From the NCBI RefSeq assembly GCF_964204645.1, contig NC_134031.1, forward strand, positions 13,959,307 to 14,023,306: a stretch of DNA of 64,000 nucleotides. The letters run 5' to 3'. The notes below the pieces were generated by a model that made no database searches, was not told the origin of the DNA, and was given only the letters and a program-made list of their open reading frames with translations. Made by a program: the position numbers and the translations under genes. The DNA is from Tubulanus polymorphus (lineage: Eukaryota > Nemertea > Palaeonemertea > Tubulaniformes > Tubulanidae). Positions within the stretch are counted from its first letter, which is position 1; each line of letters begins with the position of its first letter. Below are positions 1 to 64,000 of this stretch, piece by piece.

Positions 1-159
1 ATAGACAAACAGAAGCAAGTCCAGTTTACGTAAATAACAAAATATCTGAAAACCAACTCTGAAAACCAAACTGTATGAAAGAGGTGCAGATTGATACCTG
101 CATTATTTAATTATTCACTCACATCATGATGTCGTCAAGGACACAATGACTGTAGCAAC

Positions 160-490
160 AGTATAATATTCTCACTCCCAGTTGTGGGGACATACTGCAG
201 AGATATATAGATATGGGAAAAACCGGGACGGCAGCATGCTCGCACAAAGGAGCGAGAACCTACCATGACTTCCCTGTTTTTTGTTTTTCAACTGATTCCC
301 CTGGACCAAGAAACTCCACCCAACAGCACAGCTGGCCTAACCAACTCAACCAAAGCCAAACTGACTTCTTCCGTCCATCCGCAGCGCCACGTAGTGAGAA
401 TAGTATAATATTTACAAACCCTGTTGGCCGACATACCGCAGAGATAAATAGATATGGGAAAAACCGGGGCCACCCAACCGACAGCCCAAA
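160..490. repeat. Two-copy tandem repeat, period about 242 bp
   Basis: A block starting with GTATAATATT near 161 recurs near 403. Both copies continue through a CATAC(T/C)GCAGAGATA(T/A)ATAGATATGGG stretch to GGGAAAAACCGGG (213 and 454). The second copy is cut off near 490, where LINE-related sequence begins. I see no coding potential; the short open frames here are not supported. The segment at 350-403 recurs as a direct copy at 3943-3998, so part of this belongs to a dispersed family. Positions 1-160 show nothing I can identify. Confidence 0.6.
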
Positions 491-494
491 ACAC

Positions 495-840
495 TCGGAA
501 AAGGCATTGCAAAGAAAAATATAGCTGCAAAGCAGCGATAACGGGTTTTCTGCACAGTCTTAGAATCCTGTTCAACGGTGGATTTCGACAAAGCACAACG
601 ATAAGGCACAACATCAGCCATTACTAACCAGGCTATTAGGAAACATCATTAATGATAGGTCACTCAAATTGCTCAGCAGTTATCTCTGAACGAAAACTTG
701 AAGCCGAAATCAACGGAACGCCTCATCTTGGAATAAGTCAGTCTAACTAGTGGAGTCACGCAAGGTAGTATCCTAAGTCGTCTTCTGTTTAATGTCCTGA
801 CAAATGACATACACAGTAATCTAAAATATACCAGACCGAG
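495..840 (+). pseudogene. Degenerate LINE reverse-transcriptase fragment (plus strand)
   Basis: In shifting frames the plus strand reads VDFDKA near 579, a relic of RT motif A (F/LDFxKAFDxV). Further on come EINGTPHLG and, near 735-830, remnants of GVTQGS(V/I)L and LLFNVLTNDI, the usual motif B block of CR1/L2/Jockey-type non-LTR reverse transcriptases. Several stops and frameshifts interrupt it, so it is a fossil. The stretch at 495-560 also matches the reverse complement of 7020-7075, which makes this an inverted relative of the copy at 6420-7080. The clade within non-LTR elements is inference. Confidence 0.6.
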
Positions 841-1395
841 TAAATTTCGAAAACGACCTTAACACGCCGTTCGACCAAAAAACTTAATGTTCCGACAAGA
901 AAAATCCTGTTCGAATGAAAACAATTCAGTTTGATCGAACAGTACACTTTTGTTTGAACCAAAACTTTTCTTCATTCTGACAAAAAAATGTGTTCCAATT
1001 AAAAGTTATGTTATTTTTGAAATGAAAAACTTTTTGTCCCGGCAAAAAATTTATTGAGCGAAAACAATTTTTTTCGAACGAATGTTTGAATGAAAACAAT
1101 TCTGTTCGATTGAACGAAATACTTAATACTTTTGGTTCGGAGAAAAAACTTTTTACAATATACTTGTTCGAACGAAAAAATTAATAATCTGACAAGAAAA
1201 TTCTGTGCAAATTAAAACGATTCTGTTTGATCGAACGATTGTTCGAACGAAAAAACCTTTCGTTTGGACAAAAAAAGTTTGTTCAACTTTGTTCTAACGA
1301 TTGTTTCAAACTGAACAATCGAACAGAATATTATTGGTTCGAACGAAATCAAATTTGTTCCGACGAAAGAATTTTCAAGCGAAAGGTCTTTTGAA
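841..1395. repeat. TTCGAACGAAA-rich degenerate repeat
   Basis: Many imperfect copies of short palindromic words such as GTTCGATCGAAC and TTCGAACGAAAA alternate with GGACAAAAA and T-runs. The same composition follows the other RT fossil in inverted orientation (5700-6250), so it probably belongs to the same element or to a satellite-like tail. No gene seen. Confidence 0.6.
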
Positions 1396-1434
1396 CGAAA
1401 GAAAAGATATTTCTGGGGCTCCGCAGTAACTTAA

Positions 1435-1709
1435 AGCCGGACGTAGGTCGGCCTTGCGACGCGATCATTGCATTGCATCGCAAGTTTCGGTGCAAGTCGG
1501 TTGCGATACGATTGTCACCATCTGTTCGCGACGTATCTGCCAGTCGCAAGAGCGCGTAGGTCGGTTGTGACAGTCGTGTCACGTCGCAGAAAGTAGAACA
1601 CGTGCGACTCCTTGTGACTGGCGTTGCTGAAAGTCGCAACCCATCGCAAGGGAGCGTAGGTCGATGAGTCGTTGCGACACAATCGTCGCAAAGCCGACCT
1701 ACGTCCGGC
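1435..1709. mobile_element. MITE with terminal inverted repeats and TTAA duplication
   Basis: The left end AGCCGGACGTAGGTCGGC is mirrored at the right end by GCCGACCTACGTCCGGC, and the pairing extends inward through TTGCGACG. TTAA lies immediately outside both ends (1431-1434 and 1710-1713), as expected for a target duplication of piggyBac-like or related TTAA-targeting transposases. The interior is rich in GTCGCA and GTAGGTCGGTTG repeats and lacks a convincing ORF. It is non-autonomous; the superfamily is inferred only from the TTAA. Confidence 0.75.
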
Positions 1710-2340
1710 TTAAGTCATTAGCAATTAATGAAATACCAGCTTCATTTATGATGAAAAACTCAAATGAAAAGTCTGGCTTATAAAGCTGTCTGCTCAGACG
1801 AAATTTTCCAAAAAAAATCTTCATTTTTGTCGATAAAATTGATAATTGTGATTGATCGTTGCAAGTCAGAACCAGTTAATCACTAATTAACATGCATTTT
1901 AATAAATCTGATTCCTCCTTTACAGTGAACTTAGCTTTAACCTAGTAGTGGTTACTAGTAGGCCTATGTATATGCGTAGGCCTAACATCCGGGCAGATTG
2001 GTCGTAGGCCCATTGAATAACAACCCTCCTAAATATCGTAAATTTTGTTTTGAAGTTCAATCCAATGAGTCCGTTAATAAAAGCAACAATTATATTCTGT
2101 TTGTTTGAGTCAGTGAAGGTCATAGCGGTAGGCCTAAAGCCTTAAGGTTGCGTAAAACTCGATAAAATCTTCAAGCGACACAGCGAACCATCTCCTTTCC
2201 CCCACAGCGAACGCTTACTCCAAATGTCAAGTGTGAGTCCAGCATACGGATAGGCATGTGTTATACACTTGTATCTAGTAAATACCTTGTGCATTTGACA
2301 ATGATCGGTATGTACTGTAGGAAATATAGAGTATTGATGG
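1710..2340. other. Non-coding stretch, no gene recognised
   Basis: AT-rich sequence with several TAGGCCTA-like words (around 1960-1985 and 2130). I see no spliced exon, RNA gene or element boundary here. Confidence 0.4.
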
Positions 2341-2352
2341 TATTGATATAGA

Positions 2353-2950
2353 GGTTGAAGCCCGCGGCCGAATAAAGCAATATATTCTTTTATTTTGATA
2401 CCTCGTCGACATAACAGCTTTTCTCCGCTATATCTCTTCGGCGTGTTTAGTTTAGGCCTACGACTCCCCGGTACACTAAAGATTCATCTTAGTAAATACA
2501 CGGTTAATTTGGTAAAGAAAAATAGGTATTGTTAAACTAACTCCTTGAAACCCGCAGCCAAATCACTGGTAGTAATAAATTAATTTGTACTCGATTTGAT
2601 TCTCATGATGAGGAGAAACTCGCAGCTGATCCCCGGAATGACGATGTAGCGACACACGTCGATTCATCGATGTTTACAGCTCGACAGTGCTTTGAAAATC
2701 TAAAGTAGTAAATTTCCAGTGTATCGGTAATATGATTTAATGAGGAAAATGGGCTATTGTTGAAATTACTGTTTGAAGACCGCGGCTGAATGTGAAGTTT
2801 GCGGCAATAAATTAGTTCATTTATACTTGAATTGATAATCGAAGTGACAATCGGCCTGCGGGTTGATTTCGGGATGACGACTCGAAAAACATGTCGCCCC
2901 ATTGAATGGGGCTAAATTTTCGATGTTTACAGCCCGACAGTGCTTTTGTA
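2353..2950. repeat. Degenerate direct repeats, two to three copies
   Basis: Copies begin with TTGAA(G/A)(C/A)CCGC(G/A)GC near 2355, 2544 and 2772. The second and third share GTAATAAATTA / GCAATAAATTA, a GGAATGACGA / GGGATGACGA block and CGATGTTTACAGC(T/C)CGACAGTGCTTT (ending near 2690 and 2946). The period is about 230 bp and divergence is considerable. No coding potential supported. Confidence 0.55.
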
Positions 2951-3580
2951 ACGATGATTCGTGAAAAAACACGCGGAGTATTTGTAGATCTCAGTGAGCT
3001 GAACGATATCATACGGATTGTATCGACAACAGCGGCAAGGTAACAAAGCCTTAGTTCTTTTAGTGAAAATAGTGTGACATAAAATAATAATAATAAGAAA
3101 CACGCGAATCTCAATAGGGTTTTCTGTGATGTAACAGAAAACCCTAATAAAAAACCCAAAACTCAAACCCAAACCCAAACCATAAAGGGGAGTAAAACAA
3201 AAGATCTACACAGCAAGTGAAGTAATAGTGAGAACATATGTAAAAGACCTATGGGACAGAGCTTCCCTAATCGCTCAAAGATAAGATACAACGTACAATG
3301 GTTTATAAGCTTCATCGGCCGCAGCAACATGACCAGAAGGAAAAGCAACCCATCAAAAGTTACCCAACGGTAATCACAATCGTCGCCGAGAAAATAGAAT
3401 CCACACCCTCAAAACAGATCGTACCGAACTCTCTGACCGATAAATCTCACAATAGTAGGCCGAAGTATACCGAAATACACTTATAGTAAGGAGAACCAAC
3501 TACCCTGACCTTTTCTCTGCCCTAAAAATTCATAATTCATTATTACTCGTCGTTTATATGTTTATTTATTTTTTTTATAA
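2951..3580. other. Non-coding stretch, no gene recognised
   Basis: It contains a short CCCAAA/CCCAAACC-rich run (3155-3182) and otherwise ordinary sequence. The open frames on both strands are short and resemble no family I know. Confidence 0.35.
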
Positions 3581-3594
3581 ACGAGTTTCCATTC

Positions 3595-3900
3595 TTTTCT
3601 CACACACAGGACACACAGTTCTGCACACAGCCACAGTGTAGTCCACGCACAGTAGACTCCGGGGCACACAGCCCTCCAGCCCGCACACAGCAGGCAAACA
3701 GGACATATAGTCCTGCGAGGCACACAGCCTCTAAACCACACGCAGTAGACTCCACGCGCAGTACACGCGCACAGTAGGGAACAAATACATAAGACTCCCA
3801 CACACAGTGGAATAACCCGGACGACAGACTCCAAACAGCACAAAGGAAGGCACACAGTTCACGTACGTAAGTACACGCTCACAGAACAAAGCCAAACTGT
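3595..3900. repeat. Degenerate CACACAG / CGCAGTAGACTCC repeat
   Basis: Imperfect short tandem motifs (CACACAG, CACACAGC, GCAGTAGACTCC, ACACGCACAGTAG) run through the interval. The Cys-rich frames on the minus strand are a by-product of this composition. Confidence 0.6.
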
Positions 3901-3999
3901 GAACCACCACAACCGTATAAGCACGTCCGGCAGTGAGGAAAACCAAAGCCAAACTGACTTCTTCCGTCTGTCCGCAGCGCCAAGCAGTGAGAAGAGTAT

Positions 4000-4810
4000 C
4001 CTTATTTTTAACAGGAAGAGAAAGCAGTTGATCAAATGAATTGCCCATGGGCAAAGTGGTTTACCTTGAAAACTGTAGTTTGTTCGCTTATATTATCGGT
4101 CGGCAACCGTAACAAATGTACATTTCTTCGGGCTAAGACATTGACAAGACAAATCCAAGCCAGGACACTAATGACATTGCTTAAGGTACTAGTTCGGGTA
4201 CTTGATTAGATAGCCTACTTCGTAACCATCCGAATTACAAGCGAACCATGTTCGATAAGTCAAATGAAATGATTGTCATTTTGTTTTTTCAATTGAGGCT
4301 TTCCCATAATTTTGATATTTGTTTTCCCATTACATCATATGGCCCCGAAATTCCCTGTATATCCCAAGAAAAAAATTTCTTAAAATGAACTCGATGTTGG
4401 TCAATGTGAACTTCTTTTGCAACTGCTTGAATAACATCTTGGAAAGATTGATGATGAGAATTTTAAGACACAACAAAAGTTTATAATTTATATATCCTGA
4501 GAAAGGATGACATAACACAACCTAAGAGAAAAAGCTTACGATTCGTCACCAAATCATACATCGTTTAGGCCGAGAACTAATGAAACAAATAATCACATAT
4601 AAAACGTACTTTGATTTTACATAATCGGCTCAATGCCAACACCATTATAGCTAACAAAGGTAAACCAAAAAGACCGTAATCACATACATAATGGGCCCTG
4701 CTTATCAATATTCTATATCTGCATATCATTTACAAGAGAGGTTTGGAAAATCCAGGAAAACTGAAGAAATCGATGTCGAAATTTCGCAATTTTCATCCAG
4801 ATTCCATTGG
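4000..4810. other. Non-coding stretch, no gene recognised
   Basis: I find no element ends, no exon with splice signals and no RNA gene. It begins just after the second copy (3943-3998) of the dispersed segment seen at 350-403. Confidence 0.35.
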
Positions 4811-4819
4811 TTGGAACAA

Positions 4820-5200
4820 AACAAAATCTAGGGGCCCAGGGAGACCATGCCAACTTGGGAAGTAGTTTCAAATGTTTCAATGCCCCCTGATGACCTTATT
4901 AAACTAGGGGTCCAGGGACACCACGCCTTCTTGGGAAGTGGTTTCAAATGCTCAACAATCTAACAAAATATGCCTAGGTACCAATCTAATAAGGAAATAC
5001 TAAGTTATTCTTCTATTCAACGCCCCCTGGTGACCATATAGAATAACTAATGTCCTCAAAACTCACCACAATCATAGACAATATCATGAGCTACAACTTT
5101 GCAATTGATTGTGGTAACAAAATATGCTTAGGTATCAATACAATGTGGAAAAACTTTTTCCCACCTACGAATGAGTACTGATGATACCAAGATGGCTGCC
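4820..5200. repeat. Dispersed repeat with CGCCCCCTGGTGACCATAT core
   Basis: Two related sub-copies begin with AGGGGCCCAGGGAGACCA and AGGGGTCCAGGGACACCA (4830 and 4908). They are followed by the CAACGCCCCCTGGTGACCAT core (about 5019) and a block with ATCATGAGCTACAACTTTGCA, ending in AAAATATGC(C/T)TAGGTA. Closely related copies lie at 8640-8760, 9820-9960 and 9975-10130. The family looks like a non-autonomous dispersed element; I cannot see its true ends. Confidence 0.6.
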
Positions 5201-5239
5201 AATTGCATCATAATTGGCCGATCAAAAATACCTGGCTCA

Positions 5240-5712
5240 GGTATAAAACAGCCCTTTCCAAAAAATACCTTTCACAAATTGCAATGAGAAATGGCGAACC
5301 AGTAGGAAGCTACGGGACTCAGAATTTGGGCCAAAATTGACATTTTTGGGCACTAAAAAGGTCATAGGATGACCATCTTGAGTCCGATCGACCCAATTTT
5401 TCTTAAGGTGATGAACCCTTGGGGGATTCAAATATATACGAAAGATCAAGGTAATTGATTTGAGCGTCTTCAAAATTTCCCTCAAAAAGTTCAAAAATGT
5501 GTAAAAAGTGCTGATTTTGGCGAACAACAATGGCTGCCAGTCGGCCATCTTGATTCTGACAGGGCCAGTAGATACATGTGTAACCCAAATATCAAGACAT
5601 TACATTGAAGCATCTTCAAAACTTCCCAAAATAACTGTATTCCGTCTACGGCGGACGGACGGACGAAAAGTGAACGCAATAGCCCGCTGGGACTAGTCCC
5701 AAGTGGGCTAAA
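5240..5712. repeat. Dispersed element ending in AGCCCGC...GTGGGCT hairpin
   Basis: The interval holds ATGGCTGCCAGTCGGCCATCTTG (split near 5530), then a GACGGACGGACGAAAAGTGAACGC tract, and ends with the inverted pair AGCCCGCTGGGACT / AGTCCCAAGTGGGCT near 5680-5710. Related ends occur twice at 10130-10505, and body pieces at 8930-9030 and 9310-9420. Elements ending in a GACGGACG tract plus a GTGGGCT hairpin are abundant in several marine invertebrates (from memory). Confidence 0.6.
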
Positions 5713-5719
5713 AGTTCAT

Positions 5720-6250
5720 TGGAAGAAAATTGTTTTCGCTCACAGTATATTGTTCGATTGAACAGAATCGTTTTCATTCGAACATTAGTTCGGACAAAAT
5801 TGTTTCCCTCAACAAATTTTTTTTGGAGGGGACAAAATGTATTTCATTCAAACAATAACATAGCGCTTTATTCAATCAAATATTTATTTCAAAACGAAAA
5901 TCGGACGTTCGAACAAACAGTATATTGTTCGATCGAACAGAATTGTTTTCATTTGAACAAATTGTTTTTGCTCAACAGATTTTTTTTTTTGTCGGGACAA
6001 AAAGTTTTTCTTTTGGACAATAACAAAGCGTTTTATTATAACAAATTTTTTTGCAAAGCGAACAGTTTTTCGCCTGGAACAAAAATTCATATCGTCTGAT
6101 CGAACAGAATTGTTTTCCTTCGAACAAAATTTTCTCGCGGTACAAGTAGATGGGATCGTTTTTCATCCCAAAGAAAACAATTTTTGTGGAACTAAAAAGT
6201 CTTTTCGCTATAATGAGTAATCGTCATTTGAAAAACATAATCTTCTCACT
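5720..6250. repeat. TTCGAACG-type repeat with internal tandem copy
   Basis: The block starting CAGTATATTGTTCGATTGAACAG (about 5741) is repeated from about 5919 as CAGTATATTGTTCGATCGAACAG, giving a period near 178 bp. Composition and motifs match 841-1395. Its position downstream of the minus-strand RT fossil mirrors the other pair, which supports common ancestry. Confidence 0.6.
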
Positions 6251-6419
6251 CGAACACAAATGTATAATATGAACCTGGGTTTTCTTCGTATCCAATATCC
6301 CTATCATATATAAACCCACATTAGTTCTGTAGAAACAGTTCATTTCGAAACAGTTTCGCGGTTAAAACTAAACCTCAGTATTCGTTAACTCTACACTGTC
6401 AGTTATATCAGTTCACTAC

Positions 6420-7080
6420 AGTCATCCATATCATGTCTTTGCAGGTTAAATTTTCCAGCCTTTTCATCTTCCATGTTTCTGACCATGTACGGAACAGAGC
6501 TTGTGTAGGTCGTTTTGAAATCTAACCATTCCTGTACATTCTGGATTATTCTGTTCATCATTTGTCAGGACAGTGAAGTGAAGACGACTTTGGATACTAC
6601 CTTGTGTGACTCCACTAGTTAGACCTACTTATACATGTACCAAGATGAGGACAGTTCCGTTGATTTTTGCCACCTGTTTCATTCCGAGAAAACTAATGAG
6701 CCATTTAAGCAACCCATCATTGATACTGTTTCCTAATTGCTTGTTTAGAAATCGCTGATGAACCTTATCAAATGCTTTTTCGAAATCCATAAAGACTAGT
6801 TAAGGCCTAACAGTCGATTCTCCATAGTCAAATAACCATTTGGTCCAGTCATCCATGGTTTTAAGTAGGCATAACTAACTGTTTGTAGACCTTCCTTTCA
6901 TAAAACCGTGTTTACCGTTGAAAAAGATTATAAATTCCCTTCATTTTCAATAGCATGGTGTGGCTGTGTACACGCAATCGTGATCGACAGTGTCCTGACA
7001 CAAACAAGAATCCGAACAAAGGTTGTGCAGAAAACCCTTTATCGCTGCTTTGCAGCTATATTTTCCTTTAAGTTTGCTCT
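6420..7080 (-). pseudogene. Degenerate LINE reverse-transcriptase fragment (minus strand)
   Basis: Read on the minus strand, KHGFMKGRST (about 6910-6880) corresponds to the usual HGFRKGRS block. MDFEKAFDKVH (about 6790-6755) is RT motif A with its catalytic Asp. GVTQGSIQS (about 6615-6590) stands for the motif B block GVPQGSVLG, and QNDLHKL (about 6510) matches the L(Q)xDLxxL helix after the catalytic centre. Stops and frameshifts break it. These motifs fit CR1/L2/Jockey-like non-LTR elements. The 3' side runs into the TTCGAACG repeat at 5720-6250. It is the inverted counterpart of the fossil at 495-840 and is better preserved. Confidence 0.7.
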
Positions 7081-7311
7081 GTACAACTGTACTTCTCTGC
7101 ATAATTCCACAGTATTCTGATAGAGGAGAGACCTAGGCTCTCTTCAACTAAAAAGAATTGTAAGTTAAAATTTTACGTTTCTAAGCTGTCAAATGTCCCT
7201 GAAAACTTAAGTTGGTGTTACAGCAAACAGACAATTAATTTGGGATGGCCCCATGGGAAATGATCACATGTGACATGGATGGTATGTAATTACCAGTCAA
7301 AATCTACTAAC
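7081..7311. other. Intronic or downstream sequence of the mitofusin gene
   Basis: This follows the last recognisable mitofusin exon on the minus strand. The splice donor GTTAGT at 7311-7306 indicates that an intron starts here. No further mitofusin exon is visible from here to position 1. Confidence 0.4.
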
Positions 7312-8454
7312 CTGTAAACTTTGATGTTCAGAGGAATCTTCGGTAAGAAGGTATGCCTCCGTACAGTTCCCTCCCTCGACTTGCAGAAAACAATTTGTCG
7401 TATGTCCAATACCGGTTGGTAATATCTTATTCTTCAACATAGCGTTTATCACAGTACTTTTACCATTTGAAGTTCTGTAAATACACAGAAATTGGTCAAC
7501 AAATGATGAATTCCACAGAGCTGCCAACCAAGATTACATGTTTAGCTGAACACATGTCCAAGTTTCAAAAGTCTTCCAGTAGTCTAACATCACCTTATTT
7601 CAAGAATATTGAATTACCATTGGATTTATCACCTACAAAAGGTGGCCGATCTATGCTTTAAATCTTTTTACCCATAATTTCTCAATGCTTTAACATGAAT
7701 ATTTCAACAATAGTCTTTCTGATCGCCAAAAAAGGTATTTTAATCAGAAACATAACAATTGTAAGACATATTGCTAACAAAACTCTATAAATAATGAAGT
7801 TTTTCATGCAATTTATCATACCTTCCAAAGAACACAACTTTCATGTGATCTCTAGCTAAAACTTCCCAAATACCGGAGACTTTATCCTGGTGTTTCTGCA
7901 CTAATTCTACATGTTCTTTAACTGCAAGATTTTCTTCTTCACTTTCAACATCTTAAAAGTAATAGGAAATTCGATCTAAAATAGTCTTAAATATCTCTTG
8001 ACAAATAGTTAAGTATCTTCAGAAATTCAGTGGCGGATCCAGCCTAAAGACAGAACTGCTGACGCAGCATCGTGGATAAATAAAGCATAAAAATCATAAG
8101 ATACTCTTATTTTGAATCTGTGGAAAATAAAAAAACGTTCTAATTGCACCTGGAGGTGGTAAAATTTCAAAATGACACTGAACAGTGTAGTACAGTGAAA
8201 ATTCACATACCTTTCAGAAAATTGTAACTCTCGTCGATATAACCACGGATGTCTTTGAAGATTTCGTTGATTTTTTTTTTCGCTTGACCAAATATTTTCA
8301 AGGGGGAAGGTGCCTGGTGTCCATTTCCAAGATTTCTAGTATCAACTGGCAATGACTGTGGCCCGTCATCTTTCACACTTCTATCTGCTAATTCAGCCAT
8401 TGAAGAATGTTCGTAAACCACGCCGGACATGTCGGAACAAATCTCAGAAAAATT
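7312..8454 (-). CDS. MFN: Mitofusin, 5' part of gene (three exons, incomplete)
   Basis: Mitofusins are outer-mitochondrial-membrane GTPases of the dynamin superfamily that tether and fuse mitochondria. Seen here on the minus strand: exon 8454-8211 with acceptor TTCTAG, start ATG at 8430 and donor GTATGT; exon 7951-7822 with acceptor TTTTAAG and donor GTATGA; exon 7474-7312 with acceptor TTTACAG and donor GTTAGT. Phases join correctly (220, 130 and 163 coding nt). The protein shows the SPLKIF-AKKKIN N-terminal helix signature, the [11 protein letters not shown] strand, the P-loop GRTSNGKST split by an intron, and the [13 protein letters not shown] switch region. Codons are unbroken, so this can be a live gene whose later exons lie left of the window, which needs an intron of more than 7.3 kb. 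It could also be a truncated duplicate. The 24 nt before the ATG are 5' UTR following an intron, so a further upstream non-coding exon is expected. Confidence 0.88.
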
Positions 8455-8459
8455 CTAGA

Positions 8460-9300
8460 AATAAAAGAAGAATTTATGTTTTATCAGAGTATGTCCAACT
8501 ATTATCGTCAATAACCAAGTTAGAACATCTATGGGTAGCAACAAAGGTATGAGATTCCAAAGTCCTAGAACTTGAAGATGACACAATAAGTCTTTAAGTG
8601 CAGGTGAAGGTACACCTGGTAGTGACAATAATGAAATCAATCATAGAACATGTCGCTACAACTTTGCAACTGATTGTGGCAATATCCATAGGTGCCCAAT
8701 ATGAATAGACAAATTGTATATCATTCAATATTTAACTCCCCCTGGTGGCAAGAACAAAGAATTGGGCGATTCCAAAATTCCATGTGAGCTGTATCTTATG
8801 CAGTGCTAACAACCATCAAGACTATAAGTTAAAACCTGTTGATATTTTCCTCAAAAAACAAAGATCCCTTTCCATACAATACTTCATCACAAATTTCAAT
8901 GAAAAATGGCGAACTAGTCAAAATTGACATCAATGGGCACAAAAAATCACAGGATAGCCATCTTGAGCCCGATTGACCCAATTTTTTTTTAAGGTGATGG
9001 GTCCTTGGGAGATACAATATATATACGGCAGATCGAGGTAATATGGCATGGAAATACTGTCAAAATTAAAATAGCATTTTTGACGCAACAACTGATGCGT
9101 CAAATTCACTTTATTCAAAATTTATCTAATTTCATAATGCATTTAATAAATATCAATATGGTCCAGAAGGTTTGGGTTAAGGTTAGGTTGAGGGCTCTGT
9201 GTAGGTAAAACAATTCAACTATATTAGGCTGCCTCGGTGGTATAGCAGTGTCACTCAGCTGTGAGTATATAACAGGAATAATGCCCCGTCGGTGATCCTG
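8460..9300. repeat. Mosaic of dispersed repeats upstream of mitofusin exon
   Basis: 8640-8760 is a diverged copy of the CCCCCTGGTG(A/G)C family, with CATAGAACATGTCGCTACAACTTTGCA. The interval 8930-9030 repeats the GATTGACCCAATTTTT plus AAGGTGATG block also seen at 5385-5410. No exon or RNA gene is recognised. Confidence 0.45.
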
Positions 9301-9309
9301 TGCCGAAAA

Positions 9310-9430
9310 ACTGACCTGATCAGAATCAAGATGGCCGACTGCCAAAATCAGAACTTTTGACACATTTTTCAAGGGAAATTTTGAAGATGCTTTGATCAAT
9401 CAATCATTCTTATATTTGTATCTACCAAGT
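9310..9430. repeat. Partial copy of hairpin-ended dispersed element
   Basis: ATCAAGATGGCCGACTGCCAAAATCAGA, then AATTTTGAAGATGC, correspond in reverse orientation or rearranged order to body parts of the element at 5240-5712. The characteristic GTGGGCT end is absent here. Confidence 0.35.
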
Positions 9431-9526
9431 GCCCAGCAGCATACGAAATGGGTTGGTCGGACACAAGTCGGCTATGTGTTACCTTTTTATGTTCCCCAAG
9501 CTCAGTAACTCGAAATGAAGAGCTTT

Positions 9527-9803
9527 CGAAGCAGCGGCAGATCCAGGGACGTTGAGACCCGAGAGACCAGGGCCCCTTCCCCTCGAAGTTCCGAGCGTTT
9601 ATTTCTTATTTTCCCGAATACTGTCGAGCACCGGCTTGAGAGTTGTGTTGCAATAATCTACCCACCTCCTCTTGAATTAGTTCTAAAATGCAGGAAATTG
9701 CACAATTGCGCACATGGAATTTGAAATATTCCGGCGGATGACCCCCCAGATCCCCCACCCGGTGTTTCATGCCTAATACAAGACAGCCCTAAATCCGCCG
9801 ATG
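9527..9803. mobile_element. Possible MITE with GGCGGATCC-like ends
   Basis: The left end CGGCAGATCCAGGGACG near 9534 is matched by the reverse complement of CAGCCCTAAATCCGCCG near 9785-9801 (CGGCGGATTTAGGGCTG). This imperfect terminal inverted repeat recalls the common CAGNGGCGGATCCAGG ends of animal MITEs. A half-site CAGTGGCGGATCCAG also occurs alone at 8029. No target duplication could be defined. Confidence 0.35.
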
Positions 9804-9814
9804 CGCAGAACAGG

Positions 9815-10130
9815 GAGAGCAACGCCCCCTGGTGACCATATACAAAAACCAATTACCTTAAAACTAACCACAATCATAGAACATGTCAGCAGCTACGATT
9901 TTATAATTGATTGTGATGACGAAATATGCCTTGTTACCAATTTAATATGGAAATACTTAGTTTTTCTACTATTCAACGCCCCCTGGTGACCATATTCAAA
10001 ACCCAATGTCCTTGAAACTCACCACATCCATTGAACATGTCATGAGCTACAACTTTGCAATTGGTCATGGTAGCAAAATATGCCTAGGTACCAATATAAT
10101 AGGCCCTTAGGAAATACTAAGTTCTTCTAC
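9815..10130. repeat. Two tandem copies of the CGCCCCCTGGTGACCATAT repeat
   Basis: The core occurs at about 9820 and again at about 9977. Each is followed by ACT(A/C)ACCACA, then AACATGTCA and AGCTAC(A/G)A, and by AAATATGCCT(T/A)G. The same family lies at 4820-5200. Confidence 0.6.
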
Positions 10131-10510
10131 TAACCCAAATATCAAGACATTACATTGAGGCGTCTTCAGAACTTCCCAAATTAACTGGATTCCGTCTTCG
10201 GACGGATGAACGGAGGAAAAGTGAATGTAATAGCCCGCTGGGACTAAAGTCCCAAGTGGGCTCAAAAGTGCTGAATTTGGTGAACAACAATGGCTGCCAG
10301 TCGGCCATTTTGAATCTGAGAGGGCCAGTTTTTGGGCTGAAGATGTGTCTAGGGTAGATACATGTATAAAGCAAATATCAAGACATTACCTTAAGTGTCT
10401 TCAAAACTTCCCAAAATAACTGGATTCTATCTACGGACGGACGAACGGATGGACGAAAAGTGAACGCAATAGCCTGCAGGGACTTAAGTCCCAAGTGGGC
10501 TAAAAATTCA
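10130..10510. repeat. Two tandem hairpin-ended elements
   Basis: Each copy contains (AC/GC)AAATATCAAGACATTAC, CTTCCCAAA(T/A)TAACTGGATTC, a GGACGGA-type tract and the terminal inverted pair AGCC(C/T)GC(T/A)GGGACT...AGTCCCAAGTGGGCT. The ends lie near 10262 and 10502. Head-to-tail stacking of the same end suggests insertion into, or duplication of, the element. Confidence 0.6.
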
Positions 10511-10691
10511 AAAAATTAATGACAGGTGCCTGTAAATTATGTGGAACTATACCGCGGAGCATTATCTTAGGGGTTTCTTGGTTGAATAAAATCACTTAAA
10601 AACAGACTGTTGTCTTGGCGAATCGGGCTAAGAGTGGTCACCTGGAGATAAATCTTACTTATGAGAAATCAATTATCTTGATTTGCTAATA

Positions 10692-10852
10692 GGATCATTT
10701 ATTTATTACGTACGCATAAAATTTGAAATTTTCAACCCCCCCTCCCCCATGTACGCAGAATCAGCCAATTTTTCATATACATTAAGCGTTACAGTACGCA
10801 ATTGCACTAACCCCTCCCCCTCGCCTAATGTGGACGTAATAATGAATGATCC
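10692..10852. mobile_element. 161-bp palindromic MITE
   Basis: The left end GGATCATTTATTTATTACGT is answered by ACGTAATAATGAATGATCC at the right end. Inside, two C-rich segments (CCCCCCTCCCCC near 10735 and CCCCTCCCCC near 10811) sit beside GTACGCA words. Its size and lack of coding sequence fit a non-autonomous DNA transposon. The flanks give no clear target duplication. Confidence 0.65.
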
Positions 10853-10859
10853 CAATTTG

Positions 10860-10990
10860 TAAACTATGAAACATTCCATAGAAAAGCGTCGCGACCTTCT
10901 GATAATGATCCTTAACGACCAATTGCTTATTGGAACTTAATAGCCGATAAATAAACAATATAAAATCAAGTTATTTCCATGATATTTTGA
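10860..10990 (-). repeat. Diverged arm of the foldback family
   Basis: The run from GCGTCGCGACCTTCTGATAATGATCC to ATATTTTGAATTTA is the same as the right arm at 13430-13545 with many substitutions. It is a solitary, older copy in the same orientation as that arm. Confidence 0.5.
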
Positions 10991-10999
10991 ATTTACCCT

Positions 11000-11737
11000 G
11001 TGGCTCCAGTTACAGAGTCCATAAATGGAGTGCGACAGCTACGGTTACGGAGGACAGTTAGCGCATGCGCAATAGAGTAAAATTCTGACTTGTAATATTG
11101 GGATTCGAAACCAAACCAAAAAGTAGTAGAGCACCCAATGCGCCACAGCACATGACTGGAGGTTTGGTGAGTTGAATTATATATAGCCTCGTCTTACCCT
11201 TACCCTATCAGGGTTTCCAGTGGTTAGGCCAGGACAAAAAGAAGTACTTTTCTGCAAAATTAGGACCCAAGCTAGGCGATTTTTAGTCGACAGTAGAAAG
11301 ATCTTAAATCGTCGGCAATTATTATGAAATCGCCGTCCAACGTCAGTGACCGCACATTAGACGATTGTTATCACTGAATCGCAGGCGTCCTTGCTTGCCA
11401 GGACTTGATTTCCTGGTTCCTACAGAACCATCGATATGAACCATCATTTGTAAAAATCAGTTCAGATTTACTGGTCGAAAGCAGTTTGTTTTAAAAAATC
11501 ATGGTCATATTTACTTCCAGGCGGGTGCGGTACCAACGGATTTTTTAAAGCTAATTTCATGTGAATTGGTTGAGGATTTTTGGAATTACAGTCAATTGAA
11601 GTGGAGAGGTCATTTTCAGATTGATGATTAGTTGCCACCCTTGTTTTTTTATTATACAAGGATACTGGGGTTGGTCATTGATACTGGTTATATTCATTCA
11701 CTGCCAATTGTGACAAGTCCATGTGATTTTAATCACA
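11000..11737. other. Non-coding stretch with NRF-1-like site
   Basis: GCGCATGCGCA near 11060 matches the palindromic NRF-1 consensus, known in animals from promoters of mitochondrial-function genes. No exon or RNA gene is visible around it, so a promoter role is only a possibility. Confidence 0.25.
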
Positions 11738-11865
11738 GGGGTTTGGCGATGTGCTTGGATTTTATTTCCGGGTTGTTGATAATCTCGCGAGAATGGCGCT
11801 AAACATGAACTGCGAATAAATTCAAAATATCACGTTAATACCTTGTGTTAGGGCCTACCGTAGTC
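11738..11865 (+). repeat. Solitary foldback-family end
   Basis: CACAGGGGTTTGGCGATG(T)GCTTGGATTTTATTTCCGGG, the CTCGCGAGAATGGCGCTAAA block and CAAAATATCACG match the outer end of the complex at 12854-12970. The copy stops after TACCTTGTGTTA. Confidence 0.6.
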
Positions 11866-12609
11866 TAGTAGCTAGCCGTTGTTCCTGAAACAACGTCTAG
11901 GGTGACAGTGCTCATATAAGGTTAATTTGCGTCCCTCATTTTAAGGGACGAGGCTTTGAGCATCTATTTCATCCCTTAAAACACCATCAACTTACCTCAA
12001 ATTGACTGTCCTGTAATCAGATGGAAGTTAACTATTGTTTGTGCATAAATTTGTAATCCTAAGTAGCTTTTGACGATCGTAGTAGCTCAAAACTTTTGAC
12101 TAGTCGCCTCAAAAAACAGTTGAAGTGAAGCAACATAACAAATATGGCGGCTTTTCGTGGTGCATGATGGGAGTGTAAATTACGGATTCGAACTTTAACT
12201 TGGTGCCAATGCAGATATTATTCTTGTTTCAAATTATTAAGGTTAAAATTGACCAAAATTTATGCGTTTTATCAACAAAAAATAATATTTAGAGTAATTT
12301 GAGAGAGACATATTGAATTTTCACATTTTATTAATTTAGTCCGTATTGGAAATCCCGATAGTGGCAATCAATTCAATTCAATAAATTCTCCGGTTCGCGA
12401 TTTAAATCATCAAAAATTTTATCATAAAACACGTTTTCAAAGTCAACAAGGTAACTAATTTATTTATTTTAGTACAAAGGTTTGATTTGACACCAAAATC
12501 AGTTGTTGCATTGCAATTATCAGTTGTTGCATTGCAATTAACAGGAGTTAACCTCTTAGCATCAGACGTTGTAGGGTACCGTAACAATGACTGGTATTCA
12601 GACTAGGGC

Positions 12610-13940
12610 CTACCGGTAATAGTTGACTTATCCGCTATAAAGTTTCGATAAACAATTGGTCGTTAAGAATCATTATCAGACGGTCGTCACGCTCTATATA
12701 AAATCACAAGGGATGAAACGCTGTTCGAAGATTGCATAAAAAAATTACCTTCCCATTCCTGACTGTGGTTTGTGAAAATATGCGATCGTGAAACTAAACT
12801 ACAGACAGGTTACTGACTATGAATTATTATTCATTGTTGTAGCGGAATTAAGCACAGGGGTTTGGCGATGGGCTTGGATTTTATTTCCGGGTTGTTGATA
12901 ATCTCGCGAGAATGGCGCTAAATATGAACTGCGAATAAATTCAAAATATCACGGAAATACCTTGTGTTTATATTGTTTATTTATCCGCTATAAAGTTTCG
13001 ATAAACAATTGGTCAAGAATCATTATCAGACGGTCGTCACGCTACTATATGAAATAACAAGGGATGAAACGCCTTGAGAGTTGTGCCAGCCAGAAAGTTG
13101 GGACAGTCACGTGACATTCTGATGATGTCATCACATTTAAAACTTTAACATGAAAAGTTAACATATTTACAGACCGATATCAATTGTCAGATTACTATTC
13201 ATATGAAATCAATAACTTATAAAGAATAAATTATGATCAAATATATAATTCATAGAAAAAAATGCATTTGAATGTAATTTATTCTCAAATATTCTTCGTA
13301 TCATAGTTTCCATCTTAGATGCTTCGGGTTTGCATTCAGTCAAATAAGAAGTGCAACTGTCACGTGACTGTCCCAACTTTCTGGCTGGCACGAATTGAAC
13401 TGTTTCATCCCTTGTTATTTAATGTAGTAAAGCGTGACGACTGTCTGATGATGATCCTTAACAACCAATTGTTTATCGGAACTTTATAGCGGATAAATAA
13501 ACAATATAAACACAAGGTATTTCCGTGATATTTTGAATTTATTCGCAGTTCATATTTAGCGCCATTCTCGCGAGATTATCAACAACCCGGAAATAAAAAA
13601 TCCAAGCCCATCGCCAAACCCCTGTGGAATTAAGGTAATCACAGGGGTTTGGCGATGGACTTGGATTTTATTACCGCGTTGTTGATAATCTCATGAGAAT
13701 GGCGCTAAATATGAACTGCAAATAATTTTAGTGCCATTCTCGCGAGATTATCAACAACCCGGAAATAAAATCTAAGCCCATTGCCAAACCCCTGTGTCTA
13801 CTGTGATTTTAATTAAAAGTTAAGAAGTCAGCAGTCAGTCAGAGTCAGACATAGTCAGTAACCTGTCGGTGGTTTAGTTTCACGATCGGATATTTTCACA
13901 AACCACAGTCAGGAATGGGAAGGTCATTTTTGTATGAAAT
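12610..13940. mobile_element. Foldback (long inverted-repeat) element complex
   Basis: Left-side segments 12728-12822 (ACCTTCCCATTCCTGACTGT...) and 12854-13075 (CACAGGGGTTTGGCGATGGG...) are mirrored on the right by 13842-13940 and 13405-13625. The centre holds a smaller inverted pair, GTGCCAGCCAGAAAGTTGGG at 13085 and its complement ending near 13391, itself MITE-like. At 13639-13795 a shorter plus/minus pair of the same GGGGTTTGGCGATGG end has been added. No transposase ORF is seen. The nested symmetric arms can form a very long hairpin. Foldback elements of this style are known in sea urchins and insects; exact kinship here is unknown. Confidence 0.7.
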
Positions 13941-14956
13941 CTTCGTCAGCCAATTTGACTGACGAGTAATTTGCCTGGCATTTCATTGTCTCTTAAGATA
14001 TCCGTCAAATTTTTGTTGTAATCGACACACAACAGATTCGTAGTTTGTCTGATACCTATAACACCTCACCTGACGATCTTAATCCATGTGCAAATCGGCC
14101 GTAAAGTGAGAGTAAATTTCCGTAGAGTCAACAGCTGCCATTTTGAAAATTACTGGAGGTGCTGGCACCTGTGGACTGAGGCCAGGACTACAGCACAAAC
14201 TAACGAAGCGAAACGACGAAATTGAAAAATATTAAGAAATCAACACTTATTCACATTTTTCTTTTACCAGAATTTATTATTTCATTATTTATAATGGAAA
14301 ACACGAAGATTTGAAATATAGGTTGGAAAACCATCAAAAATAAAAATTGTCGTTTCGTCTTGAAAGTTTTATCTAAATCCTTGTAGGTCCCCTTGTCTTA
14401 TCATGCCACATGTGCAATACAGAGAAATGGCGGCCAATGGTGAAATTTGTAAGGAAATTAATTAATTTCTCAAAATTATGTTGATTAATCACTCGAAACA
14501 TACATAGAATTGGATTATTTCGAAAGGTACCTGTGTTAGTTTGTGAATTAAGCCATTAATTGTGGACTGAAGTGGATAGAAAGTATATTTTTGAAGTGTT
14601 ACTTTTTTCAACCGTGTTTTGGTCCTTGTCATCCCTAACGTTGGTATAAGCCCATCCGATTATAAAAAGCTTACCACCAACGATTAGGTAACTAACTAAG
14701 TCAGATAGAACGAGAAGGGAGAAACAACGCACGCACACAAACTTTAAAGGTAAAAGACGGATGTGCGGTCGAAAAATAAAAAGGTTAGGAATCAAACCTA
14801 GAACTCAAACCTTGTTATCCTCTTATCGCTGGTGATAACAGAGCTAATCAATTAATAACGACCAGAATGGAATTGTGCACATGTAACCTCTCTTCGGCAT
14901 GACGTCGGACATTTCTATTCGAACAGGAGGTGCTGCCACCATATAAACCAAGTCAA
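13941..14956. other. Non-coding stretch before the U2 array
   Basis: AAATGGCGGCCAATGG at about 14424 combines a YY1-like ATGGCGGC with CCAAT; another AAATATGGCGGC lies at 12140, before this stretch. These are promoter-type motifs, but no adjacent exon is recognised. At 14770-14850 the minus strand shows TAGCTCTGTTATCA followed by GGTTTGATTCC, weakly like RNA polymerase III A and B boxes; it may be a tRNA-derived SINE remnant. Confidence 0.3.
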
Positions 14957-15716
14957 ATGATAAGGGTTCGAGTCCCGATTTATTGCGCTGTCATATCGGG
15001 CCACAGCGTATTCAAACCGTGTGCCTAATAAATATCGAGTATCGACCTACGTTTATCCATATACGCGAGAAAGATTCACCCTGACTGCAAACTAGTAAAG
15101 GGCCTAGAGTTGAGTAGGCTTCGCCGAGACCGGGAAGCGCGTAGCGCAGGACCCCAAAATAGTACCTAGATCAATGGAACCAGCCACAGGTAGGGCAGTG
15201 AAAAGGTAGGCTAATTCAACAAATAGGAGAGTCGACGGAAAACTGATGTATGTGCGAAATCCGTGGATCCTGAGAGGCAAATCGATGAAAAAATAGAGGA
15301 TTCCTTGGAACTATTTTGCTTGAAGTTAGAATACGGCGCCATACCAAACGTGGCAGTTCGGGGATTCCCTGCAATATCCGTACGACACCGGGGCGGTACC
15401 AATTCAAATTCAAATCATCCCGTTCCGCCTTTTTCCTTTCTAGACGACTATCATTTCAAAAGTTTGGATGGGCATGTGGAGAACGAAACTCACTTCTACG
15501 TAAAGTGAAGATGTTGGCGGCGGACAGCGAACGCATCCCGCAAATTGTGCGAACCACGTGTCGTAGCCTACCGACATCGTAGCGGTTACGCTTTTGGGTT
15601 GGTTCACTGAGCGTTTCACAAGTGTTTTTATCGCGACTAAAGTGTAGGATATTATCGATATTATGAATATTCGTAGGTAGTAGCAAATTTTCCGGGCATA
15701 ATGAAGTTCACAATTT

Positions 15717-15724
15717 ATTTGCAT
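15717..15724 (+). promoter_or_regulatory. Octamer (distal sequence element) of U2 gene
   Basis: ATTTGCAT lies at -200 to -193 relative to the U2 start at 15917. In vertebrate snRNA genes an octamer near -220 binds Oct-1 and enhances transcription. The same site is present in every complete unit. Confidence 0.6.
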
Positions 15725-15853
15725 AATTTTAGATCCATCGTAGTGGCTCGAAATTAATACCGGAATATATGAAATCAATTCAATTTTCATTTGAATGCCC
15801 TATCGAAAATTAAAATCATTCAAAAAGGTATAGCGCGTACATTTTTATATGTC

Positions 15854-15874
15854 TCACACAGTTGATGTAAATAA
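15854..15874 (+). promoter_or_regulatory. PSE-like region of U2 gene
   Basis: TCACACAGTTGATGTAAATAA occupies -63 to -43, split here as TCACACAGTTG and ATGTAAATAA. The position is that of the SNAPc-binding proximal sequence element, and it starts with TCAC as many PSEs do. The assignment rests on position more than on sequence because PSEs diverge between phyla. Confidence 0.5.
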
Positions 15875-15885
15875 CGGTTGTTCGA

Positions 15886-15896
15886 CATATATATTG
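15886..15896 (+). promoter_or_regulatory. TATA-like element of U2 gene
   Basis: CATATATATTG lies about 30 to 20 bp before the U2 start. Vertebrate U2 genes lack a TATA box, whereas sea urchin U2 promoters are reported to need one (from memory), so the combination fits an invertebrate U2 promoter. Confidence 0.5.
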
Positions 15897-15916
15897 AATT
15901 GCGTTCATTCAACGGT

Positions 15917-16105
15917 ATCGCTTCTCGGCCTATTGGCTAAGATCAAAGTGTAGTATCTGTTCTTATCAGCTTAATATCTGATACGCTCCCCATAGGGGAG
16001 CTTCGATATTAAACTGATTTTTGGCACTAGGTGAAGAGTCAGGGGCTTGCTCCGCCTTCGCCACGAGTTGGCCTGGTATTGCAGTACCTCCAGGATCGGC
16101 TCACT
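15917..16105 (+). ncRNA. RNU2: U2 spliceosomal snRNA, copy 1
   Basis: U2 pairs with the intron branch site and forms part of the spliceosome core. Visible landmarks are the conserved 5' end ATCGCTTCTCGGCC, the branch-site recognition sequence GTAGTA at 15950-15955, the stem IIa region ATCAGCTTAATATCTGAT, a stem IIb hairpin GCTCCCC-ATA-GGGGAGC, the Sm site ATTTTTGG at 16017-16024, and the stem-loop IV signature CCTGGTATTGCAGTACCTCCAGG. The length of about 189 nt is typical; the exact 3' end is set by similarity. Upstream lie octamer, PSE-like and TATA-like elements, downstream a 3' box. Like yeast and fly U2 it reads ATCAAAGTG where human U2 has ATCAAGTG. Transcription by RNA polymerase II with a trimethylguanosine cap is expected from the family. 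Confidence 0.97.
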
Positions 16106-16115
16106 CCCTCTGGGA

Positions 16116-16134
16116 GTTCAATATCAAATAAAGA
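16116..16134 (+). terminator. snRNA 3' box
   Basis: GTTCAATATCAAATAAAGA starts about 11 nt after the U2 end and resembles the 3'-end processing box GTTTN(0-3)AAARNNAGA read by Integrator. Copies at 42689, 44493, 46297 and 53513 carry AAATGAAGA instead. Confidence 0.6.
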
Positions 16135-16229
16135 TAGTTGAGCCTAGGTCTATCCTCGCTTACCAGGTTCTGTTTGGCTCACGCCAACACGAGCTCTGTC
16201 TGTAGGCCTAAGATTTTTTTGGGTGCACG

Positions 16230-16250
16230 GGTGGCCGCTTAGCGGCCACC
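16230..16250 (+). other. Perfect hairpin in U2 spacer
   Basis: GGTGGCCGC-TTA-GCGGCCACC is a perfect 9-bp stem with a 3-nt loop about 125 bp after U2. It is kept intact in the diverged last unit (near 61885-61905), which suggests constraint or a recent common origin. Confidence 0.55.
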
Positions 16251-16258
16251 AGCGATTA

Positions 16259-16700
16259 GCCAATCGCACGCGTGAAAAACAACGTATCTGATTGGCTTAA
16301 ATACTTATAAATCTCTGGCGATGTAATAGGCCGATGAATGGTTTGCGGCCAGGGTTTGTGTGGGCGTGAGCTTCGGCTTCAGTTCCAGAGAAGATCTAGA
16401 CCATTAACAAACTGACCTTGACCTGGGCTCCGGCGTAATGTCGAAGTACATAATACGTAGAATATGCGTTGCGTAATTACGAATCAATGACGGAAGTTGA
16501 ATTCCGTCGTCTGTCGTCGATTTATTCGCTTCATTGGACTGTGAGTATATATTTACCATCCATGAATACTTTCGATCCATCAATCATCGCCCAATCGGGA
16601 TCTCCGAATCAGTTGAAATACTTTCCGTCTTAAGTTTTAGCAACCAACGCTGAATTTCACGGCAAGTCATCTTATCCGGAGGCAAAGAAATCGAAGCTAG
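16259..16700 (+). other. Possible second transcription unit in U2 spacer
   Basis: GCCAAT (16259) and inverted ATTGGC (16291) precede TATAAAT (16306-16312). An ATG at 16487 opens 18 codons ending at a canonical donor ACT/GTGAGTATAT (16541). A possible acceptor AAGTTTTAG ends at 16640, after which the frame closes at TAG (16698-16700). AATAAA follows at 16830. This would make a 37-residue product of no family known to me. Upstream ATGs argue against simple translation. The block is repeated in every unit and largely kept in the diverged unit, where the donor is lost. This is inference from signals only. Confidence 0.25.
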
Positions 16701-17719
16701 CAACCGCATTACTGAGTAACATAGCAACTTTTTTCGGTGATATCATAGCAACCGGTGGCATGATAAGGGTTCGAGTCCCGATTTATTGCGCTGTCATATC
16801 GGGCCACAGCGTATTCAAACCGTGTGCCTAATAAATATCGAGTATCGACCTACGTTTATCCATATACGCGAGAAAGATTCACCCTGACTGCAAACTAGTA
16901 AAGGGCCTAGAGTTGAGTAGGCTTCGCCGAGACCGGGAAGCGCGTAGCGCAGGACCCCAAAATAGTACCTAGATCAATGGAACCAGCCACAGGTAGGGCA
17001 GTGAAAAGGTAGGCTAATTCAACAAATAGGAGAGTCGACGGAAAACTGATGTATGTGCGAAATCCGTGGATCCTGAGAGGCAAATCGATGAAAAAATAGA
17101 GGATTCCTTGGAACTATTTTGCTTGAAGTTAGAATACGGCGCCATACCAAACGTGGCAGTTCGGGGATTCCCTGCAATATCCGTACGACACCGGGGCGGT
17201 ACCAATTCAAATTCAAATCATCCCGTTCCGCCTTTTTCCTTTCTAGACGACTATCATTTCAAAAGTTTGGATGGGCATGTGGAGAACGAAACTCACTTCT
17301 ACGTAAAGTGAAGATGTTGGCGGCGGACAGCGAACGCATCCCGCAAATTGTGCGAACCACGTGTCGTAGCCTACCGACATCGTAGCGGTTACGCTTTTGG
17401 GTTGGTTCACTGAGCGTTTCACAAGTGTTTTTATCGCGACTAAAGTGTAGGATATTATCGATATTATGAATATTCGTAGGTAGTAGCAAATTTTCCGGGC
17501 ATAATGAAGTTCACAATTTATTTGCATAATTTTAGATCCATCGTAGTGGCTCGAAATTAATACCGGAATATATGAAATCAATTCAATTTTCATTTGAATG
17601 CCCTATCGAAAATTAAAATCATTCAAAAAGGTATAGCGCGTACATTTTTATATGTCTCACACAGTTGATGTAAATAACGGTTGTTCGACATATATATTGA
17701 ATTGCGTTCATTCAACGGT

Positions 17720-17908
17720 ATCGCTTCTCGGCCTATTGGCTAAGATCAAAGTGTAGTATCTGTTCTTATCAGCTTAATATCTGATACGCTCCCCATAGGG
17801 GAGCTTCGATATTAAACTGATTTTTGGCACTAGGTGAAGAGTCAGGGGCTTGCTCCGCCTTCGCCACGAGTTGGCCTGGTATTGCAGTACCTCCAGGATC
17901 GGCTCACT
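17720..17908 (+). ncRNA. RNU2: U2 spliceosomal snRNA, copy 2
   Basis: Identical by eye to copy 1, 1803 bp downstream. Its promoter spacer is of the CCCCAAAATAG / GTGAAAAGG type. Confidence 0.96.
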
Positions 17909-19522
17909 CCCTCTGGGAGTTCAATATCAAATAAAGATAGTTGAGCCTAGGTCTATCCTCGCTTACCAGGTTCTGTTTGGCTCACGCCAACACGAGCTCT
18001 GTCTGTAGGCCTAAGATTTTTTTGGGTGCACGGGTGGCCGCTTAGCGGCCACCAGCGATTAGCCAATCGCACGCGTGAAAAACAACGTATCTGATTGGCT
18101 TAAATACTTATAAATCTCTGGCGATGTAATAGGCCGATGAATGGTTTGCGGCCAGGGTTTGTGTGGGCGTGAGCTTCGGCTTCAGTTCCAGAGAAGATCT
18201 AGACCATTAACAAACTGACCTTGACCTGGGCTCCGGCGTAATGTCGAAGTACATAATACGTAGAATATGCGTTGCGTAATTACGAATCAATGACGGAAGT
18301 TGAATTCCGTCGTCTGTCGTCGATTTATTCGCTTCATTGGACTGTGAGTATATATTTACCATCCATGAATACTTTCGATCCATCAATCATCGCCCAATCG
18401 GGATCTCCGAATCAGTTGAAATACTTTCCGTCTTAAGTTTTAGCAACCAACGCTGAATTTCACGGCAAGTCATCTTATCCGGAGGCAAAGAAATCGAAGC
18501 TAGCAACCGCATTACTGAGTAACATAGCAACTTTTTTCGGTGATATCATAGCAACCGGTGGCATGATAAGGGTTCGAGTCCCGATTTATTGCGCTGTCAT
18601 ATCGGGCCACAGCGTATTCAAACCGTGTGCCTAATAAATATCGAGTATCGACCTACGTTTATCCATATACGCGAGAAAGATTCACCCTGACTGCAAACTA
18701 GTAAAGGGCCTAGAGTTGAGTAGGCTTCGCCGAGACCGGGAAGCGCGTAGCGCAGGACCCCAAAATAGTACCTAGATCAATGGAACCAGCCACAGGTAGG
18801 GCAGTGAAAAGGTAGGCTAATTCAACAAATAGGAGAGTCGACGGAAAACTGATGTATGTGCGAAATCCGTGGATCCTGAGAGGCAAATCGATGAAAAAAT
18901 AGAGGATTCCTTGGAACTATTTTGCTTGAAGTTAGAATACGGCGCCATACCAAACGTGGCAGTTCGGGGATTCCCTGCAATATCCGTACGACACCGGGGC
19001 GGTACCAATTCAAATTCAAATCATCCCGTTCCGCCTTTTTCCTTTCTAGACGACTATCATTTCAAAAGTTTGGATGGGCATGTGGAGAACGAAACTCACT
19101 TCTACGTAAAGTGAAGATGTTGGCGGCGGACAGCGAACGCATCCCGCAAATTGTGCGAACCACGTGTCGTAGCCTACCGACATCGTAGCGGTTACGCTTT
19201 TGGGTTGGTTCACTGAGCGTTTCACAAGTGTTTTTATCGCGACTAAAGTGTAGGATATTATCGATATTATGAATATTCGTAGGTAGTAGCAAATTTTCCG
19301 GGCATAATGAAGTTCACAATTTATTTGCATAATTTTAGATCCATCGTAGTGGCTCGAAATTAATACCGGAATATATGAAATCAATTCAATTTTCATTTGA
19401 ATGCCCTATCGAAAATTAAAATCATTCAAAAAGGTATAGCGCGTACATTTTTATATGTCTCACACAGTTGATGTAAATAACGGTTGTTCGACATATATAT
19501 TGAATTGCGTTCATTCAACGGT

Positions 19523-19711
19523 ATCGCTTCTCGGCCTATTGGCTAAGATCAAAGTGTAGTATCTGTTCTTATCAGCTTAATATCTGATACGCTCCCCATA
19601 GGGGAGCTTCGATATTAAACTGATTTTTGGCACTAGGTGAAGAGTCAGGGGCTTGCTCCGCCTTCGCCACGAGTTGGCCTGGTATTGCAGTACCTCCAGG
19701 ATCGGCTCACT
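19523..19711 (+). ncRNA. RNU2: U2 spliceosomal snRNA, copy 3
   Basis: Identical by eye to copy 1, 1803 bp after copy 2; same spacer type as copies 1 and 2. Confidence 0.96.
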
Positions 19712-21326
19712 CCCTCTGGGAGTTCAATATCAAATAAAGATAGTTGAGCCTAGGTCTATCCTCGCTTACCAGGTTCTGTTTGGCTCACGCCAACACGAGC
19801 TCTGTCTGTAGGCCTAAGATTTTTTTGGGTGCACGGGTGGCCGCTTAGCGGCCACCAGCGATTAGCCAATCGCACGCGTGAAAAACAACGTATCTGATTG
19901 GCTTAAATACTTATAAATCTCTGGCGATGTAATAGGCCGATGAATGGTTTGCGGCCAGGGTTTGTGTGGGCGTGAGCTTCGGCTTCAGTTCCAGAGAAGA
20001 TCTAGACCATTAACAAACTGACCTTGACCTGGGCTCCGGCGTAATGTCGAAGTACATAATACGTAGAATATGCGTTGCGTAATTACGAATCAATGACGGA
20101 AGTTGAATTCCGTCGTCTGTCGTCGATTTATTCGCTTCATTGGACTGTGAGTATATATTTACCATCCATGAATACTTTCGATCCATCAATCATCGCCCAA
20201 TCGGGATCTCCGAATCAGTTGAAATACTTTCCGTCTTAAGTTTTAGCAACCAACGCTGAATTTCACGGCAAGTCATCTTATCCGGAGGCAAAGAAATCGA
20301 AGCTAGCAACCGCATTACTGAGTAACATAGCAACTTTTTTCGGTGATATCATAGCAACCGGTGGCATGATAAGGGTTCGAGTCCCGATTTATTGCGCTGT
20401 CATATCGGGCCACAGCGTATTCAAACCGTGTGCCTAATAAATATCGAGTATCGACCTACGTTTATCCATATACGCGAGAAAGATTCACCCTGACTGCAAA
20501 CTAGTAAAGGGCCTAGAGTTGAGTAGGCTTCGCCGAGACCGGGAAGCGCGTAGCGCAGGACCCCAAAAATAGTACCTAGATCAATGGAACCAGCCACAGG
20601 TAGGGCAGTGAAACGGTAGGCTAATTCAACAAATAGGAGAGTCGACGGAAAACTGATGTATGTGCGAAATCCGTGGATCCTGAGAGGCAAATCGATGAAA
20701 AAATAGAGGATTCCTTGGAACTATTTTGCTTGAAGTTAGAATACGGCGCCATACCAAACGTGGCAGTTCGGGGATTCCCTGCAATATCCGTACGACACCG
20801 GGGCGGTACCAATTCAAATTCAAATCATCCCGTTCCGCCTTTTTCCTTTCTAGACGACTATCATTTCAAAAGTTTGGATGGGCATGTGGAGAACGAAACT
20901 CACTTCTACGTAAAGTGAAGATGTTGGCGGCGGACAGCGAACGCATCCCGCAAATTGTGCGAACCACGTGTCGTAGCCTACCGACATCGTAGCGGTTACG
21001 CTTTTGGGTTGGTTCACTGAGCGTTTCACAAGTGTTTTTATCGCGACTAAAGTGTAGGATATTATCGATATTATGAATATTCGTAGGTAGTAGCAAATTT
21101 TCCGGGCATAATGAAGTTCACAATTTATTTGCATAATTTTAGATCCATCGTAGTGGCTCGAAATTAATACCGGAATATATGAAATCAATTCAATTTTCAT
21201 TTGAATGCCCTATCGAAAATTAAAATCATTCAAAAAGGTATAGCGCGTACATTTTTATATGTCTCACACAGTTGATGTAAATAACGGTTGTTCGACATAT
21301 ATATTGAATTGCGTTCATTCAACGGT

Positions 21327-21515
21327 ATCGCTTCTCGGCCTATTGGCTAAGATCAAAGTGTAGTATCTGTTCTTATCAGCTTAATATCTGATACGCTCCC
21401 CATAGGGGAGCTTCGATATTAAACTGATTTTTGGCACTAGGTGAAGAGTCAGGGGCTTGCTCCGCCTTCGCCACGAGTTGGCCTGGTATTGCAGTACCTC
21501 CAGGATCGGCTCACT
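21327..21515 (+). ncRNA. RNU2: U2 spliceosomal snRNA, copy 4
   Basis: Identical by eye to copy 1. Spacing is 1804 bp because its spacer carries CCCCAAAAATAG, linked to GTGAAACGG. It is the first unit of the second type and stands isolated among type-one units. Confidence 0.96.
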
Positions 21516-23129
21516 CCCTCTGGGAGTTCAATATCAAATAAAGATAGTTGAGCCTAGGTCTATCCTCGCTTACCAGGTTCTGTTTGGCTCACGCCAACAC
21601 GAGCTCTGTCTGTAGGCCTAAGATTTTTTTGGGTGCACGGGTGGCCGCTTAGCGGCCACCAGCGATTAGCCAATCGCACGCGTGAAAAACAACGTATCTG
21701 ATTGGCTTAAATACTTATAAATCTCTGGCGATGTAATAGGCCGATGAATGGTTTGCGGCCAGGGTTTGTGTGGGCGTGAGCTTCGGCTTCAGTTCCAGAG
21801 AAGATCTAGACCATTAACAAACTGACCTTGACCTGGGCTCCGGCGTAATGTCGAAGTACATAATACGTAGAATATGCGTTGCGTAATTACGAATCAATGA
21901 CGGAAGTTGAATTCCGTCGTCTGTCGTCGATTTATTCGCTTCATTGGACTGTGAGTATATATTTACCATCCATGAATACTTTCGATCCATCAATCATCGC
22001 CCAATCGGGATCTCCGAATCAGTTGAAATACTTTCCGTCTTAAGTTTTAGCAACCAACGCTGAATTTCACGGCAAGTCATCTTATCCGGAGGCAAAGAAA
22101 TCGAAGCTAGCAACCGCATTACTGAGTAACATAGCAACTTTTTTCGGTGATATCATAGCAACCGGTGGCATGATAAGGGTTCGAGTCCCGATTTATTGCG
22201 CTGTCATATCGGGCCACAGCGTATTCAAACCGTGTGCCTAATAAATATCGAGTATCGACCTACGTTTATCCATATACGCGAGAAAGATTCACCCTGACTG
22301 CAAACTAGTAAAGGGCCTAGAGTTGAGTAGGCTTCGCCGAGACCGGGAAGCGCGTAGCGCAGGACCCCAAAATAGTACCTAGATCAATGGAACCAGCCAC
22401 AGGTAGGGCAGTGAAAAGGTAGGCTAATTCAACAAATAGGAGAGTCGACGGAAAACTGATGTATGTGCGAAATCCGTGGATCCTGAGAGGCAAATCGATG
22501 AAAAAATAGAGGATTCCTTGGAACTATTTTGCTTGAAGTTAGAATACGGCGCCATACCAAACGTGGCAGTTCGGGGATTCCCTGCAATATCCGTACGACA
22601 CCGGGGCGGTACCAATTCAAATTCAAATCATCCCGTTCCGCCTTTTTCCTTTCTAGACGACTATCATTTCAAAAGTTTGGATGGGCATGTGGAGAACGAA
22701 ACTCACTTCTACGTAAAGTGAAGATGTTGGCGGCGGACAGCGAACGCATCCCGCAAATTGTGCGAACCACGTGTCGTAGCCTACCGACATCGTAGCGGTT
22801 ACGCTTTTGGGTTGGTTCACTGAGCGTTTCACAAGTGTTTTTATCGCGACTAAAGTGTAGGATATTATCGATATTATGAATATTCGTAGGTAGTAGCAAA
22901 TTTTCCGGGCATAATGAAGTTCACAATTTATTTGCATAATTTTAGATCCATCGTAGTGGCTCGAAATTAATACCGGAATATATGAAATCAATTCAATTTT
23001 CATTTGAATGCCCTATCGAAAATTAAAATCATTCAAAAAGGTATAGCGCGTACATTTTTATATGTCTCACACAGTTGATGTAAATAACGGTTGTTCGACA
23101 TATATATTGAATTGCGTTCATTCAACGGT

Positions 23130-23318
23130 ATCGCTTCTCGGCCTATTGGCTAAGATCAAAGTGTAGTATCTGTTCTTATCAGCTTAATATCTGATACGCT
23201 CCCCATAGGGGAGCTTCGATATTAAACTGATTTTTGGCACTAGGTGAAGAGTCAGGGGCTTGCTCCGCCTTCGCCACGAGTTGGCCTGGTATTGCAGTAC
23301 CTCCAGGATCGGCTCACT
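23130..23318 (+). ncRNA. RNU2: U2 spliceosomal snRNA, copy 5
   Basis: Identical by eye to copy 1. The spacer returns to the first type (1803 bp), the last such unit in the window. Confidence 0.96.
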
Positions 23319-24933
23319 CCCTCTGGGAGTTCAATATCAAATAAAGATAGTTGAGCCTAGGTCTATCCTCGCTTACCAGGTTCTGTTTGGCTCACGCCAA
23401 CACGAGCTCTGTCTGTAGGCCTAAGATTTTTTTGGGTGCACGGGTGGCCGCTTAGCGGCCACCAGCGATTAGCCAATCGCACGCGTGAAAAACAACGTAT
23501 CTGATTGGCTTAAATACTTATAAATCTCTGGCGATGTAATAGGCCGATGAATGGTTTGCGGCCAGGGTTTGTGTGGGCGTGAGCTTCGGCTTCAGTTCCA
23601 GAGAAGATCTAGACCATTAACAAACTGACCTTGACCTGGGCTCCGGCGTAATGTCGAAGTACATAATACGTAGAATATGCGTTGCGTAATTACGAATCAA
23701 TGACGGAAGTTGAATTCCGTCGTCTGTCGTCGATTTATTCGCTTCATTGGACTGTGAGTATATATTTACCATCCATGAATACTTTCGATCCATCAATCAT
23801 CGCCCAATCGGGATCTCCGAATCAGTTGAAATACTTTCCGTCTTAAGTTTTAGCAACCAACGCTGAATTTCACGGCAAGTCATCTTATCCGGAGGCAAAG
23901 AAATCGAAGCTAGCAACCGCATTACTGAGTAACATAGCAACTTTTTTCGGTGATATCATAGCAACCGGTGGCATGATAAGGGTTCGAGTCCCGATTTATT
24001 GCGCTGTCATATCGGGCCACAGCGTATTCAAACCGTGTGCCTAATAAATATCGAGTATCGACCTACGTTTATCCATATACGCGAGAAAGATTCACCCTGA
24101 CTGCAAACTAGTAAAGGGCCTAGAGTTGAGTAGGCTTCGCCGAGACCGGGAAGCGCGTAGCGCAGGACCCCAAAAATAGTACCTAGATCAATGGAACCAG
24201 CCACAGGTAGGGCAGTGAAACGGTAGGCTAATTCAACAAATAGGAGAGTCGACGGAAAACTGATGTATGTGCGAAATCCGTGGATCCTGAGAGGCAAATC
24301 GATGAAAAAATAGAGGATTCCTTGGAACTATTTTGCTTGAAGTTAGAATACGGCGCCATACCAAACGTGGCAGTTCGGGGATTCCCTGCAATATCCGTAC
24401 GACACCGGGGCGGTACCAATTCAAATTCAAATCATCCCGTTCCGCCTTTTTCCTTTCTAGACGACTATCATTTCAAAAGTTTGGATGGGCATGTGGAGAA
24501 CGAAACTCACTTCTACGTAAAGTGAAGATGTTGGCGGCGGACAGCGAACGCATCCCGCAAATTGTGCGAACCACGTGTCGTAGCCTACCGACATCGTAGC
24601 GGTTACGCTTTTGGGTTGGTTCACTGAGCGTTTCACAAGTGTTTTTATCGCGACTAAAGTGTAGGATATTATCGATATTATGAATATTCGTAGGTAGTAG
24701 CAAATTTTCCGGGCATAATGAAGTTCACAATTTATTTGCATAATTTTAGATCCATCGTAGTGGCTCGAAATTAATACCGGAATATATGAAATCAATTCAA
24801 TTTTCATTTGAATGCCCTATCGAAAATTAAAATCATTCAAAAAGGTATAGCGCGTACATTTTTATATGTCTCACACAGTTGATGTAAATAACGGTTGTTC
24901 GACATATATATTGAATTGCGTTCATTCAACGGT

Positions 24934-25122
24934 ATCGCTTCTCGGCCTATTGGCTAAGATCAAAGTGTAGTATCTGTTCTTATCAGCTTAATATCTGATA
25001 CGCTCCCCATAGGGGAGCTTCGATATTAAACTGATTTTTGGCACTAGGTGAAGAGTCAGGGGCTTGCTCCGCCTTCGCCACGAGTTGGCCTGGTATTGCA
25101 GTACCTCCAGGATCGGCTCACT
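24934..25122 (+). ncRNA. RNU2: U2 spliceosomal snRNA, copy 6
   Basis: Identical by eye to copy 1; the spacer is second type from here onward, with 1804-bp spacing. Confidence 0.96.
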
Positions 25123-26737
25123 CCCTCTGGGAGTTCAATATCAAATAAAGATAGTTGAGCCTAGGTCTATCCTCGCTTACCAGGTTCTGTTTGGCTCACG
25201 CCAACACGAGCTCTGTCTGTAGGCCTAAGATTTTTTTGGGTGCACGGGTGGCCGCTTAGCGGCCACCAGCGATTAGCCAATCGCACGCGTGAAAAACAAC
25301 GTATCTGATTGGCTTAAATACTTATAAATCTCTGGCGATGTAATAGGCCGATGAATGGTTTGCGGCCAGGGTTTGTGTGGGCGTGAGCTTCGGCTTCAGT
25401 TCCAGAGAAGATCTAGACCATTAACAAACTGACCTTGACCTGGGCTCCGGCGTAATGTCGAAGTACATAATACGTAGAATATGCGTTGCGTAATTACGAA
25501 TCAATGACGGAAGTTGAATTCCGTCGTCTGTCGTCGATTTATTCGCTTCATTGGACTGTGAGTATATATTTACCATCCATGAATACTTTCGATCCATCAA
25601 TCATCGCCCAATCGGGATCTCCGAATCAGTTGAAATACTTTCCGTCTTAAGTTTTAGCAACCAACGCTGAATTTCACGGCAAGTCATCTTATCCGGAGGC
25701 AAAGAAATCGAAGCTAGCAACCGCATTACTGAGTAACATAGCAACTTTTTTCGGTGATATCATAGCAACCGGTGGCATGATAAGGGTTCGAGTCCCGATT
25801 TATTGCGCTGTCATATCGGGCCACAGCGTATTCAAACCGTGTGCCTAATAAATATCGAGTATCGACCTACGTTTATCCATATACGCGAGAAAGATTCACC
25901 CTGACTGCAAACTAGTAAAGGGCCTAGAGTTGAGTAGGCTTCGCCGAGACCGGGAAGCGCGTAGCGCAGGACCCCAAAAATAGTACCTAGATCAATGGAA
26001 CCAGCCACAGGTAGGGCAGTGAAACGGTAGGCTAATTCAACAAATAGGAGAGTCGACGGAAAACTGATGTATGTGCGAAATCCGTGGATCCTGAGAGGCA
26101 AATCGATGAAAAAATAGAGGATTCCTTGGAACTATTTTGCTTGAAGTTAGAATACGGCGCCATACCAAACGTGGCAGTTCGGGGATTCCCTGCAATATCC
26201 GTACGACACCGGGGCGGTACCAATTCAAATTCAAATCATCCCGTTCCGCCTTTTTCCTTTCTAGACGACTATCATTTCAAAAGTTTGGATGGGCATGTGG
26301 AGAACGAAACTCACTTCTACGTAAAGTGAAGATGTTGGCGGCGGACAGCGAACGCATCCCGCAAATTGTGCGAACCACGTGTCGTAGCCTACCGACATCG
26401 TAGCGGTTACGCTTTTGGGTTGGTTCACTGAGCGTTCCACAAGTGTTTTTATCGCGACTAAAGTGTAGGATATTATCGATATTATGAATATTCGTAGGTA
26501 GTAGCAAATTTTCCGGGCATAATGAAGTTCACAATTTATTTGCATAATTTTAGATCCATCGTAGTGGCTCGAAATTAATACCGGAATATATGAAATCAAT
26601 TCAATTTTCATTTGAATGCCCTATCGAAAATTAAAATCATTCAAAAAGGTATAGCGCGTACATTTTTATATGTCTCACACAGTTGATGTAAATAACGGTT
26701 GTTCGACATATATATTGAATTGCGTTCATTCAACGGT

Positions 26738-26926
26738 ATCGCTTCTCGGCCTATTGGCTAAGATCAAAGTGTAGTATCTGTTCTTATCAGCTTAATATCT
26801 GATACGCTCCCCATAGGGGAGCTTCGATATTAAACTGATTTTTGGCACTAGGTGAAGAGTCAGGGGCTTGCTCCGCCTTCGCCACGAGTTGGCCTGGTAT
26901 TGCAGTACCTCCAGGATCGGCTCACT
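26738..26926 (+). ncRNA. RNU2: U2 spliceosomal snRNA, copy 7
   Basis: The transcribed region is unchanged. Its upstream spacer has a private T-to-C change at 26437 (AGCGTTCCAC for AGCGTTTCAC), about 300 bp before the gene. Confidence 0.96.
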
Positions 26927-28541
26927 CCCTCTGGGAGTTCAATATCAAATAAAGATAGTTGAGCCTAGGTCTATCCTCGCTTACCAGGTTCTGTTTGGCT
27001 CACGCCAACACGAGCTCTGTCTGTAGGCCTAAGATTTTTTTGGGTGCACGGGTGGCCGCTTAGCGGCCACCAGCGATTAGCCAATCGCACGCGTGAAAAA
27101 CAACGTATCTGATTGGCTTAAATACTTATAAATCTCTGGCGATGTAATAGGCCGATGAATGGTTTGCGGCCAGGGTTTGTGTGGGCGTGAGCTTCGGCTT
27201 CAGTTCCAGAGAAGATCTAGACCATTAACAAACTGACCTTGACCTGGGCTCCGGCGTAATGTCGAAGTACATAATACGTAGAATATGCGTTGCGTAATTA
27301 CGAATCAATGACGGAAGTTGAATTCCGTCGTCTGTCGTCGATTTATTCGCTTCATTGGACTGTGAGTATATATTTACCATCCATGAATACTTTCGATCCA
27401 TCAATCATCGCCCAATCGGGATCTCCGAATCAGTTGAAATACTTTCCGTCTTAAGTTTTAGCAACCAACGCTGAATTTCACGGCAAGTCATCTTATCCGG
27501 AGGCAAAGAAATCGAAGCTAGCAACCGCATTACTGAGTAACATAGCAACTTTTTTCGGTGATATCATAGCAACCGGTGGCATGATAAGGGTTCGAGTCCC
27601 GATTTATTGCGCTGTCATATCGGGCCACAGCGTATTCAAACCGTGTGCCTAATAAATATCGAGTATCGACCTACGTTTATCCATATACGCGAGAAAGATT
27701 CACCCTGACTGCAAACTAGTAAAGGGCCTAGAGTTGAGTAGGCTTCGCCGAGACCGGGAAGCGCGTAGCGCAGGACCCCAAAAATAGTACCTAGATCAAT
27801 GGAACCAGCCACAGGTAGGGCAGTGAAACGGTAGGCTAATTCAACAAATAGGAGAGTCGACGGAAAACTGATGTATGTGCGAAATCCGTGGATCCTGAGA
27901 GGCAAATCGATGAAAAAATAGAGGATTCCTTGGAACTATTTTGCTTGAAGTTAGAATACGGCGCCATACCAAACGTGGCAGTTCGGGGATTCCCTGCAAT
28001 ATCCGTACGACACCGGGGCGGTACCAATTCAAATTCAAATCATCCCGTTCCGCCTTTTTCCTTTCTAGACGACTATCATTTCAAAAGTTTGGATGGGCAT
28101 GTGGAGAACGAAACTCACTTCTACGTAAAGTGAAGATGTTGGCGGCGGACAGCGAACGCATCCCGCAAATTGTGCGAACCACGTGTCGTAGCCTACCGAC
28201 ATCGTAGCGGTTACGCTTTTGGGTTGGTTCACTGAGCGTTTCACAAGTGTTTTTATCGCGACTAAAGTGTAGGATATTATCGATATTATGAATATTCGTA
28301 GGTAGTAGCAAATTTTCCGGGCATAATGAAGTTCACAATTTATTTGCATAATTTTAGATCCATCGTAGTGGCTCGAAATTAATACCGGAATATATGAAAT
28401 CAATTCAATTTTCATTTGAATGCCCTATCGAAAATTAAAATCATTCAAAAAGGTATAGCGCGTACATTTTTATATGTCTCACACAGTTGATGTAAATAAC
28501 GGTTGTTCGACATATATATTGAATTGCGTTCATTCAACGGT

Positions 28542-28730
28542 ATCGCTTCTCGGCCTATTGGCTAAGATCAAAGTGTAGTATCTGTTCTTATCAGCTTAAT
28601 ATCTGATACGCTCCCCATAGGGGAGCTTCGATATTAAACTGATTTTTGGCACTAGGTGAAGAGTCAGGGGCTTGCTCCGCCTTCGCCACGAGTTGGCCTG
28701 GTATTGCAGTACCTCCAGGATCGGCTCACT
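28542..28730 (+). ncRNA. RNU2: U2 spliceosomal snRNA, copy 8
   Basis: Identical by eye to copy 1, second-type spacer, no private variant noticed. Confidence 0.96.
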
Positions 28731-30345
28731 CCCTCTGGGAGTTCAATATCAAATAAAGATAGTTGAGCCTAGGTCTATCCTCGCTTACCAGGTTCTGTTT
28801 GGCTCACGCCAACACGAGCTCTGTCTGTAGGCCTAAGATTTTTTTGGGTGCACGGGTGGCCGCTTAGCGGCCACCAGCGATTAGCCAATCGCACGCGTGA
28901 AAAACAACGTATCTGATTGGCTTAAATACTTATAAATCTCTGGCGATGTAATAGGCCGATGAATGGTTTGCGGCCAGGGTTTGTGTGGGCGTGAGCTTCG
29001 GCTTCAGTTCCAGAGAAGATCTAGACCATTAACAAACTGACCTTGACCTGGGCTCCGGCGTAATGTCGAAGTACATAATACGTAGAATATGCGTTGCGTA
29101 ATTACGAATCAATGACGGAAGTTGAATTCCGTCGTCTGTCGTCGATTTATTCGCTTCATTGGACTGTGAGTATATATTTACCATCCATGAATACTTTCGA
29201 TCCATCAATCATCGCCCAATCGGGATCTCCGAATCAGTTGAAATACTTTCCGTCTTAAGTTTTAGCAACCAACGCTGAATTTCACGGCAAGTCATCTTAT
29301 CCGGAGGCAAAGAAATCGAAGCTAGCAACCGCATTACTGAGTAACATAGCAACTTTTTTCGGTGATATCATAGCAACCGGTGGCATGATAAGGGTTCGAG
29401 TCCCGATTTATTGCGCTGTCATATCGGGCCACAGCGTATTCAAACCGTGTGCCTAATAAATATCGAGTATCGACCTACGTTTATCCATATACGCGAGAAA
29501 GATTCACCCTGACTGCAAACTAGTAAAGGGCCTAGAGTTGAGTAGGCTTCGCCGAGACCGGGAAGCGCGTAGCGCAGGACCCCAAAAATAGTACCTAGAT
29601 CAATGGAACCAGCCACAGGTAGGGCAGTGAAACGGTAGGCTAATTCAACAAATAGGAGAGTCGACGGAAAACTGATGTATGTGCGAAATCCGTGGATCCT
29701 GAGAGGCAAATCGATGAAAAAATAGAGGATTCCTTGGAACTATTTTGCTTGAAGTTAGAATACGGCGCCATACCAAACGTGGCAGTTCGGGGATTCCCTG
29801 CAATATCCGTACGACACCGGGGCGGTACCAATTCAAATTCAAATCATCCCGTTCCGCCTTTTTCCTTTCTAGACGACTATCATTTCAAAAGTTTGGATGG
29901 GCATGTGGAGAACGAAACTCACTTCTACGTAAAGTGAAGATGTTGGCGGCGGACAGCGAACGCATCCCGCAAATTGTGCGAACCACGTGTCGTAGCCTAC
30001 CGACATCGTAGCGGTTACGCTTTTGGGTTGGTTCACTGAGCGTTTCACAAGTGTTTTTATCGCGACTAAAGTGTAGGATATTATCGATATTATGAATATT
30101 CGTAGGTAGTAGCAAATTTTCCGGGCATAATGAAGTTCACAATTTATTTGCATAATTTTAGATCCATCGTAGTGGCTCGAAATTAATACCGGAATATATG
30201 AAATCAATTCAATTTTCATTTGAATGCCCTATCGAAAATTAAAATCATTCAAAAAGGTATAGCGCGTACATTTTTATATGTCTCACACAGTTGATGTAAA
30301 TAACGGTTGTTCGACATATATATTGAATTGCGTTCATTCAACGGT

Positions 30346-30534
30346 ATCGCTTCTCGGCCTATTGGCTAAGATCAAAGTGTAGTATCTGTTCTTATCAGCT
30401 TAATATCTGATACGCTCCCCATAGGGGAGCTTCGATATTAAACTGATTTTTGGCACTAGGTGAAGAGTCAGGGGCTTGCTCCGCCTTCGCCACGAGTTGG
30501 CCTGGTATTGCAGTACCTCCAGGATCGGCTCACT
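30346..30534 (+). ncRNA. RNU2: U2 spliceosomal snRNA, copy 9
   Basis: Identical by eye to copy 1, second-type spacer, no private variant noticed. Confidence 0.96.
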
Positions 30535-32149
30535 CCCTCTGGGAGTTCAATATCAAATAAAGATAGTTGAGCCTAGGTCTATCCTCGCTTACCAGGTTCT
30601 GTTTGGCTCACGCCAACACGAGCTCTGTCTGTAGGCCTAAGATTTTTTTGGGTGCACGGGTGGCCGCTTAGCGGCCACCAGCGATTAGCCAATCGCACGC
30701 GTGAAAAACAACGTATCTGATTGGCTTAAATACTTATAAATCTCTGGCGATGTAATAGGCCGATGAATGGTTTGCGGCCAGGGTTTGTGTGGGCGTGAGC
30801 TTCGGCTTCAGTTCCAGAGAAGATCTAGACCATTAACAAACTGACCTTGACCTGGGCTCCGGCGTAATGTCGAAGTACATAATACGTAGAATATGCGTTG
30901 CGTAATTACGAATCAATGACGGAAGTTGAATTCCGTCGTCTGTCGTCGATTTATTCGCTTCATTGGACTGTGAGTATATATTTACCATCCATGAATACTT
31001 TCGATCCATCAATCATCGCCCAATCGGGATCTCCGAATCAGTTGAAATACTTTCCGTCTTAAGTTTTAGCAACCAACGCTGAATTTCACGGCAAGTCATC
31101 TTATCCGGAGGCAAAGAAATCGAAGCTAGCAACCGCATTACTGAGTAACATAGCAACTTTTTTCGGTGATATCATAGCAACCGGTGGCATGATAAGGGTT
31201 CGAGTCCCGATTTATTGCGCTGTCATATCGGGCCACAGCGTATTCAAACCGTGTGCCTAATAAATATCGAGTATCGACCTACGTTTATCCATATACGCGA
31301 GAAAGATTCACCCTGACTGCAAACTAGTAAAGGGCCTAGAGTTGAGTAGGCTTCGCCGAGACCGGGAAGCGCGTAGCGCAGGACCCCAAAAATAGTACCT
31401 AGATCAATGGAACCAGCCACAGGTAGGGCAGTGAAACGGTAGGCTAATTCAACAAATAGGAGAGTCGACGGAAAACTGATGTATGTGCGAAATCCGTGGA
31501 TCCTGAGAGGCAAATCGATGAAAAAATAGAGGATTCCTTGGAACTATTTTGCTTGAAGTTAGAATACGGCGCCATACCAAACGTGGCAGTTCGGGGATTC
31601 CCTGCAATATCCGTACGACACCGGGGCGGTACCAATTCAAATTCAAATCATCCCGTTCCGCCTTTTTCCTTTCTAGACGACTATCATTTCAAAAGTTTGG
31701 ATGGGCATGTGGAGAACGAAACTCACTTCTACGTAAAGTGAAGATGTTGGCGGCGGACAGCGAACGCATCCCGCAAATTGTGCGAACCACGTGTCGTAGC
31801 CTACCGACATCGTAGCGGTTACGCTTTTGGGTTGGTTCACTGAGCGTTTCACAAGTGTTTTTATCGCGACTAAAGTGTAGGATATTATCGATATTATGAA
31901 TATTCGTAGGTAGTAGCAAATTTTCCGGGCATAATGAAGTTCACAATTTATTTGCATAATTTTAGATCCATCGTAGTGGCTCGAAATTAATACCGGAATA
32001 TATGAAATCAATTCAATTTTCATTTGAATGCCCTATCGAAAATTAAAATCATTCAAAAAGGTATAGCGCGTACATTTTTATATGTCTCACACAGTTGATG
32101 TAAATAACGGTTGTTCGACATATATATTGAATTGCGTTCATTCAACGGT

Positions 32150-32338
32150 ATCGCTTCTCGGCCTATTGGCTAAGATCAAAGTGTAGTATCTGTTCTTATC
32201 AGCTTAATATCTGATACGCTCCCCATAGGGGAGCTTCGATATTAAACTGATTTTTGGCACTAGGTGAAGAGTCAGGGGCTTGCTCCGCCTTCGCCACGAG
32301 TTGGCCTGGTATTGCAGTACCTCCAGGATCGGCTCACT
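32150..32338 (+). ncRNA. RNU2: U2 spliceosomal snRNA, copy 10
   Basis: Identical by eye to copy 1, second-type spacer, no private variant noticed. Confidence 0.96.
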
Positions 32339-33953
32339 CCCTCTGGGAGTTCAATATCAAATAAAGATAGTTGAGCCTAGGTCTATCCTCGCTTACCAGG
32401 TTCTGTTTGGCTCACGCCAACACGAGCTCTGTCTGTAGGCCTAAGATTTTTTTGGGTGCACGGGTGGCCGCTTAGCGGCCACCAGCGATTAGCCAATCGC
32501 ACGCGTGAAAAACAACGTATCTGATTGGCTTAAATACTTATAAATCTCTGGCGATGTAATAGGCCGATGAATGGTTTGCGGCCAGGGTTTGTGTGGGCGT
32601 GAGCTTCGGCTTCAGTTCCAGAGAAGATCTAGACCATTAACAAACTGACCTTGACCTGGGCTCCGGCGTAATGTCGAAGTACATAATACGTAGAATATGC
32701 GTTGCGTAATTACGAATCAATGACGGAAGTTGAATTCCGTCGTCTGTCGTCGATTTATTCGCTTCATTGGACTGTGAGTATATATTTACCATCCATGAAT
32801 ACTTTCGATCCATCAATCATCGCCCAATCGGGATCTCCGAATCAGTTGAAATACTTTCCGTCTTAAGTTTTAGCAACCAACGCTGAATTTCACGGCAAGT
32901 CATCTTATCCGGAGGCAAAGAAATCGAAGCTAGCAACCGCATTACTGAGTAACATAGCAACTTTTTTCGGTGATATCATAGCAACCGGTGGCATGATAAG
33001 GGTTCGAGTCCCGATTTATTGCGCTGTCATATCGGGCCACAGCGTATTCAAACCGTGTGCCTAATAAATATCGAGTATCGACCTACGTTTATCCATATAC
33101 GCGAGAAAGATTCACCCTGACTGCAAACTAGTAAAGGGCCTAGAGTTGAGTAGGCTTCGCCGAGACCGGGAAGCGCGTAGCGCAGGACCCCAAAAATAGT
33201 ACCTAGATCAATGGAACCAGCCACAGGTAGGGCAGTGAAACGGTAGGCTAATTCAACAAATAGGAGAGTCGACGGAAAACTGATGTATGTGCGAAATCCG
33301 TGGATCCTGAGAGGCAAATCGATGAAAAAATAGAGGATTCCTTGGAACTATTTTGCTTGAAGTTAGAATACGGCGCCATACCAAACGTGGCAGTTCGGGG
33401 ATTCCCTGCAATATCCGTACGACACCGGGGCGGTACCAATTCAAATTCAAATCATCCCGTTCCGCCTTTTTCCTTTCTAGACGACTATCATTTCAAAAGT
33501 TTGGATGGGCATGTGGAGAACGAAACTCACTTCTACGTAAAGTGAAGATGTTGGCGGCGGACAGCGAACGCATCCCGCAAATTGTGCGAACCACGTGTCG
33601 TAGCCTACCGACATCGTAGCGGTTACGCTTTTGGGTTGGTTCACTGAGCGTTTCACAAGTGTTTTTATCGCGACTAAAGTGTAGGATATTATCGATATTA
33701 TGAATATTCGTAGGTAGTAGCAAATTTTCCGGGCATAATGAAGTTCACAATTTATTTGCATAATTTTAGATCCATCGTAGTGGCTCGAAATTAATACCGG
33801 AATATATGAAATCAATTCAATTTTCATTTGAATGCCCTATCGAAAATTAAAATCATTCAAAAAGGTATAGCGCGTACATTTTTATATGTCTCACACAGTT
33901 GATGTAAATAACGGTTGTTCGACATATATATTGAATTGCGTTCATTCAACGGT

Positions 33954-34142
33954 ATCGCTTCTCGGCCTATTGGCTAAGATCAAAGTGTAGTATCTGTTCT
34001 TATCAGCTTAATATCTGATACGCTCCCCATAGGGGAGCTTCGATATTAAACTGATTTTTGGCACTAGGTGAAGAGTCAGGGGCTTGCTCCGCCTTCGCCA
34101 CGAGTTGGCCTGGTATTGCAGTACCTCCAGGATCGGCTCACT
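33954..34142 (+). ncRNA. RNU2: U2 spliceosomal snRNA, copy 11
   Basis: Identical by eye to copy 1, second-type spacer, no private variant noticed. Confidence 0.96.
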
Positions 34143-35757
34143 CCCTCTGGGAGTTCAATATCAAATAAAGATAGTTGAGCCTAGGTCTATCCTCGCTTAC
34201 CAGGTTCTGTTTGGCTCACGCCAACACGAGCTCTGTCTGTAGGCCTAAGATTTTTTTGGGTGCACGGGTGGCCGCTTAGCGGCCACCAGCGATTAGCCAA
34301 TCGCACGCGTGAAAAACAACGTATCTGATTGGCTTAAATACTTATAAATCTCTGGCGATGTAATAGGCCGATGAATGGTTTGCGGCCAGGGTTTGTGTGG
34401 GCGTGAGCTTCGGCTTCAGTTCCAGAGAAGATCTAGACCATTAACAAACTGACCTTGACCTGGGCTCCGGCGTAATGTCGAAGTACATAATACGTAGAAT
34501 ATGCGTTGCGTAATTACGAATCAATGACGGAAGTTGAATTCCGTCGTCTGTCGTCGATTTATTCGCTTCATTGGACTGTGAGTATATATTTACCATCCAT
34601 GAATACTTTCGATCCATCAATCATCGCCCAATCGGGATCTCCGAATCAGTTGAAATACTTTCCGTCTTAAGTTTTAGCAACCAACGCTGAATTTCACGGC
34701 AAGTCATCTTATCCGGAGGCAAAGAAATCGAAGCTAGCAACCGCATTACTGAGTAACATAGCAACTTTTTTCGGTGATATCATAGCAACCGGTGGCATGA
34801 TAAGGGTTCGAGTCCCGATTTATTGCGCTGTCATATCGGGCCACAGCGTATTCAAACCGTGTGCCTAATAAATATCGAGTATCGACCTACGTTTATCCAT
34901 ATACGCGAGAAAGATTCACCCTGACTGCAAACTAGTAAAGGGCCTAGAGTTGAGTAGGCTTCGCCGAGACCGGGAAGCGCGTAGCGCAGGACCCCAAAAA
35001 TAGTACCTAGATCAATGGAACCAGCCACAGGTAGGGCAGTGAAACGGTAGGCTAATTCAACAAATAGGAGAGTCGACGGAAAACTGATGTATGTGCGAAA
35101 TCCGTGGATCCTGAGAGGCAAATCGATGAAAAAATAGAGGATTCCTTGGAACTATTTTGCTTGAAGTTAGAATACGGCGCCATACCAAACGTGGCAGTTC
35201 GGGGATTCCCTGCAATATCCGTACGACACCGGGGCGGTACCAATTCAAATTCAAATCATCCCGTTCCGCCTTTTTCCTTTCTAGACGACTATCATTTCAA
35301 AAGTTTGGATGGGCATGTGGAGAACGAAACTCACTTCTACGTAAAGTGAAGATGTTGGCGGCGGACAGCGAACGCATCCCGCAAATTGTGCGAACCACGT
35401 GTCGTAGCCTACCGACATCGTAGCGGTTACGCTTTTGGGTTGGTTCACTGAGCGTTTCACAAGTGTTTTTATCGCGACTAAAGTGTAGGATATTATCGAT
35501 ATTATGAATATTCGTAGGTAGTAGCAAATTTTCCGGGCATAATGAAGTTCACAATTTATTTGCATAATTTTAGATCCATCGTAGTGGCTCGAAATTAATA
35601 CCGGAATATATGAAATCAATTCAATTTTCATTTGAATGCCCTATCGAAAATTAAAATCATTCAAAAAGGTATAGCGCGTACATTTTTATATGTCTCACAC
35701 AGTTGATGTAAATAACGGTTGTTCGACATATATATTGAATTGCGTTCATTCAACGGT

Positions 35758-35946
35758 ATCGCTTCTCGGCCTATTGGCTAAGATCAAAGTGTAGTATCTG
35801 TTCTTATCAGCTTAATATCTGATACGCTCCCCATAGGGAAGCTTCGATATTAAACTGATTTTTGGCACTAGGTGAAGAGTCAGGGGCTTGCTCCGCCTTC
35901 GCCACGAGTTGGCCTGGTATTGCAGTACCTCCAGGATCGGCTCACT
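35758..35946 (+). ncRNA. RNU2: U2 spliceosomal snRNA, copy 12 with stem IIb variant
   Basis: This copy has a G-to-A change at 35839 (CCATAGGGAAGC for CCATAGGGGAGC), which replaces a C:G pair by C:A in the stem IIb hairpin. It is the last complete copy before the retrotransposon block, and the following unit also carries an extra A near 36935. Promoter and 3' box are intact, so it may still be transcribed. Confidence 0.95.
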
Positions 35947-37076
35947 CCCTCTGGGAGTTCAATATCAAATAAAGATAGTTGAGCCTAGGTCTATCCTCGC
36001 TTACCAGGTTCTGTTTGGCTCACGCCAACACGAGCTCTGTCTGTAGGCCTAAGATTTTTTTGGGTGCACGGGTGGCCGCTTAGCGGCCACCAGCGATTAG
36101 CCAATCGCACGCGTGAAAAACAACGTATCTGATTGGCTTAAATACTTATAAATCTCTGGCGATGTAATAGGCCGATGAATGGTTTGCGGCCAGGGTTTGT
36201 GTGGGCGTGAGCTTCGGCTTCAGTTCCAGAGAAGATCTAGACCATTAACAAACTGACCTTGACCTGGGCTCCGGCGTAATGTCGAAGTACATAATACGTA
36301 GAATATGCGTTGCGTAATTACGAATCAATGACGGAAGTTGAATTCCGTCGTCTGTCGTCGATTTATTCGCTTCATTGGACTGTGAGTATATATTTACCAT
36401 CCATGAATACTTTCGATCCATCAATCATCGCCCAATCGGGATCTCCGAATCAGTTGAAATACTTTCCGTCTTAAGTTTTAGCAACCAACGCTGAATTTCA
36501 CGGCAAGTCATCTTATCCGGAGGCAAAGAAATCGAAGCTAGCAACCGCATTACTGAGTAACATAGCAACTTTTTTCGGTGATATCATAGCAACCGGTGGC
36601 ATGATAAGGGTTCGAGTCCCGATTTATTGCGCTGTCATATCGGGCCACAGCGTATTCAAACCGTGTGCCTAATAAATATCGAGTATCGACCTACGTTTAT
36701 CCATATACGCGAGAAAGATTCACCCTGACTGCAAACTAGTAAAGGGCCTAGAGTTGAGTAGGCTTCGCCGAGACCGGGAAGCGCGTAGCGCAGGACCCCA
36801 AAAATAGTACCTAGATCAATGGAACCAGCCACAGGTAGGGCAGTGAAACGGTAGGCTAATTCAACAAATAGGAGAGTCGACGGAAAACTGATGTATGTGC
36901 GAAATCCGTGGATCCTGAGAGGCAAATCGATGAAAAAAATAGAGGATTCCTTGGAACTATTTTGCTTGAAGTTAGAATACGGCGCCATACCAAACGTGGC
37001 AGTTCGGGGATTCCCTGCAATATCCGTACGACACCGGGGCGGTACCAATTCAAATTCAAATCATCCCGTTCCGCCT

Positions 37077-39426
37077 GAAATACGATTTCCACGAAGTCGT
37101 GTGTGAATGTATTCGTTTAAATACAATTACAGAATCTATGAAAATTGGCGTAATCACTCTCATACACAAAAGGGGGGAAAGAACACGCTTAGGAAATTGG
37201 AGACCGATTACTTTACTTTGTACAGACTATAAGATTATAACTAAAACTATTTCAAATAGGTTAATTACTGTTTTGACAGATATTATTGATCCTGATCAAA
37301 CATGTAATGTTAAAGGTAGACGGATCCATGACAATTGTCACATAATCCGTGACCTAATCCAGTATACCAACGATGAAAATATTGAGGCCTTTCTATTAGC
37401 GATCGATCAGATGAAGGCATTTGATCGAGTAGATTGGTCATATATGTTCAAATCCCTGAAATCGTTTGGCTTCGGCGAAAATATAATCAAATACATCGAA
37501 ATGTGTTATTCTGATCCCAAGTCCTTGATTAAAAGTAATGGTTTCCTTACAAATCCATTCTCTCTTGAACGAGGAGTAAGACAAGGATGCCCAATGAGTG
37601 CGCTTCTCTATATTATTGTAGCTGAAACCTTAGCAATTAGAATAAGGCGCGATCCAGAAATTGAGGGTATCACCTTGCCAAACGGGGAAGTGTGTAAAAT
37701 GAAACAATATGCTGACGATACAACCCTAACCTTAACAAGTATTGAATCAATCAAGAAACTTTTCCATGTTTTAACGGAATTTGAGCAATCTTCTGGAGCC
37801 AAAATAAATAAAGAAAAGACGGAAGGTTTATGGATTGGTGCCTCCAAGAATAGAACGGATAAACCCCTAAACCTAAATTGGTCAAACAGACACATAAAAA
37901 TATATGGCATGTATTTTGGTCTTGGTGACATCGATAAACTTAATTGGGAACGAAAGATTAACACAATTACAAACATAATAAATCAATGGCGACAGACTAA
38001 ACTGTCGTACAAAGGCAAACGGGTAGTTATTAATTCGTTCATTTTACCTGTCTTATGGTATGTCTCAGAAATTTATCCTATACCCAATATTTACGTCGAA
38101 CGTATTCAGAAAAAAATTAACGATTTTCTTTGGTCTTATGGTAAACATTATGTAAGAGCGGAGATAATCTATCAACCCTTAAGCAGTGGTGGATTAGCAA
38201 TTAATAACATTAGTTGTAGAGTAATGGCCCAAAGGGCACGAACTATCCTAGTAGAAATGAATCGAGGATCTAAATGGAGAACATTACTGAATTATTATCT
38301 TAATCAAGTGCTAGGACAGGGCTGGTCGATAGATTCCCTTATAAATGAAAATTTCATAAATAGAGAAACTCGGAATTCATACTACAAAAGCCTTTTAACC
38401 GCGTGGAAGTATGTGATGGCTCTCGTTGAACCGAAATGGTCGAAGCACGATATTAAGAATAACTTAGTGTTTAATAACCCCTCAATAACTGTCAATGGTA
38501 GGACCTTGAATTATCCAGAATATACTGACATAGGTTTAACAAATATCAAGCATTTCTTCGATGAATATGGTAATTTCAAAGATATTGATAATTTTACGCC
38601 GATATTAGTAGACGAAGGAAAACACAGCCGAATTTACGCTGCTATACCTCGCGAATGGCGGGTCACCCTGGGTGACGAAACCATTGATGATAATAAAAAA
38701 TCAGCTTACACAATTAAAATACAGAACTATAGAAAACCATTAGCTGATACTTCGATGCGCGAAATATATAATGCCATAGTCCATGCAAAATTCGGCCACA
38801 TAAAACCAATTAGTCAAAATAAAATCCAAACAATTCTAAACGAACATAACATAAATTGGGCTCAAATATGGGGAGACATTTATCATCCAATAACTGAGAA
38901 TAAATTAGGGGATATGCAATGGAGGTTTCTACACGATACCCTAGCTACAGCAACTAAACTCGTGACATGGCAAGTTTCTAACGACCCTACCTGTAAAATA
39001 TGCGGCCGTGCAGCCACTAATACGCATGTCATAATTGAATGTCCGGCAGCTGTAAGACTTTTTACTAGATTTCAAACGATAATAGCTCAGGTAGCAGAAC
39101 AACCAGCCCTCTTAACTAAACGTACAATTTGTTTTGGTTTTTCTAAACAAGCGATCATAAATCCACACAGTAGGCGTATATGTAACTATTTGATAACGGT
39201 CTTGAAATGGACACTGTATAAGAATCATCGCAAGGCATGCGCAGGAGAAACTGAACTAGATATGAAAAATTATGCTCGTAATTTTATAGCCAAACGATTG
39301 AAACAGGAGATTACGGCCAGGAAAAATATTAATGTTTGGACTCAAAATGAAACACTGATCAGATGCAACGGAAATAATTACTTTATAAATGAAATAGCAC
39401 TCAGTACGATTAATGATATTTTGTAA
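37077..39426 (+). pseudogene. Lineage A ORF2 remnant: reverse transcriptase and C-terminal domain
   Basis: The frame is open from the junction at 37077 to TAA at 39424-39426, but has no genuine start and lacks the endonuclease domain. Numbered from 37099, NWRPITLLCTDYK (33-45) is RT motif 1, AIDQMKAFDRVDW (101-113) motif A with D103, GVRQGCPMSALLY (159-171) motif B, and QYADDTTL (203-210) the catalytic YADD. A C-terminal Cys/His motif C632-x2-C635-x7-H643-x4-C648 follows. Lineage B ORF2 matches throughout, with many substitutions but conserved motifs. No internal stop or frameshift was found, so truncation appears recent. Reverse transcription by target priming is its family role; this copy cannot be autonomous. 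Confidence 0.9.
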
Positions 39427-39847
39427 GGCCAGAAAAGAGCGTTTAGGTTTCTGTAAATAGCAATTAAATCGTTTCATACATACTATACATGTGACTGTGA
39501 ATGATGACTTGATATTTCTATACTAGACAAAAGTATTCCTATTTTGTAAATATAAAGAATAATTTGTGTCATTACGGATAATGTGTAAATATTGGAAAGA
39601 ATTAAACGATGTATGTATGATGTGTAGTGAAATGTTCCAGTTAATGCAGTTTGAATTGTCTTCTTAATATACATATACGACTGTTACTAACCAGTGTTAT
39701 GAATAACGTTTAAATCGAATTGAAAAGAATTAAATATACATTTATGATTGCTTGGAATATGATGTAAATACCTCCAGTCCCCCACCTGACTCCAGTTGGT
39801 GTGATGTAGTTGTTATGGAGCCTTCCTTTTGTAAAATAAAGTTTATA

Positions 39848-39892
<45 letters not shown>
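37077..39892 (+). mobile_element. U2-targeted LINE, lineage A, 5'-truncated
   Basis: The fragment starts within ORF2 just before the reverse-transcriptase core and runs through the ORF2 stop (39426), an own 3' UTR (39427-39850) and a 42-nt poly(A) (39851-39892). GATCAAAG, part of the U2 target, follows at 39893-39900. Its left junction is not in U2 but in the spacer, after CCCGTTCCGCCT. By comparison with intact units about 509 bp of array, including the promoter and U2 nt 1-23, are missing. So a truncated insertion with target deletion, or a later recombination, created the left end. The 3' UTR is unrelated to that of lineage B. Confidence 0.88.
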
Positions 39893-39894
<2 letters not shown>

Positions 39895-39900
39895 TCAAAG

Positions 39901-40907
39901 CTGCCTCCTTTTTGGCTTCAGGATAGCAAGCTCAGTCTATTTGCGCGCGGTGGCGGCTGGAAAGTTGCCTCTGGACATCGGTCTCACCAAAAACTAAAAA
40001 ACCTGACTGTGACATTTGATTCAGCGCACTTGCCGCCTCGGTGACTCATCGACGGTCTTTCATTACGCATAGAACTGTCGGCCAGCTATTGAAGCGGCGC
40101 GTGTCTAAGATCAAAACTGTAAATAAAACCCAAAATAGACTGTATCAAATAATTGTATGTACAAATACTCGCGTGCCTGTGTCGCTTTCCTGTTGACGGT
40201 CTATCAATGCGCATAGCACTGTCCGTTGGGCCGCGACGCATCCACGCACCTGTCTATGCACTGTAAATAGAAACACAAAACTGCTCCCGTATGAAACTTA
40301 TACTTTCAGGCAAATTCAGCACCAGACGTGAAGTACCAACTGCGCACCCCTTGACGGAGAAACCCATCCTCATTGGAGCTGCATCTTCGGATACCAGGAC
40401 CGTACTCTCATCTGGATAATTTGCGTTCAAAATGTGCTACTTTAAACTAATCAACATGCAGGGCGGACAACATAGAGGAATTTACACCAATATTTACTCG
40501 GAAAATGCAAAAACTCTCGGATTATTTACACGCGGAAAACGACCAAAAAAATTAAAAAAAACGAACATTACCGATCTTAGCCCCTTATAGTTATTTTCAA
40601 AGTTAGATGTATTAATTAGGCTTTAAACAACATAAACTCCCATCAGTCGCTTGCCGGTTCAGGCTGGATGGATGATTGTTCCGACGAACCGGAACCGACA
40701 TTTTCAATTATGTACTTCGATTTAAAAAAAATGATGTAACCTCGACCGACGACAACTCAACTACATTTTGTACTTCGATTTCCGATTTCAAAAACAAACC
40801 CCCTGTTTCGCTCCCGGCAGGTGTGGTGGGTATGTAAGGGACGCCAAATCAAACGAAATTTAATCGCAAAAGTTTTTACAATTACCAGTCAAATAAATAA
40901 GAGATTA
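39901..40907 (+). mobile_element. U2-targeted LINE, lineage B, 3' end only
   Basis: The segment from CTGCCTCCTTTTTGGCTTC to AATAAGAGATTA is nearly identical to 60544-61550 of the full-length element. It begins right after GATCAAAG of lineage A's 3' flank, with AAAG shared between both partners at the junction, and ends directly at AGATCAAAGTGTAGTATCTG of U2 with no long poly(A). It is a 5'-truncated insertion into the target copy regenerated behind lineage A. Confidence 0.85.
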
Positions 40908-41073
40908 AGATCAAAGTGTAGTATCTGTTCTTATCAGCTTAATATCTGATACGCTCCCCATAGGGGAGCTTCGATATTAAACTGATTTTTGGCACTAGGT
41001 GAAGAGTCAGGGGCTTGCTCCGCCTTCGCCACGAGTTGGCCTGGTATTGCAGTACCTCCAGGATCGGCTCACT
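40908..41073 (+). pseudogene. U2 snRNA lacking its first 23 nt
   Basis: This copy begins at AGATCAAAGTGTAG directly after the LINE 3' end and is otherwise normal through stem-loop IV and the 3' box. Promoter and 5' end are gone, so a functional U2 cannot be made from it. Confidence 0.93.
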
Positions 41074-42688
41074 CCCTCTGGGAGTTCAATATCAAATAAA
41101 GATAGTTGAGCCTAGGTCTATCCTCGCTTACCAGGTTCTGTTTGGCTCACGCCAACACGAGCTCTGTCTGTAGGCCTAAGATTTTTTTGGGTGCACGGGT
41201 GGCCGCTTAGCGGCCACCAGCGATTAGCCAATCGCACGCGTGAAAAACAACGTATCTGATTGGCTTAAATACTTATAAATCTCTGGCGATGTAATAGGCC
41301 GATGAATGGTTTGCGGCCAGGGTTTGTGTGGGCGTGAGCTTCGGCTTCAGTTCCAGAGAAGATCTAGACCATTAACAAACTGACCTTGACCTGGGCTCCG
41401 GCGTAATGTCGAAGTACATAATACGTAGAATATGCGTTGCGTAATTACGAATCAATGACGGAAGTTGAATTCCGTCGTCTGTCGTCGATTTATTCGCTTC
41501 ATTGGACTGTGAGTATATATTTACCATCCATGAATACTTTCGATCCATCAATCATCGCCCAATCGGGATCTCCGAATCAGTTGAAATACTTTCCGTCTTA
41601 AGTTTTAGCAACCAACGCTGAATTTCACGGCAAGTCATCTTATCCGGAGGCAAAGAAATCGAAGCTAGCAACCGCATTACTGAGTAACATAGCAACTTTT
41701 TTCGGTGATATCATAGCAACCGGTGGCATGATAAGGGTTCGAGTCCCGATTTATTGCGCTGTCATATCGGGCCACAGCGTATTCAAACCGTGTGCCTAAT
41801 AAATATCGAGTATCGACCTACGTTTATCCATATACGCGAGAAAGATTCACCCTGACTGCAAACTAGTAAAGGGCCTAGAGTTGAGTAGGCTTCGCCGAGA
41901 CCGGGAAGCGCGTAGCGCAGGACCCCAAAAATAGTACCTAGATCAATGGAACCAGCCACAGGTAGGGCAGTGAAACGGTAGGCTAATTCAACAAATAGGA
42001 GAGTCGACGGAAAACTGATGTATGTGCGAAATCCGTGGATCCTGAGAGGCAAATCGATGAAAAAATAGAGGATTCCTTGGAACTATTTTGCTTGAAGTTA
42101 GAATACGGCGCCATACCAAACGTGGCAGTTCGGGGATTCCCTGCAATATCCGTACGACACCGGGGCGGTACCAATTCAAATTCAAATCATCCCGTTCCGC
42201 CTTTTTCCTTTCTAGACGACTATCATTTCAAAAGTTTGGATGGGCATGTGGAGAACGAAACTCACTTCTACGTAAAGTGAAGATGTTGGCGGCGGACAGC
42301 GAACGCATCCCGCAAATTGTGCGAACCACGTGTCGTAGCCTACCGACATCGTAGCGGTTACGCTTTTGGGTTGGTTCACTGAGCGTTTCACAAGTGTTTT
42401 TATCGCGACTAAAGTGTAGGATATTATCGATATTATGAATATTCGTAGGTAGTAGCAAATTTTCCGGGCATAATGAAGTTCACAATTTATTTGCATAATT
42501 TTAGATCCATCGTAGTGGCTCGAAATTAATACCGGAATATATGAAATCAATTCAATTTTCATTTGAATGCCCTATCGAAAATTAAAATCATTCAAAAAGG
42601 TATAGCGCGTACATTTTTATATGTCTCACACAGTTGATGTAAATAACGGTTGTTCGACATATATATTGAATTGCGTTCATTCAACGGT

Positions 42689-42877
42689 ATCGCTTCTCGG
42701 CCTATTGGCTAAGATCAAAGTGTAGTATCTGTTCTTATCAGCTTAATATCTGATACGCTCCCCATAGGGGAGCTTCGATATTAAACTGATTTTTGGCACT
42801 AGGTGAAGAGTCAGGGGCTTGCTCCGCCTTCGCCACGAGTTGGCCTGGTATTGCAGTACCTCCAGGATCGGCTCACT
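42689..42877 (+). ncRNA. RNU2: U2 spliceosomal snRNA, copy 13
   Basis: The first complete gene right of the LINE block. The transcript region is unchanged; the 3' box reads AAATGAAGA. Confidence 0.96.
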
Positions 42878-44492
42878 CCCTCTGGGAGTTCAATATCAAA
42901 TGAAGATAGTTGAGCCTAGGTCTATCCTCGCTTACCAGGTTCTGTTTGGCTCACGCCAACACGAGCTCTGTCTGTAGGCCTAAGATTTTTTTGGGTGCAC
43001 GGGTGGCCGCTTAGCGGCCACCAGCGATTAGCCAATCGCACGCGTGAAAAACAACGTATCTGATTGGCTTAAATACTTATAAATCTCTGGCGATGTAATA
43101 GGCCGATGAATGGTTTGCGGCCAGGGTTTGTGTGGGCGTGAGCTTCGGCTTCAGTTCCAGAGAAGATCTAGACCATTAACAAACTGACCTTGACCTGGGC
43201 TCCGGCGTAATGTCGAAGTACATAATACGTAGAATATGCGTTGCGTAATTACGAATCAATGACGGAAGTTGAATTCCGTCGTCTGTCGTCGATTTATTCG
43301 CTTCATTGGACTGTGAGTATATATTTACCATCCATGAATACTTTCGATCCATCAATCATCGCCCAATCGGGATCTCCGAATCAGTTGAAATACTTTCCGT
43401 CTTAAGTTTTAGCAACCAACGCTGAATTTCACGGCAAGTCATCTTATCCGGAGGCAAAGAAATCGAAGCTAGCAACCGCATTACTGAGTAACATAGCAAC
43501 TTTTTTCGGTGATATCATAGCAACCGGTGGCATGATAAGGGTTCGAGTCCCGATTTATTGCGCTGTCATATCGGGCCACAGCGTATTCAAACCGTGTGCC
43601 TAATAAATATCGAGTATCGACCTACGTTTATCCATATACGCGAGAAAGATTCACCCTGACTGCAAACTAGTAAAGGGCCTAGAGTTGAGTAGGCTTCGCC
43701 GAGACCGGGAAGCGCGTAGCGCAGGACCCCAAAAATAGTACCTAGATCAATGGAACCAGCCACAGGTAGGGCAGTGAAACGGTAGGCTAATTCAACAAAT
43801 AGGAGAGTCGACGGAAAACTGATGTATGTGCGAAATCCGTGGATCCTGAGAGGCAAATCGATGAAAAAATAGAGGATTCCTTGGAACTATTTTGCTTGAA
43901 GTTAGAATACGGCGCCATACCAAACGTGGCAGTTCGGGGATTCCCTGCAATATCCGTACGACACCGGGGCGGTACCAATTCAAATTCAAATCATCCCGTT
44001 CCGCCTTTTTCCTTTCTAGACGACTATCATTTCAAAAGTTTGGATGGGCATGTGGAGAACGAAACTCACTTCTACGTAAAGTGAAGATGTTGGCGGCGGA
44101 CAGCGAACGCATCCCGCAAATTGTGCGAACCACGTGTCGTAGCCTACCGACATCGTAGCGGTTACGCTTTTGGGTTGGTTCACTGAGCGTTTCACAAGTG
44201 TTTTTATCGCGACTAAAGTGTAGGATATTATCGATATTATGAATATTCGTAGGTAGTAGCAAATTTTCCGGGCATAATGAAGTTCACAATTTATTTGCAT
44301 AATTTTAGATCCATCGTAGTGGCTCGAAATTAATACCGGAATATATGAAATCAATTCAATTTTCATTTGAATGCCCTATCGAAAATTAAAATCATTCAAA
44401 AAGGTATAGCGCGTACATTTTTATATGTCTCACACAGTTGATGTAAATAACGGTTGTTCGACATATATATTGAATTGCGTTCATTCAACGGT

Positions 44493-44681
44493 ATCGCTTC
44501 TCGGCCTATTGGCTAAGATCAAAGTGTAGTATCTGTTCTTATCAGCTTAATATCTGATACGCTCCCCATAGGGGAGCTTCGATATTAAACTGATTTTTGG
44601 CACTAGGTGAAGAGTCAGGGGCTTGCTCCGCCTTCGCCACGAGTTGGCCTGGTATTGCAGTACCTCCAGGATCGGCTCACT
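44493..44681 (+). ncRNA. RNU2: U2 spliceosomal snRNA, copy 14
   Basis: Unchanged transcript region, 1804 bp downstream of copy 13, with the AAATGAAGA 3' box variant. Confidence 0.96.
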
Positions 44682-46296
44682 CCCTCTGGGAGTTCAATAT
44701 CAAATGAAGATAGTTGAGCCTAGGTCTATCCTCGCTTACCAGGTTCTGTTTGGCTCACGCCAACACGAGCTCTGTCTGTAGGCCTAAGATTTTTTTGGGT
44801 GCACGGGTGGCCGCTTAGCGGCCACCAGCGATTAGCCAATCGCACGCGTGAAAAACAACGTATCTGATTGGCTTAAATACTTATAAATCTCTGGCGATGT
44901 AATAGGCCGATGAATGGTTTGCGGCCAGGGTTTGTGTGGGCGTGAGCTTCGGCTTCAGTTCCAGAGAAGATCTAGACCATTAACAAACTGACCTTGACCT
45001 GGGCTCCGGCGTAATGTCGAAGTACATAATACGTAGAATATGCGTTGCGTAATTACGAATCAATGACGGAAGTTGAATTCCGTCGTCTGTCGTCGATTTA
45101 TTCGCTTCATTGGACTGTGAGTATATATTTACCATCCATGAATACTTTCGATCCATCAATCATCGCCCAATCGGGATCTCCGAATCAGTTGAAATACTTT
45201 CCGTCTTAAGTTTTAGCAACCAACGCTGAATTTCACGGCAAGTCATCTTATCCGGAGGCAAAGAAATCGAAGCTAGCAACCGCATTACTGAGTAACATAG
45301 CAACTTTTTTCGGTGATATCATAGCAACCGGTGGCATGATAAGGGTTCGAGTCCCGATTTATTGCGCTGTCATATCGGGCCACAGCGTATTCAAACCGTG
45401 TGCCTAATAAATATCGAGTATCGACCTACGTTTATCCATATACGCGAGAAAGATTCACCCTGACTGCAAACTAGTAAAGGGCCTAGAGTTGAGTAGGCTT
45501 CGCCGAGACCGGGAAGCGCGTAGCGCAGGACCCCAAAAATAGTACCTAGATCAATGGAACCAGCCACAGGTAGGGCAGTGAAACGGTAGGCTAATTCAAC
45601 AAATAGGAGAGTCGACGGAAAACTGATGTATGTGCGAAATCCGTGGATCCTGAGAGGCAAATCGATGAAAAAATAGAGGATTCCTTGGAACTATTTTGCT
45701 TGAAGTTAGAATACGGCGCCATACCAAACGTGGCAGTTCGGGGATTCCCTGCAATATCCGTACGACACCGGGGCGGTACCAATTCAAATTCAAATCATCC
45801 CGTTCCGCCTTTTTCCTTTCTAGACGACTATCATTTCAAAAGTTTGGATGGGCATGTGGAGAACGAAACTCACTTCTACGTAAAGTGAAGATGTTGGCGG
45901 CGGACAGCGAACGCATCCCGCAAATTGTGCGAACCACGTGTCGTAGCCTACCGACATCGTAGCGGTTACGCTTTTGGGTTGGTTCACTGAGCGTTTCACA
46001 AGTGTTTTTATCGCGACTAAAGTGTAGGATATTATCGATATTATGAATATTCGTAGGTAGTAGCAAATTTTCCGGGCATAATGAAGTTCACAATTTATTT
46101 GCATAATTTTAGATCCATCGTAGTGGCTCGAAATTAATACCGGAATATATGAAATCAATTCAATTTTCATTTGAATGCCCTATCGAAAATTAAAATCATT
46201 CAAAAAGGTATAGCGCGTACATTTTTATATGTCTCACACAGTTGATGTAAATAACGGTTGTTCGACATATATATTGAATTGCGTTCATTCAACGGT

Positions 46297-46485
46297 ATCG
46301 CTTCTCGGCCTATTGGCTAAGATCAAAGTGTAGTATCTGTTCTTATCAGCTTAATATCTGATACGCTCCCCATAGGGGAGCTTCGATATTAAACTGATTT
46401 TTGGCACTAGGTGAAGAGTCAGGGGCTTGCTCCGCCTTCGCCACGAGTTGGCCTGGTATTGCAGTACCTCCAGGATCGGCTCACT
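46297..46485 (+). ncRNA. RNU2: U2 spliceosomal snRNA, copy 15
   Basis: Unchanged transcript region with the AAATGAAGA 3' box variant, the third consecutive unit to carry it. Confidence 0.96.
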
Positions 46486-48100
46486 CCCTCTGGGAGTTCA
46501 ATATCAAATGAAGATAGTTGAGCCTAGGTCTATCCTCGCTTACCAGGTTCTGTTTGGCTCACGCCAACACGAGCTCTGTCTGTAGGCCTAAGATTTTTTT
46601 GGGTGCACGGGTGGCCGCTTAGCGGCCACCAGCGATTAGCCAATCGCACGCGTGAAAAACAACGTATCTGATTGGCTTAAATACTTATAAATCTCTGGCG
46701 ATGTAATAGGCCGATGAATGGTTTGCGGCCAGGGTTTGTGTGGGCGTGAGCTTCGGCTTCAGTTCCAGAGAAGATCTAGACCATTAACAAACTGACCTTG
46801 ACCTGGGCTCCGGCGTAATGTCGAAGTACATAATACGTAGAATATGCGTTGCGTAATTACGAATCAATGACGGAAGTTGAATTCCGTCGTCTGTCGTCGA
46901 TTTATTCGCTTCATTGGACTGTGAGTATATATTTACCATCCATGAATACTTTCGATCCATCAATCATCGCCCAATCGGGATCTCCGAATCAGTTGAAATA
47001 CTTTCCGTCTTAAGTTTTAGCAACCAACGCTGAATTTCACGGCAAGTCATCTTATCCGGAGGCAAAGAAATCGAAGCTAGCAACCGCATTACTGAGTAAC
47101 ATAGCAACTTTTTTCGGTGATATCATAGCAACCGGTGGCATGATAAGGGTTCGAGTCCCGATTTATTGCGCTGTCATATCGGGCCACAGCGTATTCAAAC
47201 CGTGTGCCTAATAAATATCGAGTATCGACCTACGTTTATCCATATACGCGAGAAAGATTCACCCTGACTGCAAACTAGTAAAGGGCCTAGAGTTGAGTAG
47301 GCTTCGCCGAGACCGGGAAGCGCGTAGCGCAGGACCCCAAAAATAGTACCTAGATCAATGGAACCAGCCACAGGTAGGGCAGTGAAACGGTAGGCTAATT
47401 CAACAAATAGGAGAGTCGACGGAAAACTGATGTATGTGCGAAATCCGTGGATCCTGAGAGGCAAATCGATGAAAAAATAGAGGATTCCTTGGAACTATTT
47501 TGCTTGAAGTTAGAATACGGCGCCATACCAAACGTGGCAGTTCGGGGATTCCCTGCAATATCCGTACGACACCGGGGCGGTACCAATTCAAATTCAAATC
47601 ATCCCGTTCCGCCTTTTTCCTTTCTAGACGACTATCATTTCAAAAGTTTGGATGGGCATGTGGAGAACGAAACTCACTTCTACGTAAAGTGAAGATGTTG
47701 GCGGCGGACAGCGAACGCATCCCGCAAATTGTGCGAACCACGTGTCGTAGCCTACCGACATCGTAGCGGTTACGCTTTTGGGTTGGTTCACTGAGCGTTT
47801 CACAAGTGTTTTTATCGCGACTAAAGTGTAGGATATTATCGATATTATGAATATTCGTAGGTAGTAGCAAATTTTCCGGGCATAATGAAGTTCACAATTT
47901 ATTTGCATAATTTTAGATCCATCGTAGTGGCTCGAAATTAATACCGGAATATATGAAATCAATTCAATTTTCATTTGAATGCCCTATCGAAAATTAAAAT
48001 CATTCAAAAAGGTATAGCGCGTACATTTTTATATGTCTCACACAGTTGATGTAAATAACGGTTGTTCGACATATATATTGAATTGCGTTCATTCAACGGT

Positions 48101-48289
48101 ATCGCTTCTCGGCCTATTGGCTAAGATCAAAGTGTAGTATCTGTTCTTATCAGCTTAATATCTGATACGCTCCCCATAGGGGAGCTTCGATATTAAACTG
48201 ATTTTTGGCACTAGGTGAAGAGTCAGGGGCTTGCTCCGCCTTCGCCACGAGTTGGCCTGGTATTGCAGTACCTCCAGGATCGGCTCACT
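48101..48289 (+). ncRNA. RNU2: U2 spliceosomal snRNA, copy 16
   Basis: Unchanged transcript region; the 3' box returns to AAATAAAGA. Confidence 0.96.
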
Positions 48290-49904
48290 CCCTCTGGGAG
48301 TTCAATATCAAATAAAGATAGTTGAGCCTAGGTCTATCCTCGCTTACCAGGTTCTGTTTGGCTCACGCCAACACGAGCTCTGTCTGTAGGCCTAAGATTT
48401 TTTTGGGTGCACGGGTGGCCGCTTAGCGGCCACCAGCGATTAGCCAATCGCACGCGTGAAAAACAACGTATCTGATTGGCTTAAATACTTATAAATCTCT
48501 GGCGATGTAATAGGCCGATGAATGGTTTGCGGCCAGGGTTTGTGTGGGCGTGAGCTTCGGCTTCAGTTCCAGAGAAGATCTAGACCATTAACAAACTGAC
48601 CTTGACCTGGGCTCCGGCGTAATGTCGAAGTACATAATACGTAGAATATGCGTTGCGTAATTACGAATCAATGACGGAAGTTGAATTCCGTCGTCTGTCG
48701 TCGATTTATTCGCTTCATTGGACTGTGAGTATATATTTACCATCCATGAATACTTTCGATCCATCAATCATCGCCCAATCGGGATCTCCGAATCAGTTGA
48801 AATACTTTCCGTCTTAAGTTTTAGCAACCAACGCTGAATTTCACGGCAAGTCATCTTATCCGGAGGCAAAGAAATCGAAGCTAGCAACCGCATTACTGAG
48901 TAACATAGCAACTTTTTTCGGTGATATCATAGCAACCGGTGGCATGATAAGGGTTCGAGTCCCGATTTATTGCGCTGTCATATCGGGCCACAGCGTATTC
49001 AAACCGTGTGCCTAATAAATATCGAGTATCGACCTACGTTTATCCATATACGCGAGAAAGATTCACCCTGACTGCAAACTAGTAAAGGGCCTAGAGTTGA
49101 GTAGGCTTCGCCGAGACCGGGAAGCGCGTAGCGCAGGACCCCAAAAATAGTACCTAGATCAATGGAACCAGCCACAGGTAGGGCAGTGAAACGGTAGGCT
49201 AATTCAACAAATAGGAGAGTCGACGGAAAACTGATGTATGTGCGAAATCCGTGGATCCTGAGAGGCAAATCGATGAAAAAATAGAGGATTCCTTGGAACT
49301 ATTTTGCTTAAAGTTAGAATACGGCGCCATACCAAACGTGGCAGTTCGGGGATTCCCTGCAATATCCGTACGACACCGGGGCGGTACCAATTCAAATTCA
49401 AATCATCCCGTTCCGCCTTTTTCCTTTCTAGACGACTATCATTTCAAAAGTTTGGATGGGCATGTGGAGAACGAAACTCACTTCTACGTAAAGTGAAGAT
49501 GTTGGCGGCGGACAGCGAACGCATCCCGCAAATTGTGCGAACCACGTGTCGTAGCCTACCGACATCGTAGCGGTTACGCTTTTGGGTTGGTTCACTGAGC
49601 GTTTCACAAGTGTTTTTATCGCGACTAAAGTGTAGGATATTATCGATATTATGAATATTCGTAGGTAGTAGCAAATTTTCCGGGCATAATGAAGTTCACA
49701 ATTTATTTGCATAATTTTAGATCCATCGTAGTGGCTCGAAATTAATACCGGAATATATGAAATCAATTCAATTTTCATTTGAATGCCCTATCGAAAATTA
49801 AAATCATTCAAAAAGGTATAGCGCGTACATTTTTATATGTCTCACACAGTTGATGTAAATAACGGTTGTTCGACATATATATTGAATTGCGTTCATTCAA
49901 CGGT

Positions 49905-50093
49905 ATCGCTTCTCGGCCTATTGGCTAAGATCAAAGTGTAGTATCTGTTCTTATCAGCTTAATATCTGATACGCTCCCCATAGGGGAGCTTCGATATTAA
50001 ACTGATTTTTGGCACTAGGTGAAGAGTCAGGGGCTTGCTCCGCCTTCGCCACGAGTTGGCCTGGTATTGCAGTACCTCCAGGATCGGCTCACT
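49905..50093 (+). ncRNA. RNU2: U2 spliceosomal snRNA, copy 17
   Basis: Unchanged transcript region. Its upstream spacer carries the G-to-A variant TTGCTTAAAG near 49310. Confidence 0.96.
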
Positions 50094-51708
50094 CCCTCTG
50101 GGAGTTCAATATCAAATAAAGATAGTTGAGCCTAGGTCTATCCTCGCTTACCAGGTTCTGTTTGGCTCACGCCAACACGAGCTCTGTCTGTAGGCCTAAG
50201 ATTTTTTTGGGTGCACGGGTGGCCGCTTAGCGGCCACCAGCGATTAGCCAATCGCACGCGTGAAAAACAACGTATCTGATTGGCTTAAATACTTATAAAT
50301 CTCTGGCGATGTAATAGGCCGATGAATGGTTTGCGGCCAGGGTTTGTGTGGGCGTGAGCTTCGGCTTCAGTTCCAGAGAAGATCTAGACCATTAACAAAC
50401 TGACCTTGACCTGGGCTCCGGCGTAATGTCGAAGTACATAATACGTAGAATATGCGTTGCGTAATTACGAATCAATGACGGAAGTTGAATTCCGTCGTCT
50501 GTCGTCGATTTATTCGCTTCATTGGACTGTGAGTATATATTTACCATCCATGAATACTTTCGATCCATCAATCATCGCCCAATCGGGATCTCCGAATCAG
50601 TTGAAATACTTTCCGTCTTAAGTTTTAGCAACCAACGCTGAATTTCACGGCAAGTCATCTTATCCGGAGGCAAAGAAATCGAAGCTAGCAACCGCATTAC
50701 TGAGTAACATAGCAACTTTTTTCGGTGATATCATAGCAACCGGTGGCATGATAAGGGTTCGAGTCCCGATTTATTGCGCTGTCATATCGGGCCACAGCGT
50801 ATTCAAACCGTGTGCCTAATAAATATCGAGTATCGACCTACGTTTATCCATATACGCGAGAAAGATTCACCCTGACTGCAAACTAGTAAAGGGCCTAGAG
50901 TTGAGTAGGCTTCGCCGAGACCGGGAAGCGCGTAGCGCAGGACCCCAAAAATAGTACCTAGATCAATGGAACCAGCCACAGGTAGGGCAGTGAAACGGTA
51001 GGCTAATTCAACAAATAGGAGAGTCGACGGAAAACTGATGTATGTGCGAAATCCGTGGATCCTGAGAGGCAAATCGATGAAAAAATAGAGGATTCCTTGG
51101 AACTATTTTGCTTGAAGTTAGAATACGGCGCCATACCAAACGTGGCAGTTCGGGGATTCCCTGCAATATCCGTACGACACCGGGGCGGTACCAATTCAAA
51201 TTCAAATCATCCCGTTCCGCCTTTTTCCTTTCTAGACGACTATCATTTCAAAAGTTTGGATGGGCATGTGGAGAACGAAACTCACTTCTACGTAAAGTGA
51301 AGATGTTGGCGGCGGACAGCGAACGCATCCCGCAAATTGTGCGAACCACGTGTCGTAGCCTACCGACATCGTAGCGGTTACGCTTTTGGGTTGGTTCACT
51401 GAGCGTTTCACAAGTGTTTTTATCGCGACTAAAGTGTAGGATATTATCGATATTATGAATATTCGTAGGTAGTAGCAAATTTTCCGGGCATAATGAAGTT
51501 CACAATTTATTTGCATAATTTTAGATCCATCGTAGTGGCTCGAAATTAATACCGGAATATATGAAATCAATTCAATTTTCATTTGAATGCCCTATCGAAA
51601 ATTAAAATCATTCAAAAAGGTATAGCGCGTACATTTTTATATGTCTCACACAGTTGATGTAAATAACGGTTGTTCGACATATATATTGAATTGCGTTCAT
51701 TCAACGGT

Positions 51709-51897
51709 ATCGCTTCTCGGCCTATTGGCTAAGATCAAAGTGTAGTATCTGTTCTTATCAGCTTAATATCTGATACGCTCCCCATAGGGGAGCTTCGATA
51801 TTAAACTGATTTTTGGCACTAGGTGAAGAGTCAGGGGCTTGCTCCGCCTTCGCCACGAGTTGGCCTGGTATTGCAGTACCTCCAGGATCGGCTCACT
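51709..51897 (+). ncRNA. RNU2: U2 spliceosomal snRNA, copy 18
   Basis: Unchanged transcript region, AAATAAAGA 3' box, no private variant noticed. Confidence 0.96.
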
Positions 51898-53512
51898 CCC
51901 TCTGGGAGTTCAATATCAAATAAAGATAGTTGAGCCTAGGTCTATCCTCGCTTACCAGGTTCTGTTTGGCTCACGCCAACACGAGCTCTGTCTGTAGGCC
52001 TAAGATTTTTTTGGGTGCACGGGTGGCCGCTTAGCGGCCACCAGCGATTAGCCAATCGCACGCGTGAAAAACAACGTATCTGATTGGCTTAAATACTTAT
52101 AAATCTCTGGCGATGTAATAGGCCGATGAATGGTTTGCGGCCAGGGTTTGTGTGGGCGTGAGCTTCGGCTTCAGTTCCAGAGAAGATCTAGACCATTAAC
52201 AAACTGACCTTGACCTGGGCTCCGGCGTAATGTCGAAGTACATAATACGTAGAATATGCGTTGCGTAATTACGAATCAATGACGGAAGTTGAATTCCGTC
52301 GTCTGTCGTCGATTTATTCGCTTCATTGGACTGTGAGTATATATTTACCATCCATGAATACTTTCGATCCATCAATCATCGCCCAATCGGGATCTCCGAA
52401 TCAGTTGAAATACTTTCCGTCTTAAGTTTTAGCAACCAACGCTGAATTTCACGGCAAGTCATCTTATCCGGAGGCAAAGAAATCGAAGCTAGCAACCGCA
52501 TTACTGAGTAACATAGCAACTTTTTTCGGTGATATCATAGCAACCGGTGGCATGATAAGGGTTCGAGTCCCGATTTATTGCGCTGTCATATCGGGCCACA
52601 GCGTATTCAAACCGTGTGCCTAATAAATATCGAGTATCGACCTACGTTTATCCATATACGCGAGAAAGATTCACCCTGACTGCAAACTAGTAAAGGGCCT
52701 AGAGTTGAGTAGGCTTCGCCGAGACCGGGAAGCGCGTAGCGCAGGACCCCAAAAATAGTACCTAGATCAATGGAACCAGCCACAGGTAGGGCAGTGAAAC
52801 GGTAGGCTAATTCAACAAATAGGAGAGTCGACGGAAAACTGATGTATGTGCGAAATCCGTGGATCCTGAGAGGCAAATCGATGAAAAAATAGAGGATTCC
52901 TTGGAACTATTTTGCTTGAAGTTAGAATACGGCGCCATACCAAACGTGGCAGTTCGGGGATTCCCTGCAATATCCGTACGACACCGGGGCGGTACCAATT
53001 CAAATTCAAATCATCCCGTTCCGCCTTTTTCCTTTCTAGACGACTATCATTTCAAAAGTTTGGATGGGCATGTGGAGAACGAAACTCACTTCTACGTAAA
53101 GTGAAGATGTTGGCGGCGGACAGCGAACGCATCCCGCAAATTGTGCGAACCACGTGTCGTAGCCTACCGACATCGTAGCGGTTACGCTTTTGGGTTGGTT
53201 CACTGAGCGTTTCACAAGTGTTTTTATCGCGACTAAAGTGTAGGATATTATCGATATTATGAATATTCGTAGGTAGTAGCAAATTTTCCGGGCATAATGA
53301 AGTTCACAATTTATTTGCATAATTTTAGATCCATCGTAGTGGCTCGAAATTAATACCGGAATATATGAAATCAATTCAATTTTCATTTGAATGCCCTATC
53401 GAAAATTAAAATCATTCAAAAAGGTATAGCGCGTACATTTTTATATGTCTCACACAGTTGATGTAAATAACGGTTGTTCGACATATATATTGAATTGCGT
53501 TCATTCAACGGT

Positions 53513-53701
53513 ATCGCTTCTCGGCCTATTGGCTAAGATCAAAGTGTAGTATCTGTTCTTATCAGCTTAATATCTGATACGCTCCCCATAGGGGAGCTTC
53601 GATATTAAACTGATTTTTGGCACTAGGTGAAGAGTCAGGGGCTTGCTCCGCCTTCGCCACGAGTTGGCCTGGTATTGCAGTACCTCCAGGATCGGCTCAC
53701 T
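53513..53701 (+). ncRNA. RNU2: U2 spliceosomal snRNA, copy 19
   Basis: Unchanged transcript region with the AAATGAAGA 3' box. It is the last complete U2 gene in the window. Confidence 0.96.
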
Positions 53702-55316
53702 CCCTCTGGGAGTTCAATATCAAATGAAGATAGTTGAGCCTAGGTCTATCCTCGCTTACCAGGTTCTGTTTGGCTCACGCCAACACGAGCTCTGTCTGTA
53801 GGCCTAAGATTTTTTTGGGTGCACGGGTGGCCGCTTAGCGGCCACCAGCGATTAGCCAATCGCACGCGTGAAAAACAACGTATCTGATTGGCTTAAATAC
53901 TTATAAATCTCTGGCGATGTAATAGGCCGATGAATGGTTTGCGGCCAGGGTTTGTGTGGGCGTGAGCTTCGGCTTCAGTTCCAGAGAAGATCTAGACCAT
54001 TAACAAACTGACCTTGACCTGGGCTCCGGCGTAATGTCGAAGTACATAATACGTAGAATATGCGTTGCGTAATTACGAATCAATGACGGAAGTTGAATTC
54101 CGTCGTCTGTCGTCGATTTATTCGCTTCATTGGACTGTGAGTATATATTTACCATCCATGAATACTTTCGATCCATCAATCATCGCCCAATCGGGATCTC
54201 CGAATCAGTTGAAATACTTTCCGTCTTAAGTTTTAGCAACCAACGCTGAATTTCACGGCAAGTCATCTTATCCGGAGGCAAAGAAATCGAAGCTAGCAAC
54301 CGCATTACTGAGTAACATAGCAACTTTTTTCGGTGATATCATAGCAACCGGTGGCATGATAAGGGTTCGAGTCCCGATTTATTGCGCTGTCATATCGGGC
54401 CACAGCGTATTCAAACCGTGTGCCTAATAAATATCGAGTATCGACCTACGTTTATCCATATACGCGAGAAAGATTCACCCTGACTGCAAACTAGTAAAGG
54501 GCCTAGAGTTGAGTAGGCTTCGCCGAGACCGGGAAGCGCGTAGCGCAGGACCCCAAAAATAGTACCTAGATCAATGGAACCAGCCACAGGTAGGGCAGTG
54601 AAACGGTAGGCTAATTCAACAAATAGGAGAGTCGACGGAAAACTGATGTATGTGCGAAATCCGTGGATCCTGAGAGGCAAATCGATGAAAAAATAGAGGA
54701 TTCCTTGGAACTATTTTGCTTAAAGTTAGAATACGGCGCCATACCAAACGTGGCAGTTCGGGGATTCCCTGCAATATCCGTACGACACCGGGGCGGTACC
54801 AATTCAAATTCAAATCATCCCGTTCCGCCTTTTTCCTTTCTAGACGACTATCATTTCAAAAGTTTGGATGGGCATGTGGAGAACGAAACTCACTTCTACG
54901 TAAAGTGAAGATGTTGGCGGCGGACAGCGAACGCATCCCGCAAATTGTGCGAACCACGTGTCGTAGCCTACCGACATCGTAGCGGTTACGCTTTTGGGTT
55001 GGTTCACTGAGCGTTTCACAAGTGTTTTTATCGCGACTAAAGTGTAGGATATTATCGATATTATGAATATTCGTAGGTAGTAGCAAATTTTCCGGGCATA
55101 ATGAAGTTCACAATTTATTTGCATAATTTTAGATCCATCGTAGTGGCTCGAAATTAATACCGGAATATATGAAATCAATTCAATTTTCATTTGAATGCCC
55201 TATCGAAAATTAAAATCATTCAAAAAGGTATAGCGCGTACATTTTTATATGTCTCACACAGTTGATGTAAATAACGGTTGTTCGACATATATATTGAATT
55301 GCGTTCATTCAACGGT

Positions 55317-55353
55317 ATCGCTTCTCGGCCTATTGGCTAAGATCAAAGTGTAG
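55317..55353 (+). pseudogene. U2 snRNA 5' end, interrupted by LINE
   Basis: A normal promoter and U2 nt 1-37 are followed at once by the 5' end of the full-length LINE. The break falls inside the branch-site recognition sequence (GUAG/UA). The intact U2 promoter could drive transcription into the element, as in other LINEs hosted in RNA genes; that is inference. Confidence 0.95.
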
Positions 55354-55439
55354 ACGTCGTTGAATGCAGACGTGTTTGCGGCGCTCTCCAGCAATTTCAT
55401 TCATTCGATCGATATTACGAAGAATTCTTAAACCAGAAA

Positions 55440-56480
55440 ATGGATATGGAACTACAATCAGCTAAGAATTTCCGATATAACATGGATGTAGCTCAGGATC
55501 TACAGAACTTTCTGCTAGTACCGAAGATTAGAGTGCAACTTCGAAAATTGGATATGCCGGAAATTTGTGAGATTTTTGGGAACGACCCGACTTGCCGCTC
55601 CTGTATCGAAAAAGTTATCGACTTCAACTTTAACAACGTTGGCGTGTTTTGCACATCGAAAGAAACATACAAAATTTTACGAAAACACGTGATTTCATAT
55701 CGTGGCGCGTCGCTTAAATTCAGGAGTGCGACCGATACCCCCACAATCGTCAGGGTGGAGGGAATTCCGGCTAACTGCCCGCATGCAGTTGTAAACAAAG
55801 TTTTTGAACCATACGGCGAAATCGTAACCGGCTCATACCATCCGACAATCGGCAAAACTGATTTTCGAAATGGAGAAAAGAGAGTTTTGGAGATCGTTCT
55901 GAAATCCCCGATACAAAGGAACTTGACCCTCAGCAGTAAATCGTACGGTATGTTGCTTATACGGGCATACTACGCTGGACAGCCGGATCATTGTGCGATA
56001 TGCAATGATTTCGATCATACATGGGTTACATGTAGCATTTCGTGTACCCATCCAACGCACGAACCCCATAAATGCCGTCAGCTTGGGTATAGACATCGCG
56101 TCCAGCAAGCGGTGTTCAGCCAAGAGAACCCGACGCCGGCGGAGGCTCCAACAGAACAACACCAGGGACATAACCAGGAAACGGCAGCTGAACCAATTAA
56201 CTTGGTAACAGAATCGTCAACTTCAGGAGCTCGAACTGCGGTGAACGAAACAACCGACAAAAGAAAGACGTCACCCTCGGCAGCATCGAAGACCAGCACA
56301 GTTCCAGCGGGAAAGAAGAGGCCGTCTTCGCCAACAGAGCTGCCGGCGACGCCAACAAAGACGACGAAAACAGTACCCGACCAAGATGCGACCCTCGACA
56401 AACCACCTTCTGGTGAAAAAACTACGAAGAAAAAAGATGCAAACAAAGTGAAATCAAGACCGAAATCATTGAAATACTGA
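55440..56480 (+). CDS. LINE lineage B ORF1: RRM-like and zinc-knuckle nucleic-acid-binding protein
   Basis: 346 residues, ATG at 55440, TGA at 56478-56480. Residues 103-136 (IVRVEGIPANCPH, VVNKVFEPYGEIV) have the strand-helix-strand look of an RRM. C185-x2-C188-x4-H193-x4-C198 is a canonical CCHC knuckle. It is followed by C202, H204, H207, H210 and C212, which may form a second metal site. From about residue 225 the chain is rich in P, T, S, K and E, with a basic tail likely to aid nuclear entry or RNA binding. In related LINEs ORF1 coats the element RNA. The diverged copy at 63690-64000 keeps the Cys/His region almost intact. Confidence 0.9.
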   Translation: MDMELQSAKNFRYNMDVAQDLQNFLLVPKIRVQLRKLDMPEICEIFGNDPTCRSCIEKVIDFNFNNVGVFCTSKETYKILRKHVISYRGASLKFRSATDTPTIVRVEGIPANCPHAVVNKVFEPYGEIVTGSYHPTIGKTDFRNGEKRVLEIVLKSPIQRNLTLSSKSYGMLLIRAYYAGQPDHCAICNDFDHTWVTCSISCTHPTHEPHKCRQLGYRHRVQQAVFSQENPTPAEAPTEQHQGHNQETAAEPINLVTESSTSGARTAVNETTDKRKTSPSAASKTSTVPAGKKRPSSPTELPATPTKTTKTVPDQDATLDKPPSGEKTTKKKDANKVKSRPKSLKY

Positions 56481-56524
56481 GGTAATGTATACATTCTTTC
56501 AAACTTTTAAGTAGGTTTAATAAT

Positions 56525-59500
56525 ATGGCGAATAATGAGAAAATTAAATTTCTATCTTTAAACTGCAATGGTTTAGTATTTTCTAACTCTAGAACCAATG
56601 CACTTTTTGAGAAAATTAAAAACTGCGAAATTTTCCTACTTCAAGAGACTCATATATCTACTGATTTTGAACAGCATAAAATCTTTAAACCTCTTCAGAA
56701 ATATTTTGAAATCTTTTATAATATTTATGCTAATGAAAGGAAGAATGGAGTGGTCATTGGGATAAAAAGATCTTTAGATTATTCCGTCATTAAAAAGAAC
56801 AATGACAATATGGGCAGGTTAATCGCTCTCAAATTAACACTTTTTGGCAAAATTATTAGCTTGGTCAGTATTTATGCTCCAAACAAAGATCGCAACAGAA
56901 AAACTTTCTTACAAGATATAGGGAACTATTTGGATGTACAACCTAATGAAGACTTGATAATTGCGGGGGATTTTAATTGTATAGAAAGTCCATTAGATCG
57001 AGTTTCACCACTAGTTAATGTAAACATACAAAATGGCTCAGAACAATTAGCAAATTTATGTCAGCAATTTAGACTGGCAGATGCCTATAGACTTAAACAC
57101 CCTAATAGACCAGCCTTCTCCAGAATAACAAAACGAAACAATAATGTTATCAAAACCCGGATCGACCGCTTTTATGTATCGGACACTTTACAGCCAGACA
57201 TAGAGCACGTGAAACATGTCAACTCTATTCACTCCGATCACAGGATCGTCGAGTTAACAATCAACACTTCTCAAGACAAACGTGGCAAGGGATATTGGCA
57301 TCTCAATAAAGAACTACTTAAGAACCCTAATTACATCACTATGATGACAGACTTTTGGACACAATGGCAAAATCACAAACAGTTTTACGATTCGATCATA
57401 GACTGGTGGGAGGAGAGCAAAGTTCAAATAAAACAAAGATCTATGAAATTCTCTTCCGAACTCAGGAAAATTAAAAACAACCTTAAGAAATCTTTAGAGT
57501 CTCAACTATTTGTCCTTGAGAAACTTTCAGACTTAGGGATAACCGCTAATCAAAACCAAATTGACTATTTGACCAAACGTATCCGCGACTTTGAAATTGA
57601 AAACGCAAAAAGCGCTATGGTAAGATCTAAAATCGAATGGAGAGAATTTGGAGAAACAACGAGTACATTTTTCGCAAACTTTGAAAAACAACGCGCTAAA
57701 GCGAATCATATTAAGACTCTTAAAAACGACTTTGGTGAAATAAAAACCAATCAAAAAGATATTGAAAAAATTCAACTGAAATATTACAAAGATTTATATA
57801 GACGAGAGGAAACGGATCAAGATGCTCAAAATTTCTTTCTAGCTAATTTACCCCAAATTTCGGATCAGAACAAACTTCGGCACGATTCCCAAATAAACAT
57901 GGACGAATTGAATAGTTCGGTAAAGTCTTTTCAAAATAATAAATCTCCTGGAATGGATGGCATACCTATTGAGTTTTATAAAGAATTTTGGCACATTCTT
58001 CAAGATGACTTTCTACAATTAGTACATGCATGTATACAAGAAAATAGACTTTCAAAATCAATGCAGACAGGTATTATATCTTTAATCCATAAGAAAAATG
58101 ACAAAACAGATCTGAAAAATTGGAGACCGATCTCCTTATTATGTACGGATTACAAAATTTTAACAAAAGTTCTCGCAAACAGACTAATTAACTGTCTACC
58201 AGACATAATTCACCCCGACCAAACCTGTAGCGTAAAGGGCCGTCGAATTCAAGATAACTGTCATATAATTAGAGATTTAATTGACTACGTAAATCACGAC
58301 AATTTAGATGCATTTTTGGTGACAATTGATCAAATGAAAGCTTTCGATCGCGTCGACTGGCAGTATATGTTTAAAACTTTGGAATCTTTCGGCTTCGGAG
58401 AAAATCTAATTCAGTATATAAAAACTTGCTATTCGAATCCAAAATCCAAAATCAAAAGCAACGGTTTCTTAACTAAGCCATTTTCTTTAGAAAGAGGCGT
58501 TAGACAAGGGTGTCCCATGAGCGCGATACTCTATATAATAGCGGCTGAACCACTAGCAATCAAAATACGCGAAAATAACAACATTAAAGGAGTGAAATTA
58601 CCAGACGACACAGACATTAAAATCAAACAATACGCTGATGACACTACACTATGTCTAACCGACTTAGAATCATTGAATCAGGTCTTTACAACTGTGACTC
58701 TTTTTGAACGAGCATCGGGCGCAAAAATTAATATAGATAAAACTGAATGTATGTGGATTGGAGCTTGGAAAAACAGGAACGATAAGCCTTTAGACTTGAA
58801 TTGGAAACGATCTATGAAAATTTGTGGCATTCATTTCGGCAATGAAAATACGGATGATTTAAATTGGCATCACAAAATTAATAAGGTTCAAAATGTAATC
58901 AATCTTTGGCGACAAACGAAATTATCTCTGCACGGTAAAAAAGTTGTTATCAACTCATTCATATTGCCGATCTTGTGGTATACTTCTGAAGTATTTCCGA
59001 TTCCGGATAGATATATTCGAATTTTTGAGCAAAAAATTATCAATTTCTTGTGGGACTATAAAAAGCATCTCGTCGGCAAAGACATAGTACACAGGAAAAT
59101 GGAGCACGGAGGTTTAGACATACATAACATAAAATATAGACAACAAACACAGGCAATTAAGACGATAATTAGTCACGCGACAAAACCGACGCACTGGAAC
59201 CCGCTAATCAATTACAACTTGCAAAGATTTCTCGGCCCAGGCTGGAATATTCGAAACATACTTCACAATGAACTACCTAAAAAGTTAATTACTCACGACT
59301 TCTATAGACATCTACTAAAATCATGGACAGCATTTCAAAAAGACTTATTTCCTACCGAAACAATCGCGGAAATTCTACAAAAACCCATCTTCAACAATCC
59401 TGAGATTAAACTTTCCAAGACAATTAATTTCAAAGAGTATATAGACAACGGGATAACCAATCTACAACACATTTTCGATAACAGCGGTAATCTGAAACCC

Positions 59501-60337
59501 CTGCGAGAAACTCCTCTAAATGACGGATTAAAACATACAGCTATATGCAACGCGATACCGCAGCACTGGAAATTTATTCTATCAGATCAAAATCTCGATT
59601 TCGATGAACTGCCCAAAATATATGTCCAATTTGAAAATATCGACTGTGATATTGAAAAAATTGCTTCTTGTCAAATTTATAGAATTCTATTGACTAAAAA
59701 TCTGAATAATAATGTACCTATCGGGCAAACGAAAATTACTGAATTGTTGAATACCGAATTAAACTGGCCGGATATTTGGAATGAAACTTATAACAAATTC
59801 ATTGATAGGCGTTTTAGTGATATTCATTGGAAATTATTACATAATACTCTCGCGACGGCCTCAAAATTAGTACTTTGGCGAATTAAAACTGATCCTAACT
59901 GTAAAATTTGCGGACGCGCGGCTACAAATGATCACGTGGTATACTCATGCACAGAAGCGCGACAACTATATTCACACATACAGACAATTTTTGAACGCAT
60001 TATAGGAACGCCTATACGAATCACTCAAGATATCATATACACCGGTGTAACAAAAACAATGCAAAAGAATTTCCACAAACGCACGCTCGCAAACTACCTT
60101 CTATTCCTCGCACAATTTATTTTGTACAAAAATCACTACAATTTAGAACAAGGCACTGGCCGCATCAACACAATTATTTACTTCAAAAACTCTCTTATAG
60201 ATCGCTTGAACCAAGAAATAATACTTCAACGACATCTCCACATTTGGAGTCATAATGACGTCCTTATACGCCTCGATGAAAATGGACAAAGTGTAGTAAA
60301 TAAAATTGCGATTGATACTATCGACACTGTTCTCTAA
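56525..60337 (+). CDS. LINE lineage B ORF2: endonuclease and reverse transcriptase
   Basis: 1270 residues, ATG at 56525, 44 nt after ORF1, TAA at 60335-60337. Residues 7-245 form an apurinic-type endonuclease: SLNCNGL (11-17), QETH (40-43), AGDFNC (147-152), RIDRFY (212-217) and SDHR (237-240) hold the metal-binding and catalytic residues. A charged, probably helical linker (295-410) follows. The RT includes KSPGMDGIP (473-481), NWRPISLL (532-539), motif A IDQMKAFDRV with D602, motif B GVRQGCPMSA (658-667) and YADD (703-706). The C-terminal motif is C1126-x2-C1129-x7-H1137-x4-C1142. It should nick U2 DNA and copy the element RNA onto the nicked end. All catalytic positions I can identify are intact. 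Confidence 0.95.
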   Translation: MANNEKIKFLSLNCNGLVFSNSRTNALFEKIKNCEIFLLQETHISTDFEQHKIFKPLQKYFEIFYNIYANERKNGVVIGIKRSLDYSVIKKNNDNMGRLIALKLTLFGKIISLVSIYAPNKDRNRKTFLQDIGNYLDVQPNEDLIIAGDFNCIESPLDRVSPLVNVNIQNGSEQLANLCQQFRLADAYRLKHPNRPAFSRITKRNNNVIKTRIDRFYVSDTLQPDIEHVKHVNSIHSDHRIVELTINTSQDKRGKGYWHLNKELLKNPNYITMMTDFWTQWQNHKQFYDSIIDWWEESKVQIKQRSMKFSSELRKIKNNLKKSLESQLFVLEKLSDLGITANQNQIDYLTKRIRDFEIENAKSAMVRSKIEWREFGETTSTFFANFEKQRAKANHIKTLKNDFGEIKTNQKDIEKIQLKYYKDLYRREETDQDAQNFFLANLPQISDQNKLRHDSQINMDELNSSVKSFQNNKSPGMDGIPIEFYKEFWHILQDDFLQLVHACIQENRLSKSMQTGIISLIHKKNDKTDLKNWRPISLLCTDYKILTKVLANRLINCLPDIIHPDQTCSVKGRRIQDNCHIIRDLIDYVNHDNLDAFLVTIDQMKAFDRVDWQYMFKTLESFGFGENLIQYIKTCYSNPKSKIKSNGFLTKPFSLERGVRQGCPMSAILYIIAAEPLAIKIRENNNIKGVKLPDDTDIKIKQYADDTTLCLTDLESLNQVFTTVTLFERASGAKINIDKTECMWIGAWKNRNDKPLDLNWKRSMKICGIHFGNENTDDLNWHHKINKVQNVINLWRQTKLSLHGKKVVINSFILPILWYTSEVFPIPDRYIRIFEQKIINFLWDYKKHLVGKDIVHRKMEHGGLDIHNIKYRQQTQAIKTIISHATKPTHWNPLINYNLQRFLGPGWNIRNILHNELPKKLITHDFYRHLLKSWTAFQKDLFPTETIAEILQKPIFNNPEIKLSKTINFKEYIDNGITNLQHIFDNSGNLKPLRETPLNDGLKHTAICNAIPQHWKFILSDQNLDFDELPKIYVQFENIDCDIEKIASCQIYRILLTKNLNNNVPIGQTKITELLNTELNWPDIWNETYNKFIDRRFSDIHWKLLHNTLATASKLVLWRIKTDPNCKICGRAATNDHVVYSCTEARQLYSHIQTIFERIIGTPIRITQDIIYTGVTKTMQKNFHKRTLANYLLFLAQFILYKNHYNLEQGTGRINTIIYFKNSLIDRLNQEIILQRHLHIWSHNDVLIRLDENGQSVVNKIAIDTIDTVL

Positions 60338-61554
60338 TTACGTGCCTTCATTAGTTTCGAACCTACATATCCTAAATATGACAATCGAGGTGTGTTTTGA
60401 TTTGGAATGAACAGGGATGACGGTCTATCAATGCGCATAGAACTGTCTGACCACTTTTGTTCTATATCATCACATACGCATAGTTTAATTGAGTCTGGTG
60501 TTTGGACTGTAAACTCAGCCCCATTGCCGCGATAGCTGGAAAGCTGCCTCCTTTTCGGCTTCAGGATAGCAAGCTCAGTCTATTTGCGCGCGGTGGCGGC
60601 TGGAAAGTTGCCTCTGGACATCGGTCTCATCAAAAACTAAAAAACCTGACTGTGACATTTGATTCAGCGCACTTGCCGCCTCGGTGACTCATCGACGGTC
60701 TTTCATTACGCATAGAACTGTCGGCCAGCTATTGAAGCGGCGCGTGTCTAAGATCAAAACTGTAAATAAAACCCAAAATAGACTGTATCAAATAATTGTA
60801 TGTACAAATACTCGCGTGCCTGTGTCGCTTTCCTGTTGACGGTCTATCAATGCGCATAGCACTGTCCGTTGGGCCGCGACGCATCCACGCACCTGTCTAT
60901 GCACTGTAAATAGAAACACAAAACTGCCCCCGTATGAAACTTATACTTTCAGGCAAATTCAGCACCAGACGTGAAGTACCAACTGCGCACCCCTTGACGG
61001 AGAAACCCATCCTCATTGGAGCTGCATCTTCGGATACCAGGACCGTACTCTCATCTGGATAATTTGCGTTCAAAATGTGCTACTTTAAACTAATCAACAT
61101 GCAGGGCGGACAACATAGAGGAATTTACACCAATATTTACTCGGAAAATGCAAAAACTCTCGGATTATTTACACGCGGAAAACGACCAAAAAAATAAAAA
61201 AAAACGAACATTACCGATCTTAGCCCCTTATAGTTATTTTCAAATTTAGATGTATTAATTAGGCTTTAAACAACATAAACTCCCATCAGTCGCTTGCCGG
61301 TTCAGGCTGGATGGATGATTGTTCCGACGAACCGGAACCGACATTTTCAATTATGTACTTCGATTTAAAAAAATGATGTAACCGCGACCGACGACAACTC
61401 AACTACATTTTGTACTTCGATTTCCGATTTCAAAAACAAACCCCCTGTTTCGCTCCCGGCAGGTGTGGTGGGTATGTAAGGGTCGCCAAATCAAACGAAA
61501 TTTAATCGCAAAAGTTTTTACAATTACCAGTCAAATAAATAAGAGATTAAGATC
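60338..61554 (+). other. 3' UTR of lineage B LINE
   Basis: This is non-coding and long for a LINE. The motif GACGGTCT(A/T)TCA(A/T)T(G/A)CGCATAG then (A/C)ACTGTC occurs three times (60419-60447, 60694-60722, 60838-60866). GCTGGAAAG(C/T)TGCCTC occurs twice (60536 and 60599). CTAAGATCAAA at about 60748 equals U2 nt 21-31. The UTR ends with GATTAAGATC before the poly(A), again resembling the target. The solitary copy at 39901-40907 confirms where the 3' end lies. Confidence 0.75.
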
Positions 61555-61578
61555 AAAAAAAAAAAAAAAAAAAAAAAA

Positions 61579-61745
61579 AGATCAAAGTGTAGTATCTGTT
61601 TTTTATCAGCTTAATATCTGATACGCTCCCCATAGGGGAGCTTCGATATTAAACTGATTTTTGGCACTAGGTGAAGAGTCAGGGGCTTGCTCCGCCTTCG
61701 CCACGAGTTGGCCTGGTATTGCAGTACCTCCAGGATCGGCTCACT
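61579..61745 (+). pseudogene. U2 snRNA 3' part behind the full-length LINE
   Basis: It starts with the duplicated target AGATCAAAGTGTAG. It has TCTGTTTTTTATCAGC where other copies have TCTGTTCTTATCAGC, an insertion and substitution just after the branch-site sequence. Stem-loop IV and the 3' box remain. Confidence 0.92.
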
Positions 61746-62224
61746 CCCTCTGGGAGTTCAATATCAAATAAAGATAGTTGAGCCTATGTCTATCCTCGCT
61801 TACCAGGTTCTGTTTGTCTCCCGTCGAAATGCTCACGCCAACACGAGCTCTGTCTGTAGGCCTAAGATTTTTAGAGCGCACGGGTGGCCGCTTAGCGGCC
61901 ACCTGCACTTAGCCAATAGCACGCGTGAAAAACAACCTATCTGATTGGCTTAAATACTTATAAATCTATGACAATGCAATAGGCCGATGAATGGTTTGCA
62001 GCCAGGGTTTGTGTGGGCGTGAGCTTCGGCTTTAGTTCCAGAGAAGATCTAGACCATTAACAAACTGACCTTGACCTGGGCTCCGGCGTAACGTCGAAGT
62101 ACATAATACGTAGAATATGCATATGTGTTATGCATATGTAGTGCCAATTACGAATCAATGACGGAAGTTGAATTCCGTCGTCTGTCGTCGATTTATTCTT
62201 TTCATTGGACTATGAATATATATA
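61579..62224 (+). repeat. Diverged terminal unit of the U2 array
   Basis: The sequence follows the unit from U2 through GGCCGCTTAGCGGCC and the spacer to CATTGGACTATGAATATAT, but with many substitutions, an insertion GTCTCCCGTCGAAAT near 61818 and an insertion around 62122-62146. Similarity stops at about 62224, which marks the right border of the array. A short ATG-initiated frame here is spacer-derived. Confidence 0.85.
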
Positions 62225-62225
62225 T

Positions 62226-62640
62226 AGAAAATACAATCGCGGAAGACAGGAGGATGGTCAGTGGGTGTTCGGTGGAATCGAACGTGGAAATAATGCAAAC
62301 GGGATGCGGAAACGTTGGTACCGATAATCGAGAAGTGAATTTTACCGGGAACCACGATAATGAGCGATTGATGGAAAGCATATTCTAGTTTGGGAGAGCG
62401 CGGATATAATCACTTGACGGTTAATCATAATGTCACTTTTGTTGATCCAGAAACTAATGCATGTACAAATTTGATCGAGAATCAGTGGCTTCATGCAAAA
62501 AAACTTTCCGAAATATGGAACAGTGAAAGAACATTTTGACTCTTATCTTGGCCAATACTTGTTGTGGCGATGTCGAGTAGGAACTTCGGATCCATTCCTC
62601 TCATTCTTGAATGACGTGAAAACAATTTATAATGCAAATG
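62226..62640 (+). pseudogene. Merlin-type (IS1016/ISXO2-like) DDE transposase remnant
   Basis: Across several frames the plus strand reads RKYNRGRQEDGQWVFGGIE (62226-62283), PGTTIMSD followed by an in-frame TGA and WKAY (about 62345-62380), GYNHLTVNH and FVDPETNACTN with LIENQW (to about 62495), then FDSYLGQYLLWRCR after a frameshift near 62538. These are the hallmarks of the ISXO2-like/Merlin transposase domain, with the second Asp and the Glu of DDE visible. The first Asp would lie left of 62226, where the U2 unit begins, so the gene is truncated as well as broken. No terminal repeats were identified. Confidence 0.8.
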
Positions 62641-62653
62641 AAATGACAATACC

Positions 62654-63055
62654 TATGGTGGCTGATTAGGGCCAAGTTAAAAAAAAAATTCCGTGCAATG
62701 CATAAAATATATTGCTTCGTTTCTGCGTCCGTTTTTGCGCCGCGCAAAAACGAAATTTACCGCGCAGAAACGCGCCTAAACGAGCGCAGAAACGAAGTTC
62801 GTTTCTGCGCCCGTTTTGGCGCATTGATTTCTCGTTTTTGCGCCGCGCAAAAACGAACTTCGTTTTTGCGTCCGTTTTTGAGCGGCGCAAAAACGAAATT
62901 TACCGCGCAGAAACGCGCTAAAACGAGCGCAGAAACGAACTTCGTTTCTCTGCCCGTTTTTGCGCGTTTTAGCGCAGAAACGAAGCAATATATTTTTTTG
63001 CATGGTATATTGCACGGAATTTTTTTTTCTAACTTGGCCCTAATCAGCCACCATA
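62654..63055. mobile_element. Palindromic MITE of about 400 bp
   Basis: TATGGTGGCTGATTAGGGCC, continuing AAGTT, is mirrored at the right by AACTTGGCCCTAATCAGCC, continuing ACCATA. The inverted pairing continues through ATTCCGTGCAAT and AATATATTGCTTCGTTTCTGCG. The inner part consists of inverted and direct repeats of CGTTT(T/C)TGCGC and GCGCA(A/G)AAACG. TA at both outer ends allows a TA duplication. The Arg/Phe/Cys-rich ORFs on both strands follow from this composition. It lies directly after the Merlin remnant but is not evidently its derivative. Confidence 0.8.
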
Positions 63056-63689
63056 AATACCACATTGGCGGACAAATGAAAATTGATTATATTAATGTAA
63101 TAAAAAAGTCCGTGTTAATCAAAATCTGAAATATTAAAGAATTGTAGTGTGTTATGGTTGAAATAAAGAGTACACATGACGATAGTTCCTAAAAATGGTA
63201 TTCATTTTTTTTTCTGTGAGAAATGATAGACACTTAACGTATCGGTGGAAAGTGATGGTAACATATACAAAACACCCCGTCAGGTCGATTCCTGGAAACA
63301 GCGAATCTGTTTAAAGAAATACAAAACGAGTGTCCGAAACATGTACATAAACGAAGAGATTGGACATAAACAAAAATTCATTAATACATTGATTGAATTT
63401 ACTTTCGGGATAATAATTTACATTATTCAAGTTGAATACATAAATCAAGTTGTATGTAACGATATAAAGCAATATAAAACCCTAGACACATTTGTGTATA
63501 ACCTGATCAATATATGGGATTCGACCTTATTATCATATGCCGTACGAATCACGGCAATATCGTAGTAGGACTCAATGCACAACATGCTGTATATTCGACG
63601 TGAACCGAATCACTGTATACGGTGTGTATTGATATGAACCGAATCACTTCAAACGGTGCACCTACACATGTGTGCTATGTATAGTAAAG
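63056..63689. other. Non-coding stretch, no gene recognised
   Basis: An open frame of about 106 codons (63245-63565) matches no family I know. A short direct repeat GAACCGAATCACT(G/T) with (T/A)ACGGTG occurs at about 63602 and 63637. Nothing else can be supported. Confidence 0.35.
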
Positions 63690-64000
63690 TCAAGCCCACT
63701 TAGTAGTAAGGCATATGGAGATCTACTCATTCGGGCTTACTATACCGGACAGCCAGAACATTGCGCGATTTGTAATGACTTCAATCATACTTGGGTGACT
63801 TGCGATATTACGTGCACACATCCGACGCACGAACCTAATAAATGCCGACAATTGGAATATCGGCATCGTATCGAACAAGTGAGATACTGCCAGGAAAACC
63901 CGACACCAGCAGAATTCCAGGCTGATGACAGCCAGCGAGATGGGACACCACGATGTAGTTACAGATGAACCTATAAACTTGGTAACTGATTCAACATCTG
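63690..64000 (+). pseudogene. ORF1 fragment of a third U2-LINE-type element, runs off window
   Basis: The protein frame matches lineage B ORF1 from about residue 163: SSKAYGDLLIRAYY, then CAICNDFNHTWVTC and CTHPTHEPNKC, and QENPTPAE. Around 63910-63965 the frame is lost (stop at 63966-63968) while EPINLVTDSTS continues in another frame, so the gene is broken by an indel. The 5' part is absent, with an abrupt start near 63690. It is clearly diverged from lineage B; whether it belongs to lineage A or another cannot be told because lineage A lacks ORF1 here. Confidence 0.85.

Follow-up and report, generated by a model that had tools for sequence, protein, structure and literature searches.

An apparently intact L1/Tx1-group retrotransposon with a probable preference for U2 snRNA genes in Tubulanus polymorphus

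LINEs of the R1, R2 and R7 types occupy a fixed site in a multicopy RNA gene, the rDNA, and L1 nicks its target at TTTT^AA. To our knowledge, the LINEs that target U2 snRNA genes are few, namely Keno and Utopia. Keno is on record from frogs, fish, lancelet and hydra, and its flanks are identical to the U2 flanks of Utopia, which begin at nucleotide (nt) 39 (TCTGTTC; PMC4640811). The Keno 3' flank has been published as TCTGTTCTTATCAG, and '37 nucleotides' are given for this element (PMC6136364). Here we describe an element from a U2 array, LINE A, that is probably an autonomous and apparently intact member of the L1/Tx1 group with a preference for U2 snRNA genes, and we propose, at the same level of confidence, how it primes its own insertion.

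The window, by which we mean the whole stretch of 64,000 nucleotides analysed (C7:13959307-14023306 within a 267.8-Mb assembly), carries a tandem U2 snRNA array on its forward strand, as it does all of its other features described below. The array (15917-55316) holds 19 full-length U2 genes, one of which, at 35758, is a sequence variant, in units of about 1.80 kb (1,803-1,804 bp) that are broken by an insertion complex at 37077-40921. Across the unit, mutual identity is 99.8-100%, which points to homogenisation. The last homogenised unit is broken at 55317 by an element of about 6.2 kb. Upstream of the insertion, a flank of 1,354 bp is 99.93% identical to other array units, so the copy of the U2 promoter that precedes LINE A looks intact, and U2 nt 1-37 (55317-55353) have the same sequence as the U2 genes of the array. 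The downstream flank shows only 90.9% identity and marks the diverged edge of the array; the rest of the interrupted gene (61593 to approximately 61749; Rfam U2, 128 bits) sits in this diverged (91%) terminal unit.

LINE A is full-length (55354-61578; ends set by the U2 alignment, that of the poly(A) uncertain by one base), both of its open reading frames are unbroken, and the catalytic motifs that the earlier note had seen are present. ORF1 (55440-56480, 346 aa) has one or more conserved CCHC-type zinc knuckles, with C185-C188-H193-C198 invariant across five relatives; it found no match in Pfam or PDB, and its single-sequence fold prediction, with a pLDDT of 39.5, was too poor to use. ORF2 (56525-60337, 1270 aa) combines an AP endonuclease (PF03372), a reverse transcriptase (PF00078) and a zf-RVT domain (PF13966), all above cut-off, and the motifs GDFN, SDH, DQMKAFD and YADD are present. 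Among solved proteins it matches human L1 ORF2p best (E 6e-80, co-linear across 880 residues), with a weaker match to R2 (1e-16) and matches to L1 endonucleases of 5e-18 to 1e-13. These domains, which give the N-terminal AP-type endonuclease, reverse transcriptase and C-terminal Cys/His motif expected of members, and this best match place LINE A in the L1/Tx1 group; among solved LINE proteins, R2 included, it is L1 that its reverse transcriptase and endonuclease most resemble. Compared with a dispersed, 79%-identical copy of a sister family, A2, ORF2 has a dN of 0.117 and a dS of 1.34 (dN/dS about 0.09), indicating strong purifying selection, and LINE A may be active at present. The 3' UTR (60338-61554) ends in TTAAGATCAAA and then poly(A), a tail common to A2 copies; the poly(A) is a run of 25 A's at 61555-61579, the final one of which may belong to the target. 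A second, internal CTAAGATCAAA lies in the 3' UTR at about 60748-60758. The 5' 247 bp of LINE A have a single match in the genome, and a search of viral and prokaryotic contig collections for relatives of the element returned none.

The junctions bear out the earlier note's placement of the element between U2 nt 37 and a duplicated nt 24-37, as the exact 14-mer AGATCAAAGTGTAG stands at 55340-55353 and again, identical, at 61579-61592, giving a target duplication of 14-15 bp. The note also set the cut within GUAGUA, which holds for the top-strand junction (GTAG|TA) and can be refined: judging from the 3' junction, the priming nick would lie about 15 bases upstream, at CT^AAGATC, with the bottom-strand position ambiguous by one or two bases because the poly(A) meets a run of A's. 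As GTGTAG is missing from dispersed copies of LINE A and A2, AGATCAAAGTGTAG is ruled out as element sequence. Five loci with an exact AGATCAAAGTGTAG outside U2 genes were read; four have no U2 or LINE homology, and the fifth (L027) holds a 5' fragment of U2 but no LINE. Sites readable on both flanks are the U2 site itself (GGCT^AAGATCAAAGTGTAG, duplication 15 bp), two non-U2 LINE A sites, on C12 (GTCT^AAGACTGT, 8 bp) and C3 (GAGTT^AAGAGAAAYRTTTC, 14 bp), and the site of an A2 copy, L057 (CGTT^AAAGGTAACTTGATT, 15 bp). All four share a top-strand Y-T^A-A-R, that is, a bottom-strand 5'-YYTT^AR, which resembles the motif of L1; the duplications outside U2 (GTCTAAGACTGT, GTTAAGAGAAAC and GTTAAAGGTAAC; 8-15 bp) go with this same nick motif.

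The window holds a second LINE-interrupted U2, at 37077-40921, which the earlier note did not mention. It begins with LINE B (37077-39891), a 5'-truncated element with poly(A) that has 48% amino-acid identity to LINE A ORF2; its 5' junction, at unit position 1318, falls within the U2 spacer, which leaves about 500 bp of target missing. The poly(A) of LINE B is followed by a U2 remnant, AGATCAAAG (39892-39900), at the same nick site, and then by a truncated LINE A (39901-40907). This copy, reduced from its 5' end to the 3' UTR alone, is 99.2% identical to the full copy, and its tail runs seamlessly into U2, which continues from nt 24 onwards (40908-41077; Rfam U2, 147.5 bits). A further LINE A on the same contig (L053) survives as a decayed remnant 32 kb past the downstream end of the window and joins U2 at nt 22. 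Full-length LINE A, truncated LINE A, this remnant and LINE B thus share one nick site, and because the copies differ in their 5' ends and 3' junctions we argue that they represent separate insertion events.

For LINE B only, the presence at this site might be explained by entry with the help of LINE A's enzyme, which would be compatible with our main explanation. Elsewhere, LINE B occupies unrelated sites, yet its U2 copy lies at LINE A's exact nick; however, the two endonucleases may have the nick motif in common, and this is one event only. We regard such trans-mobilisation as a real possibility, although we lean somewhat against it.

The 3' ends of LINE A and A2 carry, ahead of the poly(A), TAAGATCAAA, which matches U2 nt 22-31 in all ten bases, and 17 of 29 related copies have an exact TTTAAGATCAAA tail. 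Probably, TAAGATCAAA in these tails is the sequence to which the primer anneals. In the mechanism that we propose, the ORF2 endonuclease would most likely nick the bottom strand at 5'-GATCTT^AGCC (top strand CT^AAGATC, U2 nt 22/23), and the 3' end freed at this nick would prime reverse transcription of LINE A RNA. Annealing of the primer to the U2-identical tail of the RNA would yield seamless junctions, such as those of the truncated and remnant LINE A, and annealing to the poly(A) instead would yield the junction of the full-length copy. The top strand would then be cut 14-15 bases downstream, in GTAG^TA, to generate the target duplication. The inserted copy follows an intact-looking U2 promoter at a distance of 37 bases, and this promoter may drive its transcription. 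The available junctions appear to constrain this mechanism well.

Three of the six LINE A 3' ends lie in U2, among about 27 U2 genes (P ~2e-11 or lower), and at least three further ends, with 93-99% identity, lie elsewhere (C53, C3:950 kb and C12:4.48 Mb). A2, which is 79% identical to LINE A, is dispersed, with all inspected copies outside U2, including the full-length L057 on C3, which has open ORFs; of 29 additional related 3' ends examined, 0 were in U2. LINE B relatives, 91-99% identical, are dispersed as well, and nearly all LINE B copies are outside U2. The targeting is therefore a strong preference in LINE A, not a rule, and the strict U2 targeting implied by the earlier note does not survive, as roughly half of the copies of LINE A, and almost all of those of A2 and LINE B, are found outside U2. 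The same note had held in advance that most copies lying outside U2 with no shared target would count against it; half of this holds, as most do lie outside, but the nick motif is still shared.

Even so, among 48 related 3' ends we observe four U2 insertions against 0.001-0.004 expected, a rough expectation that uses 0.3-1.6 million candidate nick sites genome-wide, scaled from 30 kb of sequence. Chance insertion in U2 is ruled out by this difference; one of the four events is the reported LINE A itself, and the other three still exclude chance. Insertion at this one U2 position is repeated and non-random, as expected of a U2-preferring retrotransposon. Against such a preference count the small number of U2-located events, some of which array recombination could have multiplied, and the fact that the YYTT^AR nick motif is common among L1-type endonucleases.

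In another reading, LINE A would belong to a generic, dispersed L1-like family that cuts YYTT^AR anywhere, with U2 an accidental hot spot, perhaps owing to priming stabilised by the tail. The dispersal of A2 and LINE B, the 99.7% nucleotide identity between the U2-located LINE B (37077-39891) and a dispersed copy (L060), and the L1-like nick motif all fit it. The U2 insertions, however, are about three orders of magnitude more numerous than expected and fall at one base position, which makes this reading rather doubtful.

We consider it unlikely that LINE A is an ordinary Keno and that the different insertion point merely reflects how the literature drew Keno's boundaries. The domain group and the target gene are the same, and nt 37, where the 5' junction lies, is close to the '37 nucleotides' of Keno (PMC6136364). 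However, the published Keno 3' flank, identical to that of Utopia, begins at nt 39, whereas here 15-17 extra U2 bases, AGATCAAAGTGTAGTA plus ambiguous A's, stand between the poly(A) and TCTG, and GTGTAG is not element sequence, judging by dispersed copies. By the 3' junction, with a downstream flank that starts 15-17 bases before that of Keno, LINE A is not Keno. Of the match to Keno/Tx1 drawn in the earlier note, the L1/Tx1 part stands on the domains and the match to L1 ORF2p, and the Keno part finds no support in that form, with a 3' flank at nt 22-24, not nt 39.

It is highly improbable that a single old insertion spread through the array by unequal crossing-over, leaving copies that are not independent, for although every in-array copy lies on one contig and the units are homogenised (99.8-100% identical), the 5' ends differ, the 3' junctions differ (25 A's versus none), the truncated copy lacks ORF2 sequence that the remnant carries, and LINE B belongs to another lineage.

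A U2 preference of LINE A, with priming at a nick within U2, is thus the reading that we favour. One genome here combines a family that prefers U2 and includes an apparently intact copy, a close but dispersed sister family with the same tail and a second lineage at the same nick. With these three side by side, a comparison of endonucleases and tails can directly test how LINEs gain or lose a target site, whether through what the endonuclease recognises or through where the RNA tail anneals. More tentatively, and short of what we would call probable, LINE A may represent a distinct U2-targeting lineage beside Keno and Utopia, one that arrived independently and primes at U2 nt 22/23 via its U2-identical RNA tail, while A2, gone from U2, keeps the tail as a fossil. 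If this is true, the loss of target specificity can be traced inside a single genome.

Set beside known systems, LINE A, judged by its sequence, appears to belong to the L1/Tx1 group, to prefer U2 and to nick at a position other than that published for Keno. Like Keno, a Tx1-type element, it is a LINE that encodes an AP-like endonuclease and sits in U2, one junction being near nt 37. It differs, as far as published junctions alone allow comparison, in its 3' flank, which starts at nt 22-24 and not at nt 39 (TCTGTTC), in its duplication of 14-15 bp, and in its specificity, as most copies of Keno would be expected in U2 whereas about half of those of LINE A are outside. With Utopia it shares the U2 target and a similar ecology, in which one array can hold several lineages and some members, being weakly specific, insert at U2-like sites. 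Utopia, however, has a PD-(D/E)xK restriction-like endonuclease C-terminal to the reverse transcriptase and belongs to early-branching clades, whereas LINE A has an N-terminal AP endonuclease and an L1-type reverse transcriptase; the endonuclease type rules out membership of Utopia. Human L1 is alike in the co-linear endonuclease and reverse transcriptase of ORF2, but L1 is not targeted to U2, and for the ORF1 of LINE A, with its zinc knuckles, no match to a solved structure could be detected. Finally, LINE A resembles R1-, R2- and R7-type elements in using a fixed site within a multicopy RNA gene, although both the target gene and the reverse transcriptase and endonuclease lineages differ.

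Within LINE A, the L1/Tx1-group retrotransposon in the U2 snRNA gene, the 3′ UTR carries a second, internal CTAAGATCAAA, which is present in both the full-length copy (at 60749) and the 5′-truncated copy (at 40106) and lies close to repeated GACGGTCTATCAATGCGCATAG blocks; these internal sequences may be marks of former 3′ ends. For LINE B, the second lineage in the tandem U2 array, the 5′ end meets U2 spacer at 37060-37077, ~490 bp upstream of the U2 gene, reflecting a target deletion made during or after insertion.

U2 sequence also occurs as pieces elsewhere in the genome. Three loci on contigs C9 and C6 (L054:502-533, L055:511-542 and L056:497-528) each hold an exact 32-nt fragment, U2 nt 2-33, bordered on one side by the 3′ end of a (CGTAAT)n-tailed LINE and on the other by sequence common to all three; this arrangement is possibly a U2-headed unit that was retroposed or duplicated. 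At L027 (C6:951382, minus strand), U2 nt 4-39 is arranged as a fold-back (CTTAGCCAATAGG...CCTATTGGCTAAG) and has the look of a U2 retrocopy that primed itself; a GPCR-like reading frame follows shortly downstream.

The sequences flanking a LINE A copy on C53 (L051) and one of LINE B at C7:12.88 Mb (L084) show that each lies within a copy of the same unnamed repeat (ATGGTTGAAAATCGTGAT...). Finally, outside the array edge, 63714-63913 is an ORF1 fragment from another LINE A relative, covering the same zinc-knuckle region, with 74% nucleotide identity.
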